DNA of 64,000 nt from Natrinema salifodinae (lineage in GTDB: Archaea > Halobacteriota > Halobacteria > Halobacteriales > Natrialbaceae). The position numbers and the translations under genes are program-made. Shown piece by piece: positions 1-64,000 of the stretch. Position 1 is the stretch's first letter. The number at the start of each line of letters is the position of its first letter. Under the pieces are notes generated by a model. The model was not told where the DNA came from, did no database searches, and saw only the letters and a list, made by a program, of their open reading frames with translations. Location: the NCBI RefSeq assembly GCF_900110455.1, contig NZ_FOIS01000004.1, positions 310,001-374,000 on the forward strand. Direction: 5' to 3'.

Positions 1-1038
1 GGTCACCGACGTGCCGTCGAGGCCGCTACCCTCGTCGACCTCGACGCGAGTGATGATCTCGTCGCTCTCCTGAACCGCGACTTGAACGACCGGGTGGACG
101 TCGATGTCCCGGAGGACGCCCTCGCTGATCTCGATCGCGGTATCGCTGATCCGCTCCGTGCTGCTGCCGAGTTGAATCAGTCCGCGCAGGACGATCGGAT
201 CGTCCGCGTCGGCGGCCGCCCGGAGCGTCCAGGCCTCGAACCGCGACTGCATCGCGTCGACTTCGACCTCGAGGCTGCGGACCTCTTCGGCCAGTTCCTC
301 GCTGTCGAAGAGGACGCTGCTGTAGGCTAGGTCGACCGCCAGCTCGGAGAAGTCCTTCATGTGGATGATCGTGTCTACGGCCCGTTCTAAGTCGTCGAGA
401 TCGGGCGTCGCGACGGCGGGTGCCTCGTAGGGGTCCCCGGTCAGCATCTCGCAGACGTCGCCGATCGCCGCGTCGGGGCCACGGAGGAAGGCGACGTCGT
501 CGGCCTCGATGCGCGTCGTCGGGCCCGGGTTGAGCAACCAGTCGCTACCCCGGCGGAGCGCGATCACGCGCACGCCCGTCTCGGACTCGAGGTCGATATC
601 CTGGAGAGTCCGGCCGGCGTACGACGAGTCCGCCGAGACGACGCCCCGGAGCAGGCTCTCGGCGGCGTCGGGCAGGGCCGCCCGCATCGCCTCGGGCAGG
701 CCCATGTCCTCGAGGACGATCTTCGCGATGTCGCCGGCGGCATCGCTGATGCCGTCCGCGGCGCCGACGATGCCCAGCACCGGCGCGAGCTGTTCCGCGT
801 CGGCCGGCTTCCGGGCGGCCATCAGGAGACTCATTCGCGCGCGCAACTCGAGGACGTCCATTCGCTCCTCCAAGCGGAGCACCTCCGTCGCGAGCTCCTC
901 GCTGCGGTGGAGGACCGCCGAATAGGAGAGGTCGATCAGCAGCTCCGCGGTGTCTTTCATCTCGACCAGCACGTCCTTGACGCTGACGGGCTCGTACTCG
1001 ATCGGCGCCGACGACGTCTCGCCCTCGAGCGGGTCCAT
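1..1038 (-). CDS. PhoU / TrkA-C domain protein (partial, C-terminus off the window)
   Basis: The gene reads leftward from an ATG at 1038 and leaves the window with 346 codons seen and no stop. Two similar halves are visible: an all-helical PhoU-like segment (about residues 18-105) followed by an RCK_C/TrkA-C-like segment (about 120-195, containing GVRVIALRRG), then a second PhoU-like segment (about 210-300) leading into what looks like a second RCK_C. Proteins of this build are predicted cytoplasmic regulators of K+ channels or transporters that sense a nucleotide or ion through TrkA-C. No membrane segment is seen. It is divergent from serS across a gap of about 115 bp. The family call is good; the transport partner is unknown. 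Confidence 0.8.
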   Translation of the reverse strand, partial: MDPLEGETSSAPIEYEPVSVKDVLVEMKDTAELLIDLSYSAVLHRSEELATEVLRLEERMDVLELRARMSLLMAARKPADAEQLAPVLGIVGAADGISDAAGDIAKIVLEDMGLPEAMRAALPDAAESLLRGVVSADSSYAGRTLQDIDLESETGVRVIALRRGSDWLLNPGPTTRIEADDVAFLRGPDAAIGDVCEMLTGDPYEAPAVATPDLDDLERAVDTIIHMKDFSELAVDLAYSSVLFDSEELAEEVRSLEVEVDAMQSRFEAWTLRAAADADDPIVLRGLIQLGSSTERISDTAIEISEGVLRDIDVHPVVQVAVQESDEIITRVEVDEGSGLDGTSVT

Positions 1039-1154
1039 ACCCGAGAGTCGACTCGCCGACGAAAAAAACGTTTCCCGCCGACGGTCGGCTCCGACGGCGA
1101 GTCCGCCTTCCGACACGGTTTTGCCGGGGCGCAAAGAACGCACGAGCAATACCA

Positions 1155-2534
1155 ATGCTCGACCGGACCTACCTGCGCGAGAATCCCGACGAGGTGCGCG
1201 ACGCCCTCGACAACCGGGGCGCCGACGTCGACATAGACGAGGTGCTCGAGATCGACGAACGGTGGCGCGAACTGAAGGCCCGCGGCGACGAACTCCGCCA
1301 CGAGCGCAACCAGATCACCCAACAGATCGGGGAACTCGTCGCCCAGGGGAAAGACGAGGAACGCGAGGAAGCGATCGAACAGTCCAGAGAGCTCAAAGAC
1401 GAGATCGAGGACGTCGAAGCGGAGGCCGACGACCTCCAGGAGGAGCTCCAGGATCGGCTGCTCGAGATCCCCCAAGTCCCCCACGAGAGCGTCCCGCTCG
1501 GCGTCGACGAGCGCCACAACGTCGAAGACCGTCGCTGGGGCTTCGACGACCTGCGCGACCTTCCCGCGGAAGTGACCCCCCACTACGATCTGGGCGAGGA
1601 CCTCGACATCATCGACGAGGAGCGCGCCGCCAAGGTCACCGGCTCCGGCTTCTACTTCGTCAAGGGCGAGGGCGCGCGCCTCGAACACGCCCTGATCCAG
1701 TTTATGCTGGACGTCCACCGCGAACAGGGGTACGTCGATCTCTTCCCGCCGATCCCGGTCAAGAGCGCGTCCATGCGCGGCACCGGCCAGCTCCCGAAGT
1801 TTGCCGACGACGCCTACCGCCTGGGCGGCAACAACGAGGAGGCGTACGACGATGAGGACCTCTGGCTCTGCCCCACCGCGGAGGTGCCGGTCACCAACAT
1901 GTACGCCAACGAGATCCTCCTGCAGGACGACCTCCCGCTCAAACACCAGGCCTACACGCCCAACTTCCGGCGCGAGGCCGGCGAGCACGGCACCGAGACC
2001 CGCGGGATCGTCCGCGTCCACCAGTTCAACAAGGTCGAACTCGTCAACTTCGTCGAACCCGAGGACAGCTACGACCGCCTCGAGGAACTGCTCGGCGAAG
2101 CCGAGGAAATTCTCAAGCGGCTCGATCTCCCCTACCGCATCCTCGAACTCTGTACCGGCGACCTAACCTTCGCCTCGGCGAAGACCTACGACATCGAGGT
2201 CTGGGCGCCTGGCGACGACATGGAGGACGGCCCCGAGCAGGGCGGGCGCTGGCTCGAGGTCTCCTCGGCCTCGAACTTCGAGGACTATCAGGCGCGACGG
2301 GCCGGCCTGCGCTACCGACCCGAGCGCCACGAATCGGCGGAGTACCTCCACACGCTCAACGCCTCCGGGCTCGCGGTTCCGCGCGTGATGGTGGCGATCC
2401 TCGAGTACTACCAGAACGAGGACGGCACGGTGACGGTCCCCGAGCCCCTCCGGCCGTACATGGGCGGCCAGGAGGTCATCGAGGGCCACGAAAAGGTCGG
2501 CGAAAGCGCGTTAGGTGCGGGCGAGCGCGAGTAG
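1155..2534 (+). CDS. serS: Seryl-tRNA synthetase
   Basis: This 459-residue class II synthetase charges tRNA-Ser with serine in the cytoplasm. The N-terminal antiparallel coiled-coil arm that grips the tRNA-Ser variable arm spans roughly residues 25-105 and is rich in Glu and Arg. Motif 2 (FRREAGEHGTETRG, about 270) and motif 3 (ASNFEDYQARRAGLRYR, about 371) carry the ATP- and adenylate-binding arginines. Length is typical of the common bacterial/archaeal SerRS rather than the methanogen-type enzyme. The ATG at 1155 gives the expected MLDRTYLRENPDEV start. A T-rich stretch (about 1118-1125) sits at promoter distance, so the mRNA is probably leaderless. Confidence 0.97.
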   Translation: MLDRTYLRENPDEVRDALDNRGADVDIDEVLEIDERWRELKARGDELRHERNQITQQIGELVAQGKDEEREEAIEQSRELKDEIEDVEAEADDLQEELQDRLLEIPQVPHESVPLGVDERHNVEDRRWGFDDLRDLPAEVTPHYDLGEDLDIIDEERAAKVTGSGFYFVKGEGARLEHALIQFMLDVHREQGYVDLFPPIPVKSASMRGTGQLPKFADDAYRLGGNNEEAYDDEDLWLCPTAEVPVTNMYANEILLQDDLPLKHQAYTPNFRREAGEHGTETRGIVRVHQFNKVELVNFVEPEDSYDRLEELLGEAEEILKRLDLPYRILELCTGDLTFASAKTYDIEVWAPGDDMEDGPEQGGRWLEVSSASNFEDYQARRAGLRYRPERHESAEYLHTLNASGLAVPRVMVAILEYYQNEDGTVTVPEPLRPYMGGQEVIEGHEKVGESALGAGERE

Positions 2535-2795
2535 CGTCGCCGATTCCGTCCCGCTGCACGTGAAGGCGTTCTCGTTGTTCTCGCCTGGCGGGCGCGCTTT
2601 CCGTCGCGACTGCTGATACGCTCGACCGCGTTTCGTTCCGGTCCGTTCTCTGTCTGTGCTCGTCGACCGACAGCGAAGCGACGGCTACGGCCGCGTCGGT
2701 ACGGTCCTGAGCGATCGCTTCGCCGACCACTGGCGGCGCTGGCACGAAAGGAAAGCGAAGAGAAACCGAACGCGAGGGTTCGGCGAGTCGGTCGC

Positions 2796-4982
2796 TTACA
2801 GGTAGGTGATGCTCTCGGCCAGTTCGAGCTTCATGCCCTTGCGCTCGCGGATCTCCATGATCTTCTCGCGCTGGAGCGAGTCGGACATGACCTCGAAGCC
2901 GGCGTTCTCCGTGTTCCACGACGCGCGACCCTCGGTCGCGGAGCGGATGTCGCTGGCGAAGCCGATCATCTCGCCGACGGGCGCGATGCCTTCGACGACC
3001 ATGAGGTCACCCTCCTGGTACATGTCGTCGACGCGGCCACGCCGACCCTGGATCTCGCCGGAGGCGGCGCCCATGTGGTCGTTGGGCACGTCGATGCGGA
3101 CGTCCTGCATCGGCTCGAGCATCTTGATCTTGCCGTCGATCAGCGCCTTGTGGACGGCCTCGCGGGTCGCGGGGATGACCTGCGCCGGACCGCGGTGGAT
3201 GGTGTCCTCGTGGAGCTTGGCGTCGTGCAGGCGGATGAGCGTCCCCTGAACCGGCTCGTTCGCGAGCGGACCGTTGTCCAGAGCCTCCTCGAGCCCCTCG
3301 ATGACGAGTTCCATCGTCTCGTTCAGGTGCTGGATACCCTTCGTGTCGTCGATGAGGATGTTCGTCCCGTGGATGTGCTCGACGTTCTGGGACGTGTCCT
3401 TGTCCATGCCGGCCTCCTGCAGGGCCTCGCGCCGTTCCTGCTCGGGCATGTCCATCGACGCCTCGCCGAGCTTGATCGTCTCGACGAGTTCGTCCGTCAT
3501 CGGCTCGATGGAGATGTAGAACCGGTTGTGGCGGTTCGGCGAGATGCCCTCGACCTCGTCGCTGGGCTGCTGGGGCTGCTCGCGGTAGACGACGATCGGC
3601 TCACCGGTGTTGACCGGAATGCCCTGGTTCTTCTCGATGCGCTGGGTGATGACTTCGAGGTGAAGCTCACCCTGCCCGGAGATCAGGTGCTCGCCGGTGT
3701 CCTCGTTGATGTTGATCTGGATCGTCGGGTCCTCCTTGGAGACCTGGCGCAGCGTCTCGATCAGCTTCGGCAGGTCGTCCATGTTCTGGGCCTCGACGGA
3801 CTTCGTGATCACCGGCTCGGAGATGTGCTCGATCGACTCGAACGGCGTCATCTCGACGCTCGAGACGGTCGAACCGGCGATGGCGTCCTTGAGACCGGTG
3901 AGGGCGGCGATGTTCCCGGCGGGAACCTCGTCGACCTCCTCGCGCTCGCCGCCCATGAAGATCCCGACGGACTGGACGCGGTTCTTGCCCGCGGTCCCGG
4001 AGACGTACAGCTCCTGGCCCTTCTCGAGCGTTCCGGAGAAGACGCGACCGGAGGCGATCTCGCCCGCGTGGGGGTCCATCGAGATGTCCGTGACCATGAA
4101 GACGACGTCGCCGTCCTCGTCGACCAGGCGCATGCCCTCGGCGAGTTCGGTGTCGTCGTCGCCGCGCCAGATGCGCGGGATACGGCGGGGCTGTGCGTCG
4201 ACGGGATTCGGGAAGTGCTCACAGACCATGTCGAGCACGACGTCCGACAGCGGCGTGCGCTCGTGGAGCTCCTGGCGCTTGTCGTTGCGCTCGAGCTCCA
4301 TGATGTCGCCGAAGTCCATTCCGGTGCGCTGCATCGAGGGCATCGAGACGCCCCACTTGTACAGCGCGGAGCCGAAGCCGACGGTGCCGTCCTCGACGGA
4401 GACGGTCCAGTCGTCGATGTCGTCCATGTCCTCGGTCATGCCGCGGATGAGTTCGTTGACGTCGTGGATGACCGAGAGGAGTCGCTTCTGCATCTCCTCG
4501 GGACCTTCCTGGAGCTCGGAGATCAGGCGGTCGACCTTGTTGATGAACAGGGTCGGCTTGACGCCCTCGCGGAGCGCCTGGCGAAGCACCGTCTCGGTCT
4601 GGGGCATGGCCCCTTCGACGGCGTCGACGACGACCAGCGCACCGTCGACGGCGCGCATCGCGCGGGTCACGTCGCCACCGAAGTCGACGTGGCCCGGCGT
4701 GTCGATGAGGTTGATGAGGTGGTTTTCACCCTCGTACTCGTGGGTCATCGACACGTTCGCCGCGTCGATGGTGATCCCACGTTCCTGCTCGTCTTCCTCC
4801 GTGTCCATCGCGAGCTGTTCGCCCGCGGTCTCGTCGGAGATCATGCCGGCACCAGCCAGCAGATTGTCGGAGAGCGTCGTCTTCCCGTGGTCGACGTGAG
4901 CGGCGATGGCGATGTTCCGGATGTTCTCCGGTTCGTCCATCAGCCGTTCACACTCTTGGACGATCTTCTTGCGTCGGCCCAT
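2796..4982 (-). CDS. fusA: Translation elongation factor aEF-2
   Basis: This 728-residue GTPase moves tRNAs and mRNA through the ribosome. Domain I carries the P-loop AHVDHGKTT near residues 26-34 and DTPGH. The diphthamide histidine of archaeal and eukaryotic EF-2 lies in domain IV in IHRGPAQ at H596. I chose the ATG at 4982 because it gives the family's [15 protein letters not shown] start and the standard haloarchaeal length; a longer in-frame extension to 5276 has no family support. A box reading CCTTTTGA on this strand (5009-5016) lies 27-34 bases upstream. The gene is separated from rpsG-rpsL by two unrelated rightward genes, unlike the tight str operon of many prokaryotes. Confidence 0.98.
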
Positions 4983-5008
4983 ATACCCCCCATTACCGCC
5001 AGCGGGGT

Positions 5009-5016
5009 CAAAAGGG
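5009..5016 (-). promoter_or_regulatory. Candidate TATA-like box for fusA
   Basis: The leftward strand reads CCTTTTGA 27-34 bases before the fusA ATG at 4982. The spacing suits a leaderless or very short-leader haloarchaeal transcript. The match to the consensus is weak. Confidence 0.4.
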
Positions 5017-5236
5017 TAGTGTTTCGTCGCCGCCGGAATCCGTCGCATTTCCCGGCTCGCGCGCTTGAATGTCCAATTTGCGTGAGTGAATGCCACGCAG
5101 TAGGTGTCCCGACGGCCGCTATCGGTCCCGGAATCCCTTGCCCAAACCTCGGTCGCGACCGATCGGCGGCCGGCCGCGTCCCGAACTGCGGCCAGGCGTA
5201 AGAGCCATACAGCAACAGCCCTTGGTATCAGAACAC

Positions 5237-5995
5237 ATGGACATACGCGTACTCGGTCCGGGTCCAACTTCTCCATTCCTCAGCGCCCGCGACCTCTTCG
5301 AGACCGAACACGACCTCTCACTACCGGTCCACGTCCAGTTGCGGGACGATCCCGACGAACGGACCTGGGCTGCCCACTACGACGATCGCCACGTGCTAAA
5401 CATCTCCCGCCAGGCCGCCTCGTCGGCGATGGCCCGCGAACTCGCCCTCCACGAGTTCGCCCACATGGCCCGCCACGAACAGGAACACCCCTCCCACACG
5501 CAGTCGACCGAAGAGGTGCTCTATCTGGCGCTGGCCGGCAAGAGCGTCGAGCGGCGAAAACTCTCGCACTGCTACCAGATCGCCAACCACATGAAAGACA
5601 TCTACGCCGACGACATCACGCTCTCGGTCGGCCCCGGCGAGAAACTGCTCTCGTTTCTCGAGTCCGGCCTGGCGGCAGCCGTCGCGGATCGGCCCGAGAC
5701 ACCGTCCCGACCGGGCCTGCAGCGACTCTCCGCGAGCGCCGATCCGGAGATCACGGCGGTGAACGCGGCCTTCGCGCTGGCGCTGGCGGAGCGACACGAC
5801 CTCGTCGACGAGGACCACCGCCTGTACGACCTCGCGTACGCGGCCGCGATGGACGCGCCCGAAGTCGACTTCGAAGAGTTCAAACGCCGGTTCCGGGAAC
5901 TCGCCCGGGAACCCGACGCGAGCACCTACCGGCAGGTGCTAGTCGACGCGACCCGGTCGTACGTCGGCGGCGGCGCAACTCGCGCCGCCGACTGA
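5237..5995 (+). CDS. DUF5781 family protein with HExxH motif
   Basis: This 252-residue protein resembles the haloarchaeal family called DUF5781, which has no proven function. The visible feature is [10 protein letters not shown], an HExxH zinc-peptidase-type motif at H72-E73-H76. It is followed by a helical region with a glutamate-rich stretch (about 80-95) that could supply a third ligand. No signal peptide or membrane helix is seen, so it should be cytoplasmic. I chose the ATG at 5237 because residues after it ([14 protein letters not shown]) look conserved, whereas the upstream in-frame extension is Arg/Pro-rich, a composition typical of non-coding frames. A small cytosolic metallopeptidase role is inference only. 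Confidence 0.75.
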
Positions 5996-6111
5996 CTCGG
6001 CACGACCGACCACCGCTGTAGCGCCTCGTTTCAGGCGACGGCCCCTGAGGCAGTACAGTTCAACCCGAACGCTTATTGTTTGAGATCATAAATCGGTGGA
6101 ACATACAAGGG

Positions 6112-6837
6112 ATGTTGTCGGGAATGGAGCGCGTGGATGCGAGCGGTGACGGGTTCGCCGACGAGCTAGCGCGCCTGAAACGCCAGGGGGCGAGCGTGCT
6201 CGTGGTCGGTCCCGTCTCCGCCGCCCAGCAGTGGGATGCCTGTCGGCGGCTCATGGGGCAGACGGCAGACGCGACCCGCCGCCGCGTCCTCGTCACGACG
6301 ACCGGCGACCACGACCACGGACACAGTTCGCCGTTCGTCGATATCGACGCCGATGCCGAGACGGAAACGCTGTCGGTCATCAGCTACGACGGTCAGCCCC
6401 GCAGCACTGCGCGCACGGGATCGGCGGCCCCATCGACCGACCCGTCGATCGGGTCGGCGGTCACCGCGGAGGTCACCACTCTCGCGGACCTCGGCATCGC
6501 CATCTCGCGTGCGATCGAATCCTTCGAGCGCGACGCGAGCGGCCTCGAGCCCGCGGAGCTTAGAGTGGGGGTCGACTCGCTGCTCCCGCTGCTCGAGGGA
6601 TACGGCCGGCAACCGGTGTTCAAGTTCCTCCACTTGATCAACGGACGCACGCGAGCCGCCAACGGCCTGGCCCACTATCACCTCCCGGTCGAGCGAGACG
6701 ATCGGACCGTCCCGACCCTCTCGCCGCTGTTCGACGTCATCGTCGAACTCCGAGAACGGAACGGGGTTTCCCAGGAACGGTGGACGGTCAGCGACGGTGA
6801 TCACTGTTCCGGCTGGCTCTCGGTCGGCCCGGACTAG
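6112..6837 (+). CDS. DUF7504-like haloarchaeal protein
   Basis: The protein (241 residues from this start) resembles the haloarchaeal DUF7504 family, distant relatives of KaiC/RecA-like proteins, by its opening pattern ELARLKRQGASVLVVGPVS followed by alternating strands and helices. No intact Walker A motif is visible, so ATPase activity is doubtful. The start is uncertain: ATGs at 6076, 6112 and 6124 share the frame. I took 6112 because AAGG lies just before it; 6124 would begin closest to the conserved region. Regulatory genes of this type are common near other haloarchaeal signalling genes, but none sits beside this one. Function is unknown. Confidence 0.65.
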   Translation: MLSGMERVDASGDGFADELARLKRQGASVLVVGPVSAAQQWDACRRLMGQTADATRRRVLVTTTGDHDHGHSSPFVDIDADAETETLSVISYDGQPRSTARTGSAAPSTDPSIGSAVTAEVTTLADLGIAISRAIESFERDASGLEPAELRVGVDSLLPLLEGYGRQPVFKFLHLINGRTRAANGLAHYHLPVERDDRTVPTLSPLFDVIVELRERNGVSQERWTVSDGDHCSGWLSVGPD

Positions 6838-7106
6838 TCCCGGCTCCGTCGGTAGTTTCACTCCGACCGGTTCGTCACCGTGTGCTCTCGATCCGTCGAT
6901 CGGACCGCAGACTACGGACGGACAACTCGTTGGACGGTTCCGAGCGGACTCGACTGGGTCATGGCGTGACGCGGAAACGACTGCTAACCGCTAGCAATAG
7001 GGATAGGAATAGGAATACCGGTATCGAGTCCGAAGAGAACGGAGAGGGAATCGAACGCCGAACCGACAGAATCGGAACTCGGCGACTCGAGAATCGGCGG
7101 TTCGCG

Positions 7107-7715
7107 TTAGCGTGCGGCTGCCGCGACGCGCTCTTTCTCTTCTTTCTGGCTGACCGCGTAGGTCTGGACGTCGTAGTTGGCCGCGCCGATGAGCTGGCTG
7201 GCGATGGCCTCTTCGACGGGCGTCGCCGTCTTGAACGAGGCGTTTTGGACGCCTTCCGCCAGGAACTTCAGGGCCTGGTCGACCCGGCGCTGCGGGGCGA
7301 CGTCGACGGCCTTCGGGACCGAAATACCACCGTACTTCAGACGAACGGTCTCCTCCCGCGGGGCCGCGTTCTCGACGGCCGTCACGAGCACCTGAATCGG
7401 GTTCTCCTCGGTGCGCTCGTTGATGAGGTCGAACGCGTCACGGACGTAGTTGAGCGTCTGCTGTTTCTTGCCCGTGTTCTCCTCGGTCTGCATCAGACGG
7501 TTGATGAACCGCTCGACGATGGAGACCTGGGACTTCTTGAACTGCTTGCTGGCGTGGCGACCCGCGGTGTGTGCAACGGGGGTCACCGTGATGTAGCGCT
7601 CGGTCGAGGGGTCGGCGTACTCGATTTCGCCGATTTCCCACTCACCGAAGAGCTTCGCCGAGACGTCAGCGCCGCCGGCCGGAGCGTCCGGGTCAGGTTG
7701 ATCTTCTGCAGCCAT
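7107..7715 (-). CDS. rpsG: 30S ribosomal protein S7
   Basis: This 202-residue archaeal S7 (uS7) nucleates assembly of the 30S head by binding the 3' major domain of 16S rRNA. Recognisable family segments are KLFGEWEIGEIEYADPS near the N-terminus, HTAGRHASKQFKKSQVSIVER in the middle and RRVDQALKFLAEG. It follows rpsL by 2 bases on the same strand and is surely co-transcribed with it. The acidic, Ala-rich N-terminal extension (about 20 residues) is usual in haloarchaea. Confidence 0.97.
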   Translation of the reverse strand: MAAEDQPDPDAPAGGADVSAKLFGEWEIGEIEYADPSTERYITVTPVAHTAGRHASKQFKKSQVSIVERFINRLMQTEENTGKKQQTLNYVRDAFDLINERTEENPIQVLVTAVENAAPREETVRLKYGGISVPKAVDVAPQRRVDQALKFLAEGVQNASFKTATPVEEAIASQLIGAANYDVQTYAVSQKEEKERVAAAAR

Positions 7716-7717
7716 GG

Positions 7718-8146
7718 TTAGCGCACCGGTTTCTCCGCGTTCCCGCGAACGAGTTCCTTGAGCGCGACGCCGTTGACCTTGTCGACCTTGTAGTTGACGC
7801 CGGAGAGGTCGCCCATCGCACGACCCTTCGCCCCACCGATACCGGCGATGGTGACTTCGTCGTGTTCGTCGATGAACGAGATGGCGCCGTCACCGGGACA
7901 GAACGCGGTGACCTGCTTCCCGTTCTTGATCAGCTGCACCCGGACGCACTTCCGGATTGCCGAGTTGGGCTGCTTGGCCTCGATGCCAACCTTTTCGAGT
8001 ACGATACCGCGAGCCTGGGGCGCCCCCTCGAGAGGGTCGGACTTCTCGCGAAGTCCACGGGCGCGGCGCGCGTAGTCCGAGTCGGACCACCGCTGCTCCT
8101 GGCGGTCCTTCTTGAGCTTGCGCGCGGCGTACTTGCCGTTTGCCAT
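7718..8146 (-). CDS. rpsL: 30S ribosomal protein S12
   Basis: This 142-residue archaeal S12 (uS12) sits at the decoding centre. The family signature [15 protein letters not shown] is visible, and the C-terminal half carries [15 protein letters not shown] chose the ATG at 8146 ([16 protein letters not shown]), the standard archaeal start; an upstream extension in the same frame has no family support. It heads an rpsL-rpsG pair and has its own promoter-like box, so here it is apparently transcribed separately from rpo-nusA. Confidence 0.97.
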
Positions 8147-8171
8147 AGTACCCGTCGCTATCCGACGAAGG

Positions 8172-8179
8172 CACTTAAG
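8172..8179 (-). promoter_or_regulatory. Candidate TATA-like box for rpsL-rpsG
   Basis: The leftward strand reads GCTTAAGT 26-33 bases before the rpsL ATG at 8146, the spacing of a leaderless haloarchaeal promoter. Its presence suggests rpsL-rpsG no longer depend on the rpo transcript. Confidence 0.5.
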
Positions 8180-8320
8180 CGACCCGTTTCGAGTCGGCGT
8201 TACGGCGCGAGAGCGCTCGATTGGGGTCGACGAAGGAATCTGAGCGGGTTTCACCTCCAAATAACAGTTCTCGGGCCGTCCGCCACGGTTCAACACGGTA
8301 GCTACTCCGTCACTCTCTCT

Positions 8321-8494
8321 ATGGATGGTGACGAACGCTTTGACGCGGCATTAGAGTTACCGAGACATGTGAAGGATACGATGAAACGGCGGGCAGGCAT
8401 CGGAGGGCTTGTTGGGACGATCCCGACGCTTCCCGGCTATTTTGATCCAGAAACGGCGATTCGACCCCCGCTATCAGAGCTTATAATCACCTAG
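8321..8494 (+). CDS. Possible small hypothetical protein (57 aa)
   Basis: An open frame of 57 residues starts at the ATG at 8321 ([19 protein letters not shown]) and ends just before the promoter region of the V4R-like gene. Composition is plausible for a protein (acidic N-terminus, a short [10 protein letters not shown] stretch), but I recognise no family. Codon use is less GC-biased than in neighbouring ribosomal genes. It may be a genuine small protein, a remnant of a longer gene, or chance. Confidence 0.3.
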
Positions 8495-8531
8495 AAGTTA
8501 TTAGTCAAATGGGTCGCATTCTGCACTCGTT

Positions 8532-9185
8532 ATGGCGATAGTCAATACGGTGTTCATCACTACTTCCTGGTTCAAGCGATTCATCGGCCGTTCCGACGGA
8601 GAGTCCCATTCCGTCAACGAACTGCCGTCGGTAGACGATCGAACCGGATTCGAAGGGTCACTCGAGGGGTCGGAAGTGATCGGTCGGAGTCCCCTCTCGT
8701 ACATCGCTGCGGGCGAATCGGTCTCGTCGTTCGTGGGGAAAGAGATCACCAGTAAACTCGCCGAATACGGACTCGAGGACATCGAGCCCGAAGACTGGTA
8801 TCCACTCGCAATTCCGCTCGCCATGCTGTACGATATGCGCGACGAGTACGGCGGCGTCAGAATGCGGAATATGGGACAGAACGTCCCCAAAAACGTCGAA
8901 TTCCCGCCAGAGCTTTCCGAGGTCGACAACGCGTTACGAGCGATCGATCAGGCATACCACCAGAACCACCGTGGCGGCGAAATCGGTTCCTACGAGTTCA
9001 AAAAAGAAGGGCCGAACGAGGCCAGTATGATCTGTGAAAACCCCTACCCGTGTGAATTCGATAAGGGACTCATCAGAGGCGTCGCGAAGAAGTTCGCAGA
9101 CAACCCCGTGCAGGTCGAGGAAGTCGGCGACCAGTGCCGAGCGGACGGCGATCACCGCTGCGAGTATCGCATCGAGTGGTTCTGA
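8532..9185 (+). CDS. V4R-like (4-vinyl reductase) sensor-domain protein
   Basis: This 217-residue protein ends with a V4R-type signature: PYPCEFDKGL, then DQCRADGDHRCEYRIEW. Cysteines C168, C174, C202 and C210 are well placed to bind a metal or small molecule. V4R domains are known as small-molecule-binding domains attached to regulators and photopigment enzymes. Here there is no HTH, only a polar N-terminal region and a helical middle segment, so it may be a stand-alone sensor or bind a partner. It points rightward between leftward rpsL and the aldehyde dehydrogenase. Codon use is more AT-ending than in the flanking housekeeping genes, consistent with later arrival. Confidence 0.65.
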   Translation: MAIVNTVFITTSWFKRFIGRSDGESHSVNELPSVDDRTGFEGSLEGSEVIGRSPLSYIAAGESVSSFVGKEITSKLAEYGLEDIEPEDWYPLAIPLAMLYDMRDEYGGVRMRNMGQNVPKNVEFPPELSEVDNALRAIDQAYHQNHRGGEIGSYEFKKEGPNEASMICENPYPCEFDKGLIRGVAKKFADNPVQVEEVGDQCRADGDHRCEYRIEWF

Positions 9186-9252
9186 TCGCGTCCACAACGT
9201 GACAGGCGTCAGTTACCTTCAAAACGATTCGAAGCCGTGAGCGACGCCCGGA

Positions 9253-10764
9253 TCAGTACGGATACTCTCGGGGCTCGCGCTGGATCGAGATCCACTTCAC
9301 CGTCGTCAAGGTTTCTAGGATCCACTCGTCGTTGTACCGACCCATTCCCGACGCGCCGACGCCGCCGAACGCGACGTGCGGTTCGTCGTTCAACGGCTGA
9401 TCGTTGATGTGGACCATGCCCGTCTCCATCGCGTCGGCCACGTCGCGCGCCCGGGCAACGTCCGTCGAGTGAACCGACCCGGAGAGGCCGTACTCGGTGT
9501 CGTTGGCGATCCGAATCGCTTCTTCGTCGGTCTCGAAGGGGATGACCGGCGCGACCGGCCCGAAGTGCTCGTTGCAGGCTGCCGGCATGTCGCTGGTGAC
9601 GTCCGACAGCACCGTGGGCTCGATGAACAGGCCGTCGTGGTCGCCGCCGGTCTCGACCGTCGCGCCGCGCTCAACCGACTCTTCGACGAACCCGACGATC
9701 TTGTCACGCTGGCTCTCGTTGATGACCGGACCGACGAGGGTCCCCTCCTCGAGCGGATTACCGATGGGAAGCTGCTCGGCGCGGTCGGCCAGGCCCGCCA
9801 CGTACTCGTCGTACAGCGACTCGTGGACCAGGTGACGGTTGATCGAGATGCACTCCTGACCCTGATGGGTAAACGACCCGAACGCACCGGCGTCGATCGC
9901 GCGTTCGAGGTCGGCGTCTTCGAGCACGACGTGCGCGTTGTTCCCGCCCAGTTCGAGCGCGGGTTCCGTGTACGAACCGACGGCGCGCTGGCCGACGCCC
10001 CGTCCGACTTCCGAGGAACCGGTAAACGACATCACCGACGGAACCGAGTGCCCCGAGAAGTGATCCCCGATTTCGTGGCCGTAGCCGGGGACGACGTTCA
10101 GGACGCCCTCGGGAAGGCCGGCCTCCTCGAAGATCTTCGCGAGCACGAGCCCGCCCGTCAGCGGGGTGTGTTCGTCGGGCTTCAACACCACGCTGTTGCC
10201 CAGCGCGATGGCGGGCGCGACGACTCGACTGGAGAGGTACAGCGGGAAGTTCCAGGGGGTGATGACGCCGACGACGCCGGCCGGTTCGCGCACGAGCAGG
10301 TTCTCCTTGCCCGGCGTGACCGAATCCTTGCGGCGACCGCCGTCGCGCATCGCCAGGCCGGCGCCGACCTCCATCGTCCCTTGTGCGAGCTGGATCTCGA
10401 AATCGGCTTTCAGCTGCACGCCGCCACATTCGACCGCGAACAGCGTCGCGAGGTCGTCAGCGTACTCGCCGAGTAGCTCGCAGGCCTCGGACACGATCGC
10501 GGCCCGTTCCTGTGGCGGTCGCTCCGCCCACTCCGACTGGGCCTCCTCTGCGATTGCGTACGCCTCGTCGACGTCGTCCTCGGTCCCCGAGGGAACCGAC
10601 GCCAGGGTCGTCCGCGTCGCGGGGTTTTCGACGTCGATCAGGTCCCGGTCGCCGGCAGGAACCCACTCTCCATCGAGATACAGGCCGTTCCACCCGGTTT
10701 CCGGCGCGATGTCGAGCGCGTCCACGTCTATCTCTTCGGCAGATAACGTACTTGCATCCGTCAT
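9253..10764 (-). CDS. NAD(P)-dependent aldehyde dehydrogenase
   Basis: This 503-residue ALDH-superfamily enzyme oxidises an aldehyde to its acid. The general-base glutamate is E271 in LELGGNN and the nucleophile is C305 in HQGQECISINR; TPWNFP and FTGSSEVGRGVG mark the cofactor-binding fold. The closest overall look is the aromatic (benzaldehyde/vanillin/salicylaldehyde) branch, because of ELGGNNAHVV rather than ELGGKSP, but substrate cannot be fixed from sequence. It lies between nusA and rpsL on the same strand as the rpo genes. A purine-rich GGAGGG precedes the ATG on its strand, suggesting it has its own leadered transcript. Confidence 0.92.
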   Translation of the reverse strand: MTDASTLSAEEIDVDALDIAPETGWNGLYLDGEWVPAGDRDLIDVENPATRTTLASVPSGTEDDVDEAYAIAEEAQSEWAERPPQERAAIVSEACELLGEYADDLATLFAVECGGVQLKADFEIQLAQGTMEVGAGLAMRDGGRRKDSVTPGKENLLVREPAGVVGVITPWNFPLYLSSRVVAPAIALGNSVVLKPDEHTPLTGGLVLAKIFEEAGLPEGVLNVVPGYGHEIGDHFSGHSVPSVMSFTGSSEVGRGVGQRAVGSYTEPALELGGNNAHVVLEDADLERAIDAGAFGSFTHQGQECISINRHLVHESLYDEYVAGLADRAEQLPIGNPLEEGTLVGPVINESQRDKIVGFVEESVERGATVETGGDHDGLFIEPTVLSDVTSDMPAACNEHFGPVAPVIPFETDEEAIRIANDTEYGLSGSVHSTDVARARDVADAMETGMVHINDQPLNDEPHVAFGGVGASGMGRYNDEWILETLTTVKWISIQREPREYPY

Positions 10765-11113
10765 ACGACCCTCCCTAGCGGTGGACTCCGCTTATTGGTT
10801 TGGTTATGAAATTCACGGCTGAGAACTAGTCGACGCATCTTATGGCCGTAGCAAGGTTGAGCGCGCTGTTTTTTCGTCAGTCAGCGTTCGCGTTATACAT
10901 CATATTTCAGAACAAAGTTCAGACCTAGCTACGCGATGGCGTCTCAGTTGCCGACGCCGGCTGGACGACAAACTGGCCATTGTTTCCACTGGGAAATGCG
11001 TACGGCGTCAGCCAGCGTATGCAAGTCGTACCGATTACCGAAAGAGAACTGCTCGACCGACAGTGAGTTCGGTCGGAAACACCGACACGGAACGGCGAAC
11101 TGACGGTCAGCGG
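10765..11113. other. Gene-free stretch between nusA and the aldehyde dehydrogenase
   Basis: About 350 bases hold no convincing gene. The left end carries the ALDH promoter region: on the leftward strand CCAATAAG (10791-10798) lies about 27-34 bases before the ATG, and GGAGGG sits close to the start. The middle is AT-richer than its surroundings (around 10890-10925). The right end is the 3' flank of the rpo-nusA transcript, with only short T-rich patches on that strand. Confidence 0.6.
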
Positions 11114-11539
11114 TCAGATGAGCTGCACGTCGTCGATCCCGAAGTGACGGTTGGCGAGCCGTCGCGCGGCGTCGATCGTCCGCCCGTTTGACCCGATCGC
11201 GACGCCGCGGTCGTCCTCCGCGACCTCGACGTAGGCGACCGTATCGTTGTTCTCGCTGATCGTGACGTTGTACACCGCCGCCGGCGCGAGCGCGTTCGCG
11301 ACGAACGCCTCCGGATCGTCCGCGTCCTCGACCAGGCGAACCCGAGCGTCGGCGTGATCCTCGAACCGCTTGACCGTCCGGCCGCCGGGGCCGATCGCCT
11401 CGCTCATCTCGCCGGCTTCGACGACGATGAGCAGCTTGTCGCCGCCCTCGGTAACGAGACAGTCCCGACCGTCCACGCCAGTCACGTCCTCGAATGCGCC
11501 GAGGTACTGCCGAGCGTCGTCGTCGAGGGTAACGCCCAT
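11114..11539 (-). CDS. nusA: NusA-like KH-domain transcription factor
   Basis: This 141-residue archaeal NusA consists essentially of two KH domains, unlike the longer bacterial NusA. The nucleic-acid-binding loops are GPGG (about residue 51-54) and GSNG (about 117-120). Archaeal NusA is thought to bind nascent RNA and influence elongation or termination. It starts 3 bases after the rpoA2 stop and so ends the rpo operon here. In Halobacterium this gene is followed by S12 and S7; here that link is broken. Confidence 0.95.
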   Translation of the reverse strand: MGVTLDDDARQYLGAFEDVTGVDGRDCLVTEGGDKLLIVVEAGEMSEAIGPGGRTVKRFEDHADARVRLVEDADDPEAFVANALAPAAVYNVTISENNDTVAYVEVAEDDRGVAIGSNGRTIDAARRLANRHFGIDDVQLI

Positions 11540-11542
11540 CGA

Positions 11543-12739
11543 TCAGTCGGCCTGGCTGCCGCCGGGGCTGGTCGATCCCATCCGGAGGTCGACGTCGCCG
11601 GTGCCGAGCTTGATCGGTTTGCCGACGATGACGTTCTCCGTGACGCCGTCTAAGTCGTCGATCTCGCCGTGGATCGCGGCGTTGAGCAGGTGGTTGACCG
11701 TCACCTCGAACGCCGCGCGGGCGAGCACGGACTCCTTCGAGCCGGAGATGCCGTGGCGACCGATCGACTCGATCTCGCCGCGGTTGGTCATGATGTCCGA
11801 GACGAGCATCAGGTGCCGGACGTTGACGTCGTCCAGACCCTGTTCGGCCAGCGTGTTGTTCGTCTCCTCGATGATGGCCTCGCGAGCCGCCTCGATGCCG
11901 AGGTTGCGCCGGATCTCGTGGATGTTGTTACACGTCGTCCGCGAGGCGTCGACGCCCTCGATCTCCAAGACGTCCCCGAAGGCCGATCCCTCGGTGTAGA
12001 GGACGAATTCCTCGCTGCCGTCGTCCATTTCCTCGCGGCGGATGACGACCCGGGAGATGTCCTCGATCCCTTTGAACGTGATGTCGCGAAGCTCTTCGAC
12101 AAGCTGCAGCAGGTCGCGATAGGACGGTTCCTCGGGGCCGAACTCGATCTGAGTGCCCTGCTGGACCGTCTGGACGCCCAGGGAGTCCTCGATGATCTCG
12201 GCGACCTCCTCTGGAGTGATCATCCGCTCGCGGAGAGTGTCCTCGTTGAGCGAGATCTGGACGCGCATGTCCGCGACGTTCGTCGAGACGTCGCCCAGCG
12301 CGAGGATCTTGGTGGCCTCGATGTTCCAGACGACCTCGTGGGCCTTCTCGCGCTCGGTGGCGTACTCGCCCTCGAGGTAGACGGTCATCATCGGCGTGTC
12401 CGGGGTCTTCCGGGCGTCGACCAGCTCGATCAGCCGCGGCAGCCCCTGGGTCACGTCGATCTCGGCGACCCCCGCGTAGTGGAACGTGTTCATCGTCAGC
12501 TGGGTCCCGGGTTCGCCGATCGACTGAGCCGAGACCGTCCCGACGGGGTCGAGCGGGTCGACGCGCGTGTCGAGATAGCGCGTCTCGACGGCCTTTGCGA
12601 GCTCGTCTGCGTCCTCGACGGTCGCATCGGCGCGGCCCTCGAGTTCCGCGTAGACCTCGTTCTTGAGCCGGCGGGGAAGGTCGGTGTCCTCGACGACGGC
12701 GATCGTGTCGTCGGTGACGTCGTAGTCGACCTCAGTCAT
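11543..12739 (-). CDS. rpoA2: DNA-directed RNA polymerase subunit A''
   Basis: This 398-residue protein is the C-terminal part of the largest RNAP subunit, separate in archaea. The trigger-loop region is seen in [16 protein letters not shown], and NMH-proximal family segments such as [19 protein letters not shown] follow. Together with A' it completes the clamp, bridge helix and trigger loop. Its ATG overlaps the end of rpoA1 by 8 bases (12732-12739), indicating translational coupling. Confidence 0.98.
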
Positions 12740-15662
12740 CGGAGCTCACCTCCGTGCTGCTGCCGGCGAGGCGATCGTCGGCGTACTCCGAGAGGTTCGT
12801 CGGCCGCGGTCTGGAGCCGAGGAACTCCTGTTTCTCTTCCTCGGAGTCGAACTCGGAGTCGAGCACGCGGTCGGCGATCTGCGCGACGTCGATGGTGTTG
12901 TCGTCGTCGGAGGAGACCTTGACCGGCGAGGTGCCGTCCTCGCCGAACTCGAACTGGACGATGGTGTCCGACGTGTCGCGGACGGTGCCGTCGTACTGGG
13001 TCTCCAGTTCGGAGAGGGCGTTGATCAGCCGGCGCTGCAGGTAGCCGGACTTCGACGTCCGGACTGCCGTGTCGACCAGGCCCTCGCGGCCACCCATCGC
13101 GTGGAAGAAGAACTCCCGCGGGGTCAGGCCGCTGGTGTAGGAGTTTTCGACGAAGCCGTGCGCTTCGGCCGAGAGGTCGTTGGGCTCGTAGTGGCTGAGG
13201 GTGCGGTCCTCGTAACCGCGGTTGATGCGCTCGCCCCGAACCGCCTGCTGGCCGACTGCGCCGGCCATCTGGGTCAGGTTGAGCATCGACCCACGCGCAC
13301 CGGAGTTCGCCATGACGACGGCAGGGTTGTCGTCCTGGAAGTGCTCGTCGGCGATGTTCCCGGCGTTGTCACGCGCACGCGAGAGCGTCTGCATGATCTT
13401 CATCTCGAGGGTCTCGTCGATCGTCCGGCCTGGCAGACTCTCGAGTTCGTTGTTCTCGTAGGCCTCGATCAACTCCTCGACGCGGTCGTTTGCGTCCTCG
13501 ATCGTCTCGTCGATGCGGGCCTGTGCTTCCTCCGGGATGGTCTCGTCGTCGATGCCGATCGAGAACCCGAAGTGCATGATGGCACGCATCGCCAGCGTCG
13601 AGACCTCGTTGATGAAGATCCGGGCGCGGGTGTTGCCGTAGACCTTCGTGATCGTGTCGACGATCTCGCCGCCGAACTCGCCGACCTCGTCCTCGGCGAC
13701 AGTCCCCTGGATGAGCTGACCGTCCTCGATGACGACCTCGTCGCCGACGGTCCCCGTGAACTCGAGGTTGAGGTCGTCGGGCAGCAGCTCGGAGAAGACG
13801 TCGTAGCCGGTCCAGAACGGCTCGTCCTCGTCGTCGATGCCGCTGGGTTCGGGCAGTTCGTCGATCCGAGTCGCCCGCAGCAGGTCCAGCGCTTGGGTCT
13901 CGTTGAACCGAGGGTTGTCGTGGGTCAGCAGGTACATCCCGGAGATGTGGTCCTGAATGGCCCCAATGATGTTCTCACCGAAGCGCGGCGAGAGAATCTG
14001 TTCCTGCACGCGCATGAGCACGCGCGCCTCGGCACGAGCCTCCTCGTTCTGGAGCGCGTGCATGTTCATCTCGTCGCCGTCGAAGTCGGCGTTGTACGGC
14101 GGACAGACGACGGTGTTCAGCCGGAAGGTTTTGTACGGCATGACCACGACCTCGTGGGCCATGATCGACATCCGGTGGAGCGACGGCTGGCGGTTGAAGA
14201 TGACGATGTCGCCGTCGATGAGGTGGCGGTTGACCTCCCAACCCGCTTCGACCTTCTCGGCGAGTTGCTCGCAGTTCTTCTCGGTCACCTTCAGCCGACG
14301 GCCGTCGGGACGCCGAACGTAGTTCGCACCCGGGTGGCCCTCGGGGCCGTTCGAGACGAACCGCCTGGCGTCCTCTAGATTCCGCTCGGTGACGTTCATC
14401 GTCTGGGTCATCTCCTTGGCGACGCGGTCCGGGACGCCGACCTCGTTCAGCGAGAGGGTCGGGTCCGGGGAGATGACGGTCCGGGCGGAGAAGTTCACGC
14501 GCTTCCCGGACAGCGAGCCACGGAAGCGACCCTCCTTGCCTTTGAGTCGCTGAGAGAGGGTCTTGAGCGGCCGGCCGGAGCGGTGGCGCGCCGGCGGCGT
14601 GCCCGAGATCTCGTTGTCCATGAAGGTGGTGACGTGGTACTGCAGGAGTTCCCAGAGGTCCTCGATGATCAGCTGGGGCGCGCCAGCCTCGCGGTTCTCC
14701 ATGAACCGCTGGTTGATCCGGATGATGTCGACCAGCTTGTGGGTGAGGTCGTCCTCCGAGCGCTGGCCGTTGTCGAGCGTGATCGACGGCCGCGCCGTCA
14801 CGGGCGGGACCGGCAGCACCGTCAGGATCATCCACTCGGGTCGAGACTTCTCGGGATCGATTCCCAGGACCTCGATGTCCTCGTCCGGAATGTTTTCGAA
14901 CCAGTCCCGGATGTCCGAGGGCATCAGCTTGTTCGTGTCCTCTTCAGTGAGGTCGATGTCCAGCGCCTTCTCGATGGCCTTGCGCTGATTCTCTCGCGGA
15001 CGGAACGAACCCGAGAGGATCTCGTTGACCCGGGTGAGGTCGATGTCCGTCTCCTCGGCGAGTTCGTCCGGCGTCGTTCGCTCGACACCGGCCTCCTCGT
15101 CGCCCTGCATCGCGCCCGCGATGCGCTGGGAGTACTCGCTGGTCAGGACCTGCTGGACCTCGTAGTAGGTCGTCGGCTTCTCGTGGTCGATGTCGTACTG
15201 GATTTCGCCGCAGAACGGACACCGGTCCTTCTTGCGGGCCTGGCGGATCGCGGCCTTGGTCACGTCGTTGAGATCCCGACCGAGATTGCGGGTTTGGTCG
15301 AGCTGTCCGCGGAACTCGTCGCGCTCGTCCTCCGTCAGGAGAAGCCGGGAGCACTCCCGACAGGTACCGCGCAGGAGTCGCCGGATGAGCTTCGTGAAGC
15401 CGACGTGGATGACCGGGGCAGCCAGTTCGATGTGGCCGAAGTGGCCGTTACACGACCCGGAGTGCTTCCCGCAGGTCTTACACTCCAGTCCGGGGTCGAT
15501 CACGCCGAGTCGCGGGTCCATTAGCCCCATATCGATGGGGAACCCGTCGTCGTCGTAGGTGTCGGCGGTGATGATCTTCGTCGCGCTCATCTCTCGGTAC
15601 TCCTCGGGCTCCATGAGCCCGAAGGAGAGCGAGCCGATGTCTTTGGGTGTCGTATCTTGCAT
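12732..15662 (-). CDS. rpoA1: DNA-directed RNA polymerase subunit A'
   Basis: This 976-residue protein is the N-terminal part of the largest RNAP subunit. The catalytic Mg-binding motif [12 protein letters not shown] lies at residues 524-535 with aspartates 526, 528 and 530. The N-terminal clamp zinc ligands are visible in [17 protein letters not shown], followed by CRECSRLL and CPFCGE, which may form a second zinc site. [14 protein letters not shown] is also a conserved landmark. It lies between rpoB1 (12 bases upstream) and rpoA2 in the rpo operon. Confidence 0.98.
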
Positions 15663-15674
15663 GGTATAGACAGG

Positions 15675-17504
15675 TTAGACGGCGTCCTCCAGTTCGAGTC
15701 GCGGTGCGATACCCAGCGCCTTCATCTCGTCGAGCAGGAGCTTGAACGCGTAGCTCATCTCGATCTCGTGGATATCGGTCTCCTCGTCGCAGTTCGGACA
15801 GTAGACACGCCGTTGTTCGACGTTCTCGACCGCGCTCATCCCGCAGTTCGCACAGACGTGGATGAACTCGCGGTCGGACTCGTCCAGCAGTCGTTCCTTC
15901 AGCGTCATCGCCGCACCGTGGCCGATGAACACGTCGCGTTCCATCTCCCCGATACGGAGGCCGCCCTCGCGGGCGCGACCCTCCGTCGGCTGGCGGGTCA
16001 GCACCTGCACCGGCCCGCGCGAGCGGGCGTGCAGCTTGTTCGAGACCATGTGGTAGAGCTTCTGATAGAAGATCACGCCGACGAAGATCTCCGCCTCGAT
16101 CTTCTCGCCGGTGACCCCGGAGTACATGGTCTCCTTGCCCGCGGAGTCGAAGCCGACCTCTTCGAGCCCCTCCCGGAGCTCGTCTTTGTCCTCGCCGAGG
16201 AACGGTGTCCCGTCGACGCGGCGGCCCTCCATCGAACCGAGCTTGCCGCCGATCATCTCCAAGATGTGCCCGACGGTCATCCGCGAGGGCAGCGCGTGGG
16301 GGTTCAGAACGAGGTCGGGGACGACGCCCTCCTCGGTGAAGGGCATGTCCTCCTGGGGTGCGAGGTGGCCGACGACTCCCTTCTGACCGTGGCGGCTAGC
16401 GAACTTGTCCCCGAGTTCGGGGATCCGCTCGTCGCGCACGGAGACCTTCGAGAGCTTCGAGCCGTCCTCGCCCTCCATGAGCGTGACGGTGTCGACGATC
16501 CCCGACTCGCCCGAGCGCATGGTGACGGAGGTCTCACGCCGCTTCTGGGGCGAGAGACCGCCCATGTCGTCGGGTTCCTCGAGGAACCGCGGCGGCGAGG
16601 TCTTGCCCAGCAGGACGGAGTTCTCGTCGACCGCCGTCTCCGGGTTGACCAGGCCGTCCTCGTCGAGGTGGGCGTAGGCCTCTTCGCCGCGGGCTCCGCG
16701 GACGTCCTGAGAGGGGATCTCGAAGCGGTCCTCCTGACCGCCGGGGTAGCGCCGTTCCTCGCCCTCGTAGGTGCGGAAGAAGTGCGAGCGGGCGAGCGCG
16801 CGCTCGACGCTGGCCTTGTTCAGGACCAGCGCGTCCTCGATGTTGAACCCCTCGTAGCTCATCACGGCGACGACGAAGTTCTGTGCCGCCGGACGCTCGT
16901 CGTAGCCGATCTGTTCGGTGGTCTGGGTCTTGACCATCGAGAGCTGCGGGTAGTGCAGTAGGTGCTGGCGCGTGTCCGGCCGGATTCGGTAGTTCGCGGA
17001 CGGCAGCCCCAGCGACTGCTTGATCATCCCTGCCCCCATCGTAATGCGCGGGCTGGCGTTGTGCTCGGGGTAGGGGATCATCCCCGCACCGATCGAGAAG
17101 ATCAGCGACGGGTCGATCTCGAGGTGGGTGTGTTTCTCGGTGAGGTCGTCCTCGTCGACGGCCACGAGGATGTCCTCTTCCTCCTCGGCGTCGATGAACT
17201 CGATGTAGCCGTGGTCGACCAGGTCCTCGAACTCGAGGTCGCCGTCCTGAAGCGCCTCGATCTCCTGCTCGGAGATGCGCGGCTCTCCGTCTTCGACGAC
17301 CAGCAGGGGTCGCCGCGCACGGCCGGCGTCGGCGTTGACGATCACTTCGCGAGTGCGGTTTTTCACCGAGACGTTGACCATCTCGGAGATGTCGCCGATG
17401 CGTCGCGCTTCGCGGATCTGTTCGGCTAGCTCGTGCGGGTCCGGGTGTGTCCCCACCAGCGACCCGTTGACGTAGACTTTGGCTTCTCGTTCTTGGCTGC
17501 TCAT
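15675..17504 (-). CDS. rpoB1: DNA-directed RNA polymerase subunit B'
   Basis: This 609-residue protein is the C-terminal half of the second-largest RNAP subunit. Landmarks are the hybrid-binding segment [15 protein letters not shown] and a C-terminal zinc ribbon (CANCG...CPNC, about residues 550-575). In haloarchaea, as in many euryarchaea, RpoB is split into B'' and B'. It starts 6 bases after rpoB2 ends, so the two halves are made side by side for assembly. Confidence 0.98.
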
Positions 17505-17510
17505 AGTAGA

Positions 17511-19091
17511 TTAGTCGTCTGCGGTCGACGTCGATCGTTCGATCCCTTCGAGGCCGGGAATGCCCTCGACCCCCATCGATGCTAGTTCGCGCTTGAGTTC
17601 CTGTTCGTCTTCGACGTTCTGGGATAGCTCCATCGACTGCGCGAAGTTCTTCACCAGCCCACAGTTCGGTCCCTCCGGCGTTTCGGAGGGGCCAATGCGA
17701 CCCCACTGGGTCGCGTGCAGGTCCCGTGCTTCGAAGTGGGGCTGACTCCGCGAGAGCGGACTGCGGAGTCGGCGCAGGTGCGAGAGAACACCCATGAAGT
17801 CGGTTCGGTCGACGAGCTGGGAGACGCCGGAACGGCCGCCGACCCAGTTGCCCGTCGCGATTGGGTGCTCGAGGCGCTCGGTGAGCACGTCAGAGCGAAC
17901 GACCGTGTTCACGGACAGCTGACGGTTGCGCATATTCGCGCGCTCGAGTTGGTACTTCACGTCGCGGGCCAGCTTGTTCAGCGCAGTCCGGAACAGGTCC
18001 CTCATCAGGTCGCCCGAGACCTTGAGCCGCTTGTTCGCGTAGTGGTCCTTGTCGTCGGCCTCGCGCCGTCCGAGAGCGAGTTCGAAACAGGCCTCGGCCA
18101 TCCGACAGAGGTAGTGGGCCTTGTTGATTCGGACGTCCTCCTCCTCGACGCCGTCCTCGTGGAGGTGCGGCAGGAGGTACCGATCGATGACGTAGTTGGC
18201 CCGCTTGAGCTGGTAGTTCTTCCCCTGGCCGGAGGCGACGCGTTTACCCAACGCCTCGATTGCCTCCTCCTCGGTCTGGACCTCGGCCGCTTCGAGGTTC
18301 TCGAGCATGTACTTGACCACTTCGGGGTCGTTCGAGACCTTGTGGACGATCTCCTCGTCCGACTCGAGCCCGAGCGCACGCACGAGCGTCACGAAGTTGA
18401 TCGATCCGGAGACCGAGGGGAACGAGACCTCGAGCAGGCCGTCGCGGGTGCGCTCACAGAGGACGAGCGCGCGGTAGCCACGGCGCTGCGAGAAGGTCTT
18501 GGCGACCTGGATCTCGTCGCCGTACTTAGTGTCGTACTCGGCGAGAATCTTGTTCGGTGCGAGGTCCTCGCTGGTCATCAGCACCCGCTCGGAGCCGTTG
18601 ACGATGAAGTAGCCGCCGGGGTCGGCGGGGTCTTCGCCGATCTCAACGAGTTCCTCGTCGGAGAAGCCGGCGATGTTACACTTCTCGGAGCCGACCATGA
18701 TCGGCATGCGACCGATCTTCGTCTCGGTCGAGTCGACGACCCGCTGGTCGCCTTCCTCGCCCTTGACGATGGACATCTCCATGAAGACCGGCGCGGAGTA
18801 GGTGATGTTCCGAAGACGCGCCTCCTGCGGGTAGAGCAGTTCCTCGGAGCCGTCCGCCTCCCGAACGCGCGGCGTCACGACTCGAACGTCGCCCAGTTCG
18901 ACGTGGACCGGCTCCTCGCCTTCCTTGTCGCCGATGTCCGTGTCGATCGTTTCCTTCTCGTCGACGACTTCCTGCATCCCCCGGTTGAGGAAGGCGTTGA
19001 AGGAGCGGTAGTGGTGTTCGGCGATCCGTCCCTTCGAGAAGTATTCGCGCGAGATCTCTCGCCGTTCGTCGCGATTGAGTTCCATTGCCAT
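17511..19091 (-). CDS. rpoB2: DNA-directed RNA polymerase subunit B''
   Basis: This 526-residue protein is the N-terminal half of the second-largest RNAP subunit, containing lobe and protrusion regions. Conserved segments include GYFIVNGSERVLMTSED and GRIGPSETPEGPNCGLVKN, the latter near the C-terminus at the fork-loop region. The start is immediately after the rpoH stop. A second ATG two codons in (MELNRDERREIS) is equally plausible as the true start. Confidence 0.98.
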   Translation of the reverse strand: MAMELNRDERREISREYFSKGRIAEHHYRSFNAFLNRGMQEVVDEKETIDTDIGDKEGEEPVHVELGDVRVVTPRVREADGSEELLYPQEARLRNITYSAPVFMEMSIVKGEEGDQRVVDSTETKIGRMPIMVGSEKCNIAGFSDEELVEIGEDPADPGGYFIVNGSERVLMTSEDLAPNKILAEYDTKYGDEIQVAKTFSQRRGYRALVLCERTRDGLLEVSFPSVSGSINFVTLVRALGLESDEEIVHKVSNDPEVVKYMLENLEAAEVQTEEEAIEALGKRVASGQGKNYQLKRANYVIDRYLLPHLHEDGVEEEDVRINKAHYLCRMAEACFELALGRREADDKDHYANKRLKVSGDLMRDLFRTALNKLARDVKYQLERANMRNRQLSVNTVVRSDVLTERLEHPIATGNWVGGRSGVSQLVDRTDFMGVLSHLRRLRSPLSRSQPHFEARDLHATQWGRIGPSETPEGPNCGLVKNFAQSMELSQNVEDEQELKRELASMGVEGIPGLEGIERSTSTADD

Positions 19092-19319
19092 TTATTCCAC
19101 CACAAGTCGGTATACGACTGCTTGATCGGTTGTACGCGAGTCTCGGACGATTTTGATGACGTCGCCGATCTCCGCCTCGTCCGGCAGGGCAGGATCGTTA
19201 CGCTTGATCTTCGGTAAATCTGTACGATCGATGTTGTATTCCTCGAGCACCTCCTCGAGTGTGTCGTCCTCAAGGACGGTATGCTCCGGAACCAGTTCGT
19301 GTTGGCTTACGTCTACCAT
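19092..19319 (-). CDS. rpoH: DNA-directed RNA polymerase subunit H
   Basis: This 75-residue archaeal RpoH corresponds to the C-terminal domain of eukaryotic Rpb5. [10 protein letters not shown] at the N-terminus and [11 protein letters not shown], with [13 protein letters not shown], are diagnostic. It is the first gene of the rpo operon and abuts rpoB2 without a gap. Confidence 0.97.
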
Positions 19320-19400
19320 GGGTTGATGTGGGTGTGCGTGTCGGCTATCGGGAGAGAAGCGGCTGTCACGAGATACTACAGGTAGATAGCGGCGGGAACC

Positions 19401-19407
19401 ATTTAAC
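19401..19407 (-). promoter_or_regulatory. Candidate TATA-like box of the rpo operon
   Basis: The leftward strand reads GTTAAAT about 82-88 bases before the rpoH ATG. If used, the transcript would start near 19375 with a leader of about 55 bases, unlike the leaderless genes elsewhere in the window. Confidence 0.4.
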
Positions 19408-19605
19408 GGTTACTAACTCGACGCACAAGCAGGGCTATCCGGCCTGGCGAACCTGACCGGGGCGGACGATCACACGTGAGAGTAGCCGGTTATCGGTTAT
19501 ATTCCTTGTGGGTCGTGTGATCCGATATCACGATACCGTCTGTGCGCGTCTCCGAGTGACGTTCGTGGCGCGTCCCAACGTACCAGACGATCTCCGATTG
19601 AAAAG

Positions 19606-19613
19606 CCTTAATA
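19606..19613 (+). promoter_or_regulatory. Promoter box of first tRNA-Asp gene
   Basis: CCTTAATA begins 40 bases before the tRNA 5' end. The same box stands at exactly the same distance before the second copy, although the sequence between box and leader differs, which supports function. Confidence 0.65.
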
Positions 19614-19623
19614 CCGTCTCCGG

Positions 19624-19724
19624 GAAACGATGAAATGCGTTGGAAGCCCGGGTGGTGTAGTGGCCCATCATACGACCCTGTCACGGTCGTGACGCGGGTT
19701 CAAATCCCGCCTCGGGCGCTTTCT
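19624..19724 (+). repeat. 101-bp exact direct repeat, copy 1
   Basis: This block contains a 22-base leader, the tRNA-Asp gene and 6 bases beyond it. It is identical to 20110-20210, an offset of 486 bases, while the 385 bases between the copies are unrelated. Confidence 0.95.
19646..19718 (+). tRNA. tRNA-Asp (GTC), copy 1
   Basis: The 73-base gene folds as a cloverleaf. Acceptor arms 19646-19652 and 19711-19717 pair with one G-T, and the discriminator is G at 19718. The anticodon stem is 19673-19677 with 19685-19689, and the loop CTGTCAC puts anticodon GTC at 19680-19682. The T loop is TTCAAAT with a GCGGG/CCCGC stem. No CCA is encoded and no intron is seen. Confidence 0.96.
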
Positions 19725-20131
19725 GCTGACGGTAATCCGCGAGCGCAGCGCATACCGGAAACAACACACCGTCGCTAGCGAAAACTCCAACTTCGAACGG
19801 TTTCTATACCTCGAATTCATGAGCGACGTGTTCATTCTGGCCGCTGTGAAATACAGAAAATAGCGAGTGATTCGGAACGATCCGCGAAGCGCACGAGTGA
19901 TGAGTACAGGCGCTCGCAAAGATTCGCGCGAACGAAATCTGATCGAGAAGGGAAACGGAATCGGTGGCCCGACGTCGGATGCGGTGAGCTCGACGGAGTA
20001 GTAGCGGCCGATCAGCGCACTACAGTGGAACTGAAATTCCATCGAACGAACCGGCACGATAACACGACTCGATACCGCTGGAGAACACAATCCTTAATAC
20101 TATCACCGAGAAACGATGAAATGCGTTGGAA
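19719..20131. other. Spacer between the two tRNA-Asp genes
   Basis: About 410 bases hold no gene I can support. The first 6 bases match those after copy 2; the last 22 are the leader repeat of copy 2, preceded by its promoter box. The rest is AT-richer than coding DNA here and shows no integrase, insertion sequence or partial tRNA. Confidence 0.6.
20092..20099 (+). promoter_or_regulatory. Promoter box of second tRNA-Asp gene
   Basis: CCTTAATA begins 40 bases before the second tRNA, matching copy 1. Transcription would start about 10 bases before the mature 5' end, inside the duplicated leader. Confidence 0.65.
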
Positions 20132-20210
20132 GCCCGGGTGGTGTAGTGGCCCATCATACGACCCTGTCACGGTCGTGACGCGGGTTCAAATCCCGCCTCG
20201 GGCGCTTTCT
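20110..20210 (+). repeat. 101-bp exact direct repeat, copy 2
   Basis: Second copy of the tRNA-Asp block, identical to 19624-19724. Confidence 0.95.
20132..20204 (+). tRNA. tRNA-Asp (GTC), copy 2
   Basis: Base-for-base identical to the gene at 19646-19718, with the same leader and trailing six bases. Two GTC-anticodon genes would suit the very high aspartate use of haloarchaeal proteins. Confidence 0.96.
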
Positions 20211-20515
20211 CACGATTCAATTCTTCGGGACACGCTTGTCTGTCGGGATGCGATCAATATTCACCAAGGTGAAAGGTAGCGTACCCAGCCGTCGCCCGTC
20301 TATTGTCAGGTTGCGTGACACGGTGGAGTTCGACTGCTATAGCCCCGCTCTGCTGGTATTTAATAATCAATGTACCTGCGTTCCGAAACTGCAACGACTC
20401 AACGACTGCCGATCATCGCCGTTCGCGCTTTGAATCCAATATAAGATCCATTTATACCGTTGGACACCCGTCAACCGAGACAATACTTATATCCCACAAC
20501 CGGCTTGCGTGGAAT
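20205..20515. other. Gene-free stretch after tRNA-Asp copy 2
   Basis: About 310 bases without a supported gene. It is AT-rich for this chromosome. In-frame codons upstream of 20516 lack haloarchaeal codon bias, so I treat them as non-coding. The right end holds the promoter box of the next gene. Confidence 0.55.
20486..20492 (+). promoter_or_regulatory. Candidate TATA-like box for the gene at 20516
   Basis: CTTATAT lies 24-30 bases before the ATG at 20516, matching a leaderless promoter. It also decides the start, since the frame is open further upstream. Confidence 0.6.
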
Positions 20516-21049
20516 ATGCGTCTGACGCCGTCATGGTTTCGCTCGTCGGGTCAGGGGGCCGACGAGCGAGGCGAAAACGGGGAGCCTGACCCTCTCTCTG
20601 AGATCACGATCGATTACGAGCCATCGATCAGTAGTTCACGGGGGGACGGAATCACGGTCGGGGAGTTCATTCCCGACTCCGATTCGGAACTCGCCGAAAC
20701 GATTGCACAGTTGGAGACACCCGTAACCGTCGACGAAATCACCGATCAACTGGTCCGACCGCGACGCCCGCCGCTCGAGACGTGGGCCGAAGTCCACGAA
20801 CGATTGCACCAACAGCGACTTCCCGCGCTCGACGCCGCGGATCTTGTCGAATTCGACGCGACGCAAGGGGTCGTAACCGCCCCGTCGAAGCGCTCGGCCA
20901 CGAATCCTGCCAGCGGCGGCTGGCTAACACGGGCCGCGTTCGTGGGCGTTTCGCTCGCTCTGTCGATCGCACTGTTTGCCGAACTAGTGCCGCCGATCAC
21001 GACCGCAGTGATCGTGACAGCCGCGGTGGCGGCGTTCATCGTCCCGTGA
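20516..21049 (+). CDS. DUF7344-like winged-helix membrane protein
   Basis: This 177-residue protein has a soluble N-terminal part and one or two C-terminal membrane helices (about residues 142-177, from FVGVSLALSIALF to the end). The middle (about 60-125) resembles a degenerate DUF7344/ArsR-like winged helix: paired hydrophobic helices, then LHQQRLPALDAADLVEFD where the wing should be. It is convergent with a second, clearer member at 21093. A membrane-tethered regulator is a reasonable guess, but DNA-contacting residues cannot be judged. The start at 20516 is set by the upstream box. Confidence 0.6.
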   Translation: MRLTPSWFRSSGQGADERGENGEPDPLSEITIDYEPSISSSRGDGITVGEFIPDSDSELAETIAQLETPVTVDEITDQLVRPRRPPLETWAEVHERLHQQRLPALDAADLVEFDATQGVVTAPSKRSATNPASGGWLTRAAFVGVSLALSIALFAELVPPITTAVIVTAAVAAFIVP

Positions 21050-21092
21050 TCGCTCTCCCGGCCACGGGGAGCGGTCGGCGGTCCGTCTCGAT

Positions 21093-21710
21093 TCAATCGA
21101 TATACCGGCCGGCAGTCAGCAGCGTAAACAGCAGCAGAATAACGGCACTCAGGCTGAGCCCGGAGAGAACCGAAATCCCGGGCAGTTCGAGCACCGATCC
21201 GAGTAGCAGGAGACCGCCGAGTCCAGTCACAGCGATCGAGTAATCGTCCCACGTAACGCTCCCAGAGGGCTGCTCGGCCGACGCATCCGTGTCCGCGTCC
21301 GCAGTCGGCGCGGGCTCGAGATACTGATCGAGTTCGTCGGCCAACGGTTTGCGCTCGACGAGCCCGCGGCTCTGTTGGTAGTCGATGACGCCTGCCTTGT
21401 CCAGCTTCGGAAGATGAGACTGATACAGCGGAATGTAGACGCGCTGACGCTGGTCGGACGTGAGCTCCGCGACCGTCGTGTCGTGTTCCCAGGCCGCGAC
21501 CTGCTCCGCGACATCGCGCATGCGAACGGTCTCTTCGGTGCCGCTGAGATATCTGAGGACCAGGCGACGGCGCTCGTTTTGGAGGAGATGGAAGATTTCG
21601 TCGGCTGGGAGAGCGTCCTCGGTCGCGGTGTCGGCGTTCGGATCGACATCGGCATCGTCGTCGATCGCGGTCGCCTCGGTCTCACCACCGCTGAGTTGTG
21701 TCGATTTCAT
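21093..21710 (-). CDS. DUF7344 family winged-helix membrane protein
   Basis: This 205-residue protein contains an ArsR-like winged-helix domain at about residues 36-115: IFHLLQNERRRLVLRYL, a turn-helix around RMRDVAEQVAAWE, and YQSHLPKLDKAGVIDYQ for the recognition helix and wing. A flexible acidic linker follows, then two C-terminal membrane helices (about 150-203). Such proteins are widespread haloarchaeal putative transcription regulators held at the membrane. It converges on the related gene at 20516, their stops being 43 bases apart. Signal and target are unknown. Confidence 0.75.
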   Translation of the reverse strand: MKSTQLSGGETEATAIDDDADVDPNADTATEDALPADEIFHLLQNERRRLVLRYLSGTEETVRMRDVAEQVAAWEHDTTVAELTSDQRQRVYIPLYQSHLPKLDKAGVIDYQQSRGLVERKPLADELDQYLEPAPTADADTDASAEQPSGSVTWDDYSIAVTGLGGLLLLGSVLELPGISVLSGLSLSAVILLLFTLLTAGRYID

Positions 21711-22437
21711 TGAACAGTCGGCTCCAGAGCCGAGGTCGTATTAAAGGGTGGAAACCGTCTATCTTGGATCAGCCCATTTCACTCGGATTCATAGGCACGA
21801 GAATGATTTCATGATATTTTATAACCGATCGAGAAGGGATATTAGGCCGATATACGCGGGTTTCAGAATATCATATAGGGTGTTATTTTCCGACTCCATC
21901 TCTTGATACATATCATAATTTGCCCCGAGTTCACTGAAATTTACAGCTCTATCTGGAATCCAGACGGCCGAGTACTACTTAAGTGACATAATTGCCAGAT
22001 CAGTTATAGTATTGCGGCGTATCGGCCGTCGAAACGAGGTATTTGGCCCGCGATCAGTACCCCAGTAGAAGAGATCGGAGCGAGACGACCGGTCGACAGG
22101 GGGAATGGATCACTCGCGATCCGAGACGGACATCGGCCAGCGACCGACGGCCATGGCTCTACACGGTTCCGAGTTGAGGCGGAAATCGAACAGCTGAGGC
22201 AGTGACACGCTGATTCCAGCGGAGGCGTATGTTCCGGGCGTAACCCCAAGGGTCTGCGTCCGAAAACAGTGTTCCTCGCGAATGTGTTTCGGGGTGAATC
22301 GCGCGACCGATCCGCTCCCGAATCGGTCGAATCCGAATGATCCGAATTCTTTAGTGATCGTGTCTCACTCGTAACGTTATCGACACCTCTGGTCGTCGTA
22401 GTGCGATCAGCGACGGACACCGCTCGAAGGGTAGATC
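21711..22437. other. Long AT-rich gene-free stretch
   Basis: This is the longest gene-free stretch in the window, about 730 bases between divergent regulatory genes. Roughly 21770-22010 is markedly AT-rich and contains many ATAT/TTAT motifs in both directions. No open frame shows haloarchaeal codon bias. I see no repeat, tRNA remnant or transposase. It presumably carries the promoters of both flanking genes. Confidence 0.6.
21740..21747 (-). promoter_or_regulatory. Candidate TATA-like box for the DUF7344 gene
   Basis: The leftward strand reads CCTTTAAT 30-37 bases before the ATG at 21710, suiting a transcript with only a few leader bases. Confidence 0.55.
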
Positions 22438-24564
22438 ATGACACAGTCGATTATCGTACTCGTCGTCGATAACGAACCGGGCGTTGCGGATCTCGCCGGA
22501 GAGATGCTTGAGCGCGAGCGCGACTCGATCGTCGCCGTTTCGGCGACGGATGGCCGAGAAGCGCTATCGGTTCACGAGCGTCGCGACGTCGACTGTATCG
22601 TCAGCGATTACGAGATGCCGGAGATGACGGGCTTGGAGCTGTTAGAGCAGGTTCGCGAAGACGATCCCGATCTCCCCTTCATTCTCTTTACGGGACGCGG
22701 GTCGGAAGAGATCGCCAGCGAGGCGATCGCGGCGGGCGTGACCCAGTATCTCCAGAAGGGGTCTGGGAAGGAGCAGTACGCGCTCTTGGCGAATCAGATC
22801 ACGAACGCCGTCACCCAGTATCGAACAGAATCGGAGCTTCGGGAGAGCGAGCGCCGCTACGAGCGAATACTGACGGCGTTACACGAGACGACGCGAGACC
22901 TGATGCGCGCCGAGACGAAAGACGAAATCTATCGCGCTGCGACCGAGACGGCGGACGACATCCTCGACGTGACGGTCGCCGCGTCCTACGCGTTCGAGCC
23001 AACAGCCGGGGTCCTCGAACACGCGGCCTCGGTACAGCGAGCGCCCGATCGTGCCGATCCGAGGCTGACGTTCGAGCGGGGCGACGGCCTGGTCTGGGGT
23101 GTGTTTTCGGAGGGAGACAGCGCCTACTACGAGGACGTGACGTGTGGGAATGGACTCGACGCTGCGGAGACGCTGAGCCGAAGCGAACTGATCGTCCCGT
23201 TGGGGACCCACGGCGTGTTACTCACGGGAACCGAAGCCGTCGACGGGTTCGACGAGACGATGATCGAGCTGGTGCATATCTTGGCGGCCAACACCGAGGC
23301 CGCTCTGGATCGGGCCGAACGCGAACAGTTACTCCGCGATCACGATCGGACGCTCACTCGGAAAAACGAGGAGCTGACGCGACTCAACCACACGAACGAG
23401 ATCGTCCGCGAGATCAACCACGGCATCGCACAGGCGTCGACGCGGGCGGAAATAGAGGAGACGGTGTGTGACCGCCTGGCCGAGACGGATCGATACCGGT
23501 TCGCCTGGATCGCCGCGAGCGACGACGAGCCGCCGGCACCGACCGCGTGGGCCGGCATCGACGCGGCTTACATCGACGGGATCCGCGATGACGGCGATTG
23601 CGCGCCGGAAATCGGACTGGTCCGCGACACGCTCGAATCGGCCGAGATACGGTTGGTTCGAAACGTCCTGGAAGACGCTCGATGGACCACACGGCGGAAG
23701 GAGGCGTTGACCTACGGCTTCCAGACGGTACTCGGTGTTCCGCTGGTCGCCGACGACCGGCGGTACGGCGTGCTGGTCGTCCACATCACGGGGACCGACT
23801 CGGTCGGCGAGCGCGAACGCGACGTGGTGGCCGAACTGGGGGAGACGATCGGCCACGCGATCCGATCCGTCGAGCGGACGCGGGCGATGGTGACCGACAG
23901 CCGGCTCGAACTCGAGCTCGCCGTCGAGGACTCGCGGCTGTTGTTCAACCGGCTCTCGGGTCGGATTCCGGATGCAGCACCGATAACGCTCGAGGGCGTC
24001 GTCGACCGCGGTGAGGCGGGTATCGTCCTGTTCGTCAGGGCACCGGAGACGGCGGCGCTCACGTCGCTGGCGACGGAGTGGGCGTCGATCGAGTCGCTCT
24101 CGGTCATCTCCGAGGGCGAGGAGGAGGCGCTCTTCGAACTGACGGTGACGGCAACCTCGTTTCTCGACGTCCTTCGGACCTACGACGTTCAAGTCCGGAT
24201 GGCTACGGCAGAGAACGGGACGTCGACGGTCGTCCTCGAGGTCCCCCAAGGGGTCGAAACCCGATCATTGATCGACGCGATCAGGGAGGAGTACCCCGAG
24301 ACTGACCTGGTCGCCAAGCGGGAGACGACACACACCCGCACGGCCAGACAGCTCGATACCTACCTCGCGGAGCGACTCACCGACAAGCAGTTCGAGGCCA
24401 TGCAGGCGGCTCACTATAGCGGATTCTTCGAGTGGCCCCGAGAGAGTACCGGGGAGGACCTCGCGGACGCGCTCGACGTGTCGCCGCCGACGTATCACTA
24501 CCACTTGCGGGCGGCCGAACGGAAGCTCGTCGGCCTGGCCTTCGAGGGCGGATCGAAGGAGTAG
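22438..24564 (+). CDS. Response regulator with GAF domains and bacterio-opsin activator-type HTH
   Basis: This 708-residue cytoplasmic regulator has, in order: a receiver domain (about 1-125, phospho-acceptor D57 in IVSDYEMPEMTG), a GAF-like domain (about 150-290), a short coiled linker, a second GAF domain (about 330-480), a BAT/GAF-HTH-associated domain (about 490-645) and a C-terminal HTH_10 (about 650-700, LTDKQFEAMQAAHYSGFF with SPPTYHYHLRAAERKL). HTH_10 proteins include Bat, which controls bacterio-opsin expression. The lack of a histidine kinase domain means phosphate must come from a kinase encoded elsewhere. No kinase is nearby. Target genes are unknown; the adjacent membrane regulators are candidates only. 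Confidence 0.88.
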   Translation: MTQSIIVLVVDNEPGVADLAGEMLERERDSIVAVSATDGREALSVHERRDVDCIVSDYEMPEMTGLELLEQVREDDPDLPFILFTGRGSEEIASEAIAAGVTQYLQKGSGKEQYALLANQITNAVTQYRTESELRESERRYERILTALHETTRDLMRAETKDEIYRAATETADDILDVTVAASYAFEPTAGVLEHAASVQRAPDRADPRLTFERGDGLVWGVFSEGDSAYYEDVTCGNGLDAAETLSRSELIVPLGTHGVLLTGTEAVDGFDETMIELVHILAANTEAALDRAEREQLLRDHDRTLTRKNEELTRLNHTNEIVREINHGIAQASTRAEIEETVCDRLAETDRYRFAWIAASDDEPPAPTAWAGIDAAYIDGIRDDGDCAPEIGLVRDTLESAEIRLVRNVLEDARWTTRRKEALTYGFQTVLGVPLVADDRRYGVLVVHITGTDSVGERERDVVAELGETIGHAIRSVERTRAMVTDSRLELELAVEDSRLLFNRLSGRIPDAAPITLEGVVDRGEAGIVLFVRAPETAALTSLATEWASIESLSVISEGEEEALFELTVTATSFLDVLRTYDVQVRMATAENGTSTVVLEVPQGVETRSLIDAIREEYPETDLVAKRETTHTRTARQLDTYLAERLTDKQFEAMQAAHYSGFFEWPRESTGEDLADALDVSPPTYHYHLRAAERKLVGLAFEGGSKE

Positions 24565-25045
24565 CGTGTTCCGTTCGAACGGTCTACGCAGGTAGCGAAC
24601 GCCTCCATCGCTTTCCCACAACGTTCGGACACAGCGACGGCTCTTCCTCTGGGTCGCGATCGATTCGACACGGAGCGTCTCGGAACGCTCTCGGTCGGAC
24701 CGCGACGTCCTCGCCGGTTGCGGCGCGCTCGAAGCCAGTCGTCGACGGGGACGGGCGGCGTTCTCTCGGGCAGACGCAGCGGGGGTTCACATCGCGGCGG
24801 CCCAATCCGACACTAATTACTTAGAGACAGATCACTGAAACGGGCAAATGATTAGAGAGTATATTTAACCCCCATCGAGTCGTATCCGTAACCGGCGATC
24901 AAAGACAGACTGTCGCCACCCCCAATCCCCACCCCATCTCTTTCAGTTGCTATCAGTTCACCAGTGACGACTATCGGAACGGCATACCGGATACCGGTGC
25001 GGAAATAAGAGCCGAGAGCCGCCGAGTTCGGCTACCCGGAACGTG
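24565..25045. other. Gene-free stretch between convergent genes
   Basis: About 480 bases separate two convergent genes, so no mRNA promoter is expected. Even so, a strong TATA-like box lies at 24860-24868, followed by a C-rich patch (24919-24935) and a T-rich patch. No start codon with a credible frame follows. See the finding on a possible non-coding RNA. Confidence 0.55.
24860..24868 (+). promoter_or_regulatory. Orphan TATA-like box in a convergent intergenic region
   Basis: TATATTTAA is one of the best promoter-box matches in the window, yet no coding frame begins downstream in either direction within a reasonable distance. Confidence 0.35.
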
Positions 25046-25828
25046 CTATCGCGATCGGCGCCGTCGGGATCGAGGCTGCGATTGCCGGTCGATGGCTTCG
25101 TCCCACTCGATCCAGTCCTGTTCCCATCCGCGGCGAGACTCGGCGCGTCGCTGAGCGCGTTCGCGATCCTCGCGCGTCATCCGGTTGCGTTCGACGGCCC
25201 CCGACTGTTCGCCCTCGACCAGCAGCGGATCGAACGCGACCGGATCGAACCGGTCGATCTCGCCGTCGGGCGAGACGGCCGCGAGCCGCTGGCGCTGCGT
25301 GCCACGCGGGAAGACCAGGCGACCGTCCGCGGCCAGCTGGTCGAGCAGCGCGCGCGGCGGTTCGACGGCGGCGGCCTCGAGCAGAATGCGATCGAAGGGC
25401 GCGTACTCGGGGAGGCCGTTCTCGCCGTCGCGGCGGTCGACGAGGACGCCCTCGTAGCCCGCCTCGGCGAGGTTTCGACGCGCTTCGATGACCAGCGGGC
25501 GGGAGATGTCGACGGCGTGGACGCTGGTTTCGCCGACGATTTCAGCCGCGACGGCGGCCGTGTAGCCGATGCCGGCGCCGACGATCAGCACGGCGTCGTC
25601 GTCCTCGAGCGCGAGCGCCTGGAACAGCCGCGCGACCGTACTCGGCGCGAGGACGCGGGTACCGAGGGCCTCGTGTTCACGGTCCGCGTAGGCCGACCGC
25701 TCGTCGTCGAGGAATTCGTGGCGAGGGACGTCGCGCATCGCGACGGAGACGGCCTCGTCCGCGAGCACCTCCTTGGGTGCGGATTCGAGGCCGTCGACCA
25801 TGTCCTCTCGCAGCACCGCGGGATCCAT
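25046..25828 (-). CDS. Protein-L-isoaspartate O-methyltransferase-like protein (second paralogue)
   Basis: The 260-residue protein has a PCMT-like N-terminus (VPRHEFLDDERSAYADRE) and a SAM-binding fold with motif I as LIVGAGIGYTAAV. In true PCMT the motif region near the substrate has ISAPHM; here it is LAPSTVARL, so substrate binding probably differs. The C-terminal 45 residues are extra, very rich in Arg/Glu/Gln and unlike the usual haloarchaeal composition. The start at 25828 (MDPAVLREDMVDGL) matches the family; the frame remains open upstream. It follows a canonical pcm by about 100 bases on the same strand. Confidence 0.82.
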   Translation of the reverse strand: MDPAVLREDMVDGLESAPKEVLADEAVSVAMRDVPRHEFLDDERSAYADREHEALGTRVLAPSTVARLFQALALEDDDAVLIVGAGIGYTAAVAAEIVGETSVHAVDISRPLVIEARRNLAEAGYEGVLVDRRDGENGLPEYAPFDRILLEAAAVEPPRALLDQLAADGRLVFPRGTQRQRLAAVSPDGEIDRFDPVAFDPLLVEGEQSGAVERNRMTREDRERAQRRAESRRGWEQDWIEWDEAIDRQSQPRSRRRRSR

Positions 25829-25931
25829 ACGCCAGCTATCGCACCGGTGGTTATGAATGGCGCGCTTGCGCGGAGTCGTCGTCTCCGCTCCCGCGGCCGT
25901 TTTTATGCACGGTCTCGATCGCGCTCGTCGA

Positions 25932-26588
25932 TCACCCGCGCATCCGAACGAACCGGACGCCGCCGTGCGTGCGCCGTTCGAGCGAGCCGTCCGCCCGTTT
26001 CGTGGCCTCGACGAGCGTCTGGTGACCGGCTCCGATCGGTGCGAGCAACTGCCCGCCGGTCCGGACCTGACCGACGACCGAATCGGGGAACTCGGCCGCG
26101 GCGCAGGTGAAGTAGGCGGCGTCGTAGGGCGCACGGTCGGGCCAGCCCTCGCGGCCGTCGCCGACGCGAACCGCAATCTCGTCGTAGCCGATTTCCGCGA
26201 GCTGATCGCGCGCCTGGCCGGCGAGCCTCCCGCTGTACTCGACGGTGGAGACGTTTTCGTCGCCGACTAACTCGGCCGTGACGGCCGCGTGATAGCCGCA
26301 GCCGGTGCCGATCTCGAGGACCTCGTCGCCGGAATCCGGCTCGAGCAGATCGGCCATGATCGCGACCATGTGCGGGGCGCTGATCGTCTGGCCGTCTCCG
26401 ATCGGGAGCGGCCGATCGGCGTAGGCGCTGTCCCGGCGGTCCGGCGGGACGAACTCGTGGCGCGGCACCGACTCGAGCGCCTCGAGCACGCGCTCGTCGT
26501 CCACGCGCGGCGCGACGGTCTCGACCATCCGTCGCCTGGCGGCCTCGTAGTCGGAATCGTGATCGTCGGAGCGATTGATATCGAACAT
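25932..26588 (-). CDS. pcm: Protein-L-isoaspartate O-methyltransferase
   Basis: This 218-residue enzyme methylates isoaspartyl residues formed by protein ageing, starting their repair with S-adenosylmethionine. Motifs include VPRHEFVPPD, the substrate-loop motif ISAPHMVAIM and SAM motif I VLEIGTGCGYHAAV. Isoaspartate repair should matter in the very Asp-rich haloarchaeal proteome. A divergent paralogue follows it, and the two are likely co-transcribed. Confidence 0.95.
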   Translation of the reverse strand: MFDINRSDDHDSDYEAARRRMVETVAPRVDDERVLEALESVPRHEFVPPDRRDSAYADRPLPIGDGQTISAPHMVAIMADLLEPDSGDEVLEIGTGCGYHAAVTAELVGDENVSTVEYSGRLAGQARDQLAEIGYDEIAVRVGDGREGWPDRAPYDAAYFTCAAAEFPDSVVGQVRTGGQLLAPIGAGHQTLVEATKRADGSLERRTHGGVRFVRMRG

Positions 26589-26696
26589 GGCGTCGCGACT
26601 ACTACGTGCTGGAGAACAGTAGTGCGTCGGGTAGCGAGTACCGGGCCCGACGGTGATCGTGTCGAGACGGGGGTCGGGAGCCGGGAGCCGGTATCG

Positions 26697-27356
26697 TTAC
26701 CAGGCCGACCAGGCGCTGGTCGTCTCGTCGTAGGCGTAGACGCGCTTGAGGTCCTTCGCGAAGGCGGTGTCGCCCTCCATTTCGAAGCGGTCTCGCCGGT
26801 AGCCGTCGGCGTCGTCGCGGACGACGAAGGCGTCGATCTCGAACTCGTCGTCGCCGAACTCCTCGACCGCGCCGACCTCGAACTCGTAGTCGCCGGGGAC
26901 GTGGACGGTGATGCTCCGGCTGTCGTCTCGGGAGCCGTCCTGGGGGTGGACGGTGACGTTGACCGCGACGTTGTCGACCTCGCGACTCCAGACGGTCTCG
27001 ATCTCGTCCGCCGGCGCCTCCTCGACGCGCTGCTGTCCGTCGAGTTCGACGCTGGTCACGCGGACCGTCGAGAGGACCTCCTCGGTCTCCAAGATGAACT
27101 CGTCGCCGACCTCGACGGTCTCGTCCTCGGGCGCGGTGACGTTCGCCGTGAAGGACTCGCCGCCCTGGGAGACGACGACGTCGATGGTGACCTCGCGTTC
27201 GGTCTCGGGCTGTACTTTGTGGACGTGGCCGCAGTCGCTGCATCGAATGGTGTAGGTACCGCCGCCTTCCGTGACCGTGAGAACCTCGTGGACCGTCTCG
27301 AGGTCCGGCGAGCACGAAGGACAGGGCGTCGGAACCCGATCCGGTGTTTCGCTCAT
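26697..27356 (-). CDS. HVO_0476-family zinc-finger protein
   Basis: This 219-residue protein matches the haloarchaeal family named after HVO_0476. The N-terminus has two zinc knuckles, CPSC and CSDC, about 25 residues apart, forming one zinc ribbon. The rest is beta-rich with two similar halves carrying repeated DxxxVEVGDEF-like patterns. No membrane segment is present. Function is unknown; a nucleic-acid or protein-binding role is inferred from the zinc ribbon only. Confidence 0.8.
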   Translation of the reverse strand: MSETPDRVPTPCPSCSPDLETVHEVLTVTEGGGTYTIRCSDCGHVHKVQPETEREVTIDVVVSQGGESFTANVTAPEDETVEVGDEFILETEEVLSTVRVTSVELDGQQRVEEAPADEIETVWSREVDNVAVNVTVHPQDGSRDDSRSITVHVPGDYEFEVGAVEEFGDDEFEIDAFVVRDDADGYRRDRFEMEGDTAFAKDLKRVYAYDETTSAWSAW

Positions 27357-27413
27357 ACCCCGTCGTAGACGCCACGCACCTAAAAGACGATTGGACCGGC
27401 CCTCGATCTCGGC

Positions 27414-27995
27414 CTAGTTTCCCTGGATCGCGTCGATCACCATCGCCGCGGCCACGACGGGCTCTTTCGGGACGGAACTGGCGTCGTCGATGGTGATCTC
27501 GTAGCGGTCCCGCAGCGAGAACTGCCCGTCGATGGAACCGACGTGTGCGCCGTTCGGGTCCGTGATCTCGTACTTGTGCGGGATCCAGCCGCCGAACGGA
27601 ACGACGTTCCGTGCCACCGTCACCAGCGCGCCCCAGGAGTTGATCTCGGCCAGTTTCGCTTCGGTGTCGGCGTCGCGGATCTTCCAGGTGTCCTGAAGGA
27701 TCGAGTAATCGTTGTCCAGAATCACGAGGTCCTCACCGGTCCGGGCGTCGGACAGCACGTAGTTCCCTGCGACGTCGATGATCCCGCCGGCTGTCACCGT
27801 GAACACCTCGTCGCCCTCGGCGTCGGTGAAGGGGAACTCCTCTCTCATCTTGAACAGTTTCTGTTTCCCCCGGAGGACGACGTCCCCGTCGGCATCGAGT
27901 GCCCGGTACTTGTTCCGAATCAGGCCCTGTTCGACCGTATACCGGTCGTCCGTGAGTTCGATCCCGTCGATATCGTACGAACGAGTGTCGCTCAT
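27414..27995 (-). CDS. LURP-one-related (Tubby/scramblase-like fold) protein
   Basis: This 193-residue protein has the repeated beta-strand pattern of the LURP-one-related/scramblase family: YTVEQGLIRNKYRALDADG, KQKLFKMREEFPFTDAEG, YSILQDTWKIRDADTEAKLAEI and HVGSIDGQFSLRDRYEITID. In other organisms this fold binds membranes or lipids; the archaeal role is unknown. The C-terminal helix (PVVAAAMVIDAIQ) is hydrophobic and could touch the membrane. It lies upstream of the HVO_0476-family gene with 57 bases between. Confidence 0.78.
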   Translation of the reverse strand: MSDTRSYDIDGIELTDDRYTVEQGLIRNKYRALDADGDVVLRGKQKLFKMREEFPFTDAEGDEVFTVTAGGIIDVAGNYVLSDARTGEDLVILDNDYSILQDTWKIRDADTEAKLAEINSWGALVTVARNVVPFGGWIPHKYEITDPNGAHVGSIDGQFSLRDRYEITIDDASSVPKEPVVAAAMVIDAIQGN

Positions 27996-28137
27996 CGGTA
28001 CCGGCCACTCGCTACCGGTACTTGAAACCGATAGGTTCTAACAGGTACGTCGGAGAACCAACCGTCTTCCGTCCCGTACTTTTCTATCGACTGTCGACCG
28101 GAGACCCGGAGCGAACCTGCACGAACGGTCTCTCGAG

Positions 28138-29094
28138 TCAGGCGTCGTCCGCCGTCGGGAGCGCAATCTGCTCGCCGTCGGCGTAGACGGTCGGTTCGCG
28201 GATGATCCCGTCGAGGTGGATCGGCGCCTCCGTGTCGCCGCCGATCCCCGCGTCGTCGCCGATCGCGATGTGGACGGTGCCGGCGGCCTTCTCGTCCAAC
28301 AGGACCGAGCCGACCAGGTCGGTGACGGCGACGTTCGTCCCAATGCCCAGTTCCGCCAGGTTGTAGGCCGCGTCGCCGACCTCCTCGGCCGCATCCTCGA
28401 CCTCCGCGCGGATCTCGTCGTCCGAGATCTCGGTGACCAGGCCGTCCTCGACCTCGAAGGAGAGGGTCTCGCCGTCCGCGAGCAGCCCATGGGGCATCAT
28501 CGTCCCGTCGACGACGAAGGTGCCGTCGGCGGTCGCGGGGCTGACGAACACCTCGCCGGCCGGGAGGTTCGACATCGTCCCCGACTCGTGGACGATCCCG
28601 GTGTCGGAGAGCCACTCCCGGTCGCCGACGCCGAACGTGATGTCGGTCCCGGCGTCGGTCGTGACGCGGACCTCGTCGGCCCCGGCGACCCGGTCGCGGA
28701 CGTCGTCGCAGTGGGCCGCGATCGACTCGTAGTCGGCGTCCAGCCCCGTCGTGAAGACGTCCTCGGTGATCCCCGGGAGCGTCGCGACCCGCGCGCCGGC
28801 CTCGTTGGCCTCGGTCCGAGCGCGGGTGTGGCTCAGGCTCTTCGTCGTCGGCGCGAGCACGACGTCGGCCCCGGCCATCGCGGCCGCGACGGGCGCCGGC
28901 GGCTCCCCGCCGTGGGTCTCGCCAGGCGGGTACCGGACGATCGCGGCGTCGTCGGTGATCTCGCTCGCGACCTCGTAGAGCGCCTCCCCGATGGGTTCGC
29001 GTTCGTCGTCGGTGACGATCGCACACGATTCCCCGGCCTCGAGAGCCAGACACTGGCGGACGGCCGTCTCCGCTGCGGTCCGAAGTTCGTCCAT
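28138..29094 (-). CDS. M29-like (thermophilic) aminopeptidase family protein
   Basis: This 318-residue protein resembles the short archaeal relatives of M29 aminopeptidases. Family-like motifs are ELGIGTN, HIAIGDDAGIGG and HLDGII in the C-terminal half, where metal ligands would lie, and an N-terminal Rossmann-like half. Several M29 metal-ligand positions seem altered, so peptidase activity is uncertain. It is cytoplasmic by composition and divergent from gap. Its role may be peptide turnover, but a substrate cannot be inferred. Confidence 0.75.
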   Translation of the reverse strand: MDELRTAAETAVRQCLALEAGESCAIVTDDEREPIGEALYEVASEITDDAAIVRYPPGETHGGEPPAPVAAAMAGADVVLAPTTKSLSHTRARTEANEAGARVATLPGITEDVFTTGLDADYESIAAHCDDVRDRVAGADEVRVTTDAGTDITFGVGDREWLSDTGIVHESGTMSNLPAGEVFVSPATADGTFVVDGTMMPHGLLADGETLSFEVEDGLVTEISDDEIRAEVEDAAEEVGDAAYNLAELGIGTNVAVTDLVGSVLLDEKAAGTVHIAIGDDAGIGGDTEAPIHLDGIIREPTVYADGEQIALPTADDA

Positions 29095-29283
29095 GGATGA
29101 CCGTGCGGCCAGCGAGCCGATATGTCTTGCCCTCGGCCGCTCTCCAGGCCTCCGTTCCGGTATCGCGAGCGCGCGATCGAGTGGTCGAAAACGTCACCAC
29201 CGTCACAGGAGATCGCCGAAATCGGCAACGAGAGCGATCGAGAACTCCGATTCGAGTAAAAATCGACTGATAGTCCTCGAAAC

Positions 29284-29290
29284 GATTATC
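29284..29290 (+). promoter_or_regulatory. Candidate TATA-like box for gap
   Basis: GATTATC lies 27-33 bases before the gap ATG at 29317, consistent with a leaderless transcript. Confidence 0.5.
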
Positions 29291-29316
29291 CCGCTCGGTG
29301 GTCCACTCCCGGGCAC

Positions 29317-30330
29317 ATGCAACAGGTCGCCATCAACGGCTACGGCACGATCGGCAAGCGCGTCGCGGACGCCGTCCGGCAACAGCCCGACATGGAAGTG
29401 CTGGGCGTCGCGAAGACGCGCCCGAATTTCGAGGCCGAGACCGCGATCGACAAGGGATTCCCGCTCTACGCGGCCGTCGAGGACCGGGCCGATCAGTTCG
29501 ACGAGGCGGGCCTCGACATCGCGGGTCCCGTCGAGGACCTGGTGGCCGAAGCCGACGTCGTCGTCGACGCCACGCCCTCAGGGATCGGCGCCCAGAACAA
29601 GGCGCTCTACGAGGAGTACGACACGCCGGCGCTCTACCAGGGCGGCGAAGACGCCGCGGTCGCCGACGTGAGCTTCAACGCGCGCGCGAACTTCGAGAAC
29701 GCCGTCGACGCCGACCACGTCCGCGTCGTCTCCTGTAACACGACGGGCCTCTCCCGGGTCATCGCGCCGCTCCGGGAGGCCTACGGCGTCGAGAAGGTCC
29801 GCGCGACGCTGGTCCGCCGCGGCGGCGACCCCAGCCAGACCTCGCGGGGCCCGATCAACGACATCCTCCCGAACCCGGTCACCATCCCCTCTCACCACGG
29901 GCCCGACGTCGAGACCATCTTCGATGATCTCGACATCGACACGCTCGGGATGAAGGTGCCGGCGACGCTGATGCACATGCACAGCCTGAACGTCACCTTG
30001 GAGGAGGAAGTCGACGCGGCCGAGGTCCGCGAGCTGTTCGCCGACGAGTCGCGCCTATTCCTGATCCCCGAGCGGATGAACATCGACGGCAGCGGCAAGC
30101 TCAAGGAGTACGCCCACGACGCGGGCCGCCCGCGGGGCGACCTCTGGGAGAACTGCATCTGGGAGGAATCCATCTCGACCGTCGGCGACGACCTCTACCT
30201 CTTCCAGGGGATCCACCAGGAATCGGACGTTGTGCCGGAGAACGTCGACGCGATCCGCGCCGTGACCGGTGCCGCCGACGCCGAAGAGAGCATCCGGACG
30301 ACCGACGAGACGCTCGGAATCGGACTCTGA
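29317..30330 (+). CDS. gap: Type II glyceraldehyde-3-phosphate dehydrogenase
   Basis: This 337-residue enzyme is the archaeal class of GAPDH. It begins with the nucleotide-binding pattern [17 protein letters not shown] and has the catalytic cysteine C140 in [11 protein letters not shown]. In haloarchaea the type II enzyme is associated with gluconeogenesis and a type I enzyme with glycolysis; this is knowledge of the family, not visible here. No other central carbon gene is adjacent. It is divergent from the M29-like gene. Confidence 0.96.
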
Positions 30331-30392
30331 GGCCGCGATTCGACCCGATCTTCTGATCCCAGCGCCGAACCGCGATCCTATAGCGACGACAG

Positions 30393-30402
30393 AAAGTTTT
30401 TG
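30393..30402 (+). promoter_or_regulatory. Candidate promoter box for hsp20
   Basis: AAAGTTTTTG lies 25-34 bases before the ATG at 30427. It departs from the usual TTTATA form, as some heat-inducible archaeal promoters do. Confidence 0.35.
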
Positions 30403-30426
30403 CCACGCGATGGCCTACTGTCTTCC

Positions 30427-30828
30427 ATGCGCCGAGACGACCGCGACGAACCCTTCGACGACCTGTTTCGCGAGATCGAGCGGATGATGAACGAGATGAT
30501 GAGCGGTGCGGACGCCAACGTCAACTTCGACTCCGCCGGCGGCGTCGACAACGGGTTCGGCATGGACACCCACGTCGACATCCACGAGACCGACAACGAG
30601 ATCCGCGTCGTCGCGGACCTCCCCGGCGTCGAGAAGGACAACATCGAACTCGAGTGTGACGGCAAGACGCTGACCATCTCCGCCGAGAGCGACCACCGCC
30701 AGTACGACGAGCGCGTCTCGCTGCCGACCCGCGTCAACGAACACACCGCGTCCGCGACCTACAACAACGGCGTCCTCGAGGTCGTCTTCGAGCCCGCCGA
30801 ACAGTCATCGGGCATCAGCCTCGAGTAA
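30427..30828 (+). CDS. hsp20: Small heat shock protein (Hsp20/alpha-crystallin)
   Basis: This 133-residue chaperone holds unfolded proteins. The alpha-crystallin domain spans about residues 45-130 (VDIHETDNEIRVVADLPGVEKD to NNGVLEVVFE), and the tail SGISLE carries an I-x-L-type motif used for oligomerisation. The N-terminus is short and Met-rich (IERMMNEMMSG). I chose the ATG at 30427; an in-frame ATG 27 bases earlier would cover the promoter region. It converges with the ATP-grasp gene. Confidence 0.93.
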   Translation: MRRDDRDEPFDDLFREIERMMNEMMSGADANVNFDSAGGVDNGFGMDTHVDIHETDNEIRVVADLPGVEKDNIELECDGKTLTISAESDHRQYDERVSLPTRVNEHTASATYNNGVLEVVFEPAEQSSGISLE

Positions 30829-30863
30829 CCGGGCAGTCGCGGTCGTAGTCACCCGTTTTCAAA

Positions 30864-31742
30864 TTATCCGTCCCGCTCCGCGGCCCCCCGTATCGCCGCC
30901 GCGAGCCGATCGTAAAAGTCCGATTCGTACTTCGTCTCCTCGTCGATCGTCGGCCTGGCGTTCGTCTCGTTTATCACCAGTTTCTCGCCCGTCTCGAGGA
31001 GATCGACGCCGACGAACGGGATATCGAGTTCGGCAGCGACCGCTTCGGCGAGTTCGCGCCAGGGCTCCGGGAGGTCGACGCCGGTCGCTTCGGCACCGCG
31101 GTGGACGTTGTGCTTCCACTGCCCGTCGGCGACCGCGTCGTCGGGGAGTCGGCGTTCGACCGCGCCGACGTACTCGCCCTCGAGTACCATCACGCGGTAG
31201 TCGACGGCGTTCGGGAGGTACTCCTGCACGAGGAAGGATCGATCGCCGGTCGCCTTGTAGTCGTGAACCAGCGAGAGGTAGTCGCAAACGCCCAGAAACG
31301 AGTCCAAGTCGTGGACCTTCGCGACGCCGACGCCCCGCGTCGTCGAGTTCGGTTTGACCACGACCGGCGGCTCGAAGCGATCGAAGACGTCGGCCAGTTC
31401 GGCCTCGGAAACGTCGTTCGAAACGTAGACCGACTTCGGCACCGGCAAATCGGCCCGACCGAGTCGCGCTAGTACCTCGGCCTTGTTCCGCGAGGTCAAT
31501 ACCGTCTCGTGATCGTTAAGCCACGGGATCTCGAGCAGGGCGTCGGCGACCCCGCCCTCCATGAGCCGCCCCGGGTAAACGAAGCCGACGTCGTACTCGT
31601 CGGGCGACCACGGCGCGTCCGCCCCCAGCGGCACCACGCGTTCGCTCGGCGGCACGTGATGGACCTGTATCCCCCGTTCGGCCAGCGGCTCTCGCATCCG
31701 CTGGAACGTCTCCTGATCGTTCGCGACGGCGAGATTGATCAT
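30864..31742 (-). CDS. RimK-like ATP-grasp ligase
   Basis: This 292-residue protein has an ATP-grasp fold. VVVKPNSTTRGVGVAKV supplies the ATP-binding lysine and loop, VQEYLPNAVDYRVMVL follows, and FVGVDLLETGEKLVINETNARP contains the Mg-binding Glu/Asn. Such enzymes join a carboxylate to an amine via an acyl phosphate, as in RimK or LysX. There is no lysine-biosynthesis or ribosomal-modification partner next to it, so the substrate is unknown. The ATG at 31742 was preferred over one 27 bases upstream because MINLAVANDQETF begins the first conserved strand. Confidence 0.85.
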   Translation of the reverse strand: MINLAVANDQETFQRMREPLAERGIQVHHVPPSERVVPLGADAPWSPDEYDVGFVYPGRLMEGGVADALLEIPWLNDHETVLTSRNKAEVLARLGRADLPVPKSVYVSNDVSEAELADVFDRFEPPVVVKPNSTTRGVGVAKVHDLDSFLGVCDYLSLVHDYKATGDRSFLVQEYLPNAVDYRVMVLEGEYVGAVERRLPDDAVADGQWKHNVHRGAEATGVDLPEPWRELAEAVAAELDIPFVGVDLLETGEKLVINETNARPTIDEETKYESDFYDRLAAAIRGAAERDG

Positions 31743-31989
31743 ACGCGATACTCGGGAACAGACGGGCAAAAAGGTGCGCGAGACGAGCGATACGCGCCCT
31801 CGACTCGGCAGTCAGAAGCGCAGCTCGAGCGGGCGCGGGAGGCCCCGACTCGAGGGAAGAGCGGAAGCTATGCGACGATGCACTGCGAGTGAGCGCCGCA
31901 GACACGAACGGGGAGACGACGGCTACTGTCAACGAGTGACTAACGAGAATGAGCGAACGGAAGGTGGAGTGCTCGTAATCGAATAGTGC

Positions 31990-32014
31990 TCGAGCGCGCC
32001 GAAGGCGCACTCGA
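31990..32014 (-). terminator. Inverted repeat downstream of rpl10e
   Basis: Arms 31990-32000 and 32004-32014 pair over 11 bp with one C-A mismatch around a GAA loop. It lies 17 bases beyond the rpl10e stop and follows a run of five T on the leftward strand (32019-32023). It could mark 3' end formation or be a free-standing palindromic element like those inside thpR and nirA. Confidence 0.4.
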
Positions 32015-32030
32015 AGCGAAAAACGTCGTT

Positions 32031-32561
32031 CTACGCGATCAGCTTCTCTTCGCCCTTCTCGACGACGACACGACACGGCGGCGAGATCTTGTTGTAGGCG
32101 CGGCGCAGCGCGTCCTTGGCGAACTCGGCGTCGTCGACGTCACACCAGATGGTGAAGATCCGCTCGCCGGCGTCGATGCGGGCGGCGGTGCCGACGATCT
32201 TCCCGAACGCCTGGCGCATCCCGTCGGAGACACGGTCTGCCCCGGCACCGGTCGCCTGCTTGTTCTCCCGGATGACGTGGTGGGGGAACTTGCGCAGGAT
32301 CATCTTGTAGTTGCCCTCACCGGCGTTTTTCAGCATGTGGCGATTTGCCGACAGACGCGATGCCTCGAGGCTCCCGTGGCGGAGCTGGACCTCCTCCTCG
32401 GTGACGAGGCTGATCTGGATCGGGTAATCCTCGGCGTTAGCCTGCAGGTCGCCCATCTTGTGCTGTGCGATCTTCGATCCCGGGATGCCGGTAATGTAAT
32501 CGCGGCGGGTGTACGCCGGCTTACTGATCTCCCGGTACATGGAGGCTGGTTTGTCGGACAT
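32031..32561 (-). CDS. rpl10e: 50S ribosomal protein L10e (uL16)
   Basis: This 176-residue protein is the archaeal/eukaryotic-type L10e (uL16), a component near the peptidyl transferase centre. Family segments include [24 protein letters not shown], a LILRKFPHH-like [14 protein letters not shown], and the loop around [15 protein letters not shown]. It stands alone as a single-gene unit. CCTTTATC on the leftward strand (about 32597-32604) is its likely promoter box, giving a leader of about 10 bases. Confidence 0.97.
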
Positions 32562-32705
32562 GGTGGTTACTTACGAAAACGGAAGCCCACCGGGCGGATA
32601 AAGGCTTCGAAGCGCCGCGTAGACGCACGGGGGCATCGAGGCGGTTCCGCGTCGAACTGTGAAGTCGGATTCGGATCCGAGACGGGACGGACGTCCGAGG
32701 CCGGT

Positions 32706-32981
32706 CTACGCCGAGATTGGGCCGGTCGACGCGTCGGACGCCTGATCGATGTCGGTCGTCACGTAGCCGGCGTCGGTCCGCTCGACCAGGCCTTCGCTCG
32801 ACAGCGACTGGAGAACGCTCAGGATCGCCAGTTTGCGAAGCCGCAGTGCGTATTGGAGGTCGGTCGGCGTCGCACCGTCAGTCGCCGCGAGATAGAGGAA
32901 GACCAGCTTCGCCTGGTCGGAGCTGAGTTCGGTCGGAAGGCGCTCGATTTGATCGACGTCGCGGTTCGGTTTCATCACCAT
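32706..32981 (-). CDS. Small winged-helix (MarR/TrmB-like) regulator
   Basis: This 91-residue protein is essentially a winged-helix domain: AKLVFLYLAATDGATPTDLQYALRLRKLAILSVLQSLSSEGLVERTDAGYVTT. The recognition helix is around RLRKLAILSVLQSL and the wing is VERTDAGYV. The C-terminal tail is short and acidic, with no effector domain. A TATA-like box (33006-33011) sits 25-30 bases before the ATG at 32981, which fixes that start over an upstream one. A closely spaced alternative ATG exists at 32975. It is divergent from the S2P protease. Confidence 0.8.
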   Translation of the reverse strand: MVMKPNRDVDQIERLPTELSSDQAKLVFLYLAATDGATPTDLQYALRLRKLAILSVLQSLSSEGLVERTDAGYVTTDIDQASDASTGPISA

Positions 32982-33005
32982 GCCAACAAGAACCACGAAC
33001 GTCAG

Positions 33006-33011
33006 TATAAA
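33006..33011 (-). promoter_or_regulatory. TATA box for the small HTH gene
   Basis: The leftward strand reads TTTATA 25-30 bases before the ATG at 32981, an excellent match in sequence and spacing to a leaderless haloarchaeal promoter. Confidence 0.65.
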
Positions 33012-33244
33012 GTTATGGGGTGGACGGCATATATTGACTAGCACATATTAAGATGTATATGTCTGTTAAAGGTCGGTCTTGACGATATCGGTGCGATTGC
33101 GCGGACAATCGGGATCAAACCGGTGACCAGTGATCGAACGGAGCGCCATACCGATGGCGGACGGACCGATCGGTTGGCGGAGGCGGCGGAGGTCTCCGCC
33201 TGGGACCGGCGACGGCCGACAATACAGTATCGTTTCGACGGCGT

Positions 33245-33252
33245 GTTTAAGG
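33245..33252 (+). promoter_or_regulatory. Candidate TATA-like box for the S2P protease
   Basis: GTTTAAGG lies 24-31 bases before the ATG at 33276 and decides that start against an open upstream extension. Confidence 0.55.
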
Positions 33253-33275
33253 GTCCGCCGACGGAAGATACGTCT

Positions 33276-34475
33276 ATGAGAAGTTTCCGGATCGGGTCCC
33301 TGTTCGGCATTCCGATCAAGCTCGACCTCACGTTCCTGCTGGTGCTTCCGCTGTTCGCGTACCTCATCGGAACGCAGATCGAGGAAGTCGCGGACCTACT
33401 GAACCAGGGCCTCGAAGCGGGAATCGAAGTGGGCGCTATCACCGGCGGACCGGTACCGTGGGTCCTCGGACTGGCCGCGGCGCTCGGACTGTTCGTCGGC
33501 GTCGTACTTCACGAGCTCGGCCACTCGCTGACGGCCCAGCGGTACGGGTTCCCGATTGACTCGATCACACTCTGGCTATTCGGCGGGATCGCCGCGTTCT
33601 CCGAGATGCCCGAAGACTGGCGCAAGGAACTCAATATCGCCATCGCCGGCCCGATCGTCAGCGTTCTGGTGGGCGTCGGTTCCTACGGTCTCTTCATGCT
33701 CGCGCCCGCGGTGCTCGGCGGCGCGTCGACGGAACTACTCAACGGGACGCGGTTCGTCCTCGGCTACCTCGCGGTGTTGAACGTCGCGCTCGCGGTCTTC
33801 AACATGATCCCCGCGTTCCCGATGGACGGCGGGCGGGTGCTGCGCGCGCTGCTGGCCCGCAGTAAGCCGTACGCGCGGGCGACTCAACAGGCCGCCAGCG
33901 TCGGCAAGCTGTTCGCGGTCTTTATGGGCCTGTTCGGACTCTTCGCGGTCAACATCATCCTCATCGGCGTCGCCTTCTTCGTCTTCATCGCCGCCTCGAG
34001 CGAGGCCCAGCAGGTGACGATGCGGGCCGCCTTCCAAGACGTCACCGTCGGCGACATCATGACGCCCGCAGCGGACCTCCACACCGTCGATCCCGACGCG
34101 ACGGTCGAGAACCTGATCCAGCGGATGTTCTCCGAGCGCCACACGGGCTATCCGGTCATCGAAAGCGACTCGCTCGATGGCGAACGCCTCATCGGCCTGG
34201 TGACGCTAACCGACGCCCGCGAGGTCGACCCGGTCGAGCGCGAAGCGTACACCGTCGAGGACGTGATGACGAGCGATCTGGAGACGATCACGCCCGACTC
34301 GGACGCGATGACCGCGATCGAACGCATGCAGGAAAACGGCATCGGTCGCCTGCTCGTCGTCGAGGACAGCGATCTGGTCGGCCTGATTTCGCGGACCGAC
34401 GTGATGACCGCCTTCGACATCGTCCAGCAGAGCGGTGCGGTCGCACCCGCACCTCGTCCCCGGTCAGCGGACTGA
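33276..34475 (+). CDS. Site-2 protease family (M50) membrane metallopeptidase with CBS pair
   Basis: This 399-residue intramembrane zinc protease has H79-E80-x-x-H83 in LHELGHS and the third ligand D184 in NMIPAFPMDGGR, both within hydrophobic helices (about six membrane segments in residues 10-235). Two CBS domains follow (about 245-385), which probably bind adenine nucleotides and gate activity. Site-2 proteases cut membrane-anchored regulators. Candidate substrates such as the membrane-tethered winged-helix proteins of this genome are only a guess. It is divergent from a small HTH gene. Confidence 0.93.
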   Translation: MRSFRIGSLFGIPIKLDLTFLLVLPLFAYLIGTQIEEVADLLNQGLEAGIEVGAITGGPVPWVLGLAAALGLFVGVVLHELGHSLTAQRYGFPIDSITLWLFGGIAAFSEMPEDWRKELNIAIAGPIVSVLVGVGSYGLFMLAPAVLGGASTELLNGTRFVLGYLAVLNVALAVFNMIPAFPMDGGRVLRALLARSKPYARATQQAASVGKLFAVFMGLFGLFAVNIILIGVAFFVFIAASSEAQQVTMRAAFQDVTVGDIMTPAADLHTVDPDATVENLIQRMFSERHTGYPVIESDSLDGERLIGLVTLTDAREVDPVEREAYTVEDVMTSDLETITPDSDAMTAIERMQENGIGRLLVVEDSDLVGLISRTDVMTAFDIVQQSGAVAPAPRPRSAD

Positions 34476-34617
34476 CTGTAAGTTCCCCGCTCTTCGCTGC
34501 CGACAGCGAGTCCGCGCGGCGACCGCGAGCGAGAGTCGCCGACACGAGCGGCCAAATGACAAGGTAGTGTGCGCCTCGTTCCCGGTCGAAACGCCCGTCT
34601 GAAGTGCCGAGACCAAC

Positions 34618-34627
34618 ATTCTTAACC
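34618..34627 (+). promoter_or_regulatory. Candidate TATA-like box for ABC exporter 1
   Basis: ATTCTTAACC lies 25-34 bases before the ATG at 34652 and supports that start. Confidence 0.5.
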
Positions 34628-34651
34628 GCGACCGGAGCCGATGCTGGGGCG

Positions 34652-35674
34652 ATGCCACCGGCCATCGAGACCGTCGATCTCGTGAAGGAGTACGGCGACT
34701 TGCGCGCCCTGCAGGAACTATCACTGACCGTCGAGGAGGGCGAGTTCTTCGGCCTGCTCGGTCCGAACGGCGCGGGGAAGACGACGTTCATCAACACCCT
34801 GGTCGGCCTGGTCCGCAAGACCGGCGGCGAGGCGCGGGTCTTCGGCTACGACGTCGAAGACGAGTACCGCCAGGCCCGTGACGCGATCGGACTCGCGCCC
34901 CAGGAGTTCAACGTCGACCGCTTCTTCCCGATCAAGGAAGTGCTGATGCACAAGGCCGGCTACCACGGCGTCCCCGAGGACGAGGCCGCCGAACGGGCCG
35001 ACGAGGTCCTCAAACGCGTCGGCATCTACGACAAGCGCCACGAGCGCTTCGACTGGCTCTCCGGGGGGATGAAACGCCGCCTCCTGCTCGCCCGAGCCCT
35101 GGTGACCGACCCCGACCTGCTCATCTTGGACGAGCCGACTGCGGGGGTCGACGTCCAGTTGCGCCACGACCTCTGGGATTTGGTCACCGAACTCAACGAG
35201 GAGGGGACGACCATCCTGCTGACGACCCACTACATCGAGGAGGCCGAACGCCTCTGCGACCGCGTGGCGATCATGAACGAGGGCCGGAAGGTGACGGTCG
35301 CAACCCCCGACGAACTGAAACAGCGGGGGAGCGACACTATCGCGGTCCGGCTGGAATCATCACCGGCCACCACGCCCGAACTGGGCGCCTACGCGCACGA
35401 AACGACGGTCTCCGGCGACCGCCTCGAGGTTCGCGTCGACGACGGCGGCCCGACCGCGCCGCAGTTGCTCAACGACCTGGAGGCGGCCGGACACGAAATC
35501 GCCGATCTCGAGATCACCCGCACCTCGCTCGAGGAGATCTTCGTCGACCTGACCGAGCGTGAGGACCGGACGGTGACTCGGTCCGCTGCGCCGAGTTCGG
35601 ACGACGGCGACCAGGCGGCGGCAAAACCCGAGCAGGAACGCGAGCGCGAGCGGGAACAGGAGGGGGTCGCCTGA
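34652..35674 (+). CDS. ABC transporter ATP-binding protein (ABC-2 type exporter 1)
   Basis: This 340-residue ATPase drives the membrane protein encoded next to it. Walker A is GPNGAGKTT (about 38-46), the signature is WLSGGMKRRLLLARAL, and Walker B is LLILDEPTAGVD. A C-terminal DUF4162-like domain (about 225-300) ends with TSLEEIFVDLTERED. The last 25 residues are a low-complexity Glu/Arg/Gln tail encoded by a purine-rich repeat. The stop overlaps the permease ATG by one base. Relatives serve drug, daunorubicin or unknown exports; the substrate is not evident. Confidence 0.93.
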   Translation: MPPAIETVDLVKEYGDLRALQELSLTVEEGEFFGLLGPNGAGKTTFINTLVGLVRKTGGEARVFGYDVEDEYRQARDAIGLAPQEFNVDRFFPIKEVLMHKAGYHGVPEDEAAERADEVLKRVGIYDKRHERFDWLSGGMKRRLLLARALVTDPDLLILDEPTAGVDVQLRHDLWDLVTELNEEGTTILLTTHYIEEAERLCDRVAIMNEGRKVTVATPDELKQRGSDTIAVRLESSPATTPELGAYAHETTVSGDRLEVRVDDGGPTAPQLLNDLEAAGHEIADLEITRTSLEEIFVDLTEREDRTVTRSAAPSSDDGDQAAAKPEQEREREREQEGVA

Positions 35675-36477
35675 TGCTGTCGGTCGGCTTCCGCGCGCTC
35701 TTCCGGCGCGAAGTCCTGCGGTTCGTCCGCCGTCCGAAGAACACGTTCATGCCGCCGGCGATCACGAACGTACTCTACTTCGCCGTCTTCGGGGTGATCC
35801 TCGGCAACCGGATCGACGAGATCGCGGGCTTCCGGTACATCCTCTTCATCGTTCCCGGACTCATCGTCCTGGGCGCGATCTCGAACGCCTTCGAGAACGC
35901 CTCGTTCTCGATCTTCCACGGCCGGTGGAACGAGTACATCCACGAAACGCTGACCTCGCCGCTGTCCTACGTCGAAATGGTCGTCGCCTACGTCGGCGCC
36001 AGCGCGGTCCGCGGAATGATCGTCGGCGCCATCATCGCCGTCGTCGGCCGGCTGTTCGTGCCGATCGGTATCGAACACGGTCTGTTCCTCGTCGCCACGA
36101 TGATCGTCATCACGGCGCTGTTCGCCGGGTTCGGGATCATCGGCGGGCTCATCGCCCGCGACTTCGACGATCTGACCGTGATGAACCAGTTCATCCTCCG
36201 CCCGCTGGTGTTCTTCGGCGCCGTCTTCTACTCCCTCGACACGTTCGAACACGCCTGGCAGATCCAGATCTCGCTGGTGAACCCGATGGTCTACATGGTC
36301 GACAGCGTCCGATACGGCCTGCTGGGCCACTCGGATCTGATCGCGGTCGGCGTCTTACCCGACCCCTACGCCACCTTCGCGCCGCTAGTCTCGCTCGGAG
36401 TACTCACGGCGAGTACCCTCCTCGTCCTGGCGATCGACGTCTACCTGTTCAAGATCGGCTACGGGCTGACGGACTGA
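35674..36477 (+). CDS. ABC-2 type permease (exporter 1)
   Basis: This 267-residue integral membrane protein has about six hydrophobic helices and the ABC-2 layout: a basic N-terminal amphipathic segment (FRREVLRFVRRPKN), long helical pairs and a glycine-rich fifth helix region. YIHETLTSPLSYVEMVVAYVGAS is a typical ABC-2 segment. It is co-translated with the ATPase through a one-base ATGA-type overlap. The pair should function as a homodimer-plus-homodimer exporter. Confidence 0.92.
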   Translation: MLSVGFRALFRREVLRFVRRPKNTFMPPAITNVLYFAVFGVILGNRIDEIAGFRYILFIVPGLIVLGAISNAFENASFSIFHGRWNEYIHETLTSPLSYVEMVVAYVGASAVRGMIVGAIIAVVGRLFVPIGIEHGLFLVATMIVITALFAGFGIIGGLIARDFDDLTVMNQFILRPLVFFGAVFYSLDTFEHAWQIQISLVNPMVYMVDSVRYGLLGHSDLIAVGVLPDPYATFAPLVSLGVLTASTLLVLAIDVYLFKIGYGLTD

Positions 36478-36585
36478 TCGCTGGTCCCGTTCCCGTCCGC
36501 AAACTCGCGAAAATGAAGCGTTCTGCGATCGCGTACTCACGCCGGTTGCGATGCGGTCGTCGAATCTCCTCGCAGTCAGGGTCGC

Positions 36586-37833
36586 TTACGCGAACAGCTG
36601 ACGTGCGTCGTCGATGGCGTCGACCAACTTGTCGACCTCCGCTTTCGTGTTGTAGACGTAGAACGACGCGCGCGCCGACGCCGCCACGCCCAGCTTGTCG
36701 TGCAGCGGCTGCGTACAGTGGTCGCCCGCGCGGATCGCGACCGCGTGGTCGTTCATGATCGAGGCCAGGTCGTGGGCGTGGACGCTGTCGAGGTTGAAGC
36801 CGACCAGGCCGCCCCGCTCGGGACCGGGTTCGGGGCCGTAGACCTCGACGTCGGGTTCGGCCGCGAGCTGCTCGTAGGCGTAGCGGGCGATCTCCTCCTC
36901 GTGGGCCTGGATCCGCTCCATGCCGATGTCTTCGAGCCAGTCGATGGCGGCCGCGAGCCCGACGGCCTCGGCGATCTGGGGGGTGCCGGGTTCGAACTTC
37001 CAGGGGAGTTCGTCCCACGTGGAGTCCTCGAAAGTGACCTTGCGGATCATGCCGCCGCCGTAGAGGTATGGCTGCATCTCCTCGAGCAGGTGCGTTTTAC
37101 CGTAGAGGACGCCGATGCCGGTGGGACCGGCCATCTTGTGGCCGGAGAAGGCGTAGAAGTCGGCGTCGATGGCTTCGACGTCGACGGGCCGGTTGGGGAC
37201 GGCCTGAGCGCCGTCGATGAAGGCCAGGGCGTCGTGGTCGTGGGCGATATCGACCAGCTCGGAGACCGGGTTGACGGTGCCGAGCGTGTTCGAGACGTGG
37301 ACCGCCGAGAGCATCGCGGTGTCGTCGGTGATGATCTCGCGGGCGTGGTCCATGTCGAGGCGGCCGTCCTCGTCGACGCGGATGTACTTGACGTCGGCGC
37401 CGGTTCGCTTGCCGATCTGCTGCCAGGTGACCAGCGAGGCGTGGTGTTCCATCTCCGTGAGGACAATCTCGTCGCCGGGCCCGAGCTCGGCGAGCCCCCA
37501 CGAGTAGGCGACCAGGTTCTCGGCTTCGGTCGTGTTCTTCGTGAAGATCACTTCCTCGCGACCGCCGCTGGCGCCGATGAACTCGGCGACGTGGTCGTGG
37601 GCCTCCTCGTAGGCGATCGAGGCCTCCTGACTCAGGTGGTGGATTCCCCGGTGGACGTTCGCGTTGTACTCGCGGTAGTAGTCGCTCATCGCGTCGACGA
37701 CCGGATCGGGGGTCTGGGTCGTCGCCGCGTTGTCGAGGTAGACGACCTGCTGGCCGTCGAACTCCCGTTGGAGGATGGGGAACTCCTCCCGGATCGCCCC
37801 GACGTCGAGCGACTCGAGATTCTGTTGACTCAT
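36586..37833 (-). CDS. sufS: Cysteine desulfurase SufS
   Basis: This 415-residue PLP enzyme takes sulfur from cysteine for Fe-S clusters. The PLP lysine is K233 in FSGHKMAGPTG, preceded by the SNTLGTVNPV and IDGAQAVPNR segments; the sulfur-carrying cysteine is C373 in RAGDHCTQPLH, the SufS (group II) arrangement. Archaeal SufS usually works with SufBCD, encoded elsewhere. It lies alone between exporter pairs. The nirA/FrhB Fe-S enzymes in this window would be users of its product. Confidence 0.96.
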   Translation of the reverse strand: MSQQNLESLDVGAIREEFPILQREFDGQQVVYLDNAATTQTPDPVVDAMSDYYREYNANVHRGIHHLSQEASIAYEEAHDHVAEFIGASGGREEVIFTKNTTEAENLVAYSWGLAELGPGDEIVLTEMEHHASLVTWQQIGKRTGADVKYIRVDEDGRLDMDHAREIITDDTAMLSAVHVSNTLGTVNPVSELVDIAHDHDALAFIDGAQAVPNRPVDVEAIDADFYAFSGHKMAGPTGIGVLYGKTHLLEEMQPYLYGGGMIRKVTFEDSTWDELPWKFEPGTPQIAEAVGLAAAIDWLEDIGMERIQAHEEEIARYAYEQLAAEPDVEVYGPEPGPERGGLVGFNLDSVHAHDLASIMNDHAVAIRAGDHCTQPLHDKLGVAASARASFYVYNTKAEVDKLVDAIDDARQLFA

Positions 37834-38039
37834 TACTCCCTAGGAAGGAGCCCACACAAAACACTCCTTCGGTCCGGCGACGGCCCCTTTTTCCGCGATC
37901 GCGGCCGCGCGGTCAGATTTGCCGGATCGGCATTCGAGTCGGGGATCGCACCGACGCAAGCATAGCCTGGGGCATCCGCTACGGGACCCGTGATCGGCTC
38001 GTAATTCGTGGCCGAGCGATCGGTGCTCGAGAACGGAAA

Positions 38040-38108
38040 GGGGGTGGAGTGGGGAGTGGGGGTGGGGGAGGGGGTGGGGTGGGGTGGGGTGGGACGGGGT
38101 TCGGGGGG
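38040..38108 (+). repeat. G-run tract with tandem GGGGT units
   Basis: Within 69 bases there are ten runs of three to six G separated by one to six other bases. Four consecutive GGGGT units occupy 38071-38090. The opposite strand is equally C-rich. It meets the standard G-quadruplex pattern many times over and starts about 205 bases upstream of sufS and 320 bases upstream of the exporter gene. Confidence 0.9.
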
Positions 38109-38395
38109 TAACGACAGGGGAAATCGGAAGTCGGTGATCTCGCCCTGGTGGGTGCCCCTGCCGCACTACCGGCTTGGACCCCATCGGAAATATCGATGTC
38201 CCCAAATAATTTTGGGAGACGGCTCGATCGAGATCGCGCGGTCCGCGACAACAGTGGATCGTCTGCCGCGCGGACGCTCGCGCGAGCGCGTCAAAACGAA
38301 GGGACCGGTCGCCGATCGTCACCCGTAGCGGTGTTCACCTGACACCACCGTATGGAACGGCTCGCAGTTTCCGACTGTGAGGTCGTGATCGGCGG

Positions 38396-38403
38396 CTTAT
38401 GAA
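38396..38403 (+). promoter_or_regulatory. Candidate TATA-like box for ABC exporter 2
   Basis: CTTATGAA lies 25-32 bases before the ATG at 38428, a leaderless-promoter spacing. Confidence 0.5.
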
Positions 38404-38427
38404 CCCGGGCGTAGTAGCGCTACCGTG

Positions 38428-39441
38428 ATGTCCGCGATCGAGACGTCCGGTCTGACGAAGGAGTACGGCAACCTCACCGCCGTCGACGATCTCGACCTGA
38501 CCGTCGACGATGGCGAGGTGTTCGGCTTCCTCGGTCCCAACGGAGCGGGGAAGTCGACGACGATCAACATGTTACTGGACTTCGCGCGGCCGACCGCAGG
38601 GTCGGCGACGGTGCTCGGCTACGACGCCCAGGCCGCGGCCGACGAGATCAGTCCCCGCGTGGGCGTCCTCCCGGAAGGGTTCGACGTCTATCCCCGGCTA
38701 TCGGGCCGCCGACACGTCGAATTCGCCGTGAAGACGAAAGACGCCGCCGACGATCCCGACCGCATCCTCGAGCGCGTCGGACTCTCGGCCGAAGACGGCG
38801 CGCGGCCGGCCGGTGACTACTCCAAGGGGATGCGCCAACGGCTCGCGACCGGCATCGCGCTGGTCGGCGATCCCGATCTGTTGATCATGGACGAACCCTC
38901 GACCGGGCTCGACCCCCACGGGATCCGAGAGATGCAGGAACTCGTCCGCAGCGAGGCCGAGCGCGGCACGACCGTCTTCTTCTCGAGTCATATCTTGGAG
39001 CACGTCGAAACCATCTGCGATCGCGTCGGTGTGCTGAACGAAGGGCGTCTCGTCGCCGTCGACACCATCGAAGGCCTGCGCGAGTCGATCGGCGGCGGCG
39101 CGACGATGACGCTCACCCTCGCGGACAGCGCCGACGGAGCCCGAGACGTGGCCGCGTCGGTCGAGGGGATCACGGACGTCGTCGCGTCCGGCCGTACCCT
39201 CGAGTGCTCGGTCACCGATCCGGCGGCGAAAGCCCGAGCCGTGACCGCGCTCGCGGACGCGGAAGCGAGGATTCGGGACGTGCGGATCGAGGAGGTTTCG
39301 CTCGAGTCGCTGTTCACGGCGCTGACCAACGGTGAGGAGTCCGGGACCGGACCACAAGCGGGTTCGATCGGGGCGACGGCGTCCGAGACGGGAACGGAAA
39401 CGGGAGCGGGAGCAGGAACAGGAACGGGGGCGACTCGATGA
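38428..39441 (+). CDS. ABC transporter ATP-binding protein (ABC-2 type exporter 2)
   Basis: This 337-residue ATPase has Walker A GPNGAGKST, Walker B LLIMDEPSTGLD and a signature reading YSKGMRQRL in place of the usual LSGGQ. A switch histidine is present in SSHILEHVE. The C-terminal domain (about 220-300) ends with VSLESLFTALTN; a Gly/Thr/Ala-rich tail of about 30 residues follows, encoded by a repeated GGAACR/GGAGCR purine tract. GTG at 38425 is an alternative start. The last four bases overlap the permease ATG. Substrate unknown. Confidence 0.92.
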   Translation: MSAIETSGLTKEYGNLTAVDDLDLTVDDGEVFGFLGPNGAGKSTTINMLLDFARPTAGSATVLGYDAQAAADEISPRVGVLPEGFDVYPRLSGRRHVEFAVKTKDAADDPDRILERVGLSAEDGARPAGDYSKGMRQRLATGIALVGDPDLLIMDEPSTGLDPHGIREMQELVRSEAERGTTVFFSSHILEHVETICDRVGVLNEGRLVAVDTIEGLRESIGGGATMTLTLADSADGARDVAASVEGITDVVASGRTLECSVTDPAAKARAVTALADAEARIRDVRIEEVSLESLFTALTNGEESGTGPQAGSIGATASETGTETGAGAGTGTGATR

Positions 39442-40313
39442 CCTCGCACATCCCCACCGTCGCCCGCAAGGAGTTCGACGACGCCGGCCGGTCGAAACTC
39501 CTCTGGGCGCTGATCGGCCTGCTCGTCGGACTGGTGACGATCGGCTACGTCGCGATCTGGTACACGGTCGACGACGTGACCGCCGCCGAGGTGCTCAGCT
39601 TCCTCGGAACACCGCTGCAGGTGATCCTCCCGATCGCCGCGCTGATCGCCGGCTACATGGCCGTCGTCGGGGAACGCCGCTCGGGTAGTATCAAACTCCT
39701 GCTCGGGCTCCCGCCGAACCGGACCGACATCGTCTTCGGCAAATTGCTGGGTCGAACGGCCGTCGTCGGCGTCGCCGTCGGGCTCGCTTTCCTCGTCTCG
39801 CTCGTCCTCGGGGCCGCCTTCTTCGGCGACGTTCCGTTCGTCGACTGGCTCGGCTTCGCCGCGGTCTCGCTGCTGTTCGGAACGACCTTCGTCGGCCTGG
39901 CCGTCGGCGTCTCGGCGGGCGTCGCAACTCGAGGCAAGTCGATGGCGCTCGTCGTCGGTCTGTACATGGTGTTCGTCGCGCTCTGGGAACTGCTGACCGC
40001 CGGCCCCTACTACCTCCTCTACGACGAGGAAGTGCCGGTCGAGCCCGAGACCTGGTACCTGGTGCTCGATCAGTTCAATCCGATCTTCGCGTACACGAAC
40101 CTGGCGAGCAGCATCGTCGAGGGGTCGCTGATCCCCTTCCAGTTCCAGTACGGGCTGCAGTCGATGGAGGCTTACGGGCTGACGCCGGCCGAGCGCCACC
40201 CGGGCGACGCGCCGTTCTACCTGCAGGACTGGTTCGGCGTCGTCGTCCTGCTGGTCTGGTTCGCCGTGCCGGTCGCGATCGGCTACTATCGGTTCGAAAA
40301 CGCGGACCTGTGA
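39438..40313 (+). CDS. ABC-2 type permease (exporter 2)
   Basis: This 291-residue membrane protein has about six helices, starting with an amphipathic segment (IPTVARKEFDDAGRSKLLW) and a typical ABC-2 motif GERRSGSIKLLLGLPPNRTDIVFGK. A long extracytoplasmic loop lies between the last two helices (about residues 195-265). It is translationally coupled to the ATPase by an ATGA overlap. It is similar in plan but not closely in sequence to exporter 1. Confidence 0.9.
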   Translation: MTSHIPTVARKEFDDAGRSKLLWALIGLLVGLVTIGYVAIWYTVDDVTAAEVLSFLGTPLQVILPIAALIAGYMAVVGERRSGSIKLLLGLPPNRTDIVFGKLLGRTAVVGVAVGLAFLVSLVLGAAFFGDVPFVDWLGFAAVSLLFGTTFVGLAVGVSAGVATRGKSMALVVGLYMVFVALWELLTAGPYYLLYDEEVPVEPETWYLVLDQFNPIFAYTNLASSIVEGSLIPFQFQYGLQSMEAYGLTPAERHPGDAPFYLQDWFGVVVLLVWFAVPVAIGYYRFENADL

Positions 40314-40334
40314 CCGGGAGATCGTGCGACGGGG

Positions 40335-40628
40335 TTACTGCATGCGCAGCAACTGCGCGTGCAGCGTCGAGCCCACCTCGAGGACGTTCACCTCGTCGAT
40401 GAACCCCTCTTCGACCGCGAGTTCGACGGCGCGCGTGCCGACGATGTTGGCGACGGTCGCCTGCGCCAAGCTCTCGATCACCGCGCGCTCGTCGACCTCC
40501 TCGCCGCCGTAGAACTCCTCGGTGACGGTCAGGGAGAGCTCGCCTTCCTCGAACGTCTCGCCGAGGACCTCCTCGTCGCAGACCGCGACGAGCAGCCCCT
40601 CCTGCGTCTGTCGCTCGTTGACGATCAT
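40335..40628 (-). CDS. DUF424 family protein
   Basis: This 97-residue protein matches the archaeal DUF424 family: LLVAVCDEEVLGETFEEG, FYGGEEVDERAVIESLAQAT and VANIVGTRAVELAVEEGFI. DUF424 proteins are small, cytoplasmic and conserved across archaea, and often lie near translation genes; function is unproven. The ATG at 40628 (MIVNERQTQEG) is the family start. It follows the TPR gene by 4 bases on the same strand, so the two form an operon. Confidence 0.87.
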   Translation of the reverse strand: MIVNERQTQEGLLVAVCDEEVLGETFEEGELSLTVTEEFYGGEEVDERAVIESLAQATVANIVGTRAVELAVEEGFIDEVNVLEVGSTLHAQLLRMQ

Positions 40629-40632
40629 CCGA

Positions 40633-41568
40633 TTACTCGAGTTCCCACTCGCGGTCGCGCTCCTCCTCGCTGCCCGGATCGGTGATGTCGATGCCGAGAT
40701 CGTCCAGGCCGATCCCGTCCCGGCCGCCCTGACGCTGTTGGCCGCGGCCGGCACCGGCACCCATACCGGGGCCGCCACCGGCGCCACCGGCACCGCCTGA
40801 CGCCTGGCCGAACATCTCTTCGCGGTCGTCCATCATCTCGCGTTCGGCCTGCTCGCGCATCTCGTTTGCTTCCTCGGCGATCTCCTCGGCCTGGTCGTAC
40901 TCGCCGAGTTCCTCCAAGATCTCGGCCTTCTCCTCGAGGACCTTCGCGTTGCGCAGGCCGAGCCGAATCGCGTTGTCGACGCAGTGGAGGGCCTCCTCGG
41001 ACAGGCCGCGCTCGGAGAGGAAGAACGCGCGGTTGAACCAGGCCGCGGCGAACCGCTCGTCGATCTCGACGGCGCGCTCGGCGTGTTCTAAGGCCTGGGC
41101 GGTCTCGCCGAACTCCCAGAGCGCGTACGCGAGGTTCGTCTCAGCGGTCGCGGCGTGTTCGCTCTCGTCGTCGATCCGCAGCGCCTCGCGGTGGGCGCCG
41201 ATGGCCTCGTCCCACTCCTCGAGTTCGGCGTGGGCGACCCCCTTGTTCACCCACGCTTCCTGTTCGAGCGTCTCGTCCTCGGCGAAGCGGGCGGTCCGCT
41301 CGAAGGCCTCGGTGGCTTGCTCGTAGCGGTTGATCTGCATGTAGTTCAGCCCGACGTCGAGCAACTCCGTGGCGTCGACGTCGTCTGTGGCGATGTTTTG
41401 CTCGTCGAGCGTGTCGGTGACGACGCGGGAGTCGATGGGGTCGACCTTCGAGGGGTCGACGGCCAGCTCCGGCGGGTCCAGGTCGAACTCCTCGTAGGGA
41501 TCGTCGAATCCCTCGCCTTCGGAGAACCGATGGTCGCGATGATCACGGTCGCCGTCTCGGTCGGTCAT
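40633..41568 (-). CDS. Tetratricopeptide-repeat protein
   Basis: This 311-residue protein has about five TPR-like helix pairs between residues 65 and 240, for example MQINRYEQATEAFERTARFA, HAELEEWDEAIGAHREALR and EILEELGEYDQAEEIAEEA. TPRs mediate protein-protein contacts. The C-terminal 60 residues are a Gly/Ala/Arg/Gln-rich flexible tail ending in an acidic peptide. The N-terminal 60 residues are very acidic. Coupling to DUF424 suggests a shared role, unknown. Confidence 0.85.
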   Translation of the reverse strand: MTDRDGDRDHRDHRFSEGEGFDDPYEEFDLDPPELAVDPSKVDPIDSRVVTDTLDEQNIATDDVDATELLDVGLNYMQINRYEQATEAFERTARFAEDETLEQEAWVNKGVAHAELEEWDEAIGAHREALRIDDESEHAATAETNLAYALWEFGETAQALEHAERAVEIDERFAAAWFNRAFFLSERGLSEEALHCVDNAIRLGLRNAKVLEEKAEILEELGEYDQAEEIAEEANEMREQAEREMMDDREEMFGQASGGAGGAGGGPGMGAGAGRGQQRQGGRDGIGLDDLGIDITDPGSEEERDREWELE

Positions 41569-41632
41569 TAGCGGAATGTGGTGGCGACGACTGTTAAGGG
41601 CTGCGACCCGATAATTGCGGTCAGCGAGGGTC

Positions 41633-43267
41633 TCAAGCCCGCCCGCCGAAGCGCCTGGTGAACGAGCGAAGCGACTGGGTCACCGATGCCGGGTGGGGCA
41701 GTCCGAGGCGGTACCGGAGCCGGTCCTGGCGTTTGAACGGCTCGAACACCGCCGGTTCCGAGAGCTCCCAGATCCGGGCGCGAGAGCGCCGACTTCCGCG
41801 TCGATCGAGAATCGCGTTCGCCGCGCGCCGCCCGGCCTCGTCGGCCGACTCCATCGAGGCCAGGTCGGTGTTCGTTCGCACGTAGTCGCCCGCCAGCGCG
41901 AGGTTCGGGACCGCGACGTCGGCCGGCGGCCGGTTGCGAAGCGAGCCGACGGTGTTGATCAGCAGCGGCGACCGGTTTTCGACCCCCTCGTCCGTCTCGA
42001 CGATCGCCGGATCGAGGAACCAGTCGATGAGCAGCTCGTCCCGCAATCGTTCGCGTTCGTCGGCCTCGTTCAGGTGCGCTTTCAGCTGCGCCCAGATCTC
42101 CGCCGCGATCTCCTCGCGCGTACACGCCCGAGCCGGTTTATCATACAGAATTCCCGGTGTGTCCCAGTCCGAAGCGATCACCGAGAGGACGCCCTCGACC
42201 GCGTCGGGACCGCGGGCCGCGACGTCGTACTCGGTCCAGAATTGCCGCTGGGAGATCGACGTCAGCGCCCACGGCGCGTCGGCGTAGACCTGGTGGCCCC
42301 GCGTCAGGTCGATGTCCTCGGTGAGGTAGAACTGAATGCCGTTCATCCAGGCCGTGTCCAGTCGCTCGATGCGGCCCAGTTCCGGGGCGAGCCGACGCAG
42401 GTCCGACGTGACGAACGCGGGAGCGACGTCGACCGGCACGGCCAAGACGTACTCGTCGGCCCTGACGATCGTTCCATCGGCCAGTACGACGCCGGTGACG
42501 CGTCGCCCGTTCGTCTCGAGTCGCCGCGCGGGGGCGTTCGGTCGGAGCTCGACGCCGAGCGTCTCGAGGTGGCGAACCCACGGCTCGATCCAGGCCTCGC
42601 TGGTCGGCGCGTTCAGGACGCGCTCGGTCGGTCTGGTCGGATCGAGCTGCCCGAACAGCAACTGGAGGTAGACGGTGCCGATCGTCCGGGCGCTCCCGAC
42701 CTGGGGACGAAGCGCGACGAGCGCCTGGGTGGTGGAGGCGAGCCGGTCGCGGAACGCCTGCGAGCGGTTCTCGGCGTCGATGAACTCCCACCAGGAGAGA
42801 TCGTCGAGTTCACCCTCGCGTCGCTGCTCGCAGGCGGTCAGCAGGTACAGCAATCGTTCGAGAAGAAACCGGACGTCCGCGGCGGGCAGGTCCTCGGCGA
42901 ACGCCGGGCGGAAGGCGTCGAGCCACCCGCGGATCGTGTCGGGGGTGCGCGTCTCGGCGATCCGGCCAGGCCCCGCGGTGCTCGCGACGAGCGTCGCCTC
43001 GGTCTCGACGAGGTTGTCCGCGACAGTGCCGGCGCCGTCGGGGATGCGGGCCATCGTATCGACGACGTGGCGGTAGAACGCCGGGAAGAACCGAAAGCCG
43101 TGTTCGCCGTGCAGCGGCGCCTGACCGTCCGAAATCGGCACCGACCTGGCTTTTCCACCGAACTGGTCGGTGGCCTCGAGGACCGTTACGTCAATCCCCC
43201 GCTCGGCGAGTTCGTGGGCCGCGGTAAGTCCCCCGACACCGCCGCCAATCACGGCAACGCCTGTCAT
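41633..43267 (-). CDS. FAD-dependent amine-oxidase-type (desaturase-like) oxidoreductase
   Basis: This 544-residue flavoprotein starts with the dinucleotide-binding motif VAVIGGGVGGLTAAHELAERG and ends its FAD-binding part with NLALAGDYVRTNTDLASMESADEAGR. The overall plan is that of phytoene desaturase/hydroxysqualene dehydroxylase relatives. The HGEHGFRFFPAFYRHVVDTM segment is characteristic of a haloarchaeal and actinobacterial subgroup of unclear substrate. No carotenoid gene is adjacent. The C-terminal 45 residues are basic and lie outside the fold. An isoprenoid or carotenoid substrate is inference. Confidence 0.85.
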   Translation of the reverse strand: MTGVAVIGGGVGGLTAAHELAERGIDVTVLEATDQFGGKARSVPISDGQAPLHGEHGFRFFPAFYRHVVDTMARIPDGAGTVADNLVETEATLVASTAGPGRIAETRTPDTIRGWLDAFRPAFAEDLPAADVRFLLERLLYLLTACEQRREGELDDLSWWEFIDAENRSQAFRDRLASTTQALVALRPQVGSARTIGTVYLQLLFGQLDPTRPTERVLNAPTSEAWIEPWVRHLETLGVELRPNAPARRLETNGRRVTGVVLADGTIVRADEYVLAVPVDVAPAFVTSDLRRLAPELGRIERLDTAWMNGIQFYLTEDIDLTRGHQVYADAPWALTSISQRQFWTEYDVAARGPDAVEGVLSVIASDWDTPGILYDKPARACTREEIAAEIWAQLKAHLNEADERERLRDELLIDWFLDPAIVETDEGVENRSPLLINTVGSLRNRPPADVAVPNLALAGDYVRTNTDLASMESADEAGRRAANAILDRRGSRRSRARIWELSEPAVFEPFKRQDRLRYRLGLPHPASVTQSLRSFTRRFGGRA

Positions 43268-43447
43268 GCTTCTACTCTGCGGGAGCCGAGGAAATAACGG
43301 GCACCCTCCCGACTGCCGGGTGATCGTCGGCCGCGTCAGTCACCGACCGCAGGAGTCCGGTCCGGGACCGAAACCGTCGGGACCAGGCGACCCGTCAGCG
43401 CTCCGACGACCGCCACCATTGAGTACGCTGGCGCCGAAGAGTCGCTC

Positions 43448-44062
43448 ATGCGTCTGTTCGTCAGCGTCGATCTCCCCGACGACCTCGCACAACCGGTCGC
43501 CGACCTGCAAGACGAGTTCGCCGAGGCGAGCGGGCTCAACTTCACGAACCCCGAGCAGGCCCATATCACGATGAAGTTCCTCGGCGACGTTCGAAAGAGC
43601 GGAACTCTTTCGAGCCAATCAGAATCGCAAAGCGATTCTGATGACGTGGGCGAGGACCGCGTCGACGACCTCAAGCGCGAGCTGTCCGCCGCCGTCGCGG
43701 ACGCGGGCGTCGACCCCTTCACCGTCCGCTACGGCGGGCTCGGTGTCTTCCCGAGTCTCGACTACATTAGCGTCGTCTGGCTGGGCGTCGAACGGGGCGG
43801 CGAGCAACTCACCAGGCTCCACGAATCCATCGAAGCGCGGACGACCGAGTTGGGCTTCGACCCCGAGGATCACGACTTCACGCCCCACGTCACCCTCGCG
43901 CGGATGGAACACGCCGGCGGGAAGGACCTGGTCCAGGACCTCGTCGAGGAGCGCGACCCGACGATCGGCGAGGCCCGCGTCGAAGAGGTGCGCCTGACCG
44001 AGAGCACCCTGACCGAAGACGGGCCGGTCTACTCGACGGTCGAGTCGTTCCCGCTGACGTGA
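43448..44062 (+). CDS. thpR: RNA 2',3'-cyclic phosphodiesterase (2H family) with palindromic insert
   Basis: This 204-residue enzyme opens 2',3'-cyclic phosphates on RNA. It has the two HxTx motifs: H39-I-T41 in HITMKFLG and H147-V-T149 in HVTLARM. Between GDV (residue 46-48) and EDRVDDL lies an extra 19-residue segment rich in Ser, Gln and Asp that family members lack. It is encoded by two adjacent perfect inverted repeats flanked by GACGT on both sides, and deleting 57 bases restores GDVGEDRVDDL. The insertion lies in a loop away from the catalytic motifs, so the enzyme is probably active. Confidence 0.93.
   Translation: MRLFVSVDLPDDLAQPVADLQDEFAEASGLNFTNPEQAHITMKFLGDVRKSGTLSSQSESQSDSDDVGEDRVDDLKRELSAAVADAGVDPFTVRYGGLGVFPSLDYISVVWLGVERGGEQLTRLHESIEARTTELGFDPEDHDFTPHVTLARMEHAGGKDLVQDLVEERDPTIGEARVEEVRLTESTLTEDGPVYSTVESFPLT
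43591..43642 (+). repeat. Twin inverted-repeat element inside thpR
   Basis: Two perfect hairpins lie end to end. The first has 9-bp arms 43591-43599 (TCGAAAGAG) and 43605-43613 with a 5-base loop. The second has 11-bp arms 43618-43628 (ATCAGAATCGC) and 43632-43642 with an AAA loop. The element is bracketed immediately by the direct repeat GACGT at 43586-43590 and 43643-43647. Element plus one repeat is 57 bases, exactly 19 codons. Codons such as CGA, ACT, CTT, TCA, TCT and GAT contrast with G/C-ending codons around it. Confidence 0.85.
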
Positions 44063-44204
44063 GCGAGTCGAGCGGAGCCCGATCCGGTCCGTTCTCTGCC
44101 GTAACTGTCCGCGCAAACTGAACGTTAGCGCGTCTCTGGCGGATATAGTCAGGAAATACTGAACGGGGTATGATAGGCCGCTTCAGCGTAGCGTCCGCGA
44201 GACG

Positions 44205-45230
44205 ATGGTCTCCGGGCATCCCGGACTCGGCGGCAACCGCGACCGCGACCAGGCGGCAAGCGCGAGCGCGAGCACTGCCACGACGTGGCGCGTCACGCGC
44301 CGGGAGGCTCTCGCCGCGCTCGGCGGCGCGGGCCTGGCGTCGGCGGTCGGCGCCCCGGACGCGACGACCGCTCGTGCCGACGCCGCCCGCCGTCGTCGCA
44401 ACGTCGTCCGCGTGCGCATCTATCCCGGCGTCGTGCCGCTTCACGCGCGGCTGCGGTACGGGGTCGACGGGCTCGACGATCTGCGCGGCGCCTGGCCGGA
44501 CCCGCTGGCGGACGCGATGGCCGCCGTCGAGAACGCGCTCGAGCAGGTGCTCACATACGCCCGCGAGCGCGGTCGGCTCGAGGCCCTCGAAATCCGCGTC
44601 GAACGCGGCGACCAAATTCGGTTTCCGGCCATGGAGATGCCGCTTTCGTCCGAGGCCGTGCTCCCGTCGCTCGAGACCCTCCTCGGCCGGTTTCGCGAGC
44701 GGTTGCGAGCGCGGGACGCGCTCACCGGCCGGACGAGTCACGTCCTTCTGCACTGGTCGCCGCTGAACTACCGCGTCGGCTACGGCGGGACGCTGTCGCC
44801 CCACTCCCTGGTCGGCGACGAGAGCGACGGGAGCGACGGCGACGCGCAGACGGTTGCGAACGTCGGCGCGACGGAGGTCTGGGACTCGCGGGCGGTGACG
44901 CGGAACGTGGCGATCCACGAGACGATCCACACGTTCCTCGCGGACGACGTCGTCGCCGAAATCGGCGACGCGGTCTGCGACCACGAACTCGGGACGGCCG
45001 TCCGGACCGACGACGACACCCTCCGGATCTCGCCGATCGCGACCGCCTACGCCGGCCCGGATCGGCTCGGCGGCGGGACCCGCTTTCAGGGCACCGGCTG
45101 CTACGACCGCGAGCGGTTCGTCCGTCACGACGGGGTCGACGGGATCAAAAACTGGACGTACACGACCGAGCTCAGCGAGGCGACCCGAGAGGGCGTCGCC
45201 CGGACGCTCGAGCGCCAGTTCGAGGCCTGA
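44205..45230 (+). CDS. Tat-exported HExxH protein, putative metallopeptidase
   Basis: This 341-residue protein starts with a twin-arginine signal ([20 protein letters not shown], about residues 30-49), so it should be exported folded. The mature part has H238-E239-x-x-H242 in [10 protein letters not shown], followed by [15 protein letters not shown] with candidate third ligands E249, H259 and E260. Three Cys-free stretches and one paired-looking Cys set (C257, C302 approximately) may form a disulfide. Gene context gives no clue. I recognise no named peptidase family; related haloarchaeal hypothetical proteins probably exist. Peptidase activity is inferred from the motif alone. Confidence 0.7.
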
Positions 45231-45313
45231 GAGCGAGGTTTCCGAGCGCCGTCTCGTCGCGATTTCGCGTCTCGCGGTTCGCGATCCGCGTCACCCCCTG
45301 CGAGATGGACAAG

Positions 45314-45321
45314 ATTTTAAG
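45314..45321 (+). promoter_or_regulatory. TATA-like box for rpl39e-rpl31e-eif6
   Basis: ATTTTAAG lies 26-33 bases before the rpl39e ATG at 45347, fitting a leaderless ribosomal-protein operon. Confidence 0.6.
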
Positions 45322-45346
45322 CCACCGCGGGCTACGTTCGGCTACT

Positions 45347-45499
45347 ATGGGTAAGAAATCGAAGGGCAAGAAGAAGCGACTTGCCAAACTCGAGAACCAG
45401 AACAGCCGCGTTCCGGCCTGGGTCATGATGAAGACGGACATGGAAGTCCAGCGGAACCCGAAGCGACGCAACTGGCGGCGCAACGACACTGACGAGTAA
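45347..45499 (+). CDS. rpl39e: 50S ribosomal protein L39e
   Basis: This tiny 50-residue basic protein lines the ribosomal exit tunnel. [19 protein letters not shown] and [20 protein letters not shown] are diagnostic. It has no bacterial homologue. It opens the rpl39e-rpl31e-eif6 operon, with rpl31e starting 2 bases after its stop. Confidence 0.97.
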
Positions 45500-45501
45500 C
45501 C

Positions 45502-45780
45502 ATGAGTGCAAGTGATTTCGAGGAACGCGTCGTAACCGTTCCCCTGCGCGACGTCAAGAAGGGAGCCAACCACGAGGCCGCCGACCTCGCGATGCGGCTC
45601 ACGCGCGAACACCTGGCGAAGCACTTCGCGGTCGACGAGGACGCCATCCGTCTGGACCCCTCGATCAACGAGGCAGTCTGGTCGAACGGACGCTCGAACC
45701 CGCCGCGAAAGCTTCGCGTCCGCGCGGCCCGCTTCGACGAGGACGGCGAAGCGGTCGTCGAAGCCGAGGTCGCCGACTAA
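45502..45780 (+). CDS. rpl31e: 50S ribosomal protein L31e
   Basis: This 92-residue archaeal/eukaryotic ribosomal protein sits at the tunnel exit region. [23 protein letters not shown] and [21 protein letters not shown] match the family. It lies between rpl39e and eif6 with gaps of only 2 bases on each side. Confidence 0.97.
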
Positions 45781-45782
45781 AC

Positions 45783-46448
45783 TTGCAACGCCTCGCCTTC
45801 GCCGGGTCGGCCTACGTCGGCGTCTTCGCCCGTGCGACCGACTCGTGCGTGCTCGTTCGCTCCGACGTCGACGACGACGTGGTTGCCGACCTGACCGACG
45901 AACTCGACGTGCCGGCGATCCAGACGACCGTCGGCGGCTCGTCGACGGTCGGCGCCCTCGCGACGGGCAACGAGAACGGACTGCTCGTCAGTTCGCGAGT
46001 CCTCGAGTACGAGCGCGAAACCCTCGAGGAACAAGTCGACGTCCCCGTCGCCGAGCTGCCGGGCAGTATCAACGCCGCCGGGAACGTCGTCCTCGCGAAC
46101 GACTACGGGGCTTACGTCCATCCCGACCTGCCCCACGAGGCGATCCAGATCGTCAAGGACACGCTCGATGTTCCGGTCGAACGCGGCGACCTCGCGGGCG
46201 TCCGGACCGTCGGGACGGCCGCCGTCGCGAACAACACGGGCGTGCTCTGTCATCCCAAGGCCACCGACGAGGAACTCGACGTCCTCGAGGCGGCCTTAGA
46301 CGTCCGGGCCGACGTCGGAACGATCAACTACGGGGCGCCGCTCGTCGGCTCCGGTCTCGTCGCGAACGAGGCCGGGTACGTCGTCGGCGAGGACACGACC
46401 GGACCGGAACTGGGCCGGATCGAGGACGCGCTCGGCTACATCGACTGA
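45783..46448 (+). CDS. eif6: Translation initiation factor aIF6
   Basis: This 221-residue protein binds the 50S subunit and prevents premature joining to 30S. It has the five-fold pseudosymmetric repeat: each ~45-residue unit carries patterns such as [37 protein letters not shown] and [13 protein letters not shown]. The start is TTG at 45783, two bases after rpl31e ends; no ATG or GTG fits the family N-terminus ([13 protein letters not shown]). The rare start may lower its translation relative to the ribosomal proteins before it. Confidence 0.96.
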
Positions 46449-46658
46449 CCGCCGACCGCCTGGCGAGTCGCCCAGCCGAACGCGAACGCTCGGTTCTCCG
46501 ACTTCCGATTCCCGACCCCCGATTCTCGATTCTGGCGGCTCCGGCCGCAACGACAGGTACTCGACAGCGGAGACGCTACGCGTGGGTTCGCAGGATCCGT
46601 TTCTCGTGGCCGGTCGTCTGCGCCCCGTGATCGACGGCCGATATCGAACGGGGTCCCG

Positions 46659-46970
46659 CTACCGCCGCTCGAACTCGTGTCGCACGACCTCGCTGTCGTC
46701 GTCCCACTCGAAGTTCTCGTGGACACGCTCGAGCAGCCGCTCGTAGGCCTCGAGATTCGCCAGCCCCTCGGCTCGCGCGTCCTCGTCGGTCAACTCTCCG
46801 AGCGTGCGCTCCCGGACAGTCGTCACCTCGAAGGTTGTTCCGTCGATCGCGAACGTATCGCCCGGGTCGGCGTAGCGGTGGCCGCGGTGGATCTGCGTCA
46901 CCTCGCCGTCGACGGCCTGATTTCGCATTCGCTCGCTCGGTAGCAGGTCGCTCGAATCGAGTTCGCTCAT
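46659..46970 (-). CDS. ASCH domain protein
   Basis: This 103-residue protein has the ASCH fold pattern with VTQIHRGHRYADPGDTFAIDGTTFEVTTVRERTLGEL and a C-terminal helical part ending in HENFEWDDDSEVVRHEFER. ASCH domains resemble PUA and may bind RNA. The start at 46970 (MSELDSSDLLPSERM) matches the conserved body; the open frame continues upstream. It runs opposite to its neighbours, between eif6 and rpl20e. Confidence 0.8.
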   Translation of the reverse strand: MSELDSSDLLPSERMRNQAVDGEVTQIHRGHRYADPGDTFAIDGTTFEVTTVRERTLGELTDEDARAEGLANLEAYERLLERVHENFEWDDDSEVVRHEFERR

Positions 46971-47135
46971 ACCCGTGTGTTCGGCCTGGGTCGGGAAAAT
47001 CTTCACCGATACCCACAGCCACCGCGCCCGCGGGTCGGCCAGGCGGCGCGAGCGGGTCGATCGAGGTGGCCGATCGAGCGACGGCCGTCGCATGGGAAGG
47101 GAAGATTCTTCCGACTGGTCGCCGGAGGCATTGGT

Positions 47136-47309
47136 ATGAGTCAATTTACGGTCAGTGGTCGCTTCAAGAGCCGCGACGGGTTTGCGGAGTTCGAGACGAC
47201 CATCGACGCAGAAAACGAAAACGTCGCTCGTGAGCACGCGCTCTCCCAGCTCGGGAGCCAGCACGGGCTGAAGCGGACCGAAATTGAACTCGAGGAGGTT
47301 TCTCAATAA
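47136..47309 (+). CDS. rpl20e: 50S ribosomal protein L20e/L18a (LX)
   Basis: This 57-residue protein is the short archaeal version of eukaryotic L18a. MSQFTVSGRFKSRDGFAEF and the C-terminal TEIELEEV are typical. GGAGG at 47123-47127 lies nine bases before the ATG, so it likely has a leadered, Shine-Dalgarno-dependent start. Its TAA overlaps the pfdA ATG by one base. Confidence 0.95.
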   Translation: MSQFTVSGRFKSRDGFAEFETTIDAENENVAREHALSQLGSQHGLKRTEIELEEVSQ

Positions 47310-47761
47310 TGAGTCAACAGCAACTTCAGCAGCTCTCCCAGGAACTGCAAGAGATCGAACAGCAGATCGAAGCGCTACAGACGGACGTCGAGTCCACCCA
47401 GCAGGAGAAGACCGAAGTCGACGAGGCCATCGAGGCGCTCGAGACGCTCGAGACCGACTCGACCGTGCAGATGCCCCTCGGCGGCGGCGCGTACCTCCGT
47501 ACGACGATCGAGAACATCGACGAAGTGATCGTCGAACTCGGCGCCGACTACGCCGCGGAGTTCGAGGAGGACGACGCCGTCAACGCCCTCGAGAACAAGA
47601 AGGACCGGCTCGACGACCGCATCGACGAACTCAACGAGGAGATCGCCGAGCTCGAAACCGAGAGCGACGAGCTCGAGCAGCAGGCCCAGCAGCTTCAGCA
47701 GCAGGCGATGCAACAGCAGATGCAGGGGCTCGGCCAGGGCCAGCAGGAACCCGACGAGTAA
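47309..47761 (+). CDS. pfdA: Prefoldin subunit alpha
   Basis: This 150-residue subunit forms hexameric prefoldin with the beta subunit and hands unfolded proteins to the thermosome. Two long coiled-coil helices (about 2-50 and 90-135) flank a beta hairpin (VQMPLGGGAYLRTTIENIDEVIVELGADYAAE). The C-terminus is Gln/Gly-rich. It is coupled to rpl20e by a TAATG overlap and precedes ftsY. Confidence 0.95.
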   Translation: MSQQQLQQLSQELQEIEQQIEALQTDVESTQQEKTEVDEAIEALETLETDSTVQMPLGGGAYLRTTIENIDEVIVELGADYAAEFEEDDAVNALENKKDRLDDRIDELNEEIAELETESDELEQQAQQLQQQAMQQQMQGLGQGQQEPDE

Positions 47762-47774
47762 CGCGGCTGCGGTA

Positions 47775-47787
47775 CGTATCCGATACG
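47775..47787 (+). promoter_or_regulatory. Short inverted repeat at the ftsY start
   Basis: CGTATC and GATACG face each other around one C, ending two bases before the ftsY ATG. It could hinder or modulate initiation or be chance. Confidence 0.25.
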
Positions 47788-47788
47788 C

Positions 47789-49177
47789 ATGTTCGATAAT
47801 TTGAAGAAGAAGCTCGGAAGCTTCCGCGAAGACGCCGAAGAGGCCGCCGAAGAGAAGGCCGAAGCGGTCGACGAGGAAGAACTCGAAGACGAGGAACTCG
47901 AGGACGTCTCTCCCGAGGCGGAGACGGCGGATGCGGAAGCGACCGATACTACCCCCGAAACGGGGGCTGTCGAGCCGTCCGGATCGTCCGAATCGTCCGA
48001 GACGGCGGCCGCGTCGACGGCCGAGTCCGGAGTGGAGCCGGAGACGGACCCGAAAACGACGGAAGCGTCGGAAGGGGCCGCCGCGACGCAGGCCGCCGAG
48101 TCCGCGGGACAAGCGCCGGCGGACGAATCCGAACCGGACTTCCTCGGCGGCGCCGACGAATCCGAACCGGAACCGGACGAGGCTCCCGACGAAGCGACGA
48201 CCGATCCGGAAGCGGTCGACGAGGAGACGGACGGCGCGGACGACGAGGCCGAAGCGGCCGAAGCGGCGGACGCCGACGATAACTCGACCGGCTTCGGCGC
48301 CAAGGCCAAGTCCCTCGTCAAGGGGAAGTTCGTCATCGAGGAGGAGGACCTCGAGGATCCGCTGCACGAACTCGAGATGGCCCTGCTCTCGAGCGACGTC
48401 GAGATGGGCGTCGCCGAAGAGATCCTCGACAACATCCGCAACGAACTGGTCGGCGAGACGCGGACCTTCACGACCTCGACCGGCGAGGTCGTCGAGGAGG
48501 CCCTCCGCGACGCGATCTACGACGTAATCAGCGTCGGGCAGTTCGACTTTAACGAGCGGATCGCCATCGAGGACAAGCCCGTCACAATCGTCTTCACCGG
48601 CGTCAACGGCGTGGGGAAGACGACCTCGATCGCCAAGCTGAGCCGCTACTTCGAGGAGCACGGCTACTCGACGGTCATGGCCAACGGCGACACCTACCGC
48701 GCCGGCGCTAACGAGCAGATCCAGGAACACGCCGACGCGCTGGGCACGAAGTGCATCAGCCACCAGCAGGGCGGCGATCCTGCCGCGGTGCTGTACGACG
48801 CCGTCGAGTACGCCGAGGCCAACGACATCGACGTCGTCCTCGGCGATACGGCAGGTCGACTTCACACCGACGAAGGACTGATGGATCAACTCGCGAAGAT
48901 CGACCGCGTCGTCGACCCCGATATGACGCTGTTCGTCGACGAAGCGGTTGCCGGCCAGGACGCGGTCAACCGCGCCCGCGAGTTCAACGAGGCCGCCGAG
49001 GTCGACGGTGCGATCCTGACGAAGGCGGACGCCGACTCCAACGGCGGGGCCGCGATCTCGATCGCCCACGTCACCGGGAAACCGATCCTGTTCCTCGGCG
49101 TCGGACAGGGCTACGACGACATAGAACGATTCGATCCCGACGAGATGGTCGATCGGTTGCTCGACGACGAGGAGTAG
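47789..49177 (+). CDS. ftsY: Signal recognition particle receptor FtsY
   Basis: This 462-residue GTPase docks SRP-ribosome complexes at the membrane. An amphipathic N-terminal helix (MFDNLKKKLGSFRED) is followed by an acidic, low-complexity A domain of about 150 residues rich in Glu, Asp, Ala and Thr. The NG domain begins near residue 165; the P-loop is GVNGVGKTT (about 270), with DTAGRLH and TKADADSNGG. The last gene of the rpl20e-pfdA-ftsY unit; srp54, often next, is not in this window. Confidence 0.97.
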   Translation: MFDNLKKKLGSFREDAEEAAEEKAEAVDEEELEDEELEDVSPEAETADAEATDTTPETGAVEPSGSSESSETAAASTAESGVEPETDPKTTEASEGAAATQAAESAGQAPADESEPDFLGGADESEPEPDEAPDEATTDPEAVDEETDGADDEAEAAEAADADDNSTGFGAKAKSLVKGKFVIEEEDLEDPLHELEMALLSSDVEMGVAEEILDNIRNELVGETRTFTTSTGEVVEEALRDAIYDVISVGQFDFNERIAIEDKPVTIVFTGVNGVGKTTSIAKLSRYFEEHGYSTVMANGDTYRAGANEQIQEHADALGTKCISHQQGGDPAAVLYDAVEYAEANDIDVVLGDTAGRLHTDEGLMDQLAKIDRVVDPDMTLFVDEAVAGQDAVNRAREFNEAAEVDGAILTKADADSNGGAAISIAHVTGKPILFLGVGQGYDDIERFDPDEMVDRLLDDEE

Positions 49178-49243
49178 CGATCACGCCGCTCCCGAGCGGT
49201 AGTTCGAGGCGGTACCGTCAGTCGACCACCATTTCAGAAGACA

Positions 49244-49251
49244 CTTATTTT
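49244..49251 (+). promoter_or_regulatory. Candidate TATA-like box for the gene at 49271
   Basis: CTTATTTT lies 20-27 bases before the ATG. Spacing is a little short, but the match is good. Confidence 0.45.
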
Positions 49252-49270
49252 ACGTCTGAAAGGTTAGTGT

Positions 49271-49930
49271 ATGAGCCGTCCTCGTTCTCGGCGTGCCCTC
49301 CTCGCGTCGGTCGCGACGACCGCGGCGGCCACGACCGGCGGATTCGAGTATCCCGCTGGCGGGACGAGCAGATCGTCGCTCCGTTTCGAAATCGTTCCCG
49401 CGGACCGGTACGAGTGCGATGCCGTCGACCGACCGGAACCGGAACCGACAGCCGATGACGATGCGCTCGACCCACAGGCGTACCCGGCACCGCCGTCGGC
49501 GACCGGGACCGACGAGAATCGCACGCCGTCGGCCTGGTCATCGTCGGCACCGTCGCCATCACCAGGCGCATCGTCGTCGTCGCCGACGACCGTCAGCCAG
49601 TACGTCGTCGACTTCGAGCGAGCGTATCGGCAGAACGCCTTTCTCGTCCGGTTCGGATCGATGGCCGGGACCGTCGACCTTCGGCTCACGGACCGTCGGC
49701 TCTCGACAGTCACCACCGGGGACGAGAGAACCGCCGTTCTGGTCGCACTCTGTTACGATCTGACGACCGGGACGCGACAGTCGGCGCCGACGACCGAGTG
49801 GGACATCCGCGTCACCTACTACGTCGACGAACGCATCGTCCTCCGGGCCCAGTACGACGGGCTCGCACAGGAGCCGGCGTTCGATCCCGACCCCCGGACA
49901 CAGGGTGAGCTCGTCGCCTGTTTCGAGTGA
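49271..49930 (+). CDS. Predicted exported protein of unknown function
   Basis: This 219-residue protein opens with an export-signal-like segment (RSRRALLASVATTAAATTG) carrying RR in the Tat style but no lipobox cysteine. A Ser/Pro/Ala-rich linker (about 50-110) follows, then a compact C-terminal domain (about 115-219) with alternating strands (DLRLTDRRLSTVTTGDERTAVLVALCYDLT and EWDIRVTYYVDERIVLRAQYD). I recognise no family. The linker suggests a surface-exposed, possibly glycosylated stalk. It is flanked by ftsY and nirA, which give no functional hint. Confidence 0.6.
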   Translation: MSRPRSRRALLASVATTAAATTGGFEYPAGGTSRSSLRFEIVPADRYECDAVDRPEPEPTADDDALDPQAYPAPPSATGTDENRTPSAWSSSAPSPSPGASSSSPTTVSQYVVDFERAYRQNAFLVRFGSMAGTVDLRLTDRRLSTVTTGDERTAVLVALCYDLTTGTRQSAPTTEWDIRVTYYVDERIVLRAQYDGLAQEPAFDPDPRTQGELVACFE

Positions 49931-50238
49931 ACGGGCGCAGAGATACCGATCGACAGGCCACACTGTATCGGTATCATTTGCCGCCATCCACGACGCGGTC
50001 GGGAAGCGAATCGTTCTCATTCGGCGCATTCCGTCGTGGGACCGGTGGTCTCCGATCATCCCTGTCACCAGTAGCCGAACAATGGGGCAATATTTACTGG
50101 TGAAAACGACCCTCGTCATGATTCGCCGAGTTACGGAGGGGTATACGTATGGGATGACATTACCCGCTCAACAATGATCCTTCAAGACAGTACGACGATC
50201 CGAGAGCCGACCGGCACCGCTCGGCGGTGGTGGTTCGC
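49931..50238. other. Gene-free stretch upstream of nirA
   Basis: About 308 bases before nirA contain no supported gene. AT-rich promoter-like sites occur at 50093-50100 (ATATTTAC) and around 50142-50150 (GTATACGTA), either of which would give nirA a leader of roughly 65-115 bases, so control in the leader is possible. Confidence 0.5.
50093..50100 (+). promoter_or_regulatory. Candidate TATA-like box for nirA-frhB operon
   Basis: ATATTTAC is the best promoter-box match before nirA. It predicts transcription from about 50125 and a leader of about 115 bases. A second candidate sits near 50142. Confidence 0.35.
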
Positions 50239-52029
50239 GTGAACACAGTCGAGCAACACAAACAGGAGAAACATCCCCTCGACGTCGTCGAGGACGTCTA
50301 CGACTACGCCGACGAGCAGCTGAGCTTCGAGGAGATCGAAGAGCGCGCCGGCGGCGGCGAGTGGGAACGCCTGAAGTGGGCCGGCATGTACGCCCAGAAG
50401 CAGGAGGGCTACTTCATGATCCGGACCAAGGTCCCGGGCGGCTATCTGACGCCCGAGCAGGCCGAGGTCATCGGCGAGTGCGCCACCGACTACGCCGTCG
50501 CCCCCGAGGAGTACGGCGGCGAAGAGCAGAACGATCTCTGGGGAGACGCCTTCCTCGATATTACGACCCGCCAGGACATCCAGAAACACTGGGTCGAGGT
50601 CGAGGACATCCCCGAGATGTGGGAGCGCTACGACGAGGTCGGCCTGACGACGGTCCAGGGCTGCGGTGACTCGGCCCGGAACGTCCTCGGATGCCCCGCG
50701 GCCGGCCTCGACGACCACGAGTGTTTCAACGCGCAGCCGGTCATCGAAGCCGTCTCCGACTACTTCACCGAGAACCGCGAGTACGCCAACCTCCCGCGGA
50801 AGTTCAAGATCACGATCACGGGCTGTCGCCACGACTGCGCGCAGTCCCAGATCAACGACGTCGGGCTCGTCCCGGCGAAGAAGGTGGTCGGCGTCTCCGG
50901 CTCCGCCGGAGACTCGTCGGACGAGTCCGACGGTGGTCAGCAGCTCTACGGGTTCCACGTCCGCGTCGGCGGCGGCCTCTCCGACGGCCCGCGGATGGGC
51001 TCGCAGCTCGATGTCTTCGTCAAACCCGAGGACGCCGTCGAGGTCTGCCGCGCCATCGCCCAGACGTTCAAGGAACTGGGCGACCGCAACAACCGCGGCG
51101 TCTGCCGGATGCGCTACCTCGTCGAGCAGATGGGCCCCGAGAAATTCGAGGAAGCGGTCCGTGACCGCTGTACCGTCGACCTGCCCGAGAGCGGCCAGGA
51201 CCTGACCGTCGGCTACCAGGGCGACCACGTTGGCGTCCACGACCAGAAGCAGAACGGCCTGAAGTACGTCGGCTTCAACGTCATCGCCGGCCGCATGGGC
51301 GGCGACGAGTTCGCCGCGGCCGCCCGCGCGGCGAAGAAGTACGGCACCGAGGACGCCTCGATCCGCCTGGCGACCGATCAAAACTTCCTGATCACCCACA
51401 TCCCCGAGGAGAACGTCGACGACCTCCTCGCGGAACCGTTCGCCCAGGAGTACAGCCCCGATCCGGGGCCGTTCTCCCGGGGTGCGGTCGGCTGTACGGG
51501 CAACGAGTTCTGTAACTACGCCATCATCGAGACGAAAAAGCGCACCAAGCGCTGGGCCCGCGAACTCGACGATCGCATCGACGTGCCCGACGACATCGAG
51601 GCCATCCGGATGCACATGTCCGGCTGCTCGGCCTCCTGCGCCCAGCCCCAGATCGCCGATATCGGCTTCCGCGGTGAGACTGTCAAACTTGAGGACGGCG
51701 AGGCGCAACGCGCCTCGGATGCGAGCGGGCAACGCCCGCAAGCGGAGAACAGCACCAACGCCGAGGGTGACAATATCGTCGAGGGCATGGACTTCGGCCT
51801 CGGCGGCTCGCTGGGTGCGGACAACGAGTTCTTGGACTGGGTCGAGAACGCCGTTCCCGCCGACGCCGTGATCCCGGCGCTCGAACAGCTGTTCGAGGCC
51901 TACGCCGAGGACCGCGAGGACGGCGAGAAGTTCTACCAGTGGTGTCGCCGCGTCGACAACGACCGGCTGCGGACGGTCATGCAACGGGCCGAGGCCCCCG
52001 TTTCGCGAGGTGTTGCCCATGGGGACTGA
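50239..52029 (+). CDS. nirA: Siroheme/[4Fe-4S] nitrite or sulfite reductase (NirA family)
   Basis: This 596-residue assimilatory reductase performs six-electron reduction of nitrite or sulfite. The siroheme-[4Fe-4S] ligands are C419 and C425 (GCTGNEFC) and C463 and C467 (GCSASCAQ). The N-terminal half carries TGCRHDCAQSQINDVGLVP and the repeat HVRVGGGLSDGPRMGS. Two low-complexity insertions, about residues 219-233 and 485-510, interrupt otherwise conserved segments and are encoded by paired inverted repeats. The start is GTG at 50239 (NTVEQHKQEKHPLDV); in-frame GTGs at 50227 and 50230 are alternatives. It overlaps an FrhB-like gene by 11 bases. Nitrite versus sulfite cannot be decided from sequence. 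Confidence 0.9.
   Translation: MNTVEQHKQEKHPLDVVEDVYDYADEQLSFEEIEERAGGGEWERLKWAGMYAQKQEGYFMIRTKVPGGYLTPEQAEVIGECATDYAVAPEEYGGEEQNDLWGDAFLDITTRQDIQKHWVEVEDIPEMWERYDEVGLTTVQGCGDSARNVLGCPAAGLDDHECFNAQPVIEAVSDYFTENREYANLPRKFKITITGCRHDCAQSQINDVGLVPAKKVVGVSGSAGDSSDESDGGQQLYGFHVRVGGGLSDGPRMGSQLDVFVKPEDAVEVCRAIAQTFKELGDRNNRGVCRMRYLVEQMGPEKFEEAVRDRCTVDLPESGQDLTVGYQGDHVGVHDQKQNGLKYVGFNVIAGRMGGDEFAAAARAAKKYGTEDASIRLATDQNFLITHIPEENVDDLLAEPFAQEYSPDPGPFSRGAVGCTGNEFCNYAIIETKKRTKRWARELDDRIDVPDDIEAIRMHMSGCSASCAQPQIADIGFRGETVKLEDGEAQRASDASGQRPQAENSTNAEGDNIVEGMDFGLGGSLGADNEFLDWVENAVPADAVIPALEQLFEAYAEDREDGEKFYQWCRRVDNDRLRTVMQRAEAPVSRGVAHGD
50893..50932 (+). repeat. Twin inverted repeats inside nirA, site A
   Basis: The first hairpin has 9-bp arms 50893-50901 (GTCTCCGGC) and 50905-50913 with a TCC loop. 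The second has arms 50915-50922 (CGTCGGAC) and 50925-50932. Both are perfect. GGTGGTC occurs just before (50883-50889) and after (50932-50938), 49 bases apart. The encoded VSGSAGDSSDESDGG looks like an extra loop absent from usual NirA proteins. Confidence 0.65.
51699..51739 (+). repeat. Twin inverted repeats inside nirA, site B
   Basis: The first hairpin has 8-bp arms 51699-51706 (CGAGGCGC) and 51710-51717 around AAC. The second has 6-bp arms 51725-51730 (GCGGGC) and 51734-51739, also around AAC. The encoded stretch GEAQRASDASGQRPQAENST is unlike the short turn normally found here. No clear flanking direct repeat was found. Confidence 0.65.
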
Positions 52030-53620
52030 CGGCGACGAGCGCGACGAGCGCGCGTTCCCGCACGTTCCTGACTCCGATGACGATGACGACGCCGTCATCG
52101 TCCCCGATGCGGGCAGCGAGGCGCCGCGGTCGCGCGACGGGACGGACCACGCCCGAGAGGGTGCGATCCGCACCGACGGCGGTAGCGGGGACGGCTGCTC
52201 GCCCGATACCTGCACCTGCGGCGAGAAAACGCAGGCGACGCCGGACGCGGACCACCGCGTCGCCACCGACGGCGCCGGCGTCGCCAACGTCGACGAGCAG
52301 GGCGAACTCGGCGACATTGAGTTCACCGAGCCCGCGGAGGGCGTCAGTCAGGACGTCTACGACGACGCGCCGGACACTCGCGTCGGCATCCCGGAGGGCG
52401 TCGACCTCGACACGCCGGAGTACTCCATCCGGTCGCAGATGAACGACATCGAGACGCCAGACGAGAAGACCTGGTTCATGGAACTGGACGAGGCCGTCAT
52501 CGACGAGGGTCGGTGCATTCAGTGCGGGACTTGCGTCGCCGCCTGTCCCTCGGACTCGATCGGCGTCGGCGACGACGGGCACCCGAAGCTCGTCAAGATG
52601 TGTACCGGCTGTTCGATGTGTTGGGACTTCTGTCCCCGCGGCGGCCTCCGGTACGAGCGCCAGTGGAAGATCACCGGCGGCGAGGACAACGTCAAGGGCG
52701 CCGGCGACCCGATCACGGAGTTCTCCGCGAAGGTCGACGACGACTGGACCGACGGCGCCCAGGACGGCGGCGTCGTCACGGGCGTCCTCGCGACGCTGCT
52801 CGAGGAAGGCGAGATCGACGGCGCGCTCATCGCGACCGAGAGCGACGAGGAACCCTGGAAGGCCGAGAGCTTCCTCGCGACGACCGAGGAGGAACTCATC
52901 GAGAACGCCGGCACCGTCTACAACCAGACGCTCGCGCTGGGTAACCTCGACCTGAAGCAGTGGGAGCACAAGCTCCCCGACGAAGACTGGGACGACATCT
53001 CGCTGGCCCTGGTCGGCACGCCCTGCGAGATCGAGGGCGTCCGCGCCCTGCAGGACTTCGAGTGGGACTACCAGGCCCAGAACGAGGGCATCCGGGCGGT
53101 CGACTACACGATCTCCCTGATGTGTACGAAGAACTTCAACTACTACAGCCTCATGGGCGAGCAACTCGAGGAGAAGCGGAACATCTCGCCGGCCGAGATC
53201 GGCAAGATGGACGTCCTCCACGGCAAGATGATGGTCTACGACCACGACGGGGAGATGATCTTAGAGGAGGACGTCGAGAACTTCCACGACGCCGCCCTCA
53301 AGGGCTGTGACGAGTGCGCCGACTTCACCGGCTTCTGTTCGGACATCACGGTCGGCTCCGTCGGCTCTTCCGACGAGTACTCCAGCGTCATCATCCGCAC
53401 CGAACAGGGGATGAATGCCTGGGAGCTGACCGAACCCAAACTCGACTACCACGACTTAGAGGACCGCTCGGCGATCGGCAAGCTCCAGGGCTGGGATAAG
53501 AAGAAGGCCTTCGAGAGCCTCGAACGGCCCTTCGACCCCGACGCGCCGCGCTTTATCGACTATACCGACCACGCCGAGAACTACGGCACCGCGATGAACC
53601 CCCACGATCAGGGGCACTGA
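52019..53620 (+). CDS. FrhB-like F420/flavin iron-sulfur oxidoreductase
   Basis: This 533-residue protein belongs to the coenzyme F420 hydrogenase/dehydrogenase beta-subunit family. A 2x[4Fe-4S] ferredoxin domain has C166-C169-C172-C176 and C195-C198-C201-C205. The FrhB domain follows (about 220-500), with LVGTPCEIEGVRALQ and CDECADFTGFCSDITVGSVG (from C430), where FAD, F420 and a further cluster bind in relatives. The N-terminal 140 residues are an acidic extension with an extra CSPDTCTC cluster (C60, C65, C67). Its ATG lies inside nirA, indicating translational coupling. It likely passes electrons, perhaps from F420H2, to NirA. Confidence 0.88.
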   Translation: MGTDGDERDERAFPHVPDSDDDDDAVIVPDAGSEAPRSRDGTDHAREGAIRTDGGSGDGCSPDTCTCGEKTQATPDADHRVATDGAGVANVDEQGELGDIEFTEPAEGVSQDVYDDAPDTRVGIPEGVDLDTPEYSIRSQMNDIETPDEKTWFMELDEAVIDEGRCIQCGTCVAACPSDSIGVGDDGHPKLVKMCTGCSMCWDFCPRGGLRYERQWKITGGEDNVKGAGDPITEFSAKVDDDWTDGAQDGGVVTGVLATLLEEGEIDGALIATESDEEPWKAESFLATTEEELIENAGTVYNQTLALGNLDLKQWEHKLPDEDWDDISLALVGTPCEIEGVRALQDFEWDYQAQNEGIRAVDYTISLMCTKNFNYYSLMGEQLEEKRNISPAEIGKMDVLHGKMMVYDHDGEMILEEDVENFHDAALKGCDECADFTGFCSDITVGSVGSSDEYSSVIIRTEQGMNAWELTEPKLDYHDLEDRSAIGKLQGWDKKKAFESLERPFDPDAPRFIDYTDHAENYGTAMNPHDQGH

Positions 53621-53681
53621 GGTCGGCAATAGTCACGCCGCTCGTTTTCGCCAGGCGTACTCTCGAACGCGGCCAGGGCTC

Positions 53682-54641
53682 TCACAGTACCAGGCCGGAC
53701 TGCAAGATCGCGATCAGGACGGTGAGCGCCGGGACCGCGAGCAGCGTCGTGAGAAACACGCACGTCGAGACGTACTCGGAGACGAGCACGCCGTCAGAGC
53801 GGGCGCCCCCGGCGAACTCGATGACGAGGATCAGCGGCGTCACCGCGGCCGGCATGGCCGTCTCGAGGACGAATACGCGCGCGACGGTCGGATCCTGAAA
53901 CCCCAACGCGAGCGCGACCCCGAGACCGACGATCGGGGCGACGGCCATCTTGAGCGCCGTCGCGGGCCAGGCGCGTGAGACCGCCGAGGCGGTGTCGGTG
54001 CGCGCGAGCTGGATCCCGAGGATGAGCAGCATCAGCGGGATCGACGCGTCGCCGACGAGTTGGAGCGTCTCCATGGCCGCCGAGTCCGCGGGCGGGACCA
54101 GGCCCAGCGCTCGCACGACCAGGGCGGCGACGACGGCGTAGGCCAGCGGGATGTAGAACACCCGACGGACGCCCTCGAAGCCGGCGGAACCGCTGCTTCG
54201 GGAGGCGATGTAGACGCCGAGAGTGTACATCAGCACGGACTGGACCGAGAGGAAGAGGACGGCCGTCTGGCGGCCGACCTCGCCGAACGCGAAGTCGGAG
54301 ACGGGGATGCCGAGGTTCCCCGAGTTGCAGAAGATCGCGACGAGGACCAGGCCGCTCAACGCCGGTTCGCGCTCGCCGACGGTGCGGCCGGCGAGTTCGG
54401 CGATGCCCCACATCGCTGCCGTGAAAACGACGATGCCACCGGTGACTCGCAGGAGCGTCGACGCCGGCAGTTCGGTAACGGCGAGGCTGTGAAACACCAG
54501 TGCGGGCGCGAGCACGTAGACGACGGCCGTGTTGAGCGGCTCCGGGTCGATGTCCTTGACGGCGGCCAGAACGTAGCCGACGCCGGCGATCGCGACGATC
54601 GGACCGACCGCGGAGGCGAAGATACCGAACAGATCGGCCAT
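53682..54641 (-). CDS. AEC family (auxin efflux carrier-like) transporter
   Basis: This 319-residue membrane protein has about ten hydrophobic helices in two groups of five around a central hydrophilic loop. FCNSGNLGIPVSDFAFGE in the fourth helix region is the NxGxxGxP-like motif of AEC transporters, and LILGIQLAR and TPLILVIEFAGG also fit. AEC members export small carboxylates or other anions; the substrate is unknown. It converges with the FrhB-like gene with about 60 bases between. Confidence 0.9.
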   Translation of the reverse strand: MADLFGIFASAVGPIVAIAGVGYVLAAVKDIDPEPLNTAVVYVLAPALVFHSLAVTELPASTLLRVTGGIVVFTAAMWGIAELAGRTVGEREPALSGLVLVAIFCNSGNLGIPVSDFAFGEVGRQTAVLFLSVQSVLMYTLGVYIASRSSGSAGFEGVRRVFYIPLAYAVVAALVVRALGLVPPADSAAMETLQLVGDASIPLMLLILGIQLARTDTASAVSRAWPATALKMAVAPIVGLGVALALGFQDPTVARVFVLETAMPAAVTPLILVIEFAGGARSDGVLVSEYVSTCVFLTTLLAVPALTVLIAILQSGLVL

Positions 54642-55057
54642 CTGTCAGCGGTCGCCCCCTCGGTCCCGTGACGGCGATCGACTCGAGACGCTCATCGTCC
54701 GAGCAACGGTCGTGCGCTGCATTCTACGCGGAGATACGTTTCCAGACCACCATGGGAATTGCGGTCACGGCATCTGATGGCACGCTCTCGCCGCCGTCGG
54801 ACTTTAAGTGCTTCTGGTCACAAAGTGGAGCTATGACGGGAAGTCGTCGTCCTCCTCGAGTGTTTAATTCGGATAGCGGCAGTACGGGGTTGTCTTCCCG
54901 TGCGAACGATTAACAGGATGACTAACGTGACGATTGCTGCCATTCGACTGTACGGTTCGGATTTCAGTGACGCACTATCGGGTACGAGGCGGTCGTCCCG
55001 AATGTTGCAGCGACCGTTTCAGCGGACTTATTTTGCGGGCCGGAAACACACGGCCGT
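54642..55057. other. Gene-free stretch between AEC transporter and GNAT genes
   Basis: About 415 bases hold no convincing gene. Short open frames in the middle lack codon bias and a promoter. The right end carries the acetyltransferase promoter box. Confidence 0.55.
55026..55034 (+). promoter_or_regulatory. TATA-like box for the GNAT gene
   Basis: ACTTATTTT lies 24-32 bases before the ATG at 55058, a good leaderless-promoter match. Confidence 0.6.
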
Positions 55058-55663
55058 ATGGCATCCGACGCGCGGATTCGAGTCGCGACGCCGGCGGACG
55101 CCGCCGCCGTCCGCGACATCTACGCACCCTTCTGCGAGTCGACGGCGGTCACCTTCGAAGAGACGCCGCCCGCCGAGTCCGAGATGGCCGAGCGGATCGA
55201 GTCGACCCTCGACGAACACCCCTGGCTCGTCTGCGAGTTCGACGGCGCGGTCGTCGGCTACGCGTACGCGGGCCCGCTGCGCAAGCGCCGGGCCTACGAG
55301 TGGGTCGTCGAACTGTCGGTTTACGTCGCCGAGTCGGCCCGCCAATCGGGGGTCGGCCGCGCGCTCTACGAGTCCCTGTTCGCCGTCCTCGAGCGCCAGG
55401 GGATCCGCGACGCCTACGCCGTGACGACGGTTCCGAATCCGGAGACGGAGCGGTTCCACGAGTCGATGGGATTCGAACGTCTGGTCGACTTTCCGGCGAT
55501 CGGCTACACGCAAGACGACTGGCAGGACGTGGCCTGGTGGCGGCGGCCGCTGGCCGAGAAGTCCGAGACGCCGGACCGACCGCGGCCGTTCCGGGCGGTG
55601 CGAGCGGACGACGATTGGGAGTCGCTGGTCCGGACGGGAGAGAGCGCGCTCGACCGGTCCTGA
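55058..55663 (+). CDS. GNAT N-acetyltransferase (phosphinothricin/arsinothricin-acetyltransferase-like)
   Basis: This 201-residue protein is a single GNAT domain plus a short tail. The acetyl-CoA pyrophosphate loop is QSGVGRALYESL (about 106-117). The N-terminus (IRVATPADAAAVRDIYAPFCESTAVTFEETPP) and the segment YAGPLRKRRAYEWVVELSVYV are characteristic of the PAT branch, which acetylates amino-acid analogues and related amines. The true substrate here is unknown. The C-terminal 35 residues are extra and disordered-looking. It precedes thiE by about 120 bases but need not be co-transcribed. Confidence 0.88.
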   Translation: MASDARIRVATPADAAAVRDIYAPFCESTAVTFEETPPAESEMAERIESTLDEHPWLVCEFDGAVVGYAYAGPLRKRRAYEWVVELSVYVAESARQSGVGRALYESLFAVLERQGIRDAYAVTTVPNPETERFHESMGFERLVDFPAIGYTQDDWQDVAWWRRPLAEKSETPDRPRPFRAVRADDDWESLVRTGESALDRS

Positions 55664-55785
55664 GCCGCGGTCGAGTAACACCCCGACTGCTCCGCGAGGT
55701 GCGCGGCCGCTGCGATCGGTCGAGCCCCTGCCGATCGGACCGAACGACCGAAGCCGCTTAGTGCGACTACCGACTGGTATCCCCC

Positions 55786-56451
55786 ATGAATCCAGCGAAC
55801 TGGCGGACCTACCTCGTCACCCAGGCGTCGCTGTCGGGCGACCGAACGACACCGGAGATCGTCCGCGCGGCGATAGACGGCGGCGTCGACGCGGTACAGC
55901 TGCGCGAGAAGGACGCGAGTGCCCGCTCGCGGTACGAACTCGGTCGCGAGCTCCGCGAACTCACGGCCGAGGCGGGCGTCGACCTGCTCGTCAACGACCG
56001 GATCGACATTGCGCAGGCGATCGACGCCGACGGCGTCCACGTCGGCCAGTCGGATCTGCCGGTCGAGGTCGCGCGCGAGCTGCTCGGCCCGGATGCGATC
56101 GTCGGCTGCTCGACGTCGACGGTCGACGAGGCCCGAGACGCCGAAGCCGCGGGCGCGGACTACCTCGGCGTCGGCGCCGTCTACGACACCTCCTCGAAGG
56201 ACGTCAACGACGACCAGGCCGGCGTCGGTCCGGAGCGGATCGCCGAGATCGCCGCGGCAGTCTCGATTCCGATCGTCGGCATCGGCGGCATCACGGCCGA
56301 CAACGCCGGGCCGGTCGCGGAGGCCGGTGCGGCCAGTGTAGCCGTGATCAGCGAGATCACGGCGGCCGCGGACCCGCAGGCCGTGACCGAGTCGCTCGCC
56401 GTGGCCGTCGAAACGCCGACGGCCGTCGACGCCGGAGGTGACGACCGATGA
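55786..56451 (+). CDS. thiE: Thiamine-phosphate synthase
   Basis: This 221-residue TIM-barrel enzyme joins HMP-PP and thiazole phosphate into thiamine phosphate. Motifs include VQLREKDASAR, LLVNDRIDIA, DGVHVGQSDLPV and the phosphate loop YLGVGAVYDTSSKDV, with IPIVGIGGIT near the C-terminus. The last four bases overlap thiM, so the two thiamine genes are translationally coupled. Confidence 0.96.
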   Translation: MNPANWRTYLVTQASLSGDRTTPEIVRAAIDGGVDAVQLREKDASARSRYELGRELRELTAEAGVDLLVNDRIDIAQAIDADGVHVGQSDLPVEVARELLGPDAIVGCSTSTVDEARDAEAAGADYLGVGAVYDTSSKDVNDDQAGVGPERIAEIAAAVSIPIVGIGGITADNAGPVAEAGAASVAVISEITAAADPQAVTESLAVAVETPTAVDAGGDDR

Positions 56452-57278
56452 GCGTCACCGACGTCGTTGCCGGCGACCTCGCGGACTCGCTCCGGACGAT
56501 CAGGGAGACGGAACCGCTCGTCCAGCACCTGACCAATACGGTGACGATCAACGACGTAGCGAACCTCACCCTGCACTGGGGCGGGCTACCGGTGATGGCC
56601 GACTCCGTCGGCGACGCCGGCGAGATGGCCGAACTCGCGCGCGCAGTCATGCTCAACATCGGCCAGGTCCCCGAGGAGCGCGTCGACGCCATGCACGACG
56701 CCGCCCGAACGGCAAACGAGCGCGGGATCCCGGTCATCCTTGATCCCGTCGGCGTCGGCTCGACGCCCACCCGCCAGGCGGTCGCCGAGCGGCTCCTCTC
56801 GGAGATCGAGTTCACCGCTATCAAGGGCAACTACGGCGAGATCAGCGCGCTCGCGGGCGTCGAGGCCGAGGTGAAGGGCGTCGAGTCGGTCGGCGACTAC
56901 GAGGAGATAGAACGAACGGCCCGCTCGGTCGCCGAATCGACCGGCGCGGTCGTCGTCGCCTCGGGCGTCGAGGATGTCGTCGCGGATGCCGACGGCGCAG
57001 TTCGGCTCGCCGCCGGCCACGAACTGCTCGGCGAGGTGGTCGGTACCGGCTGTATGCTCGGAGGGACCGTCGCGACCTTCTGCGGCGCGCTCGAGGACCC
57101 GCGGACAGCCGCCGTCCACGGCACGCTCGCGTTCGGGCTCGCCGGCGAGCGCGCGGCAGAGATGGACCACGCCGGCCCGGGAAGCTACCGGACGAACTTC
57201 CGCGACGCCGTCGCCGGTATGACGGGCGACGTCGCCGCGGACCTCGACCTCGAGGGGCGAATCGAGCAGGTGCTCTGA
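56448..57278 (+). CDS. thiM: Hydroxyethylthiazole kinase
   Basis: This 276-residue ribokinase-fold enzyme phosphorylates hydroxyethylthiazole for salvage into thiamine. HLTNTVTINDVANLTLHWGG is the classic N-terminal substrate site, ILDPVGVGST and IKGNYGEI follow, and GTGCMLGGTVATF holds the catalytic loop. ThiE and ThiM together point to salvage of thiazole. No thiamine-pyrophosphate riboswitch is evident upstream of thiE. Confidence 0.96.
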   Translation: MSVTDVVAGDLADSLRTIRETEPLVQHLTNTVTINDVANLTLHWGGLPVMADSVGDAGEMAELARAVMLNIGQVPEERVDAMHDAARTANERGIPVILDPVGVGSTPTRQAVAERLLSEIEFTAIKGNYGEISALAGVEAEVKGVESVGDYEEIERTARSVAESTGAVVVASGVEDVVADADGAVRLAAGHELLGEVVGTGCMLGGTVATFCGALEDPRTAAVHGTLAFGLAGERAAEMDHAGPGSYRTNFRDAVAGMTGDVAADLDLEGRIEQVL

Positions 57279-57336
57279 GACGACTCGTCGAGAAGCGGAG
57301 GCGACATCCGTCCGATTCCCGGACTGTATTGAAACG

Positions 57337-57345
57337 GTTTTAGTA
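57337..57345 (+). promoter_or_regulatory. Candidate TATA-like box for the gene at 57367
   Basis: GTTTTAGTA lies 22-30 bases before the ATG at 57367. Confidence 0.5.
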
Positions 57346-57366
57346 CCGGCTGGTGAACTGGTGCGT

Positions 57367-57639
57367 ATGGCTCGAGACGAACTCGAGAACGCGGCTGAGT
57401 CGCTCCGCCAGGCGGCCGACGCCGCGTCCGACGACGAGGCAGCGGAACGGCTCGAAAACCAGGCGGCGAAGTTCGACGATCACGCGGCGGCCGACCGCGG
57501 CCCCGATCACGGACAGCTCGCGCGCCACGAACATATCCTGAACGATATCGCGGACGAGGAAGGCGGCGACGTCGCGAGCGAGATCGGCGACGCGCTGGAG
57601 TCCATCAGCGCGTTCCGAGAGACGGTCGAAGGCGTATAA
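57367..57639 (+). CDS. DUF7553 family small helical protein
   Basis: This 90-residue acidic protein is almost entirely helical: ARDELENAAESLRQAADAASDDEAAERLENQAAKFDDHA forms a heptad-like first half, and GDALESISAFRETVEGV a second. It matches the haloarchaeal family called DUF7553, of unknown function. A dimeric helical bundle is likely. It is a single-gene unit with its own promoter box and a T-run terminator. Confidence 0.78.
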   Translation: MARDELENAAESLRQAADAASDDEAAERLENQAAKFDDHAAADRGPDHGQLARHEHILNDIADEEGGDVASEIGDALESISAFRETVEGV

Positions 57640-57663
57640 CAGCGGCGACGAACGACGACGCGA

Positions 57664-57670
57664 TTTTTTT
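57664..57670 (+). terminator. T-run terminator after the DUF7553 gene
   Basis: Seven consecutive T lie 25 bases after the stop at 57639. Archaeal RNA polymerase ends transcription at such runs, and no hairpin is required. Confidence 0.6.
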
Positions 57671-57731
57671 ACCGGACCGATCGAGCGCGGGACGGTCGGG
57701 GACGAGACGGGGAACGACCGCGACCCGAGCG

Positions 57732-58364
57732 TCAGCAGACGGGCTTCGGATTCGCACCCATTCCCTCGAGCGTCTCGACGTACTCGCCGTAGGCGGCCTG
57801 GATCGCGCCGGTCGCGGCCTCCTGCGCGCGCTCCCAGTCCTCGTCGGTCTCGCAGACGTCGTCGAGCAGTGCCGTCGAGCGCTCGAGTTGGTCGTCGAGG
57901 TCGTCGCCGAATCCGCGGAACAGGCTGGCGGTCTGGGGGTCGGCGTCGCCGACGAAGTAGCCGACGACCTGGTCCTTCGAGCGCTGGCTCGCGAGGATGC
58001 GGCCGACGAAGGCACCGACGCGCTCGACGGTGTCCTCGCGGTCGCGTAGGTAGTCGTGGAGCGCGGGAATCGCGTCGGGCTCGTACTCGTCGTCGAGTTT
58101 GTCGTCGACGGTCTCGTAGTGTTCCTGTTCCTCTTCGGCGGTCCGCTCGAAGGCCTCGCGCACCTCGTCGTCGGCCTCGTCGTCGGCCCACTCGAGGAAA
58201 GTCTGCCAGGCGGCGTACTCGGCGTCGGCGGTGGCCTCGAGAACGGGTTCGGTATCGATGTCGCCGCCAGTGTCGGCGTACAGTGACTTCGAGGAGCCGA
58301 GTCGCGAGAGCGCAGTCTGGTTTTCCTCGCTGACGGTCTCGACGAACGTGTCCGGATCGGTCAT
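57732..58364 (-). CDS. Ferritin-like / rubrerythrin-type four-helix protein
   Basis: This 210-residue acidic protein has the helix spacing of a ferritin-like bundle, with EYAAWQTFLEWADDEADDEVREAFERTAEEEQEHYETVDDKL giving an E-x-x-x... and ExxH arrangement (EEEQEHYE) expected for a di-iron site. Further helices around RVGAFVGRILASQRSKDQ complete the fold. The metal ligand set is not complete enough to claim iron oxidation. The start at 58364 (MTDPDTFVETVSEENQ) was chosen over an open upstream extension with non-coding composition. Confidence 0.7.
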   Translation of the reverse strand: MTDPDTFVETVSEENQTALSRLGSSKSLYADTGGDIDTEPVLEATADAEYAAWQTFLEWADDEADDEVREAFERTAEEEQEHYETVDDKLDDEYEPDAIPALHDYLRDREDTVERVGAFVGRILASQRSKDQVVGYFVGDADPQTASLFRGFGDDLDDQLERSTALLDDVCETDEDWERAQEAATGAIQAAYGEYVETLEGMGANPKPVC

Positions 58365-58524
58365 GACGGTTCCTTCGAGCGGCCCCGAGTTAGGTTTATC
58401 GTGACGCCGCTCCGCGTCGGCCGTTCGTCCCCGCGCCGGCGGTCGACAGGCACCGGTTACCGTTGGCAAATCGGCCGCCAACCGAGGCATAACAATTACC
58501 GAACCTGGACTGTCTTCGAGCGGA

Positions 58525-59745
58525 ATGAAACGACGAGCGTATCTCGTGACGGCCGCCGCGGCGACGCTCGGTGGCTGTTCCGCCCTGAGCGATTCGGAAA
58601 CCTCCGAGAACGATCCGGACGACGACACCGACGGATCCGACGGGAATCCGGATACGATCGACGAGGAGCCCGGCTCGTTCGATCAGTTCGACGACCTCTC
58701 GATGTGGGACGTGATGGAAGGCACCCTCGAACTCGACGAGGAGCGCGCCTACGTCGGCGACCAGTCCGGCCGCATGACGGCCGACGAGTCCGAGGAGCGC
58801 GTGATGATCAAACGGCGGTTCGAGTCGCCGCGGGACCTCTCCGACGAGTTCCCCGCGCTGGCACTCGCGACCGACGAGGACGTCGACCCGATCGTCCAGC
58901 TCTCGGACACCGACGGGAACCGGCTGCTGCTCCAGTGTACCGTCGAGCCGGGTCTCCCGCTTGCCCACCACGATCTCGCCGTCGTCGACACCGTCGGCGA
59001 TCCGGACCTGAGTTCGGTCGAACACATCAAGATCTCCGCGTGGGCCGGCGACGACCGATCCGTGACGGTCTGGTGCGACGACCTCCACTTCGTCTCCCGG
59101 CCGGACACCGGGAAAGTCCTCATCCAGTTCGACAACGGGACCGAGACCGCCTACACGCGAGCCCGTTCGACGCTGTCGACCCACGACTTCCCTGCGACGG
59201 CCTTCGTCCCGACCGACTACGTAGGCGGCGAGGGGTACCTCGACGAGAGCCAACTCGAGACGCTCCAGAGCGAGGGCTGGACGATCGGGAGCCAGGGCAC
59301 CACCGGCAGCGACCTCTCCGGACAGTCCGAATCGGCCCAGCGAGACCAGCTTCAGGGCGCGATCGACTGGCTCGAGGACAACGGGTTCGAGGACGGCGCC
59401 AACTACTTCGCCTACCCCCTCAACCGGTACGACGAAACGGCAATGGAACTCGTCGACGAGCACTACGACGTCGGCTTCGTCGGCGGCTACGCCGGCCACG
59501 GCAACCTGATGAATCCGGCGCTCGCGCCGCGGGCGGTCGGCCCGTCGGCCGACGAGGCGACGCAGCTCCTCGAGTGGACGGCCCGGTTCCGGACGATCAC
59601 GACGCTCACCTACCGCGACCTGTCCGGAGACTCGCTATCGGCGTTCGAGGAGACGATCTCGTACCTCAGCGAGCTCGAATCGGCCGGCGACGTCGAAGTC
59701 GTGACGCCGGCCGACGTCGCGTCGGACCACGTCTACGAAGTGTAA
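58525..59745 (+). CDS. Polysaccharide deacetylase (NodB) family lipoprotein
   Basis: This 406-residue protein has a lipoprotein-type signal (KRRAYLVTAAAATLGGC) with lipobox cysteine C18 and a Tat-like RR, so it should be anchored outside the membrane. A Ser/Asp-rich linker follows, then a beta-rich carbohydrate-binding-like region (about 60-195). The NodB domain starts near 197: IQFDNGTETAYTRARSTL and ATAFVPTDYV match the family, but the usual FDDG is FDNG, so the second metal-site aspartate is replaced. Activity may be altered or lost. It could act on cell-surface glycans. Confidence 0.85.
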   Translation: MKRRAYLVTAAAATLGGCSALSDSETSENDPDDDTDGSDGNPDTIDEEPGSFDQFDDLSMWDVMEGTLELDEERAYVGDQSGRMTADESEERVMIKRRFESPRDLSDEFPALALATDEDVDPIVQLSDTDGNRLLLQCTVEPGLPLAHHDLAVVDTVGDPDLSSVEHIKISAWAGDDRSVTVWCDDLHFVSRPDTGKVLIQFDNGTETAYTRARSTLSTHDFPATAFVPTDYVGGEGYLDESQLETLQSEGWTIGSQGTTGSDLSGQSESAQRDQLQGAIDWLEDNGFEDGANYFAYPLNRYDETAMELVDEHYDVGFVGGYAGHGNLMNPALAPRAVGPSADEATQLLEWTARFRTITTLTYRDLSGDSLSAFEETISYLSELESAGDVEVVTPADVASDHVYEV

Positions 59746-59869
59746 CGGAACGGGAACCGGGTGGCCCGAACGCGGCCGATCGGAGTGCGGCGGCGCAGCT
59801 ACTGTTCGTTTTGTCTCCGCCGAAAACGGAACCGAAACCGAGTGTCGAGTACGGCTGTCCCGACGTCGT

Positions 59870-60736
59870 TCAGTCGTCCGCTTCGCCCTTCTCGATGGGC
59901 GCGTTGACCAGGTTGCCCCACTCGGTCCACGAGCCGTCGTAGTTGACGGCGTCGTCGTAGCCGAGCAGTTCGTGCAGAGCGAACCAGGCGACCGAGGAGC
60001 GCTCGCCGATACGGCAGTAGGCGACGGTCGTCTCGTCGCCGGTGATGTCTTCCTCGGCGTAGAGTTCTTCGAGCTCGTCGGGCTCCTTGAAGGTGCCGTC
60101 GTCGTTGGTCACGGCGGCCCACGAGATGTTCTTCGCACCGGGGATGTGGCCGCCGCGCTGGGCGGTCTCCTGGAGTCCCGGCGGGGCGAGGACTTCGCCG
60201 GAGTACTCCTCGGGCGAGCGGACGTCGACGAGCGGAACGCCGCGTTCGATCGCGTTCTCAACGTCCTCGCGGTAGGCGCGGATGCTCTCGCGCGGGCCGG
60301 AGGCCTCGTACTCGGTCTCGGAGAAGTCGGGCTCCTCGTCGGTGGTCGGATAGCCGTTCTCGAGCCAGTACTCGCGGCCGCCGTCGAGCAGACGGACGTC
60401 GTCGTGGCCGTAGTACTTGAACTGCCAGTAGGCGTAGGCGGCGAACCAGTTGGAGTTGTCGCCGTAGAGGACGACCGTGTCGTCCTCGCTGATGCCGTGG
60501 CTCCCGAGCAGGTCCTCGAAGTCGTCCTTCTCGAGGATGTCCCGCTGGGTCTGGTCCTGGAGCTGGGTCTCCCAGTTGAACCCGATCGCGCCAGGCGCGT
60601 GCTCCTCCTCGTAGGCTTCCGTGTCGACGTCGACCTCGACCAGGCGAAGGTCGGAGTCGTCGTCCTGGAAGTCGTCGAGTCGCTCGTCGACCCAGTCGGC
60701 CGACACGAGTACGTCTTTGGCGTAGTCGTCTGCCAT
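59870..60736 (-). CDS. Sulfurtransferase with two rhodanese domains
   Basis: This 288-residue protein has a tandem rhodanese fold. The N-terminal domain (about 10-125) has Asp-Asn-Ser in place of the active cysteine; the C-terminal domain carries C241 in AYCRIGERSS, the persulfide-forming residue of thiosulfate sulfurtransferases. The start at 60736 (MADDYAKDVLVSADW) is the family start. It is divergent from a second tandem rhodanese across about 280 bases. Confidence 0.94.
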   Translation of the reverse strand: MADDYAKDVLVSADWVDERLDDFQDDDSDLRLVEVDVDTEAYEEEHAPGAIGFNWETQLQDQTQRDILEKDDFEDLLGSHGISEDDTVVLYGDNSNWFAAYAYWQFKYYGHDDVRLLDGGREYWLENGYPTTDEEPDFSETEYEASGPRESIRAYREDVENAIERGVPLVDVRSPEEYSGEVLAPPGLQETAQRGGHIPGAKNISWAAVTNDDGTFKEPDELEELYAEEDITGDETTVAYCRIGERSSVAWFALHELLGYDDAVNYDGSWTEWGNLVNAPIEKGEADD

Positions 60737-61015
60737 ACCCGGCGCTACGATGGCGACACACAAAGAGACTTCTTAACCGGTCAATTCGGACACCGGTCGA
60801 CCCTGTCGGAAATATTTGCCAGTGCTTACGAAGCCGGTCGTCGGAACCGTCGTCACAGCGGCCGAATTCGTCCGCTACGCGGCGCGGTCGGCAGCCGACG
60901 GATCGGACGGGTCAGATTCGCTATCGACAGCCAGCAATAATTGCCACTGTTCCGGTAGGCGAAACGCGCCGTGAAACCGGTGCGTACTCGGATCTGCGTC
61001 CGAAACGTCTTCCTA

Positions 61016-61819
61016 ATGGACGAATCCGTCGTCGTCTCCCCCGACTGGCTCGCATCGCGACTGGACGATCCGACCGTGCGCGTCGTCGACGTGCGCGACG
61101 CCTGGGAATACGACGGGATCGGGCACCTCCCCGGCGCGGTAACCGTCCCGTTCGACAGCTACCGCGACGAGAGCGACGTCGACCGGGGGACCCTCCCCGG
61201 CGCCGACGCCTTCGCCGACCTGCTCGGCCAGGCGGGCATCGACGAGGGCGATACGATCGTCGCCTACGACGACACCCACGGCGTCTTCGCCGCCCGGTTC
61301 GTGCTCACCGCAATCGAGTACGGCCACGAGGACGTGCGCCTGTTAGACGGCGATTACAGCGCCTGGAACCGCGAGCACGAGACCACGAGCGACGAACCCG
61401 ATGTCGAGCCGACCGAGTACGAGGCCGACCCGCTCGATCCCAACGAGAGCCCGCTGGTCGACCGCGAGGCCGTCGAGGACGCCCTGGAGCGCAACGCCGT
61501 CTTCGTCGACACTCGCGAGAAAGACGAGTTCGAGGAGGCCCGCCTGCCTGGCGCGGTGCGGTTCGACTGGCGCGAGGTCGTCGACGACGAAACCCGCCGC
61601 CTCAAGCCCGAGGACGACCTCGAGGCGCTGCTTGAAGAACACGGGATCACGCGCGACCGCGAGATCGTCCTCTACTGCAACACCGCGCGCCGGATCAGCC
61701 ACACCTACGTCGTGCTCACGGCATTGGGGTACGAGAACGTCCGCTTCTACGAAGGCAGTCTTACGGACTGGCTCGCCGCCGACGGCGAGATCGAGACAGG
61801 GCCGGTCGCGTCCGAGTGA
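61016..61819 (+). CDS. Sulfurtransferase with two rhodanese domains (paralogue)
   Basis: This 267-residue tandem rhodanese has an inactive N-terminal domain (AYDDTHGVFAAR, no cysteine) and an active-site C221 in LYCNTARRISH in the C-terminal one. The CNTARR loop differs from the CRIGER loop of its neighbour, suggesting a different sulfur donor or acceptor. The ATG at 61016 gives the family start MDESVVVSPDWLASRL; an in-frame GTG 45 bases earlier is less likely. It is divergent from the first rhodanese gene. Confidence 0.92.
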   Translation: MDESVVVSPDWLASRLDDPTVRVVDVRDAWEYDGIGHLPGAVTVPFDSYRDESDVDRGTLPGADAFADLLGQAGIDEGDTIVAYDDTHGVFAARFVLTAIEYGHEDVRLLDGDYSAWNREHETTSDEPDVEPTEYEADPLDPNESPLVDREAVEDALERNAVFVDTREKDEFEEARLPGAVRFDWREVVDDETRRLKPEDDLEALLEEHGITRDREIVLYCNTARRISHTYVVLTALGYENVRFYEGSLTDWLAADGEIETGPVASE

Positions 61820-61953
61820 TCCCGTCCCGACGGTCCGTGAAGGCCCGTCGAATCCTGCCGTCACGCGGTCTCGCCGGTTTCGACCGTTTCGATAGCGGCC
61901 ACGCAGGTGAGTAATCGGAAGCACCATCCACGGCCATCGAGTACGCGGAACCG

Positions 61954-62766
61954 ATGGCCCGCGATTCCTTGCCGAGCATCGGCCTCGGCACCTACTCCGA
62001 GGAGAACCGCGAGCAGTGGCGCGACACCGTCGAAACGGCGCTGGACGTCGGCTACCGACATGTCGATACCGCCCAAGTGTACGAAAACGAGGAGTACGTC
62101 GGCGAAGCGCTGCAGTCCGCGTCCGTCGACCGCGAGGACGTCTTCCTCTCGACGAAGACCGTCCACCACGACGTCCCGCCCGAGCCCGAGCGGGTCCCCG
62201 ACGCCATCGACGGCTGTCTCGACCGCCTCGGCGTCGAGACCGTCGACCTCCTGTACGTCCACTGGCCCTCGGGTGTCTACGACCACGAGGCGGTCCTGCC
62301 CGCCTACGACGAGGCCTACCGGGAAGGGAAGACCCGCCGCGTCGGCCTCTCGAACTTCACGCCCGAACTGCTCGACGAGGCGCTGGCGGTCCTCGACGCG
62401 CCGCTGTTCGCCCACCAGGCCGAGATGCATCCCCTGCTCCCGCAGGAGGACCTGGTCGCCCACGCGCAGGAACACGACTACCTGTTCGTAGCCTACTCGC
62501 CGCTGGCCAACGGCGAGATCCTCGATGTCCCCGAGATTCGGCGGGTCGCCGAGAAACACGACGCGACGCCGGCGCAGGTCTCGCTCGCCTGGCTGCTCGA
62601 TCACGACAACGTCGCCGCGATCCCCAAGGCTAGCAGCCGCGAGCATCTGGAACAGAATCTGGCGGCGCGGGACCTCGAACTCGACGCGGACGACATCGAG
62701 TTGATCGACTCGATCAACCGCCGGGAACGGCAGATCGATCCCGATCACGGCCCCTGGAACTGGTAA
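61954..62766 (+). CDS. Aldo/keto reductase
   Basis: This 270-residue AKR reduces aldehydes or ketones with NAD(P)H. The catalytic tetrad is visible: Asp and Tyr in HVDTAQVYENEEYVG, Lys in LSTKTVHH and His in LLYVHWPSG. The C-terminal cofactor loop is AIPKASSREHLEQN. The substrate is not evident. It follows the second rhodanese by about 135 bases on the same strand. Confidence 0.93.
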   Translation: MARDSLPSIGLGTYSEENREQWRDTVETALDVGYRHVDTAQVYENEEYVGEALQSASVDREDVFLSTKTVHHDVPPEPERVPDAIDGCLDRLGVETVDLLYVHWPSGVYDHEAVLPAYDEAYREGKTRRVGLSNFTPELLDEALAVLDAPLFAHQAEMHPLLPQEDLVAHAQEHDYLFVAYSPLANGEILDVPEIRRVAEKHDATPAQVSLAWLLDHDNVAAIPKASSREHLEQNLAARDLELDADDIELIDSINRRERQIDPDHGPWNW

Positions 62767-62850
62767 CCCGCGCGGGTATCCGAGACGCGCAGCCAGACGG
62801 GATCGGATCGGGGCGCGGTTACGCGCCCATCACCGTCCCTGCTCCCGCCG

Positions 62851-64000
62851 TCACGCGACGTCTCGCCAGTCGGGCGCCGTCGAATACTTCGCGTCCGAGA
62901 GTTCGTCGAACGCCGCGTAGACCACTTCGTTCAGCGCGGGGTGGACGTGGACCGGCTCTGCGACGTCCTCGACGGTCCCACCGCCGTCCATCGCGACGAC
63001 GACTTCGTGGAGCAGCGTCGACGCCTGGGGGCCGACGATGTGACAGCCCAGAATCTCGCCGTCCGGCGCGGCGATCGCCTTCACGAACCCGTCGCCGGCC
63101 TCGAGTATCAGCCCGAGCGGCGCGGCGTCGTAGGGGACAGTGACGGCCTCGTAGTCGCGGTCGTCGGTCGCGAGTTCGTCCTCCGTCACCCCGACGCTCG
63201 CAACCTGGGGCTCCGTGAAGATCGCGTGGGGCATCGCGCGATAGTCGACCGCCTCTCCCGCATCGTCGAGCACGTTCGCCGTGACAACCAGCGCCTCGTC
63301 GTCGGCCGCGTGCTTGAACGGCTGTTCGCCGACGATATCGCCCAGCGCCCAGATGCCGTCGGCGGTCGTCTCGAGGTGGTCGTCGGTCTCGACGTAGCCC
63401 TTCTCGTCGGTCTCGACACCCGTCGCGTCGAGATCGAGCGTGTCGGTGTTAGGACGGCGACCGGTCGCCAGCAGGAGTTCGTCGGCGGTGAGTTCGACGG
63501 TGTCGGTATCGGCGCCGTCGTCACCGCCGCCGTTCTCGTCCTCGTCTCCCCCGCCTGCGGGTTCCGCGGTCACAGTGACGCCGTCGTCCGCTTCCGCGAC
63601 CGCGGCCGCCTCGTAGCCGGTGTAGACGTCGCAGTGCGTCTCGAGGGACTCGGTCACGACCGCGCTCACGTCGTCGTCCGCCCGCGGGACGAGTTCGTCG
63701 CTGCGGCCGACGAGCGAGACGTCGGTGCCCAACGCGGCGAAGAAGTAGCCCAGTTCCGCGCCGATGTAGCCGCCGCCGACGATCACGAGGTCGTCCGGCC
63801 GGTCGTCGAGGAAGAGCGCGTCGTCGCTCGTGAGGAAGTCGACGTCCTCGATCCCGTCGATCGGCGGCACCATCGGACGGCTCCCGACGGCGATGACGAC
63901 GGTATCGCCGCGGATCGTCGCACTCCCGCCCCTGTCGTCCTCGTTCAGGTCGATCTCGACGGTCCGATCGTCGACGAACCGTCCTTCGCCGCGGTAGAGG
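62851..64000 (-). CDS. Dihydrolipoyl dehydrogenase-like flavoprotein (partial, N-terminus off the window)
   Basis: The gene reads leftward and enters from the right edge, so the N-terminal FAD motif and redox CxxxxC are not seen; 382 residues are visible. VIAVGSRPMVPPIDGI, the NAD-binding VIVGGGYIGAELGYFFAALG, the second FAD motif IWALGDIVGE and the C-terminal HVHPALNEVVY (the His-Glu active-site pair) place it in the dihydrolipoyl dehydrogenase/mercuric reductase group. A Gly/Asp-rich loop of about 20 residues (near 63499-63570) is inserted between strands of the NAD domain. The substrate subclass cannot be settled without the N-terminus. Confidence 0.9.
   Translation of the reverse strand, partial: LYRGEGRFVDDRTVEIDLNEDDRGGSATIRGDTVVIAVGSRPMVPPIDGIEDVDFLTSDDALFLDDRPDDLVIVGGGYIGAELGYFFAALGTDVSLVGRSDELVPRADDDVSAVVTESLETHCDVYTGYEAAAVAEADDGVTVTAEPAGGGDEDENGGGDDGADTDTVELTADELLLATGRRPNTDTLDLDATGVETDEKGYVETDDHLETTADGIWALGDIVGEQPFKHAADDEALVVTANVLDDAGEAVDYRAMPHAIFTEPQVASVGVTEDELATDDRDYEAVTVPYDAAPLGLILEAGDGFVKAIAAPDGEILGCHIVGPQASTLLHEVVVAMDGGGTVEDVAEPVHVHPALNEVVYAAFDELSDAKYSTAPDWRDVA

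Follow-up and report, generated by a model that had tools for sequence, protein, structure and literature searches.

Among the systems closest to the one analysed here, the Rickettsia palindromic elements (RPEs) of Ogata et al. (2000 and 2002) are, in the review section that covers them, palindromes of about 150 nt that lie in frame in unrelated housekeeping genes and encode a recurrent peptide (PMC10969869). That review, from 2024, describes the Rickettsia case and treats a similar mechanism in other prokaryotes as merely conceivable (PMC10969869). RPE-4 and RPE-6 have been equated with CGTC-tagged REPs, which that study reports from bacterial phyla only; the REP dimers are inverted pairs with 8–9 bp stems and 4–5 nt loops, and their intragenic copies encode ~20 residues (PMC3733652). 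REPINs are, in the part of the source used here, paired REP units mobilised by RAYT transposases (PMC3116915), and the PATEs of Haloquadratum are said, in the corresponding part of theirs, to derive from IS605-type ends and to include 52-bp terminal-only forms (PMC3119063). In-frame palindromic selfish DNA has so far been known mainly from Rickettsia and from the REPs of some other bacteria, and we found no description of archaeal in-frame palindromes in the open-licence literature. The insertion described below would now add the Archaea.

The insertion lies in the thpR gene of Natrinema salifodinae, within a 64-kb window, by which we mean the whole stretch of 64,000 nucleotides that was analysed. 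Its features are as follows.

43448..44062, + strand: thpR host gene (RNA 2',3'-cyclic phosphodiesterase / LigT family), 204 aa including the insertion; open reading frame, Pfam PF02834 and PF13563, orthologues in 29/29 Natrinema genomes
43588..43589, + strand: 5' CG, the sole target bases common to every insertion whose empty site is mapped; from the empty sites
43590..43646, + strand: twin-palindrome insertion of 57 nt (TTCGAAAG...GATGACG), giving 19 extra residues within DVRKSGTLSSQSESQSDSDD; exact 57-nt gap in 26/29 orthologues
43591..43613, + strand: hairpin 1, TCGAAAGAG-CGGAA-CTCTTTCGA, 9-bp stem and 5-nt loop; perfect pairing, stem covariation
43618..43642, + strand: hairpin 2, ATCAGAATCGC-AAA-GCGATTCTGAT, 11-bp stem and 3-nt loop; perfect pairing, stem covariation
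43643..43646, + strand: 3' end GACG (CGTC on the opposite strand), element-owned, its CG being a possible 2-bp duplication; occurs where the target has GG, not GA (mutS, tnpB)

A preliminary description of this DNA had reported two perfect hairpins, of 9 and 11 bp, back to back between GACGT pentamers, and both their coordinates and their pairing were confirmed, with the pentamers at 43586-43590 and 43643-43647. The reading frame stays open across the insertion to give the 204-aa protein, in agreement with the claim that the 57 bases leave the frame intact and add 19 residues, and the codons within the element are AT-ended, as stated there. The folding energy of the 62-nt stretch was −30.7 kcal/mol compared with a shuffled mean of −13.8 (z = −6.4), and an Rfam search of the element for a known structured RNA returned nothing credible. 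Within the 64-kb window, hairpin 1 had no other match with 3 mismatches (chance expectation 0.06), and hairpin 2 matched only its own reverse strand at 3 mismatches (chance expectation 0.00).

Could the host enzyme tolerate the added peptide? The protein is ThpR-like by Pfam (PF02834, E = 1.3e-22; PF13563, E = 2e-16), and in a structural model built with 25 sequences (mean pLDDT 71), residues 43-65 have pLDDT < 50. The insert is thus predicted to form an unstructured, disordered loop after the first catalytic motif, and because the peptide is modelled in this way, ThpR probably tolerates it.

The preliminary description took the insert for a small palindromic element inserted in frame and named two checks, empty sites of exactly 57 bases in thpR orthologues and further copies in the genome. 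Both bore it out. In 26/29 Natrinema genomes, the orthologue is shorter at the insertion point by exactly 57 nt (19 codons), and a DNA search of the genome itself, in which 150 of about 440 candidates were scored, found at least three further full copies, in purK, an acyl-CoA dehydrogenase (ACD) gene and an ABC transporter gene, at 94, 86 and 84% identity. All of the full copies (at least four, including that in thpR) lie in frame in unrelated genes, reading DVR(K/R)(S/T)...SExxxxSDD. Furthermore, a covariance model built from eight copies found matches in 29/29 Natrinema genomes, and class-wide (E <= 1e-8) in 212/292 Halobacteria genomes and 63/77 genera. The exact core pattern matched 17 times among about 85,000 prokaryote species, always in Halobacteria, so that this exact-pattern scan gave no sign of sequence kinship to RPE; nor did the pattern match anything in 2.9 million viral contigs that would suggest a viral origin.

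Empty sites were mapped for ThpR, PurK, ACD, ABC, MutS and TnpB, the other hosts being recognised by an open frame and a family match. The empty sites lack exactly 57 nt in ThpR, PurK, ACD and MutS, and the TnpB insertion is 60 nt; the ABC copy of N. salifodinae is 54 nt, and all orthologues compared have the empty site. A 5-bp target-site duplication, as the preliminary description had it, looked plausible because the empty sites of ThpR, PurK and ABC read GACGT in most orthologues. At ACD, however, the empty target is GACGA and the filled 5' junction is GACGT, which shows that the 5' T is part of the element. The mutS site changes from GGCGAGG (a closest relative) to GGCG/TTCG...GGTGACG/AGG, and the tnpB site from CAGGCGTTG (Haloarcula marismortui) to GGCG/TTCG...GAGGACG/TTG (Halorussus halophilus), where slashes mark the junctions; here, the 3' GA is present despite GG in the target, which shows that it too belongs to the element. 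A duplication of five bases is thus rejected on the evidence of the empty sites in ACD, MutS and TnpB.

Judged from these junctions, all of which have just CG in common, the element carries its own GACG end and inserts at CG, with a preference for GACG and with a 2-bp duplication or none. On the right, nearly all copies finish in GACG, which reads CGTC on the opposite strand; on the left, the end is CGTT, CGGT, CGAT or CGTC. The layout consists of two inverted hairpins, a linker GCCAA/GCCCA and a terminal TGAKGACG; the hairpins are internal and near-terminal, and there are no terminal inverted repeats.

Hosts with an in-frame copy, as identified by Pfam or by clear orthology, include ThpR, PurK, ACD, the ABC transporter and NAD(P)HX dehydratase, as well as MutS, AOR, a P-type ATPase, ValS, TsaD/Kae1, AstE (AstE/AspA), an FAD oxidase, a Mo-co oxidase, a histidine kinase and TnpB, whose in-gene copies were confirmed by Pfam. 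One orientation and frame is used at 17/18 distinct sites, TnpB being read in a reverse frame, and nearly all in-gene copies give a Ser/Asp/Glu/Gln-rich peptide in this common frame, with predicted peptides such as SGTLSSQSESQSDSDD. As 4/6 frames of the element consensus are open, the frame bias points to selection for a polar peptide. The insert length in genes was 54, 57 or 60 nt in 27/27 copies, whereas outside recognised genes it was a multiple of three in 5/22 and another length in 17/22, chiefly the 55-nt intergenic copies of genus g13 and others like them. This contrast serves as supporting evidence only: an open frame was itself the criterion for recognising a gene, which makes the argument partly circular.

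Several individual copies deserve mention. The high-copy 55-nt intergenic version (TTCACGAGAGC...GATGACG) of genus g13 and its neighbours (L319, L321, L326-L328, L330, L331) reaches 18 matches per genome. One copy of 53 nt, in a metagenome-assembled genome (L213, about 5603-5660), contains an in-frame TAG and breaks a short-chain dehydrogenase; it is either a non-tolerated insertion or an assembly error. At L316 and L317/L351, two different MutS paralogues, from two species that belong to one genus, have the same element (identical by eye) at homologous positions, which suggests gene conversion or a strong site preference.

We then compared the stems among 18 copies from at least 15 different sites. 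Stem cells were paired in 95.7% of cases compared with 82.9% after shuffling (0/500 shuffles as high), 12/21 stem pairs showed changes on both sides, and slid stem alignments reached 44% pairing at most. Across copies, the stems are 8-11 bp and the loops 3-5 nt, in inverted pairs, and the loops are the most variable part of the element. Among thpR carriers, 18/19 third codon positions of the element are conserved compared with about 65-68% in the host gene, and in purK, the element shows one difference in 57 nt compared with 85% identity of the host gene. This excess conservation could be due to constraint, to conversion or to a recent insertion whose sources were alike.

Taken together, these data indicate that the thpR insert very probably belongs to a haloarchaeal mobile element that is non-autonomous, palindromic and protein-coding. 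In favour of this reading, the element occurs in multiple copies, its empty sites are exact, its target and 3' end are defined, its stems covary, and it lies in frame in many unrelated genes throughout the class. The insertion had also been called recent, and this part of the preliminary description holds only partly: the near relatives are empty, but two other species, G022 and G010, carry a thpR insertion at the same base. The three carriers are non-sister in a thpR and purK tree with weakly supported deep branches, and the site is empty in G011, the close sister of G010.

Such patchiness could also arise if an inert element had spread mainly by homologous recombination or horizontal transfer of gene segments bearing an old insertion, followed by exchange and loss. 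The ABC-transporter gene of N. salifodinae (G000:C2:916096-917742) agrees with this: it is sister to a carrier in another genus (g35) with 100% bootstrap, and the element and the host gene are equally diverged (89% and 89%), so that the insertion travelled with the gene, which is horizontally acquired. The ACD insertion likewise shares its unusual GACC/GGTC stems with Natronococcus jeotgali. On the other hand, the ACD gene itself groups within Natrinema, with no local similarity peak around the insert; the three ThpR carriers differ at nearly all loop bases and at just two other positions; and 17 gene sites in many families would need many separate insertion events in any case. We therefore regard transfer of gene segments as an unlikely, though by no means negligible, main route. 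The hairpins might instead be retained for a role in the host gene or its mRNA, for example in controlling translation or as a structured part of the coding sequence, with mobility secondary. The covarying stems and the better-kept synonymous sites of the element in thpR could be read in this way, as could the double changes that preserve pairing in a second purK insertion (see below). However, covariation between copies is equally expected if pairing serves transposition only, the host genes have nothing in common, the thpR insert is missing from most of the genus, and the ABC copy of N. salifodinae shows decay (3 nt deleted, pairs broken); a host function is thus improbable.

A classic cut-and-paste MITE, moved by a DDE transposase and duplicating 5 bp of its target (GACGT), would account for the GACGT on both sides in thpR, purK and abc. 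It is very improbable given that the ACD, MutS and TnpB empty sites share just CG and that the element has two internal hairpins in place of terminal inverted repeats. As for a chance indel or variable-loop expansion specific to ThpR, the enzyme probably tolerates the insertion in a loop after its first catalytic motif, but this very sequence recurs in other genomes and in genes unrelated to thpR, which rules this candidate out and leaves it a negligible probability.

If the insert is a mobile element, which enzyme could move it? Y1/HUH enzymes of the IS200/IS605 type carry out single-strand transposition, and the subterminal hairpins, the lack of a long duplication and the identity of the right-end tetranucleotide, GACG, with the preferred target sequence fit with this mode. 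Copies would move as single-stranded hairpin DNA, a HUH/Y1 (IS200/IS605 TnpA-like) enzyme acting in trans would cut after GACG at the element end and after CG/GACG in the target, and out-of-frame insertions would be removed by selection. An enzyme of this class is a serious though tentative candidate. Across the 29 Natrinema species, the number of matches correlates with that of Y1 transposase copies (rho 0.59; partial 0.58 after genome size; phylogeny uncorrected), which weakly supports it. Matches (up to 31) also occur in eight Natrinema genomes in which no Y1 gene was detected, and a CM search of 30 Y1-transposase loci found no autonomous parent with these two hairpins at its ends, only scattered copies, one of them inserted at the 3' end of an IS605 tnpA; because of both findings, the enzyme step is one that we infer.

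How does the element compare with the described systems? As the preliminary description had suspected, it resembles the Rickettsia RPEs, at least as the review section presents them, in its repeated in-frame insertion in unrelated genes, recurrent peptide and empty sites in orthologues; it differs in its archaeal host, its length of 54-60 nt compared with about 150 nt, its two short hairpins and its acidic Ser/Asp-rich peptide. With the head-head dimers of CGTC-tagged REPs, it shares 8-11 bp stems, 3-5 nt loops and inverted pairs, a right unit CGTC-ATCAGAAT... whose stem opens with two A-T pairs, ~20 residues encoded by intragenic copies, and no known dedicated transposase; unlike these dimers, in which the unit is always CGTC, its left unit is CGNT or CGTC, and a CG target and empty sites are defined for it (PMC3733652). 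REPINs, in the part of the source considered, are likewise mobile units of paired inverted REP hairpins, but here, we found no linked RAYT gene, the end is GACG/CGTC and not GTAG, and the element often lies in frame inside genes (PMC3116915). The Haloquadratum PATEs are the nearest archaeal elements, being haloarchaeal and transposase-free with near-end palindromes, no long target duplication and a short target oligonucleotide; the passages on them considered here mention no in-frame coding insertion (PMC3119063), and no IS605 ends matching the twin hairpin were found at the 30 Y1 loci. The haloarchaeal element is best read as close in mode to the Rickettsia palindromic elements and the CGTC-tagged REP dimers.

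In the haloarchaeal case, the empty sites are exact and many of the hosts are cultivable and genetically tractable, so that the mover of such elements, and the tolerance or use of the added peptide by enzymes such as Kae1, MutS and ValS, can be tested. It is possible, although on balance unlikely, that the family is class-wide and perhaps still active, repeatedly adding new acidic disordered loops to conserved enzymes and re-using the same base by precise excision or site-preferring reinsertion. In that case, the family would continually supply Archaea with protein variation.

Related insertions were seen at other places. The purK orthologues of eight other Natrinema species (L093-L097, L099, L101, L102) have a second, different in-frame twin hairpin of 48 or 51 nt, e.g., SGARSAPDDSSGRSPRES, elsewhere in the gene, which is patchy between sister species and shows double compensatory stem changes. 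Upstream of the Walker A motif, the ABC orthologues of five Natrinema species (L262-L265, L267) have another insertion, which is Ser/Arg/Glu-rich and 54-60 nt long (YGDREAERTTGESTEERRDSGD). In Natrinema sp. SYSU A 869 (G022), a twin hairpin lies at the tnpA 3' end of two IS605 copies (L280 and L295, about 1845-1908) and alters the TnpA C-terminus. Finally, transposase-like ORFs (IS6-like by eye; L136-L140, L162, L163, L167, L185 and others) in many Natrinema genomes contain a related twin hairpin, with the peptide DVHESxALVRPIRTxxVLRTA, immediately ahead of VAVDET.
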